Shown: one piece after another, positions 1-20,331 of the stretch | Layout of the letters: each line of letters begins with the position of its first letter | How positions within the stretch are numbered: position 1 is the first letter of the stretch | Virus record (IMG/VR): IMGVR_UViG_3300034736_000605 | Span: 1-20,331 of that record | Direction: 5' to 3' (one strand) | Length of the DNA: 20,331 nucleotides | Source: a virus | The notes under the pieces: generated by a model | The model's input: the letters and a program-made list of their open reading frames with translations, nothing else | What the model was told of the DNA's origin: nothing | Databases searched by the model: none | Translations under genes and position numbers: made by a program

Positions 1-175
1 TCTTTCCTGAAAAAACAGAAGCACCTACTACTCCTACATTTTGAATAACAGTTTCTTCAATAACTCTAAGATCTAAATCTTCAAAGTTATCGTTGACTTT
101 AAGAAATGCTTCACGGAGCGCATCACCCGTGCCATCATTTGCAATTGTGCCTGTATTAATATATTCTATTGTCAT
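1..175 (-). CDS. Virion structural protein with NDGTGD N-terminal module (partial, 5' end only)
   Basis: Only the first 58 codons are present; the gene runs off the left edge. It begins MTIEYINTGTIANDGTGDAL and continues with REAFLKVNDNF. The same NDGTGD-x-x-RE-x-F-x-KVN-x-NF signature opens the giant protein encoded at 1927..11553, so both carry the same N-terminal module. In T4-like marine phages this module occurs at the start of large fibre-like or baseplate-associated proteins; a role in attachment or trimerisation is inference. The ATG lies one base after the stop of the 569-residue gene. The ribosome site GGAG is formed by the last Gly and Ala codons of that gene, so translation is probably coupled. 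No separate promoter is visible; it is probably read from the late promoter at 1909..1916. Protein length and downstream domains are unknown. Confidence 0.85.
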   Translation of the reverse strand, partial: MTIEYINTGTIANDGTGDALREAFLKVNDNFEDLDLRVIEETVIQNVGVVGASVFSGK

Positions 176-176
176 G

Positions 177-1886
177 TTATGCTCCTATTGATCCACCGTT
201 TAATGTTTTAACTAATACAGCTAATCTATCGATTGCTTCTTTTACTGTAGTCGGAAGATCACCCTGCCAACTGGTAGCAACCGCATCGAACGCTATATCA
301 CTACCGTCTAAATTTTGTATTGTTGAGTTTTCAAAGTTAATTGCTGTTAGGTCAGTTAAGTCTAAAGTTGCGCCTGTTGCAATGCCTACTGTATTACTGC
401 TGTGTCCTAATGTAACATTGCCCGAAGTGCCATTACCAATAGCAATTGCATCGCTTGTTGTCGATATTACAACTGGCCTTGCTCCGCCCAGTATAATTCC
501 TTCAGTAGTAGTTATTACAAGTCCTGCGTTTCCGCCTTCCTGTAGTTTTGCACCAGTTGAATTAACTGCCATTGAATAAACACCAGTGTTAACTAATGCT
601 TCTGTGCTGTTAATATCACCGACAATCTTTTCGTTAACACCGTCGACTAGTATTGCACTATCATCTCCAAATACACTACCTTGCATATCAGCTTGTAAAA
701 ATGTTACATTTAAATTTGTAACAGCAGTATTAGCAAAGTCAATAGTTGCACCAGATCCAAAGTTAATTAAGCCACTTGTACTGTTTAATGTTAGATTGTC
801 AGTTGCCGTAATTGCTATACCTGCAGATGCTGCTAAATTTACTGATGTAGCAGTTGGTATATTTAATGGACCAGCCGGTAACATTTGAATGCCTGCTGTT
901 GAACTAATTGTTAGCAATCCACTTGTGCGCTGTAAATTAGCACTAACTGTGTCTGCACTAATTGTATTAGTTGTAATTGCATTACTAAACATTGTGTTAT
1001 TTACTGCGTCTACCATTACAGTACTATCATCAGCAAATATTGATCCTTTAATGTCAGCAGTAAGATTGTCTTCTAATGTAACACTCAGCCCTGTAACTGT
1101 AGCACCAGAAAAGTTTATGTTTCCGTTAAATCGTATAACATCTTGATCTGAAATATTTGTTCCTGAGTTATCATTATATATTTCAAACGACTGTGTTTGT
1201 ATAGTAAGAAAGTCCGGAGTCTGCAAAGCAATTCTGCCCTGGGCAAGTAAGTCAAAAGTAGCAGCGGTAAGTACATTAGAATGTAGTTTAAATGCAGTAA
1301 TTTCGTTAGAATGATGATCTACCATTATTGAACTATCATCTGAAAATACACTACCGGTTAAGTTACCTGTGTTAGTAACTTCTACAGTAAGTGTACCGCC
1401 TGCAATTTGTTCATTAGTAACAAAGTTTGGAACATTTATTAAGTCAGTAAATGATGCACTAGTTGCTAATGTTGTTAAATCAGTTACTTGGGTAGATGTG
1501 ATGTTAATCTGAGCATTAGTAACAAAATTAAGATCATTTGTTAGTTGACTTAGTTGCGTAGCGATAACAGGCTTGTTAGTCAAGTCGTTATAGCTTACTA
1601 CACCAACTGCCGGAGCATTTGTTAAGTCATTATAGTTACCGCTAAACAGTGCTGGAAGATTAGTTAGATCATTATAATCATTGCTAATCGCCGCTGCGCC
1701 GATAGCACTTCCGCTTACAGCTATGTTAGTAACATTTAATGTTGGTACTGTTATTGTCCCTGTCGCTGTGATACTAACAGCATTAATTATACTACTTCCT
1801 GATAAATTTAAATTATCACCTGTTGGAAGTTCTTGTATGCTTTTAGCTGTGCCTGCATCAAAAACTAATGGAAATCTGTTTGCCAT
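177..1886 (-). CDS. Fibre-like virion structural protein, 569 aa
   Basis: A repetitive, Thr/Ser/Asn/Ile-rich, cysteine-free protein without membrane segments, as expected of an elongated beta-structured phage fibre. It opens with MANRFPLVFD and a QELPTGDNLNLSG segment (residues 18-30), an N-terminal signature I associate with cyanophage and pelagiphage structural proteins. YNDLTN follows three times at exact 14-residue spacing (residues 71, 85, 99), with a degenerate fourth at about 145; this resembles the DLTN-x-P repeats of tail fibres. A G-S-[VI]-F-x-DDS-x-x-x-VD repeat occurs at residues 175-190, 278-293 and 400-415. The C-terminal segment (WQGDLPTTVKEAIDRLA) looks helical and could be a trimerisation end. 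The start is supported by AGGAAG upstream and by the late promoter motif at 1909..1916. It is probably a tail or side-fibre component; the exact position in the virion cannot be told. Confidence 0.85.
   Translation of the reverse strand: MANRFPLVFDAGTAKSIQELPTGDNLNLSGSSIINAVSITATGTITVPTLNVTNIAVSGSAIGAAAISNDYNDLTNLPALFSGNYNDLTNAPAVGVVSYNDLTNKPVIATQLSQLTNDLNFVTNAQINITSTQVTDLTTLATSASFTDLINVPNFVTNEQIAGGTLTVEVTNTGNLTGSVFSDDSSIMVDHHSNEITAFKLHSNVLTAATFDLLAQGRIALQTPDFLTIQTQSFEIYNDNSGTNISDQDVIRFNGNINFSGATVTGLSVTLEDNLTADIKGSIFADDSTVMVDAVNNTMFSNAITTNTISADTVSANLQRTSGLLTISSTAGIQMLPAGPLNIPTATSVNLAASAGIAITATDNLTLNSTSGLINFGSGATIDFANTAVTNLNVTFLQADMQGSVFGDDSAILVDGVNEKIVGDINSTEALVNTGVYSMAVNSTGAKLQEGGNAGLVITTTEGIILGGARPVVISTTSDAIAIGNGTSGNVTLGHSSNTVGIATGATLDLTDLTAINFENSTIQNLDGSDIAFDAVATSWQGDLPTTVKEAIDRLAVLVKTLNGGSIGA
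642..689 (-). repeat. DDS repeat copy 3 (residues 400-415 of the 569-aa protein)
   Basis: Encodes DMQGSVFGDDSAILVD, the third copy of the unit. A remote relative, VQGSVFNETSMYVI, occurs in the giant protein near residue 2640, suggesting the two fibres share building blocks. Confidence 0.85.
1008..1055 (-). repeat. DDS repeat copy 2 (residues 278-293 of the 569-aa protein)
   Basis: Encodes DIKGSIFADDSTVMVD, the second copy of the unit. GS-x-F-x-DDS and VD are invariant between the copies. Confidence 0.85.
1317..1364 (-). repeat. DDS repeat copy 1 (residues 175-190 of the 569-aa protein)
   Basis: Encodes NLTGSVFSDDSSIMVD. It is the first of three diverged copies of the G-S-[VI]-F-x-DDS-x-x-x-VD unit. 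The copies begin 103 and 122 residues apart, each after a beta-rich stretch. Confidence 0.85.
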
Positions 1887-1908
1887 GTTCTATTCTTCCT
1901 GTTTTACA

Positions 1909-1916
1909 TATTTATC
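1909..1916 (-). promoter_or_regulatory. T4-type late promoter for the 569-aa gene
   Basis: The minus strand reads GATAAATA, one mismatch from the T4 late consensus TATAAATA. It lies in the 40-base gap between the giant gene and the 569-residue gene, 22 bases before the ATG, with AGGAAG in between. There is no -35 element, as expected for a late promoter recognised by a gp55-type sigma factor. Confidence 0.7.
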
Positions 1917-1926
1917 GTAATTGTTA

Positions 1927-4900
1927 TTAACCAATAAGCACTTCAACTATGCCACGTTCGCTATCCGTCTTTTCTGTTATTGCTTTGCCTATAATAGTTC
2001 CGTATTTTGGATTATTATCTACACATGCATATCCTGCTATTGCACTAGTAACTATAATATCACCTTTGCTTACTGCACCAACTACATTACACGGAACTCG
2101 TCCTGATAATGCAATACCTGTTACAAAGTCACCTTCTAAATCGCTGTTCATTAAGTGTGCTGGATTAGTAGTAACTACACCTGCAACTCTATGATCACCT
2201 TTAGTATTAGTAACTGTTACTTCTGCGCTGCCGCCTAGTACAAGTACTGTGCCTGGAATATACAAACCATCGCCTAAATAGTTTTCAGCTAAGTCAGCAT
2301 ATTTTGCAGTTGTAGAAGTGCCGCTGAATGTAGTACCATAAACAGTATTCCACTTACGACTATTAGAACCTAAGTTTCGAGTGTTGTTGCCATCAGGTAT
2401 AATGTTTGTATCAACACTACCATTCATTGATATTTTATCTGCAGAAGCATTACCTAAATCAACACTTCCATTAACAGTTAAGTTTCCGCCAGCAATAATA
2501 TTACTATTAGCACTAATTGCTCCAGCACTACTAATTGTAACACCTGTGCTGCCGTAGCCTCCACCAAATGTTGCACTAGATGATACAACAAGATTTGACG
2601 AAGTACTAATTGCTCCACCTACATTTAATGTGCCAGTGGTACCTGATCCAATTGTAGTATTACCAGTGCTGCCTGATACTAAGAATTTTGTAACAGGTGT
2701 TCCTGCACTATTTTTAATAGTAAAGTTATTTGCAGCATTAATAGTAACATCGCCTGTAAAGTCACCTGCTAGTGCTTGAAAGTTTACACTAGACCGTACT
2801 AAATTACTACTAACTAGTAATCTTTCAACGCCGCCTGTTATTGTGTTAACTGTATCACTTGCCGAACCACTATATCCAGTTCCTGCACCTATACTAATAC
2901 CAGTACTACTAGCGCCTTTTTCAGTAAGTGCTTCAATAAAGTTAGTATACACCCAACGTGCTGCTAGTGCCGACTTACCTTGGATAGTTGCGTTACCTGT
3001 TCCAGTTCCTGCTGCTGTTGCTGTAAATACAGTACCTACAGTATTATTTGCTGCACCAATTGTAGTAAAGTTAGTTGACCCTGCTACATTAATCTTATAT
3101 TGTTGTCCTGCAATAATGTTACCAGCAGTTGTAGTTGTACCTTCGCCATAAATACTAGCTGTTTGAGAGTTGCTCGGGTCTGCTGATGTACTTCCTATAT
3201 CACCTACAACAATTTTGCCGCCCATTAACGAAGTTGGTCTATTATTACCTGATGCAGTAAGAATAACGCCACCGTTTGGTGTTGTAAAGCTAAGTGTGTT
3301 ATCTGATTCGTCTAATACTACATTAGTAGATGATCCGCCTAATATGAAACTATCAGCTTGTAATGATCCTGAATCAGTTCTTCTTGCAATACTGTTGTTA
3401 GCACTACCGATACTAATTGGTGTAGTACCGTATATTCCATCATCTTGTCTAACAAGCACACTACCTGTTAAGTTTTCTGCTGTATTTACAGATGTCACTG
3501 TGCCAATAGCACCACTTATATTACCTGCAACTGCACCGTTTGAAAAGTTAGCTGCTGCGCCATTGCCTGTATTAGTAATATTAATAACGTACATACTAGT
3601 TTCATTAAATACTGAGCCTTGTACAGTTCCGGATATATTACCTTGTGTAATAGTTTCGCCATTGCCTACAGTTATACCAGTACCAAAGTTTAATTTGTTT
3701 CCTGATAAGACTACAATGTCACTAAGTTCAAAGTCATGATCTTCTAAACCTTCACCTTGTTTAACAATTTGATCAAAAGTAATTGCACTAGCATCGCCGG
3801 TGCCTGTTACTGATCTACCTATTACAGTATCAGTGGGTATTTGCGCTAGTTTGTCAAATCCAACACTACGTTCTTTTAGTCCTATGTAACCACTACTAAG
3901 TACCGCTGTTACTGTTCTACTAGTATTTGTTGCAGCTTGTTCGACACCGTTAGTATACACTGCTTTAGTAATTATTGTACCGCTAGATACCCAGGTGTCA
4001 GTTGTTTTAATAACAATTAATGTATTAGCTGTAGCTTGTACTGCCACTACACCTCTATTAGTACCTTGGTATAATATATCACCTACACTAACAGTAAGGC
4101 CACCGGATAGTGTTAAGCGTAATTCTTCAGTGAAGTTGTTATCGTCAAATACACTAAGTCCTCTAAAACTTTGTCCAACACTATCGCCATTGCCGTATAA
4201 CCCTGAACTAGTATCTTTAGTTGATGCTCTGTTCATTAATAGTTTAGTTTGAGCAATACTTGCTGTTGACGAAATTTCAGTATTTGTTACAACACCACTG
4301 CGTAGCTGTATATCAATTTCTGCTATTGCATTAGCACCGCTAGAATCTAGTACGCCGTCATTTCTTGTTAGCGTAATATTAACGTCACTAGCACTACTAT
4401 TACTTGTGTTGCCTATTTCATCAAATGGTCCTCTAAGAACAAACGAAGTAACATCTGACTTACCAGCATCACCTTTAATAGCTTCTTCAGCAAAGTCATT
4501 AACTGATGTTAAATTATAAGTTATAATCCAAACTGAATTACCTGGTTCATTTTCACCTACAATATCGTCTGTTGTTTGTACTATGTCTTTAACGACGCCA
4601 GTAACAGCACCGGAATTGTTCTTAATAATGTCACCAACTACATACGTGTCTGTTCCACTTCCGTCTGCCGGTACTGCAATTATTACTTTTCTGTAACCTG
4701 TATATGCAACAAAGTCGCCTGCTGCCTGATCGTTCTTTGATGTTTCTCTTAATACATCAAAATTATCAGTAGCAAGTACTTTAGTATCAACATATGATTT
4801 GTTAGTTGCGTCATCACCGTTATCTGGATTGTCAAGGTTTTGTATCTTGTTCCCGCCGAGGTCTAAATCGCCTTCCATTGCCGGTGTGCCATTTAGTGGT

Positions 4901-7900
4901 AAAAATCCTGATACTGATCCTAACCCTGCTATAGTTGCGTTATTTTTATCTCTACCTAAACGTTTGTTTACATATTGAACAATAGCTTTTTCAACTGGCA
5001 CTGCACTATCTGATTCATCAACCATGTTATCATCAATCGAAAACTCATCAACAACAACGCCTTTCTTAAATCCAAATCCGTTAGCATTTGTAATTTCAAG
5101 TTCGCCTGAGAAGCTAATTGAACCCTGCGCCTGGTCTACAGCAAAGAACTGTCCAACACGGAAGAATCCGTATTGGTCTGTACTCATCCAAAACACACGA
5201 CCTTTACGTCTTTCCCAAACTTGTGACGACTCGGCCGATTCACTATCTGTGTAAAAAGGCGCAAGTGATTTTTCAGCAGCACCTAAGATAACATTTGGAT
5301 AGTTCGAATCGTTAAACGAACCAGTACCAATTTGTGTAAAGTCGTGCCCTGTTGCACGACATAGTGATATAGCAACTGTAATTTCAGCAGTTGCATCTAC
5401 TTGTAGACCTGCATATAATGTACGATCTTCGGTAAATCCAGCAGCTAATCCTGTGCCACCTGTTGCTGTAATGTCAGACATTGGAATAGCATCAATTGTT
5501 ATTGAACCTGCACCTGCACCTGCATCAACAGTGTCCATAATCTGATGTGTTCTACCAGCATACGCAAATGTCATGCCGCCTGCGTAACCTGTTATTGCAA
5601 TACCACTTGGTATTGTTGCTACACCTGATTCAATTGCATCTGTAACAATATCCATAAGTGTTACGGCAGTAGTAGCAGTGCCTGATTCAGTAGTTCCACC
5701 AGTAGTATCTTGTGTATATCCGTTACCATTAGTAGCAGTCCATGCAGACTTTGTTAAGATATATTGTGTTACTATCTCTTTTGCTTTATCTTGTGCTGCA
5801 ACAGTTTCAGCTTGTTGTGCAACTGGAAGATATGAAACTGTTCCTACATAATATTTGTTTGCATTTTGGACAGAATTAGCATTGCCGCCGTATTTCAAAT
5901 CGTTTGCAACTCCACGAACAATTAGTCCAACATCTCTGTAGCACTTTCTTTGGTCGTATACAAATCCTGGGTATGTTGTATTCAACCATGCAATTACCTC
6001 TTCTTGTACAAATCTTACGTTATTAGCAATTAAGTTATGTGCGTTAGGATTTGATGTTGCACCTGGCTGATTACCGTAAATATCTCTAGTAAGTCTTGTA
6101 AAGTCAGCAGCTTCAAGATTCTTTGAAGTAACGTCTGTGCTCACTGCAATAGTAGTATCGCCTACAGCAGTACCGTTGCCGCTGCCTGCGTTAGCAAAAT
6201 CTACAGGTATTTCAATATGATCGTATTCTAAGTTAAATGTAGTTTGTACTTGTGTATCTGATAATTCAGTACCAAAGTTATCACTGCCTGAGAACGATGT
6301 TGATCTATAAGTTATAAGATCACTTTCATCAAAGTTAACAGCAGTACTAGGACGTTCTACGATAGTTTCTTTACTTCTAACTTTATCAAATATGTGTGTC
6401 GATCCTGCTCTATATTCAATAACTGCACCATTTGCTATAGTAACTTGTACTGTACTAAACAAGTCGCCGTTTTCGCCAGCTGGCTTGCCTTGAAGTTGCA
6501 GTCTATAAACTAAGTCATTATATACGCCACCTGTTGGAGCACTTATTCCATTTGGCAATGTTGCTAATGATACAGAACCAATTCTATATCGCAGTACACC
6601 AGTAGCTCCACCATGGTCAACTTGTACTAATGAGTTAGGCGCAGGTGGATATTTAATATCAGTAATAACTAAACTACTTTCGCCAGCTGCGTTTGTATCA
6701 GTAGAGCCGTCAGTGTAAGTAAACACTTTAGCCGGCATTGTCATGTCAGTTGCGTATGTTACTTGATCTGGAATTTCGTTTGGATCTGCACCTTCAGCAA
6801 CTAAACCAAAGTTACCGTATCCATTAGACCCGTTTAGTGATCTAATTTCCGAACCGTTCTTAGCATAATATGCTGCATGGCAATAATATGTAAACATACT
6901 AACCATCTCAGAGAATGCACCGTTATTAGTAACAAGACCGTAGCCTAAATCGTTAATTTGTGTAAAGTCGTTTCCAAGCATACTTCTGTTACCAGCAGTC
7001 TGGATATACACAGTTCTAGATATTTGTCCAGGACGTTCAGTAAACTCAGCTTCATTAAACCCGGCACCATCATTTGATGTTGGATCTAAGTGAATTTTAC
7101 ACCAGCCATTAGCACGACTATACCGACTAATTGCGTTAACTTGATATCGTCTGCCTTCTATGTAGAACGGCGCAGGTAGTTGCGGTTCACGTAAGAACAA
7201 ACCAGTTCCTTCTTCAGACTGTACCCATAATTCGTAAGCATTAGTTTTACCAGATTCTATATCTGATGCGTCACCTTCTCCTACTGGATCAATTGTTGTT
7301 GGAATATACATTGGCAAGTTACCTGCATATGCATCAACAAACATGCCGCCGCCAAATATCTTTTGATTGCCTTTAGATTTAGAAAAACTAGAACCAGTTT
7401 GAACGTATGGAGATTTGGTTAAGATTTGACCTTCTGGATCAAGTACTAACAAGAAGCCGCCGTGGCCTTGTACAGTTATGTTACGTAAAATAGTTGCATC
7501 ATTCATCATGAATACATCCATTTCATCGTTGCGCCTTGGTGGGTTGTAATCTCTATTAAACGCAAATATCATTTTATTTACTAAGTTACCAACTATGCCA
7601 GTAGTACCAGCTTCAGCTACACCATACTTACCGTCAAACTCCTGGTAACCTGCATCAGCAGCATTTTGCCATTCGTCTGCAAGAGTGTATGCACCTGTAA
7701 ATACTCTAGTAGCAATAGTTTCAACATATTGTATTGCTTTTCTAGTAACATTTTCTTGTCCACTAAATCCACCACTGTTATACTGCTGAATATAGCTTTC
7801 AAAATATTCACCTTGAACTTCTGTTGCAAACTCATCTCCGCCTGCAACTAAATCATCTACTAGTGCGTCAACAATTAGACCAACATCTCTTTTACACTTA

Positions 7901-10900
7901 TCTTGATTATATGTAAACAATGTTACGTCATTAGCATCTAAGTGTGCTAGTGTAGCAGAGTTCATTGTAGAAACGTTACCGTCAATACTTGATTTTGCTG
8001 CTATTAAGTTTGCATCACTTATGTCTGCTAAACTTGGCGGAACTTTTGTTCCTATGTTCAATAAGTTATTGTTATTAATTTGAGTAAAAATTAAGTTTAC
8101 TTTTGAATTAACAACTCCAACTTCAACAGACGATGCTGCTGTTCCTGATGTATCTTGTACTTGTGTGTTTCCTGTTGTTCTAGTAATAGCAGTTTCAAGT
8201 AACACTTTTTCCATAACAGTTTTGATATGTGTTAGTGTAGTTAATGTTTCTTGTCTTGTATTAATTTCAAACTTTAGTGTACCTTGTGTAAATAGGTCTG
8301 TTGCAAATTCATGACTACCAACGTTGCCGCCATAAAACGCATCGTGAGTAACAGCATCGACAAAGTTTCTAAAGTCTGTTAAACGCACTGCTTCGTTTAG
8401 ATATTTTTGCGGAGTAAGTGACTTTAAGTATGCAAGTGCTTCTTGCGCAATAAACTCTTTGTTTGCTTGTAGTTGACTTTTTGCATTAGTAAGTCCAGCA
8501 GTTACGCCTGTGTGAGCAGTAAATGTAATTGGAAATACTGCGCCAGTATCAGTGTTTACAACGCCTGTACTAATAATAGTTATAATTGCGTCAAACCCGG
8601 CATCAGCTCGTGTGCCAACCCCTGGAAGAGCTGCTACTAACCCTTTAACGTGTGTTAACGCTTCTATCCAGATAGCTTTTAGTTTTGCATCTAAATATAT
8701 GCTTTTTGATCTTTGGAATTTTAAACCTTGTAAAACTTGATTGTATGTTGTACCTAATGTAAAGTCATACGTTAATCCAGAAAGTATTTCTTCCATGTCT
8801 GACTGGAATGCAACTTTATCATATAGTAGATCATCAACATTTGTATTAATGTAGCTAATGATTTCTTCTTGTATAAACTTTTTATTTTCTTTAAGAGATG
8901 CAGCGGCACTACTATAACCGCCTGCGTTAGTAACTGAAACACCGGTATTCTGTGTCTTCTCAGGATTTGCTAGATAGTGGTATCCAAAGTGTCCTTGCCA
9001 ACCGCCTGTTTGATTATAAAAACGTGTACCTGCTGTAGAAACAGTCATACCGTCAAAATCATTATCTCTGTAAAAATATGTGTCAGCCCATCTAGACTGT
9101 GATACTCTGCGTTTTGGACGAATAATTACTCGTCTAAATTCGTCACCTTTGATCGATACGTTTGCTGCAACTTTAATAGGATAGTCTTCTTCATAAAATC
9201 CTGACTCGACAAAAATTGTAACTTGCTTTGACTTAACAAAGTTGCCATATTCTAAATCTTCGTTAGCAATGAAATCAATCGGCTTTAGTAGTTCTATTTC
9301 TGCTACATCAAAGTCTCCGCTAACATCTGGATTGTTTGCTGCATTACTTGCAAAGTAATTTACAACTCTACCTTGTGCTTTAGATATTTTACCAACTAGT
9401 ACTTTGCCAGGAATGATGTCTTTGTTATTTGCAACAGCTTGATCAGTTGATAAATTACCTTCACCTGGATCAATTTTTACCAGGTACGTACGACCAGCGT
9501 TTATAACTGCGCCAGCATTAATGCCATCTTGTATAATCTCGCTGATTAAATTAAATTTTTCAGTAACACCGGAAATTGCAAGTGCTGCTGCGTCATTGCC
9601 TATATCAAAGCTTTGTTTGTTATCAGTTTGATAAACAACACCTATAGTTCCGCCTGTTGTATATTCAGTAAATCCAACAGTACTAACAGCAGTAGTTAAT
9701 GCTTCGTCAATAAACAATTCAAATGTGTTTGCAGATATAACTTTAGCATAATAAAATTGGTTGTTAACTTCGACCATGCCGTTAGCATTTTTAAATACTA
9801 CAATATTTTTATCAACTAATCCATGCGACAATGTTGTTGTTACTAATGGAATTGCAGCTTGGGTAATACTAGTAACTGGTGTTTGTAAATATGTTCTATT
9901 TAAAAGTATAGATCCAATTATATCTCTTGCAGTTTCAATTGAGTCAATTGTTTCTACTACTTGGCGCTTAATTGCAATACGTCCGCTTGCATTTGAATAG
10001 TAACGCTCTGCTGCTTTTCTAGTTAAACCGTTTGCATTGTTTAATACAGTACTTGGACTTAGATTAATATCAAATGCAATTGCATCCATAATCAATCCTA
10101 AATCACGTTCACATGTAGCAATATTATAGTCAAAGTCTGGGTATGTAAATTTTAAATATGCTGATATTTCTCTAGCAACATAATCTTTGTTTAATTCTAT
10201 TAAATTTCTTGCTTGTGCAAATTGTGGTCCAAGGCCGCCGTTATTAGAAATTGCTGTGCTTGCAACTTTAGCTGGTGATGCGCCGTCATCAATAGTAATA
10301 GTTTGAAAATACGGACCTGGCTCAGCTTCTGCTGCTTGCATCATTTCAGCTGCACGAGCTGCTGCGGCATTAATACTACTATAAGCATAATTGTAAGACG
10401 TACCTTCTTTGCCAGACGGAACGCCACGCATTGTGTCGTCGCCTTGTGAACTAACAAATAAGTTGTCTTTTGCCGAATATGAAGTGTTGTCTACATAAAA
10501 CTTTGTAGCTGCTTGTAGGTCTTCTTTGTTGTTTGTAAGACCAGTTAATTCTCCAGGACTATCATGAAGTATTAATGCACCTTCCATTGTATCGCCTTGG
10601 CGTCTTACAACACTCTTACGTGGCATTGCTTCGTCTGCCAGGAAGAATCCTTCTAGAGCTGAATCGTATGCTGTGTCGACTAGGGTATGTGCATCATCGC
10701 CGGAAATAATAGCAGTAACAAATACCTTATTAGTGTTGGCATCATTTTGACTTTGAACAACTGCTTGCTCTTTAGTAGCATGTAAACTTAGCTGGTTTGC
10801 ATTAAAATATCTTAGGTAATATGTTTGACCGTTTGTTAGTGCCGGGGGCACAGTATCTTCAGCATTAAACAGATATGGTGTGCCGTTGATTGTTCTGTCA

Positions 10901-11553
10901 AATCCGTGACTGTTAACTACAGCGTTACCAGATGCATAACTTGCAATAGTTAGAGTATATTCAGATGCATCAGCTGGCTCGTCGCTAACACGTAATGGCA
11001 AGTCTCCCGCAACATATCTACTATCAGCATATCCTTTAGTAATAACAAGATCGTCAATAGTAATGTTATCAATACCAACGCCGCCGTGTACTTCATTAAA
11101 CCCTGTTACTGCATTTTCAGAAACAGCATTACCACTCAATGCAATACTGCGTATTTGGGCAACTTCTGCACCATCAGGCGATCTACCATCTAGTGGACCA
11201 CCAAGTCTTGGAGTACTATCTTGCGATAACTCTCTAAACGCTGTAGAAAGAATAATCTTTCCGCCGATATCATAGTTTATTAATATACTATCAGTAGCTC
11301 CGCCGTTTGCAATATCACTTGCAAATGTTACTAAGTCCATTGCCGTTGCTGAATCATTAACAAATGGTACTGTACGTGGTACTAAAAATTCGTTAGAAAC
11401 ATCACCTAGTGTAGTAAAATCAATTGACCCGCCAGCGCCAAATATTGCATATATTTCTTTAAAGTTTTCATTTACTTTACGAAACGATTCGCGAATACTA
11501 TCGCCGGTGCCGTCATTGCCTTCTACACCAATATCAACTTCTTGCTTTGCCAT
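1927..11553 (-). CDS. Giant modular virion structural protein, 3208 aa
   Basis: One uninterrupted frame covers almost half the window. Residues 13-31 hold the NDGTGD module shared with the gene at 1..175. Next comes a fibre-type RQGDTMEGALIL segment (about 317-355, ending in KFYVDN). A copy of a helical repeat follows at about 448, and a pectin-lyase-like beta-helix stretch at about 776-816 (VESGFYEEDYPI, then VIIRPKRR). Four more helical repeats lie between 886 and 1902. An ITVQGHGGFLLVLDPEGQ region (about 1355-1410) and a VFWMSTDQYGFFRVGQFFAV region (about 2115) resemble conserved parts of cyanophage structural proteins. A second fibre motif, GNKIQNLDNPDNGDDATNKS, is near 2230. From about 2250 the chain is a Gly/Ser/Thr/Asn-rich shaft. 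The last 125 residues form a KYADLAENY...PGTVLVLGG...GRVPCNVVGAVSKGD domain, a known phage fibre C-terminus. It starts three bases after the Fe-S carrier gene, behind GGAG. Likely a large tail-associated fibre or baseplate appendage. Confidence 0.9.
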   Translation of the reverse strand: MAKQEVDIGVEGNDGTGDSIRESFRKVNENFKEIYAIFGAGGSIDFTTLGDVSNEFLVPRTVPFVNDSATAMDLVTFASDIANGGATDSILINYDIGGKIILSTAFRELSQDSTPRLGGPLDGRSPDGAEVAQIRSIALSGNAVSENAVTGFNEVHGGVGIDNITIDDLVITKGYADSRYVAGDLPLRVSDEPADASEYTLTIASYASGNAVVNSHGFDRTINGTPYLFNAEDTVPPALTNGQTYYLRYFNANQLSLHATKEQAVVQSQNDANTNKVFVTAIISGDDAHTLVDTAYDSALEGFFLADEAMPRKSVVRRQGDTMEGALILHDSPGELTGLTNNKEDLQAATKFYVDNTSYSAKDNLFVSSQGDDTMRGVPSGKEGTSYNYAYSSINAAAARAAEMMQAAEAEPGPYFQTITIDDGASPAKVASTAISNNGGLGPQFAQARNLIELNKDYVAREISAYLKFTYPDFDYNIATCERDLGLIMDAIAFDINLSPSTVLNNANGLTRKAAERYYSNASGRIAIKRQVVETIDSIETARDIIGSILLNRTYLQTPVTSITQAAIPLVTTTLSHGLVDKNIVVFKNANGMVEVNNQFYYAKVISANTFELFIDEALTTAVSTVGFTEYTTGGTIGVVYQTDNKQSFDIGNDAAALAISGVTEKFNLISEIIQDGINAGAVINAGRTYLVKIDPGEGNLSTDQAVANNKDIIPGKVLVGKISKAQGRVVNYFASNAANNPDVSGDFDVAEIELLKPIDFIANEDLEYGNFVKSKQVTIFVESGFYEEDYPIKVAANVSIKGDEFRRVIIRPKRRVSQSRWADTYFYRDNDFDGMTVSTAGTRFYNQTGGWQGHFGYHYLANPEKTQNTGVSVTNAGGYSSAAASLKENKKFIQEEIISYINTNVDDLLYDKVAFQSDMEEILSGLTYDFTLGTTYNQVLQGLKFQRSKSIYLDAKLKAIWIEALTHVKGLVAALPGVGTRADAGFDAIITIISTGVVNTDTGAVFPITFTAHTGVTAGLTNAKSQLQANKEFIAQEALAYLKSLTPQKYLNEAVRLTDFRNFVDAVTHDAFYGGNVGSHEFATDLFTQGTLKFEINTRQETLTTLTHIKTVMEKVLLETAITRTTGNTQVQDTSGTAASSVEVGVVNSKVNLIFTQINNNNLLNIGTKVPPSLADISDANLIAAKSSIDGNVSTMNSATLAHLDANDVTLFTYNQDKCKRDVGLIVDALVDDLVAGGDEFATEVQGEYFESYIQQYNSGGFSGQENVTRKAIQYVETIATRVFTGAYTLADEWQNAADAGYQEFDGKYGVAEAGTTGIVGNLVNKMIFAFNRDYNPPRRNDEMDVFMMNDATILRNITVQGHGGFLLVLDPEGQILTKSPYVQTGSSFSKSKGNQKIFGGGMFVDAYAGNLPMYIPTTIDPVGEGDASDIESGKTNAYELWVQSEEGTGLFLREPQLPAPFYIEGRRYQVNAISRYSRANGWCKIHLDPTSNDGAGFNEAEFTERPGQISRTVYIQTAGNRSMLGNDFTQINDLGYGLVTNNGAFSEMVSMFTYYCHAAYYAKNGSEIRSLNGSNGYGNFGLVAEGADPNEIPDQVTYATDMTMPAKVFTYTDGSTDTNAAGESSLVITDIKYPPAPNSLVQVDHGGATGVLRYRIGSVSLATLPNGISAPTGGVYNDLVYRLQLQGKPAGENGDLFSTVQVTIANGAVIEYRAGSTHIFDKVRSKETIVERPSTAVNFDESDLITYRSTSFSGSDNFGTELSDTQVQTTFNLEYDHIEIPVDFANAGSGNGTAVGDTTIAVSTDVTSKNLEAADFTRLTRDIYGNQPGATSNPNAHNLIANNVRFVQEEVIAWLNTTYPGFVYDQRKCYRDVGLIVRGVANDLKYGGNANSVQNANKYYVGTVSYLPVAQQAETVAAQDKAKEIVTQYILTKSAWTATNGNGYTQDTTGGTTESGTATTAVTLMDIVTDAIESGVATIPSGIAITGYAGGMTFAYAGRTHQIMDTVDAGAGAGSITIDAIPMSDITATGGTGLAAGFTEDRTLYAGLQVDATAEITVAISLCRATGHDFTQIGTGSFNDSNYPNVILGAAEKSLAPFYTDSESAESSQVWERRKGRVFWMSTDQYGFFRVGQFFAVDQAQGSISFSGELEITNANGFGFKKGVVVDEFSIDDNMVDESDSAVPVEKAIVQYVNKRLGRDKNNATIAGLGSVSGFLPLNGTPAMEGDLDLGGNKIQNLDNPDNGDDATNKSYVDTKVLATDNFDVLRETSKNDQAAGDFVAYTGYRKVIIAVPADGSGTDTYVVGDIIKNNSGAVTGVVKDIVQTTDDIVGENEPGNSVWIITYNLTSVNDFAEEAIKGDAGKSDVTSFVLRGPFDEIGNTSNSSASDVNITLTRNDGVLDSSGANAIAEIDIQLRSGVVTNTEISSTASIAQTKLLMNRASTKDTSSGLYGNGDSVGQSFRGLSVFDDNNFTEELRLTLSGGLTVSVGDILYQGTNRGVVAVQATANTLIVIKTTDTWVSSGTIITKAVYTNGVEQAATNTSRTVTAVLSSGYIGLKERSVGFDKLAQIPTDTVIGRSVTGTGDASAITFDQIVKQGEGLEDHDFELSDIVVLSGNKLNFGTGITVGNGETITQGNISGTVQGSVFNETSMYVINITNTGNGAAANFSNGAVAGNISGAIGTVTSVNTAENLTGSVLVRQDDGIYGTTPISIGSANNSIARRTDSGSLQADSFILGGSSTNVVLDESDNTLSFTTPNGGVILTASGNNRPTSLMGGKIVVGDIGSTSADPSNSQTASIYGEGTTTTAGNIIAGQQYKINVAGSTNFTTIGAANNTVGTVFTATAAGTGTGNATIQGKSALAARWVYTNFIEALTEKGASSTGISIGAGTGYSGSASDTVNTITGGVERLLVSSNLVRSSVNFQALAGDFTGDVTINAANNFTIKNSAGTPVTKFLVSGSTGNTTIGSGTTGTLNVGGAISTSSNLVVSSSATFGGGYGSTGVTISSAGAISANSNIIAGGNLTVNGSVDLGNASADKISMNGSVDTNIIPDGNNTRNLGSNSRKWNTVYGTTFSGTSTTAKYADLAENYLGDGLYIPGTVLVLGGSAEVTVTNTKGDHRVAGVVTTNPAHLMNSDLEGDFVTGIALSGRVPCNVVGAVSKGDIIVTSAIAGYACVDNNPKYGTIIGKAITEKTDSERGIVEVLIG
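5848..6042 (-). repeat. Internal helical repeat, copy 5 of 5 (residues 1838-1902)
   Basis: The most complete copy: NLIANNVRFVQEEVIAWL, TYPGFVYDQRKCYRDVGLI, NDLKYGGNANS and NKYY. It sits about 580 residues after copy 4, separated by conserved non-repeat regions. Confidence 0.8.
7795..8013 (-). repeat. Internal helical repeat, copy 4 of 5 (residues 1181-1253)
   Basis: The first half is degenerate (NLIAAKSSIDGNVST replaces the NK-F-I-x-x-E helix). The second half is canonical: YNQDKCKRDVGLIVDALVDD, then GGDEFAT and EYFES. Confidence 0.7.
8281..8484 (-). repeat. Internal helical repeat, copy 3 of 5 (residues 1024-1091)
   Basis: Contains QANKEFIAQEALAYLKS, then DFRNFVDAVTHDAFYGGNVG in the place of the RD-V-GLIVDA helix. 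The cysteine seen in copies 1, 4 and 5 is absent here. Confidence 0.7.
8707..8898 (-). repeat. Internal helical repeat, copy 2 of 5 (residues 886-949)
   Basis: The most diverged copy. It keeps ENKKFIQEEIISYI and LLYDK, but the C-x-RD-V-GLI helix is replaced by FQSDMEEILSGLTYDF. The loop GTTYNQVLQG replaces the GGN loop. Confidence 0.65.
9994..10212 (-). repeat. Internal helical repeat, copy 1 of 5 (residues 448-520 of the giant protein)
   Basis: Pattern: NLI-x-x-NK-x-(F/Y)-(I/V)-x-x-E, then TYPDFDY, then a C-x-RD-(V/L)-GLI-x-(D)-A-(I/V) helix and an Asn/Gly-rich loop ending in an aromatic pair. This copy has CERDLGLIMDAIAFDI and ends in RYYS. Confidence 0.75.
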
Positions 11554-11556
11554 CTG

Positions 11557-11943
11557 TTATGCTCCAGTTATTTCTGTATATTGTGGGTTTTCATCTTGTA
11601 TCTTCGCCACATCAAAGTTTACGCTTACACCACAGCCGCATGCTGATTGTGCGTTGGGATTATTAACTTGAAAAGTTGCACCCATTATGTCTTTGACATA
11701 ATCTATTTCTGTACCTATCATGAACATTACTGCTGTTGAACCAACTACAAATTTACCTGTGTTTGAGTCAATAACTACAGAGTTATCCTCTAAATCAGCT
11801 TCTGTTGCTACAGTAGCCCAATCGTATTCAAATCCTGCACAGCCGCCGCCTTTTAAGTTAAGACTGACTGCATAACTGTCGTTTTCTTGACATATACTAT
11901 CAATTTGTGCTTTTGCGGTGTCTGTTAGTGTAACTATGTTCAT
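11557..11943 (-). CDS. A-type iron-sulfur cluster carrier (HesB/IscA/ErpA family), 128 aa
   Basis: Small Fe-S carrier that in this family holds a cluster between three cysteines and passes it to apoproteins. All three ligands are present: C35 in GGGCAGFEYDW, and C102 and C104 in SACGCGVSVNF, with the family's spacing of roughly 65 residues between the first and the CGC pair. It is a little longer than the usual 105-115 residues because of an acidic tail (about 113-128). The ATG follows AAGGAT and the late motif GATAAATA at 11965..11972. Its stop is three bases from the giant structural gene, and its last Gly-Ala-stop codons supply that gene's ribosome site. So it is probably made late with the virion proteins, not with the early metabolic genes. 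hesB-like genes are known in marine T4-like phages; the client protein is unknown. Confidence 0.9.
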   Translation of the reverse strand: MNIVTLTDTAKAQIDSICQENDSYAVSLNLKGGGCAGFEYDWATVATEADLEDNSVVIDSNTGKFVVGSTAVMFMIGTEIDYVKDIMGATFQVNNPNAQSACGCGVSVNFDVAKIQDENPQYTEITGA

Positions 11944-11964
11944 GAATTATCCTTCTTATGATAG

Positions 11965-11972
11965 TATTTATC
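11965..11972 (-). promoter_or_regulatory. T4-type late promoter for the Fe-S carrier / giant structural operon
   Basis: The minus strand reads GATAAATA, 21 bases before the ATG at 11943, with AAGGAT between. It is the same octamer as at 1909..1916 and 18820..18827. Confidence 0.7.
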
Positions 11973-12006
11973 GTTGCGTTTTATAATCTTAATGTTAAAT
12001 ATACTT

Positions 12007-12294
12007 ATGTTTATAAGAGAATTTAAAAAACAAACTAGGCATGTACGTAAAAGCAAAATGGGCAAGGAACATGCCTATAAGCGTGAACAAACGTATTGTG
12101 TATTTAGGTGTGATAATTGTGATGCAGAGTTTGAACGTACAAGAGGTAGCATGGATCCTAAACGCCTAAGTAATTCCTACTTTCACGTATGTAAGAACTG
12201 TGATAGTAAGGTTTTTGCTCAAAAGAAAGGCGTAGAACAGAAGCAAAAATGGAATATGACTGCTAGTAGTACTACGCCTATCAGTAAGCTTTAG
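12007..12294 (+). CDS. Small zinc-ribbon protein, 95 aa, rightward
   Basis: Basic protein with two CxxC knuckles (C35/C38 in FRCDNC, C62/C65 in HVCKNC) separated by 23 residues, plus C31 in TYCVFRC. This is consistent with one zinc ribbon binding nucleic acid or protein. A Lys/Arg-rich head (KKQTRHVRKSKMGKEHAYKR) precedes it, and the tail ends in SSTTPISKL. No enzyme motif is visible; similar small zinc-ribbon proteins occur in T4-like marine phages without assigned function. The start is uncertain. ATG at 12007 gives the hydrophilic protein described here; ATG at 11992 would add MLNIL, and neither has a ribosome site. TTAAATA ends five bases before the 12007 ATG, which would give a leaderless message. 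It is divergent from the Fe-S carrier, and its TAG overlaps the end of the opposing 52-residue gene by four bases. Confidence 0.75.
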   Translation: MFIREFKKQTRHVRKSKMGKEHAYKREQTYCVFRCDNCDAEFERTRGSMDPKRLSNSYFHVCKNCDSKVFAQKKGVEQKQKWNMTASSTTPISKL

Positions 12295-12449
12295 TCTTCA
12301 GGCTTCCATATAGTCCAGGCACCATATGCAATCATAGCATATGCTACTAAACTAAGAGGTGCTATTAGCATCATTACTCCGCCACCAATTAACGCAGCTC
12401 CGTCTAAAGATGTACGCTCTTCTATTCTATCTCTAATCCAATTTTTCAT
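12291..12449 (-). CDS. Small single-pass membrane protein, 52 aa
   Basis: Reads MKNWIRDRIEERTSLDGAAL, then a hydrophobic segment at about residues 18-48 (GGGVMMLIAPLSLVAYAMIA), and ends WTIWKPED. A charged amphipathic head followed by one long, possibly hairpin, membrane segment suggests an inner-membrane protein. I associate such short proteins with marine T4-like phages; function unknown, and a lysis or superinfection role would be speculation. Support for a real gene is strong: AAGGAG stands eight bases before the ATG, CTAAATA (12468..12474) stands 18 bases before it, and the stop abuts a convergent gene exactly (four-base overlap). The codons read cleanly with no in-frame stop. Confidence 0.8.
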   Translation of the reverse strand: MKNWIRDRIEERTSLDGAALIGGGVMMLIAPLSLVAYAMIAYGAWTIWKPED

Positions 12450-12467
12450 AATATTCTCCTTGTGAAT

Positions 12468-12474
12468 TATTTAG
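12468..12474 (-). promoter_or_regulatory. Late-type promoter motif for the 52-aa membrane protein
   Basis: The minus strand reads CTAAATA followed by AT. The match to the late consensus is weaker, but it has the same position relative to the ribosome site and ATG (18 bases) as the other late sites here. Confidence 0.5.
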
Positions 12475-12528
12475 TGCTTCATTATACTATATTTAACCCA
12501 TTTCTAAGTTAGTAATTCTGTTATTGAA

Positions 12529-12535
12529 TTAAATA
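12529..12535 (+). promoter_or_regulatory. Late-type promoter motif, rightward, for the 82-aa gene
   Basis: The plus strand reads ATTAAATAC, with TTAAATA ending 21 bases before the ATG at 12557 and AAGGAGG in between. The spacing matches the minus-strand late sites, which supports a promoter despite the mismatch in the first positions. Confidence 0.5.
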
Positions 12536-12556
12536 CTAGTCCTTAAGGAGGATAAT

Positions 12557-12805
12557 ATGATAAATTGGATAAAGAAAATTTTAGGTATTGGACCATCTGT
12601 TCCTGCAGCTATTGAAATAGTTACTAAAGCAGTCGAAGCAAAACCAAAACCAAAGAAAGTAACAAAGCCTAAAACAGCAGCAAAAGTTGATCTAGAGTCG
12701 ATGACTAAGATTAAACTACTTGCTTATGCTAAAACTAACGGTATTAAAGTCAATTCTAGCTTGAAAAAGTCTACTATACTTGGCGTTATTAAGAACGCGA
12801 AATAG
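12557..12805 (+). CDS. Small basic protein with SAP/HeH-like C-terminal domain, 82 aa, rightward
   Basis: Three parts are visible. The head is an amphipathic hydrophobic segment, MINWIKKILGIGP. Residues about 22-44 form an Ala/Lys/Pro linker (KPKPKKVTKPK). Residues about 45-82 fit a short helix-extended-helix fold of the SAP/HeH/Rho-N type (SMTKIKLLAYAKTNGIKV, then SLKKSTILGVI). That fold often binds DNA, and the linker is very basic, so a DNA-associated role, possibly tethered at the membrane by the head, is a reasonable guess. The start is very well supported by AAGGAGG eight bases upstream. Its 3' end overlaps the convergent 95-residue gene by 17 bases. The domain call rests on pattern only. 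Confidence 0.75.
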   Translation: MINWIKKILGIGPSVPAAIEIVTKAVEAKPKPKKVTKPKTAAKVDLESMTKIKLLAYAKTNGIKVNSSLKKSTILGVIKNAK

Positions 12806-13076
12806 TTCCCTTTAGTTGCTCAATTGCAGCTTCACAGCGAGTAAGCTTTCGTTCTAGGACGGTTATAGCTGCTCGCTGTTTTCTTGACTGATCTTCTAAA
12901 CTCTGCACATAACGCTGTGTGGGTATCTTTTGCACATAGCCGTCTTCACCTAGCATTTCAAAATGATCAGCACCTTGTGCTTTTAATCCACCACTAACAC
13001 GATTTGGATTCTTATCCTGTGACGAGTTCTCTGCTGGAGTAGTCCTGCCGTACATTTTTGCTAGATAGTTGCTCAT
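12789..13076 (-). CDS. Small phage protein with C-terminal coiled coil, 95 aa
   Basis: Begins MSNYLAKMYGRTTPAENSSQ. A polar middle (GGLKAQGADHFEMLGEDGYV) is followed by a heptad-patterned helix from about residue 54 to 92 (RYVQSLEDQSRKQRAAITVL, then ERKLTRCEAAIEQL). The coiled coil suggests an oligomeric structural or assembly protein; I do not recognise the family. I chose the ATG at 13076 because AAAGGA precedes it by eight bases and a perfect TATAAATA lies 17 bases upstream. A longer reading from 13118 would begin inside uvdE, before that promoter, and is rejected. The first 65 bases overlap the end of uvdE in another frame, and the last 17 overlap the convergent rightward gene. Confidence 0.8.
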   Translation of the reverse strand: MSNYLAKMYGRTTPAENSSQDKNPNRVSGGLKAQGADHFEMLGEDGYVQKIPTQRYVQSLEDQSRKQRAAITVLERKLTRCEAAIEQLKGTISRS

Positions 13077-14100
13077 TGTCTTTTCCTTTATAATATTTAT
13101 ACAAGTCGATACTTGCAAGGTTCTTCATCTTACTCTCACACATAATATCTGTATGTGGTAAAAAACTTAATGCCCAATCGTTTGCAATCTTGTTAGGATA
13201 CCATTCACTGTGTCCACGTAATTTGCCTTTCTTGTAGCCTGCTTCTAATAACGCAACCATATCAGGTAATGTATCGTGTGCATAGCCTTCGGGCAATTCT
13301 TCTGTTCTACTATAGCTGTAATGTATTGCAGGACGCACACCACGCCAGCTATCAATTACACGCTTAAATCTATCGTCAGTGGGTTGAATGTATTCTTTTT
13401 CTCTGCACCAGTGATGGTGTATGTCGAGTACAAGTGCGCAGTGGTCGACAAGCTCAAGGCTGTGTTCGATGCCCCACTTGTTTTCGTCGTTTTCAATGGT
13501 AATACAGTTTCGTGCCTCTGGAGACAATCGCTGAATTGCACTAATGATACCGGCTGGACCTTGACGTCCTGAGATGTGGACGTTACACTTGAAGTCTTGC
13601 CAAGTCTTGCCGTAGCCCATCCACCTAATGAGATCCGTATGATACTCAAATTCCTCTATGCTCCTGTCAACAATATCTGGATTATCTGACGCAAGCACAG
13701 TAAACTGACCAGGATGCATACTAAGCCGAACATCCAAGGAACGAGCAAGTGTACCGACCCTAGCAAGGTGCGTTGCGCAGTAATTACGTACATCAGGTAG
13801 CTGCCAAAAATAAGCCCAGGTAGTATGGGTGTAAACAGGAAGACAATCGCTACCCAGTCGTACCATTCTAAGTTCATTTGGTAGTCCTCCTACATATTCA
13901 ATCAAGTTGTAATACGATTGAATGTTGTGTTCCATAATATCCCAAAGCCGCTGCTCTGCTACTTCAGTAGTTTGACGGTTAAGCCACTGTACTGTTGTAC
14001 TGCGAGTATTTAGTGGACGCTGAATCTCTTCAAGAACTTTTTTCTTTTGCGTTTGATCTGGATGCATGTACTTGCATGCAAAGCCTATACGTTCTACCAT
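13012..14100 (-). CDS. uvdE: UV damage endonuclease UvdE, 362 aa
   Basis: UvdE nicks DNA 5' of UV photoproducts and some other lesions, starting an alternative excision repair. The TIM-barrel metal-site residues of the family are visible in order: H129 in LSMHPGQFTVL, H175 in CNVHISGRQGP, E203 in ITIENDENKWG, D226 and H229 in LVLDIHHHW, H260 in AIHYSYSR, H297 in RGHSEWYP and E322 in IMCESKMKN. The N-terminal HNI...RLGSDCLPVYTH region also fits. The body ends near residue 332; a polar tail of about 30 residues follows and is double-coding with the next gene. The ATG overlaps the stop of the small frame upstream. GGAAG lies about 10 bases before it, and a sigma70-type promoter lies at 14215..14243. 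Repair of sunlight damage in phage or host DNA is the likely benefit. Confidence 0.92.
   Translation of the reverse strand: MVERIGFACKYMHPDQTQKKKVLEEIQRPLNTRSTTVQWLNRQTTEVAEQRLWDIMEHNIQSYYNLIEYVGGLPNELRMVRLGSDCLPVYTHTTWAYFWQLPDVRNYCATHLARVGTLARSLDVRLSMHPGQFTVLASDNPDIVDRSIEEFEYHTDLIRWMGYGKTWQDFKCNVHISGRQGPAGIISAIQRLSPEARNCITIENDENKWGIEHSLELVDHCALVLDIHHHWCREKEYIQPTDDRFKRVIDSWRGVRPAIHYSYSRTEELPEGYAHDTLPDMVALLEAGYKKGKLRGHSEWYPNKIANDWALSFLPHTDIMCESKMKNLASIDLYKYYKGKDNEQLSSKNVRQDYSSRELVTG
13094..13101 (-). promoter_or_regulatory. Perfect T4-type late promoter inside the uvdE coding region
   Basis: The minus strand reads TATAAATA, the exact T4 late consensus, 17 bases before the ATG at 13076. It encodes part of UvdE residues 334-336 (Tyr-Lys-Tyr) in the other reading. 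Confidence 0.75.
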
Positions 14101-14243
14101 ATTCTATAACTTCCGTCTAGTTCGTGTGTGCCTGAATTATAAATTGCCCATGCTATACAGTTGTACCATGCATAGTGTGGATTCTGCCTTAGTTGCTTGT
14201 ACCATTGTTTAAATAGTATAACACGTTTCTTAAACCTTGTCAA
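14094..14243 (-). CDS. Possible small Trp/Tyr-rich protein, 49 aa, between the reductase gene and uvdE
   Basis: A frame fills the reductase-uvdE gap exactly. It would start with TTG, sharing TTGA with the reductase stop, and end in TAG that overlaps the uvdE ATG (ATATGGTAG). The product starts (M)TRFKKRVILFKQWYKQ, continues through NPHYAWYNCIAWAIY and ends GSYRIW. Four Trp and five Tyr in 49 residues, with a basic amphipathic head, look more like a selected protein than chance. Against it: there is no ATG or GTG in frame and no clear ribosome site, and the TTG lies in the -35 box of a promoter whose transcripts would start inside the frame. If real, it must be translated from the longer message of the upstream operon. 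Confidence 0.42.
   Translation of the reverse strand: MTRFKKRVILFKQWYKQLRQNPHYAWYNCIAWAIYNSGTHELDGSYRIW
14215..14243 (-). promoter_or_regulatory. Sigma70-type (early) promoter for uvdE
   Basis: The minus strand has TTGACA at 14243..14238, a 17-base spacer, and TATACT at 14220..14215. The -35 box matches consensus fully and the -10 has one mismatch, at ideal spacing. It is identical in both hexamers and spacing to the promoter at 16295..16323. Transcription would start near 14208, about 108 bases before the uvdE ATG. Confidence 0.75.
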
Positions 14244-14962
14244 CCTACAAACGCCCGCTCTTGCACAAATGTACCTTGTGTCTTTTTATTACCTTCACAA
14301 AATCCTAATGTACTAAAATGTTCTTTTAGGTCATTGTTAAATCCTATACTACCGCATAACATCACACGTTGGAAAGATGGATCGTTAATCTTAACAGTGC
14401 CATCCTCCATGAATATTTGAATACGTCCTTTTAGTTCAGCATCTTCTTGTGTCACTGTACTGATGTATTCAATAGGCATTTCGTTTAAAAAGTCTCTATA
14501 ACAATCCTGCTCAGCATTTAATCTAGTTGTCCATGTCACTGTTATGTTTTCAAACAAGTCATATGTTTCGGGATCACGTAGCAAACTAATAAACGGTGCA
14601 ATACCTGTGCCACTTGCCATCATTACTAAATGACCACCTAGTTCTAAGTTAGCAAGCAATAATGTACCAGTTGGCTTCTCTCCTACTTCTAGCATATCGC
14701 CTACTTTAATATGCTGTAGTTTACTCGTAAGTGGTCCATCTGGCACTTTGATACTGTAAAATTCAATCCAGTCATCATACGGACCACTTGATATACTGTA
14801 TGCTCTCATTATAGGTTTGTTCTTTTGTAGTTTTTCTGACCAGTTGTCTAACCCAATCATCACAAACTCACCTGCTGTGAATCTGTATGAGCGAGGACGT
14901 TCAACTCGTATTCTAAACAGTGTGTCTGTGTAGTGTTTAACATCGATTACGCTTAGTTGCAT
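14240..14962 (-). CDS. fpr: Ferredoxin--NADP+ reductase, proteobacterial Fpr type, 240 aa
   Basis: FAD enzyme that moves electrons between NADPH and ferredoxin or flavodoxin. Visible motifs are the FAD-binding RAYSISS (residues 53-59), GTGIAPF (118-124) for the nucleotide-binding domain, CGSIGFNND (203-211) and the C-terminal VQERAFVG. RAYS, as opposed to the RLYS of plant and cyanobacterial enzymes, and the RAFVG end fit bacterial Fpr of alphaproteobacterial type. The length is slightly below the usual 248-272. There is no leader or membrane segment, so it should be cytosolic. It starts one base after the glycosyltransferase stop behind GGAG, so the two are probably translationally coupled. 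It belongs to the group read from the promoter at 16295..16323. It could supply or drain low-potential electrons during infection; the Fe-S carrier gene elsewhere in the window is a possible functional relative. Confidence 0.9.
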   Translation of the reverse strand: MQLSVIDVKHYTDTLFRIRVERPRSYRFTAGEFVMIGLDNWSEKLQKNKPIMRAYSISSGPYDDWIEFYSIKVPDGPLTSKLQHIKVGDMLEVGEKPTGTLLLANLELGGHLVMMASGTGIAPFISLLRDPETYDLFENITVTWTTRLNAEQDCYRDFLNEMPIEYISTVTQEDAELKGRIQIFMEDGTVKINDPSFQRVMLCGSIGFNNDLKEHFSTLGFCEGNKKTQGTFVQERAFVG

Positions 14963-14963
14963 A

Positions 14964-15782
14964 CTATCTCCAGTTTGCCTTTACCCAAGGATCGTTACAG
15001 TTGTGTGGATTAGGATCTCCATGAAACACACAAATACAACAATTATCCTTTGGTGTAGTGTCTTCTATTATTTTTAGTGTTCTATTGCCTCGTTGTCCGC
15101 CCGGGGCAAATTCCTTAGATCTTCTTATTTCCCATTTCCAGCTCATGATCCAATCATCAGGAAATAGTGTTGCAGGCTTGTTTTTAGTAACTTCAAATAA
15201 CCAGTCTTGATCGCCGTGGTGCTTACTTTGTATTAGTGTATGATCTTGTTTAAACGATTCCCAAAGATGTGCTAGTTGTCCTGAGTTAAACCTAACTACG
15301 CTACTATTGTATTTTTCCCAATTTGGCCGCATCTTACGTGTAAAGTCTCGTATAGTACACCAATGGGATGATTCGTATGTAAACAAGTGATCTATGTTGT
15401 TAGCAATGACTACGTCAAGATCCATGTACAATATAGTACCATTTAGTTCTAGCTCATTAGAAAACATATACGGTTTACACCACCATCCTTGCAAATTATG
15501 AGGAAGTGGTTTAACTAAAATGTTTGGATTAAGATTGCTAGGATCTTCTGTTAGACATACAAAGGTGTAGTCAAGTGTGCAGTTTCGTTGTACCATATTG
15601 TACAATGTATTAACATAATCTGCACTGTACTTGTCGCCGTGTTTTAGACACAGAACATAGTATTTGTTGTTTACACTTTTCTGCGGCACAGTTTGAACAA
15701 CTTCAACACTTTTCTGCACCTTGTCTAAGGCTTTGCGTTTTTTACGTTGCTCCTTAGTTTCGCCTTCTACATATTTTTTCAT
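14964..15782 (-). CDS. GT8-like glycosyltransferase, 272 aa
   Basis: The segment ILYMDLDVVIANNIDHLF (residues about 117-134) carries the D121-x-D123 metal/nucleotide-sugar motif of GT-A fold enzymes. YNSSVVRFNSG (158-168) and HHGDQDWLFE (188-197) fit the acceptor and catalytic regions of phage GT8-like transferases. The C-terminal CVFHGDPNPHNCNDPW resembles the HG-x-x-KP/NP end of that family. The first 35 residues are highly basic and probably disordered. The ATG overlaps the stop of the PTPS-like gene (TAATG), so translation is coupled. It probably modifies a surface glycan, a virion protein or DNA; the substrate cannot be read from sequence. Confidence 0.82.
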   Translation of the reverse strand: MKKYVEGETKEQRKKRKALDKVQKSVEVVQTVPQKSVNNKYYVLCLKHGDKYSADYVNTLYNMVQRNCTLDYTFVCLTEDPSNLNPNILVKPLPHNLQGWWCKPYMFSNELELNGTILYMDLDVVIANNIDHLFTYESSHWCTIRDFTRKMRPNWEKYNSSVVRFNSGQLAHLWESFKQDHTLIQSKHHGDQDWLFEVTKNKPATLFPDDWIMSWKWEIRRSKEFAPGGQRGNRTLKIIEDTTPKDNCCICVFHGDPNPHNCNDPWVKANWR

Positions 15783-16228
15783 TACGCTTCATAAATCGCC
15801 GAGTTTGCTCCATGTTCTGCACATTCAGCTCTTACACAAAAACAGCGATTATCTGTAGCTTCACGTATAAGTGTGTCTGCAAAGCGCCACGCATGTTCTG
15901 CAAATTTCTCTGCACCTACACCGTCAAACACTCTAATTTCAGCTAGTCCTAAGTTTTGTAACATTAGCATAGTTTCCATCTCTGGATCATTTGCGTCTAC
16001 TGCTACCTTATGATCGAAGTGATCTTCTAGCCATGCTTTAAGCGGTTTTAGTCCACCAAAGTCTACAGCCCAATTTTTATTGTCTAGTTCTGTGCATCCA
16101 AATGTAAATGTAAATGCTAAACTGTAGCCATGTAGTAAGTGACAATGTGAATGATCTGCGTTAGGCTGTCTAAATACCGCTGATAGTCCGATGTTGTGTC
16201 CGTAATGCTTAGTTGAATAATATGCCAT
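15782..16228 (-). CDS. 6-pyruvoyl-tetrahydropterin synthase / QueD-like protein, 148 aa
   Basis: Family members act on dihydroneopterin triphosphate in biopterin or queuosine-precursor synthesis. Matches to the T-fold are HSHCHLLHGYSL (residues 26-37), VDFGGLKPLKAWLE (55-68) ending in F-DH (D72, H73), GAEKFAEHAW (105-114) and AECAEHGANSAIY (134-146). C29 fits the catalytic cysteine, D72/H73 the catalytic pair and E135 or E138 the pterin-binding glutamate. Two of the three usual zinc histidines are missing: F19 stands where FSAAH has His, and HGH is HGY (H33, Y35). I associate this HGY variant with proteins from marine phages and alphaproteobacteria, so it is probably a subfamily trait and not damage. 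AGGAG stands before the ATG, and a strong promoter lies 66 bases upstream. No other queuosine or biopterin gene is in the window. Confidence 0.82.
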   Translation of the reverse strand: MAYYSTKHYGHNIGLSAVFRQPNADHSHCHLLHGYSLAFTFTFGCTELDNKNWAVDFGGLKPLKAWLEDHFDHKVAVDANDPEMETMLMLQNLGLAEIRVFDGVGAEKFAEHAWRFADTLIREATDNRCFCVRAECAEHGANSAIYEA

Positions 16229-16272
16229 TGTAATCTCCTGTAGTTAACATATGAGCGGCAGAGTTAGAAGGG

Positions 16273-16302
16273 TTGACGCTAAGTCCTTACGTATAGTATA
16301 CT
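16273..16302 (+). promoter_or_regulatory. Opposing sigma70-type promoter sharing the -10 region
   Basis: The plus strand has TTGACG at 16273..16278, an 18-base spacer and TATACT at 16297..16302. The -10 boxes of both strands sit in a perfect 14-base palindrome at 16292..16305 (TATAGTATACTATA). A transcript would run antisense to the GNGESR gene; no rightward gene follows. Confidence 0.45.
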
Positions 16303-16323
16303 ATAAATTACTTATCGTGTCAA
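16295..16323 (-). promoter_or_regulatory. Sigma70-type (early) promoter for the PTPS-like / glycosyltransferase / reductase operon
   Basis: The minus strand has TTGACA at 16323..16318, a 17-base spacer, and TATACT at 16300..16295. The -35 is perfect and the -10 has one mismatch. It overlaps the last codons of the GNGESR gene and leaves a leader of about 60 bases before the PTPS-like ATG at 16228. Confidence 0.78.
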
Positions 16324-16879
16324 GCGAAACGTTAGATTGTTTCCAGGCTTTTGGTAATTCAAAATGATCGTGATGTATAACAAACTGTATGCTACTGTAA
16401 TACTTGAATACCATACCTATTTGGTGTATCCAATACCTAGGATCTACTGCTCGTTTGTCCGCACTGTCGTAGTTACTAGTATCTTTATATACGTTGTTAA
16501 CTGTAGTACTAGTACTATGCAAGTCAAACCCTATTAGATGCACTGTATGACCTGTACAACGCTTTGCAGCTAGTAGTACAGCATATGGTCCGCTTCCCCA
16601 TTGTAATGGCTCGTCCCATCGTTCTGACCCAGTGTAAGGTAGCTTAGGCACTGTGCGAACTCGCACAGCATTAAACTGGGATAGCCAATCTTGCCTTGTG
16701 TAAATGTAACTGTGTTGATTAGCATCGTTAGTTAATACTTCTTGGACCATTCTACGGTCTACACATATTAAATGGTCCATCGTATAATCTCGATAGATAG
16801 CATTGCATCCTACTTTGGGGCCTTCTAAGTTATCAATGTTTACAGAGGTGCGACTTTCACCATTACCAAATACATACAT
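16301..16879 (-). CDS. GNGESR-motif phage protein, possibly Rossmann-like (DUF115/MptE-like), 192 aa
   Basis: Begins MYVFGNGESRTSVNIDNL, then VGCNAIYRDYTMDHLICVD. The GNG-x-S near the N-terminus followed by (G)-CNA-(I)-YRD and VD resembles the nucleotide-binding start of DUF115/MptE-like and related glycan proteins. WGSGPYAVLLAAKRC (94-108) and VHLIGFDL (113-120) continue an alpha/beta pattern. MptE itself is a pterin pyrophosphokinase, notable because the next gene is PTPS-like, but the resemblance is by motif only and a glycosyltransfer or glycan-modification role is equally possible. It follows the 158-residue membrane gene by eight bases and has no clear ribosome site. GTAAATA ends five bases before the ATG. 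Confidence 0.7.
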   Translation of the reverse strand: MYVFGNGESRTSVNIDNLEGPKVGCNAIYRDYTMDHLICVDRRMVQEVLTNDANQHSYIYTRQDWLSQFNAVRVRTVPKLPYTGSERWDEPLQWGSGPYAVLLAAKRCTGHTVHLIGFDLHSTSTTVNNVYKDTSNYDSADKRAVDPRYWIHQIGMVFKYYSSIQFVIHHDHFELPKAWKQSNVSLDTISNL

Positions 16880-16887
16880 ACAAGTAT

Positions 16888-17364
16888 TTACTCTATGATG
16901 AGTACGATGTTATCAAACATCTGGATTTTAGTTGCTTTGAAAAGTAAGTATACACAATCAAACTCGCTGTATAAGCTGATTCTATACACGCCTGGTCCCA
17001 TGCCATCTGGTACAGGCATTGCCCATTGATGATCGACTATGCCTGTGTCTGAGCCAAGATAGTCATCTGATCTTATATATATTTTTCTAGCAAAGTCTAA
17101 TTCAAATCTTTCGCCAGTAGCGTCATCATATGCATCCGAGTGTACTCTTGTTAGTACGCATTCGTGTGCTCGGCTTCCTTCTAGAATAAAATTAATCTGC
17201 CCACTGTTTACTGGATTGTTTGTTACTGCAATACCTGAGTTATTAAACACAAATGCATTGTTAAAGCTTACAAATGATACACCTAAGACAATAAGTGTTG
17301 CCATGCTTAGTCCACTGATTATATTAGTTGCGGCTTTTAATATTCGGTATGTCTTATCGTTCAT
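16888..17364 (-). CDS. Membrane-anchored protein with an external beta-rich domain, 158 aa
   Basis: One N-terminal membrane segment (about residues 14-36: SGLSMATLIVLGVSFVSF) after a short basic head predicts N-in topology. It is followed by about 120 residues on the outer side of the inner membrane. That part alternates short strands (INFILEGSR, IYIRSDDYLGSD, GVYRISLYSEFD) and holds two cysteines, in HECVLTR and FDCVYLL. I do not recognise the family. Its ATG lies inside the last codons of the upstream 103-residue gene (11-base overlap), with GAGGAC upstream, so the two are translationally coupled and may act as a pair. The tail IQMFDNIVLIIE suggests a closing strand. A cell-envelope or lysis-related role is possible but unproven. 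Confidence 0.75.
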   Translation of the reverse strand: MNDKTYRILKAATNIISGLSMATLIVLGVSFVSFNNAFVFNNSGIAVTNNPVNSGQINFILEGSRAHECVLTRVHSDAYDDATGERFELDFARKIYIRSDDYLGSDTGIVDHQWAMPVPDGMGPGVYRISLYSEFDCVYLLFKATKIQMFDNIVLIIE

Positions 17365-17665
17365 CTTTTAAGTCCTCTAATTCTTTCTTGACTATCTTAA
17401 TTTCATTGTTGACATCTGTCAAGTTGGAACTAGCCCTAGTTAGTATAGTTATTAGGTATCTTATAGTAAAGATTGCCCACCACCACCAACTAACTGCTGT
17501 GATAGCAAACCCTGTTAGACCTATGTAAAATGCGTATTCAAGTTTTACTAAGTCAAATACTACTAGAATTAAAGATATCGTCAAGAAGAGAGTAGGAGTT
17601 AAACGTGCGAATAGATCCCAGCGTTCAACTTGTTTTGCAATTTTTTGATTTTTAACTTTATCCAT
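17354..17665 (-). CDS. Two-helix membrane protein with C-terminal coiled coil, 103 aa
   Basis: Basic head (MDKVKNQKIAKQVERW), membrane segments at about 22-41 (TPTLFLTISLILVVFDL) and 46-72 (including SWWWWAIFTIRY), then a charged heptad helix at about 82-103 (VNNEIKIVKKELEDLKDER). Both ends would face the cytoplasm. Size and topology could fit a holin-like or membrane-scaffold protein, but no family is recognised and no lysozyme gene is adjacent. The start lacks a ribosome site; ATAAATA ends only four bases before the ATG, so a leaderless late message is possible. Its 3' end overlaps the 158-residue membrane gene by 11 bases. Confidence 0.72.
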   Translation of the reverse strand: MDKVKNQKIAKQVERWDLFARLTPTLFLTISLILVVFDLVKLEYAFYIGLTGFAITAVSWWWWAIFTIRYLITILTRASSNLTDVNNEIKIVKKELEDLKDER

Positions 17666-17669
17666 ACTG

Positions 17670-17676
17670 TATTTAT
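17670..17676 (-). promoter_or_regulatory. Late-type promoter motif abutting the 103-aa gene
   Basis: The minus strand reads CATAAATACAG, with ATAAATA ending four bases before the ATG at 17665. In T4, late transcription starts about five to six bases after the motif, so this would place the start at or beside the initiation codon. Confidence 0.5.
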
Positions 17677-17706
17677 GGATGTATCACGCTATGTAAAGTA
17701 ACTGGT

Positions 17707-18795
17707 TTATGATGCAATCTGCCCAAATGGTTTCCAAGTTCCAGGAGTGCCGCCCTTAATGCATATCCAACCCACATATCCTGTTGGTGTTGGTGTTGTA
17801 TTCCAAACTATATCACCTGTAACATAGTTTCCCGAATCGGGGTCACTGCTACCAACTTCAAATTTCTTATCTTGAAATCTTATTGGGCCTGCTGTAGTAA
17901 TGTCTGCGTCGGGACTAAAGTTTTTAACTCCAATACCTAGCTTGTCTTCCATGATAACTTTTTTGTGCATAGTAACTGTACCGGAAGGTGATATTGTTAC
18001 TCTTGGAGTATCATCTGTTATAATTTCTAAAGCACCTGATGTATATGTGCCTAGTTTGAATTTTCTTTCTTCAGTGCCTGTAATAACAAACTCATGATCC
18101 CAACTAGCAATCCCAAAAGTTCCGCTCGGTGATTCTGTACCTAAACCTAATGATTGAGTATTTGCATTATAATGTAAGAAATTGTCAACAACTAACGACT
18201 GTTCGATTGCTAAAGTTTCTAGTGTGCCTACACTTCTAAGATTACTGGTTACAACAGATCTACCTAATGCGTTATGTGTAAGTACCGATGTGCCATTAAT
18301 CATGTATGACTTTTCAGTAAGTAAGTCAACACTTTCTGTAGCAAAAAATCTGTCAGGCCCCTGCATTAACATAAACTGCTTAGTGTATGCTCCGCCTGGC
18401 CAAATTAATCCTTGTCCGTATGCAGTAGCGTTATCTTTTCCAAGGAATGCTAATGGTTCAGAACGTTCTGTGCGGATGTCTGCTGTGAGTTCATCAACAT
18501 GCATACGTGTTGCATGTACAGTTCCTTCAACTGTTAAGTCTCCTTTAACCGTCAATGGATTATTTACAGTAGTTGCATGTAAAACATCAACATGTAATCC
18601 ATCGTCTCTAATAACTAAAATCTTAGATGTAGCGCGATCAGTAATGCCCGTACTAGCAAATGACGTAATTGATCCACCGTTTATTTTGTTACCACTGAGC
18701 TGTCTATCTAAGATAGTTGGTTCAGGAATTGGTGCATTTTGCAACGACTCTATCGCAGTTGCAAGTGTGTTTAAGCTATTTCGTATTTCAGTCAT
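17707..18795 (-). CDS. Fibre-like virion structural protein, 362 aa
   Basis: A helical head (MTEIRNSLNTLATAIESL) precedes a beta-repetitive shaft. LTVKGDLTVEGTVHATRMHV (about residues 80-99) is a typical fibre strand pattern. Further on are ESPSGTFGIASWDHEFVITG and LGIGVKNFSPDADITTAGPI. The end, TGDIVWNTTPTPTGYVGWIC and then GTWKPFGQIAS, is a C-terminal cap seen in many phage tail-fibre proteins. There are no membrane segments and a single cysteine, in the C-terminal cap. AGGAA precedes the ATG and a late promoter motif lies 24 bases upstream. It is separated from the other structural genes by the early-type cluster, so it may be a distinct appendage, perhaps a host-range fibre tip; that is inference. 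Confidence 0.85.
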   Translation of the reverse strand: MTEIRNSLNTLATAIESLQNAPIPEPTILDRQLSGNKINGGSITSFASTGITDRATSKILVIRDDGLHVDVLHATTVNNPLTVKGDLTVEGTVHATRMHVDELTADIRTERSEPLAFLGKDNATAYGQGLIWPGGAYTKQFMLMQGPDRFFATESVDLLTEKSYMINGTSVLTHNALGRSVVTSNLRSVGTLETLAIEQSLVVDNFLHYNANTQSLGLGTESPSGTFGIASWDHEFVITGTEERKFKLGTYTSGALEIITDDTPRVTISPSGTVTMHKKVIMEDKLGIGVKNFSPDADITTAGPIRFQDKKFEVGSSDPDSGNYVTGDIVWNTTPTPTGYVGWICIKGGTPGTWKPFGQIAS

Positions 18796-18819
18796 CTAAG
18801 TTTCCTGTCTATTATATAG

Positions 18820-18827
18820 TATTTATC
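18820..18827 (-). promoter_or_regulatory. T4-type late promoter for the 362-aa fibre-like gene
   Basis: The minus strand reads GATAAATA in the 39-base gap after the topoisomerase gene, 24 bases before the ATG at 18795, with AGGAA in between. Confidence 0.7.
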
Positions 18828-18834
18828 AGGATGC

Positions 18835-20163
18835 TTAAAGTTTAATCAAATCCAAGTCTTCGGTTAGAATTACTTCAAATGTTTTCTTGCTGTAATCAGC
18901 AATATCTGCTTTAAGCGCCTTTGCCTTTGCTTTTAGTTTGGCAATTTCTTCTGTTGTTAAGCTACGCATAGGAAGTCCTAAAAACCCCTTAACACGACCT
19001 TGTAAGATAGCGTCATACGCTTCAGCTTGTATAATCACTGCTGCTTCCTTGGTGTTACGAAGCTCAATATCGCTGTCTACTACGCCTTGTATGAACTTAG
19101 CCCTAGCGTTAGTATAGTCCATTTCCTCTTGCATACTAGCTAGTAAGTGCTGCTTACGCTTATCGTTGTACTCTATGCGCTTTACGTACCATGCTTCGAG
19201 TAGTTCTTTAAGACCTTTAAAAATAACAATCTTGTTGTTCTCATCAATACAAGTAAAGTTTTCGCTTACCTTTTTAATCAACTTTAGCTTGGTCATAATC
19301 CATTCATCTGTTCGTTCGCCAAACGCACGATCTACTTGGATTTCAAACTCAAACACATCATTGTCTGACAAGTCATCATAGTCTTTAATCACTTTGTCGT
19401 CAACGAGCTTCTCTAACACTGCTTGGTATTGCTTGAGTGTATAACCCACCGGTAACGAGTTGATAGTTATACGGTGCTTAGTGTTGCGCACAAACGACCC
19501 TGTGATCTCCCATTGTACTTTGCTTTCGCCCTTGTTTACTTTGCAGCTCATACCTTCCCAATGCGGAGTAAGGTTAGCAGTAATACGCTCGCCTGTTGCA
19601 CGTTGCTTTACCCACTTCATAATCTCTTTAGGCTTGCGTGGAAGGATCTTTTGTGCAAATCCAATACTTACGCCTTCACTACCGTTAATAGCAAGCATAG
19701 GAAGTACTGGTACATAAAAGCGTGGCTCAATCTTTGCACCCTCAAAGTTCTGATGCTCAAGATTTACAAAGTCATCTTTGTTGTACAGTTGCTTTAAGAT
19801 TGGATTCATACGTGCAAAGATATAACGTGTAGCAGCCGCATCGTTAATAAACGAACTACCAAAGTTACCATCGCCTTCTAACAACGGAACATTGTTACCA
19901 CTGCCTACATAGTTTGCAGTCATGTTAACAATAGTGCCTTCTAAGCTACCATGCAAATACTGTGCATAGTCTTGTACCTTAGGACCTAGGTTACTTACTT
20001 TAACAAACTTGTCAATGTTCTGTTGTAGGACTGTGTGTACAATCTTACGGCTTGCGTTCTTTTGTCCATCAATATAGTTTCCTAGCTTACGGACATTGTC
20101 GTATACTGAAAAGTCGATGTATTCATTCTTGAAGAAGCCTTCTAAGGGTAATTGCTTTGTCAT
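18835..20163 (-). CDS. 52: Type II DNA topoisomerase medium subunit (T4 gp52 homologue), 442 aa
   Basis: This subunit cuts and rejoins DNA through an active-site tyrosine and works with the gp39-type ATPase subunit in phage DNA replication. The length equals that of T4 gp52. Y114 in DAAATRYIFARM is the expected catalytic tyrosine, preceded by the conserved LLEGDGNFGSS (residues 94-104), with HGSLEGTIVNM (71-81) and NASRKIVHTVL (36-46) matching the GyrA/ParC-type cleavage core. GSEGVSIGFAQKILPRKPKE lies at about 163-182. A charged coiled-coil arm (about 325-360) and the C-terminal gate follow. There is no GyrA-like C-terminal propeller, as expected for the T4 type. AAGG precedes the ATG. The start is two bases after the stop of the upstream gene, so the two subunits are probably made from one message. 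Confidence 0.94.
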   Translation of the reverse strand: MTKQLPLEGFFKNEYIDFSVYDNVRKLGNYIDGQKNASRKIVHTVLQQNIDKFVKVSNLGPKVQDYAQYLHGSLEGTIVNMTANYVGSGNNVPLLEGDGNFGSSFINDAAATRYIFARMNPILKQLYNKDDFVNLEHQNFEGAKIEPRFYVPVLPMLAINGSEGVSIGFAQKILPRKPKEIMKWVKQRATGERITANLTPHWEGMSCKVNKGESKVQWEITGSFVRNTKHRITINSLPVGYTLKQYQAVLEKLVDDKVIKDYDDLSDNDVFEFEIQVDRAFGERTDEWIMTKLKLIKKVSENFTCIDENNKIVIFKGLKELLEAWYVKRIEYNDKRKQHLLASMQEEMDYTNARAKFIQGVVDSDIELRNTKEAAVIIQAEAYDAILQGRVKGFLGLPMRSLTTEEIAKLKAKAKALKADIADYSKKTFEVILTEDLDLIKL

Positions 20164-20165
20164 GT

Positions 20166-20331
20166 TTATACCTTCATAATATCAAATGGCGCACTTTGAA
20201 GCAATTGCTCCTTGCGATAATCAATTGTACTACTACTAAACCAATTTGTAAAGAGGTCAGTGTCAGCAATACTTACAGTTGGCAACATTTCATCCATTGT
20301 ATCTGCATTAATGATGTGCTTCAAGTCTTTC
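20166..20331 (-). CDS. Probable topoisomerase large subunit, C-terminal end only (partial)
   Basis: The last 54 codons of a gene that enters from the right edge. The end includes KHIINADTMDEMLPTVS, TDLFTNWFSS and RKEQLLQSAPFDIMKV. Position directly before a gp52-type gene, with only two bases between stop and ATG, makes a gp39-type ATPase/Toprim subunit the best guess. The NADTMDEML and DLFTNWF segments fit the end of that family. No Toprim or GHKL motif lies inside the window, so the call rests on context and a short tail. Confidence 0.6.
   Translation of the reverse strand, partial: KDLKHIINADTMDEMLPTVSIADTDLFTNWFSSSTIDYRKEQLLQSAPFDIMKV

Follow-up and report, generated by a model that had tools for sequence, protein, structure and literature searches.

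The window analysed here (20,331 bases) spans an entire IMG/VR virus record, which probably represents part of a tailed phage genome. Its minus strand carries a gene for a QueD-like protein (Table 1), and the carrier is a marine phage. The preliminary description had given this open reading frame with exactly the same boundaries and no strand. The frame is intact, and the plus strand of 15782-16228 contains many stops in frame 1. The gene is followed by a glycosyltransferase-like gene, the ATG of which shares one base with the queD stop codon, and then by a flavin/NAD oxidoreductase-like gene, the two together occupying 14240-15782 on the minus strand. In 43 of 86 related loci, too, a glycosyltransferase homologue follows queD at a distance of at most 60 bases. 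Other minus-strand genes among the ORFs scanned are a topoisomerase-subunit-like gene, a tail-fibre-like gene and a gene for a UvdE-type endonuclease. The minus strand also holds a 3208-aa ORF at 1927-11553, the product of which is probably a tail or virion protein, as judged from its place and look, and an A-type iron-sulphur carrier gene (PF01521) at 11557-11943; QueE-type radical-SAM enzymes require iron-sulphur clusters.

Table 1. Positions of the QueD-like gene, its adjoining features and the codons of its key residues in the window
Feature	Positions	Strand	Basis or conservation
Glycosyltransferase-like gene (context only)	14964..15782	minus	phrog_1962, E 4.8e-30
QueD-like CDS (PTPS fold), 148 aa + stop	15782..16228	minus	ORF listing, profile matches, predicted fold
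H139 codon, candidate third ligand or Y35 partner	15812..15814	minus	alignment counts
E138 codon, Glu at the presumed pterin-anchoring place	15815..15817	minus	221/221 HGY rows
E107 codon, conserved Glu	15908..15910	minus	221/221 HGY rows
D72-H73 codons, Asp-His of the presumed catalytic triad	16010..16015	minus	221/221 HGY rows
Y35 codon, third zinc-ligand position (second His of HGH), now Tyr	16124..16126	minus	
H33 codon, sole canonical zinc His retained	16130..16132	minus	invariant
C29 codon, presumed catalytic Cys	16142..16144	minus	221/221 HGY rows
H28 codon, His adjoining the catalytic Cys, candidate new metal ligand	16145..16147	minus	
F19 codon, first zinc-ligand position (His of FSAAH), now Phe	16172..16174	minus	
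Shine-Dalgarno-like AGGAGA (as reverse complement), upstream of the queD ATG	16234..16239	minus	by eye

The assignment of the protein as PTPS/QueD-like in the preliminary description is borne out by both its profile matches and its predicted fold. The Pfam PTPS model PF01242 matches with an E value of 1.4e-13 (51.3 bits, the cut-off being 22.4), which places the protein in the PTPS superfamily (PF01242, COG0720), and phrog_2389, listed as 'QueD-like', matches residues 3-147 with an E value of 3.6e-38 and is the sole family matched in PHROG. An AlphaFold2 model built from an input of 97 rows, taken from the window and the fetched loci, has a mean pLDDT of 95.4 and adopts a T-fold, and the solved structures nearest to it are those of PTPS/QueD proteins. 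The top structural score is that of Wolinella 3jyg (Z 16.4), and superposition on E. coli QueD 4ntk by VIA-align gives a Z of 14.3 and an rmsd of 1.7 over 115 residues. The QueD equivalog NCBIfam TIGR03367, however, scores 33.3 bits, far under its cut-off of 89.25. This shortfall lends some weight to a changed reaction or substrate, in which the protein would yield a different pterin or a different 7-deazaguanine precursor or serve as a pterin-binding helper, whereas the full retention of the catalytic and pterin-anchoring residues argues for the QueD reaction. C29, D72 and H73, which we take to be the catalytic Cys-Asp-His triad of the family, are retained together with E107, as had been described from the window. 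A kept C-terminal Glu had been described as well; a conserved Glu does exist, but the relevant one is E138 immediately before H139, presumably the pterin-anchoring Glu of the family, rather than the near-terminal E147.

QueD is regarded as a zinc enzyme. Where the superfamily has its three zinc ligands, the window protein reads F19, H33 and Y35, in agreement with the preliminary description, so that only H33 is canonical and the usual three-histidine zinc site is missing. F19 can be placed with confidence from intermediate proteins, in which HRQW...C...HGY stands in place of the FRQW...C...HGY of the F19 clade. For comparison, passages of PMC7546909 give H29, H41 and H43 as the zinc site of Plasmodium PTPS. 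According to passages of PMC5041015, CxxxHGH is the signature of PTPS-I, to which QueD belongs, and CxxxxxHGH and ExxHGH are those of PTPS-II and PTPS-III; the window protein reads CHLLHGY, and the HGY form fits none of these signatures.

The altered positions were followed through 300 distinct PTPS-like proteins gathered from 407 loci, from which six incomplete or off-pattern rows were removed to give 294 rows, or seven to give 293; among those removed are the Cys-less second PTPS of locus L069 and a bacterial protein whose position 19 is Leu. The row counts represent related sequences rather than independent events and reflect the way in which the proteins were collected. In the first homologue set (n = 181, a few canonical proteins included), 162 proteins have Phe at position 19 and 177 have Tyr at position 35. 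The 294 rows comprise 160 with Phe, 133 with His and one with Tyr at position 19, and 222 with Tyr and 72 with His at position 35, with no other residues at either position. These rows fall into groups F19_Y35 (160, including one Tyr19 protein counted as Phe), H19_Y35 (62), H19_H35 (71) and F19_H35, the sole member of which is the protein of Synechococcus phage Yong-L2-223. C29, D72, H73, E107 and E138 do not vary among the 221 HGY rows of the 293 aligned. The loss of two of the three canonical zinc ligands could in principle reflect a decaying, inactive gene copy, but the F19/H33/Y35 state is fixed in phages of many hosts, the frame is intact, and decay is contradicted by the five residues that are invariant throughout the HGY rows; we thus regard this explanation as very improbable. 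The HGY proteins, which are frequent in both phage records and phage contigs and come from phages of many hosts, form a distinct conserved subfamily, as the preliminary description had expected.

Two positions distinguish the HGY proteins from the canonical ones and provide candidates for a rebuilt metal site. H28 is present in 160 of 160 F19_Y35 rows, 55 of 62 H19_Y35 rows and the single F19_H35 row, and in none of the 71 H19_H35 rows. Position 139 is His in 152 and Asn in 8 of the F19_Y35 rows (n = 160), and His in 37, Asn in 23, Thr in one and a gap in one of the H19_Y35 rows (n = 62); it is Gln in the F19_H35 row (n = 1), and Thr in 65 and Ser in 6 of the H19_H35 rows (n = 71). His or Asn is therefore found at this position in 220 of 222 Y35 rows versus 0 of 71 H19_H35 rows, and all 167 rows with just two His among positions 19, 28, 33 and 35 have one or the other at 139. 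H28 was among the replacement histidines proposed from the window alone and proved conserved across the F19 clade. H8, H11, H26 and H30, proposed along with it, are His in 40%, 55%, 51% and 44% of the F19_Y35 rows, respectively, and in 0 of 66 phiST-like rows, and they were rejected as general replacement ligands. H139 had not been among those proposed.

Pattern scans of IMG/VR with position 28 left open gave a similar picture. The F19 pattern (FRQW, six residues, C, three residues, HG(H/Y)) occurs in at least 120 stretches; among the matches listed, all 119 loci read are PTPS-like, and their 118 distinct proteins have His28 in 117 and Met28 in one, found at about 5749 of L494, where the His at position 26 is kept. 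Y35 is present in 118 of 118 distinct proteins among the matches listed, though the pattern allowed His there. The H19 pattern (HRxW, five residues, C, three residues, HGY) occurs in 111 stretches. A PTPS motif filter retained 70 of them, and a few of the other 41 look by eye genuine but incomplete; in the 52 distinct proteins, position 28 is His in 47, Asn in 3, Gln in one and Arg in one. The protein of Yong-L2-223 (L104:3001-3438), having F19, H28, an intact HGH and Gln139 and surrounded by a full preQ0 cassette, is the only F19 + H28 + intact HGH protein found; an IMG/VR pattern scan for F19 with HGH at its spacing gave 0 matches, and no relatives of it were confirmed in IMG/VR.

The main rival to a rebuilt metal site is a metal-free QueD, in which the zinc centre is gone and Tyr35, His28 and the Cys-Asp-His triad provide the acid/base and oxyanion functions. 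Dihydroneopterin aldolase, a metal-free T-fold enzyme, carries out a related carbon-carbon cleavage, and such aldolases appear among the fold matches of the model, with a middling Z of up to 8.3 only. The non-histidine residues are strictly Phe (one Tyr) at position 19 and Tyr at position 35 in the 294 rows, which looks like the outcome of selection, and eight F19 rows, those with Asn139, keep just two His among positions 19, 28, 33, 35 and 139. A metal site is nevertheless a better fit to the remaining counts: at least three His are present among these five positions in 280 of 293 rows, with two only in 13 of 293, and H28 is almost never lost once H19 is gone (117/118 among the matches listed). 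A metal-free enzyme consequently appears unlikely to us. Within the rebuilt-site reading, position 139 may serve Y35 rather than a metal because the H19 + H28 proteins, which have three His already, mostly keep His or Asn at 139.

The order of these changes was examined on a tree of 108 rows, picked to retain rare states and with the four trait columns taken out. The HGY proteins together with that of Yong-L2-223 form one clade (58 rows, SH-aLRT 99), which adjoins a group containing the canonical phage QueD of Quinobequin-P09, the support for this union being weak (70). The F19 proteins except that of Yong-L2-223, plus the Tyr19 protein of phage R5C, form one clade of 26 rows (SH-aLRT 99); Yong-L2-223 sits apart on a long branch and its placement is unsure. 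With Yong-L2-223 counted separately, HGH changed to HGY once and H19 to F19 once; in total, position 19 switches two or three times and position 35 twice. From this order it follows that H28 and His/Asn139 came in with the HGY change and that H19 was lost later. Intermediates with H19 + HGY, with F19 + HGH and with H19 + HGY lacking H28 all exist. The coupling of positions 28 and 139 with the loss of the zinc histidines appears suggestive in these alignments, and it is possibly hitch-hiking on one branch because there are only one or two independent pairs; a phylogenetic test of coupled change was set aside for the same small number of switches. H28 was lost five times in the H19_Y35 background (branch length 15.7) and never in F19 backgrounds (12.0 + 1.5). 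If the rates were equal, the probability of this outcome would be about 0.045, or about 0.15 when the Met28 protein of L494 is added, in a comparison biased by the choice of rows in favour of rare states. The L494 protein removes what little significance the rate comparison had, and the comparison was discarded as evidence for coupling.

The preliminary description had also placed the HGY form in alphaproteobacteria, for which no support was found. Genome G002, a bin titled Rhodobacteraceae, was chosen because it contained HGY proteins; among 190 genomes of its class, 12 gave matches, and HGY was found only in G002, the matches in the 11 other genomes reading HGH. A chromosomal HGY form in alphaproteobacteria was accordingly rejected for the 190 genomes searched. 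Two HGY loci in bacterial bins (L082 and L084) are flanked by phage tail or baseplate genes.

QueD contributes to making altered DNA bases, and its gene neighbourhood in phages bears on the reaction of the HGY proteins. Of 126 cultured-phage records with a match, 20 chosen for variety were opened, and an HGY protein is present in 17: BcepGomr, Pan1, BUCT-ZZ01, Motura, RHEph04, HD01, Iggy, Me-ZS1, MMDA13, R5C, IME-SM1, phiSM, phiST, Paride, immuto, pf16 and MiCath. The annotated HGY proteins in the opened records are mostly labelled ordinary QueD. In 14 of the 17, two or all three of folE, queE and queC are annotated within 3-4 kb; Paride has folE only, and IME-SM1 and pf16 have none of the three by annotation in the stretch opened. 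In BcepGomr, RHEph04, HD01, Iggy, Me-ZS1, MMDA13 and MiCath the order is queE, queC, queD, folE and a DpdA/TGT-type gene, and the canonical-HGH phage Quinobequin-P09 has queE, queC, queD and folE in the order matching these seven; other phages likewise have a canonical QueD at the same cassette place. The position of an HGY protein inside a full cassette in seven cultured phages argues against the changed reaction or substrate, as does the finding that a second annotated QueD occurs only in Paride among the 17 HGY records (stretches opened). The 287-kb Pseudomonas phage Paride (L102) has two PTPS-like proteins, at 706-1224 and 3001-3471, one of which reads HGH and is 3jyg-like by eye and the other H19 + HGY. 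In a BLAST of neighbouring ORFs, FolE/QueE/QueC homologues were found near 76 of 80 phiST-like, 10 of 11 Iggy-like and 10 of 13 Paride-like loci, near 15 of 80 loci closely related to the window and 3 of 7 loci in bacterial bins, and near 59 of 111 H19-scan loci, a set that includes chance matches. These context counts assign the clade, taken overall, to the preQ0 pathway.

This preQ0 neighbourhood was not recognised in the 20-kb window record, which is probably a fragment; folE, queE, queC and dpdA gave no recognisable match in it by tblastn with phage references, which do detect genes of the folE, queE and queC set in L025 and L010. Nor were folE, queE and queC found in the records of two of the closest relatives (G194 and G195). 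Among 17 longer records of close relatives, FolE is present in 9 and QueE in 8, both in 6 of 7 records longer than 100 kb, and QueC gave weak partial matches in one only (G209). Both FolE and QueE, but no clear QueC, were seen in L008-L010, L045, L062, L069, L078 and L079 (G196-G198, G205, G206, G208-G210), and the 7-deazaguanine pathway in those records might be shortened, ending at 7-carboxy-7-deazaguanine or using the QueC of the host. The window's own group may thus use a shortened preQ0 pathway. Since QueC is limited to weak partial matches in one record, the pathway of the close relatives may end differently, which speaks for a changed reaction; when set against the retained residues and the full cassettes, this alternative appears quite unlikely overall. 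A search of the 17 records with the TGT model PF01702 found none and is uninformative because the model also misses three control phage DpdA/TGT-type proteins; a DpdA alignment search, run without a positive control, gave 0 of 17. In L069, a second PTPS-like gene (6386-7003, plus strand) directly follows queD and overlaps it. It retains the Phe, HGY and Glu-His but has Arg in place of the catalytic Cys (HSHRSLLHGY), and its product is perhaps a non-catalytic partner.

Collectively, the reading that we prefer, and to which we give slightly more belief than disbelief, is that the HGY protein is an active QueD-type enzyme of the phage 7-deazaguanine pathway whose metal site has been rebuilt by a phage clade. 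Such an enzyme would convert 7,8-dihydroneopterin triphosphate to 6-carboxytetrahydropterin, with the catalytic triad and the pterin-anchoring Glu acting as in QueD. The lost zinc histidines would have given way to fixed Phe19 and Tyr35, and H28 and H33, perhaps assisted by H139 or water, would hold a metal or otherwise replace the zinc centre. What the analysis establishes is the residues, how conserved they are, the fold as predicted and the neighbourhood of the clade; the reaction, a bound metal and its ligands are deduced from these. In evolutionary terms, the first step would have been the change from HGH to HGY on a single branch, together with the appearance of H28 and His/Asn139, and H19 would later have become F19 in a sub-clade retaining H28. 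A bolder reading, which we hold to be less likely than not, is that the centre of QueD was shifted stepwise (from position 35 to 139 and from 19 to 28) or that the metal was dispensed with; with another metal or none, the enzyme would therefore be independent of host zinc. Activity of the HGY proteins would mean that a well-studied fold has had its metal site rebuilt or lost, with intermediates surviving in nature. These survivors (H19 + HGY, F19 + HGH, and H19 + HGY without H28) render a stepwise route of ligand exchange testable. Should the HGY proteins turn out not to be QueD, the second step has been misread in many of the phage 7-deazaguanine pathways predicted so far.

In passages of Hutinet et al. 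2019 (PMC6884629), folE, queD and queE of phage 9g are reported to complement E. coli mutants, which may support activity of the HGY proteins, depending on whether the 9g protein reads HGH or HGY. The same passages describe phage QueD proteins as clustering with bacterial ones and do not mention a zinc-site variant, and they state that the hosts of Rosebush lack the entire Q pathway. For a close relative of Iggy, passages of PMC11945000 describe a queD-queC-queE-folE-dpdA cluster and restriction-resistant DNA, and they cite Olsen et al. 2023, which by its title concerns dPreQ0 in the Iggy lineage of P. aeruginosa phages; parts of PMC8306585 and PMC11981692 give further context. Modified phage DNA is no proof that the HGY protein works because the hosts may own a QueD. 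No title or abstract on an HGY or zinc-site variant of QueD was found in the literature covered, a coverage that is incomplete and does not prove absence, and the phrog_2389 listing is silent on the altered zinc site.

Among known systems, QueD2 is comparable as a QueD paralogue linked to zinc supply; passages of PMC9508795 describe it as a second QueD, predicted in some bacteria to be controlled by the zinc regulator Zur. It differs from the HGY proteins in being bacterial and in reading HGH in the aligned stretch (A. baumannii 7v0f). The uncharacterised PTPS-like protein WS1659 of Wolinella (3jyg) reads CRHLHGH in the aligned stretch. The QueD proteins of Queuovirinae phages (Quinobequin-P09 and Vibrio phage 1.207) are neighbours of the HGY clade in the tree, with weak support, and lie in a similar cassette, but they keep H19, H33 and H35 and have Lys28. 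E. coli QueD (4ntk and 3qn0; COG0720, PTPS-I) is alike in predicted fold, in the catalytic Cys-Asp-His and in the Glu, and PTPS-I QueD proteins occupy the same slot in phage preQ0 cassettes. Canonical QueD, however, has CxxxHGH and the first zinc His, mostly Lys or Asp before the Cys, and Glu-Thr/Ser, whereas the window protein has CxxxHGY and Phe, His before the Cys, and Glu-His.
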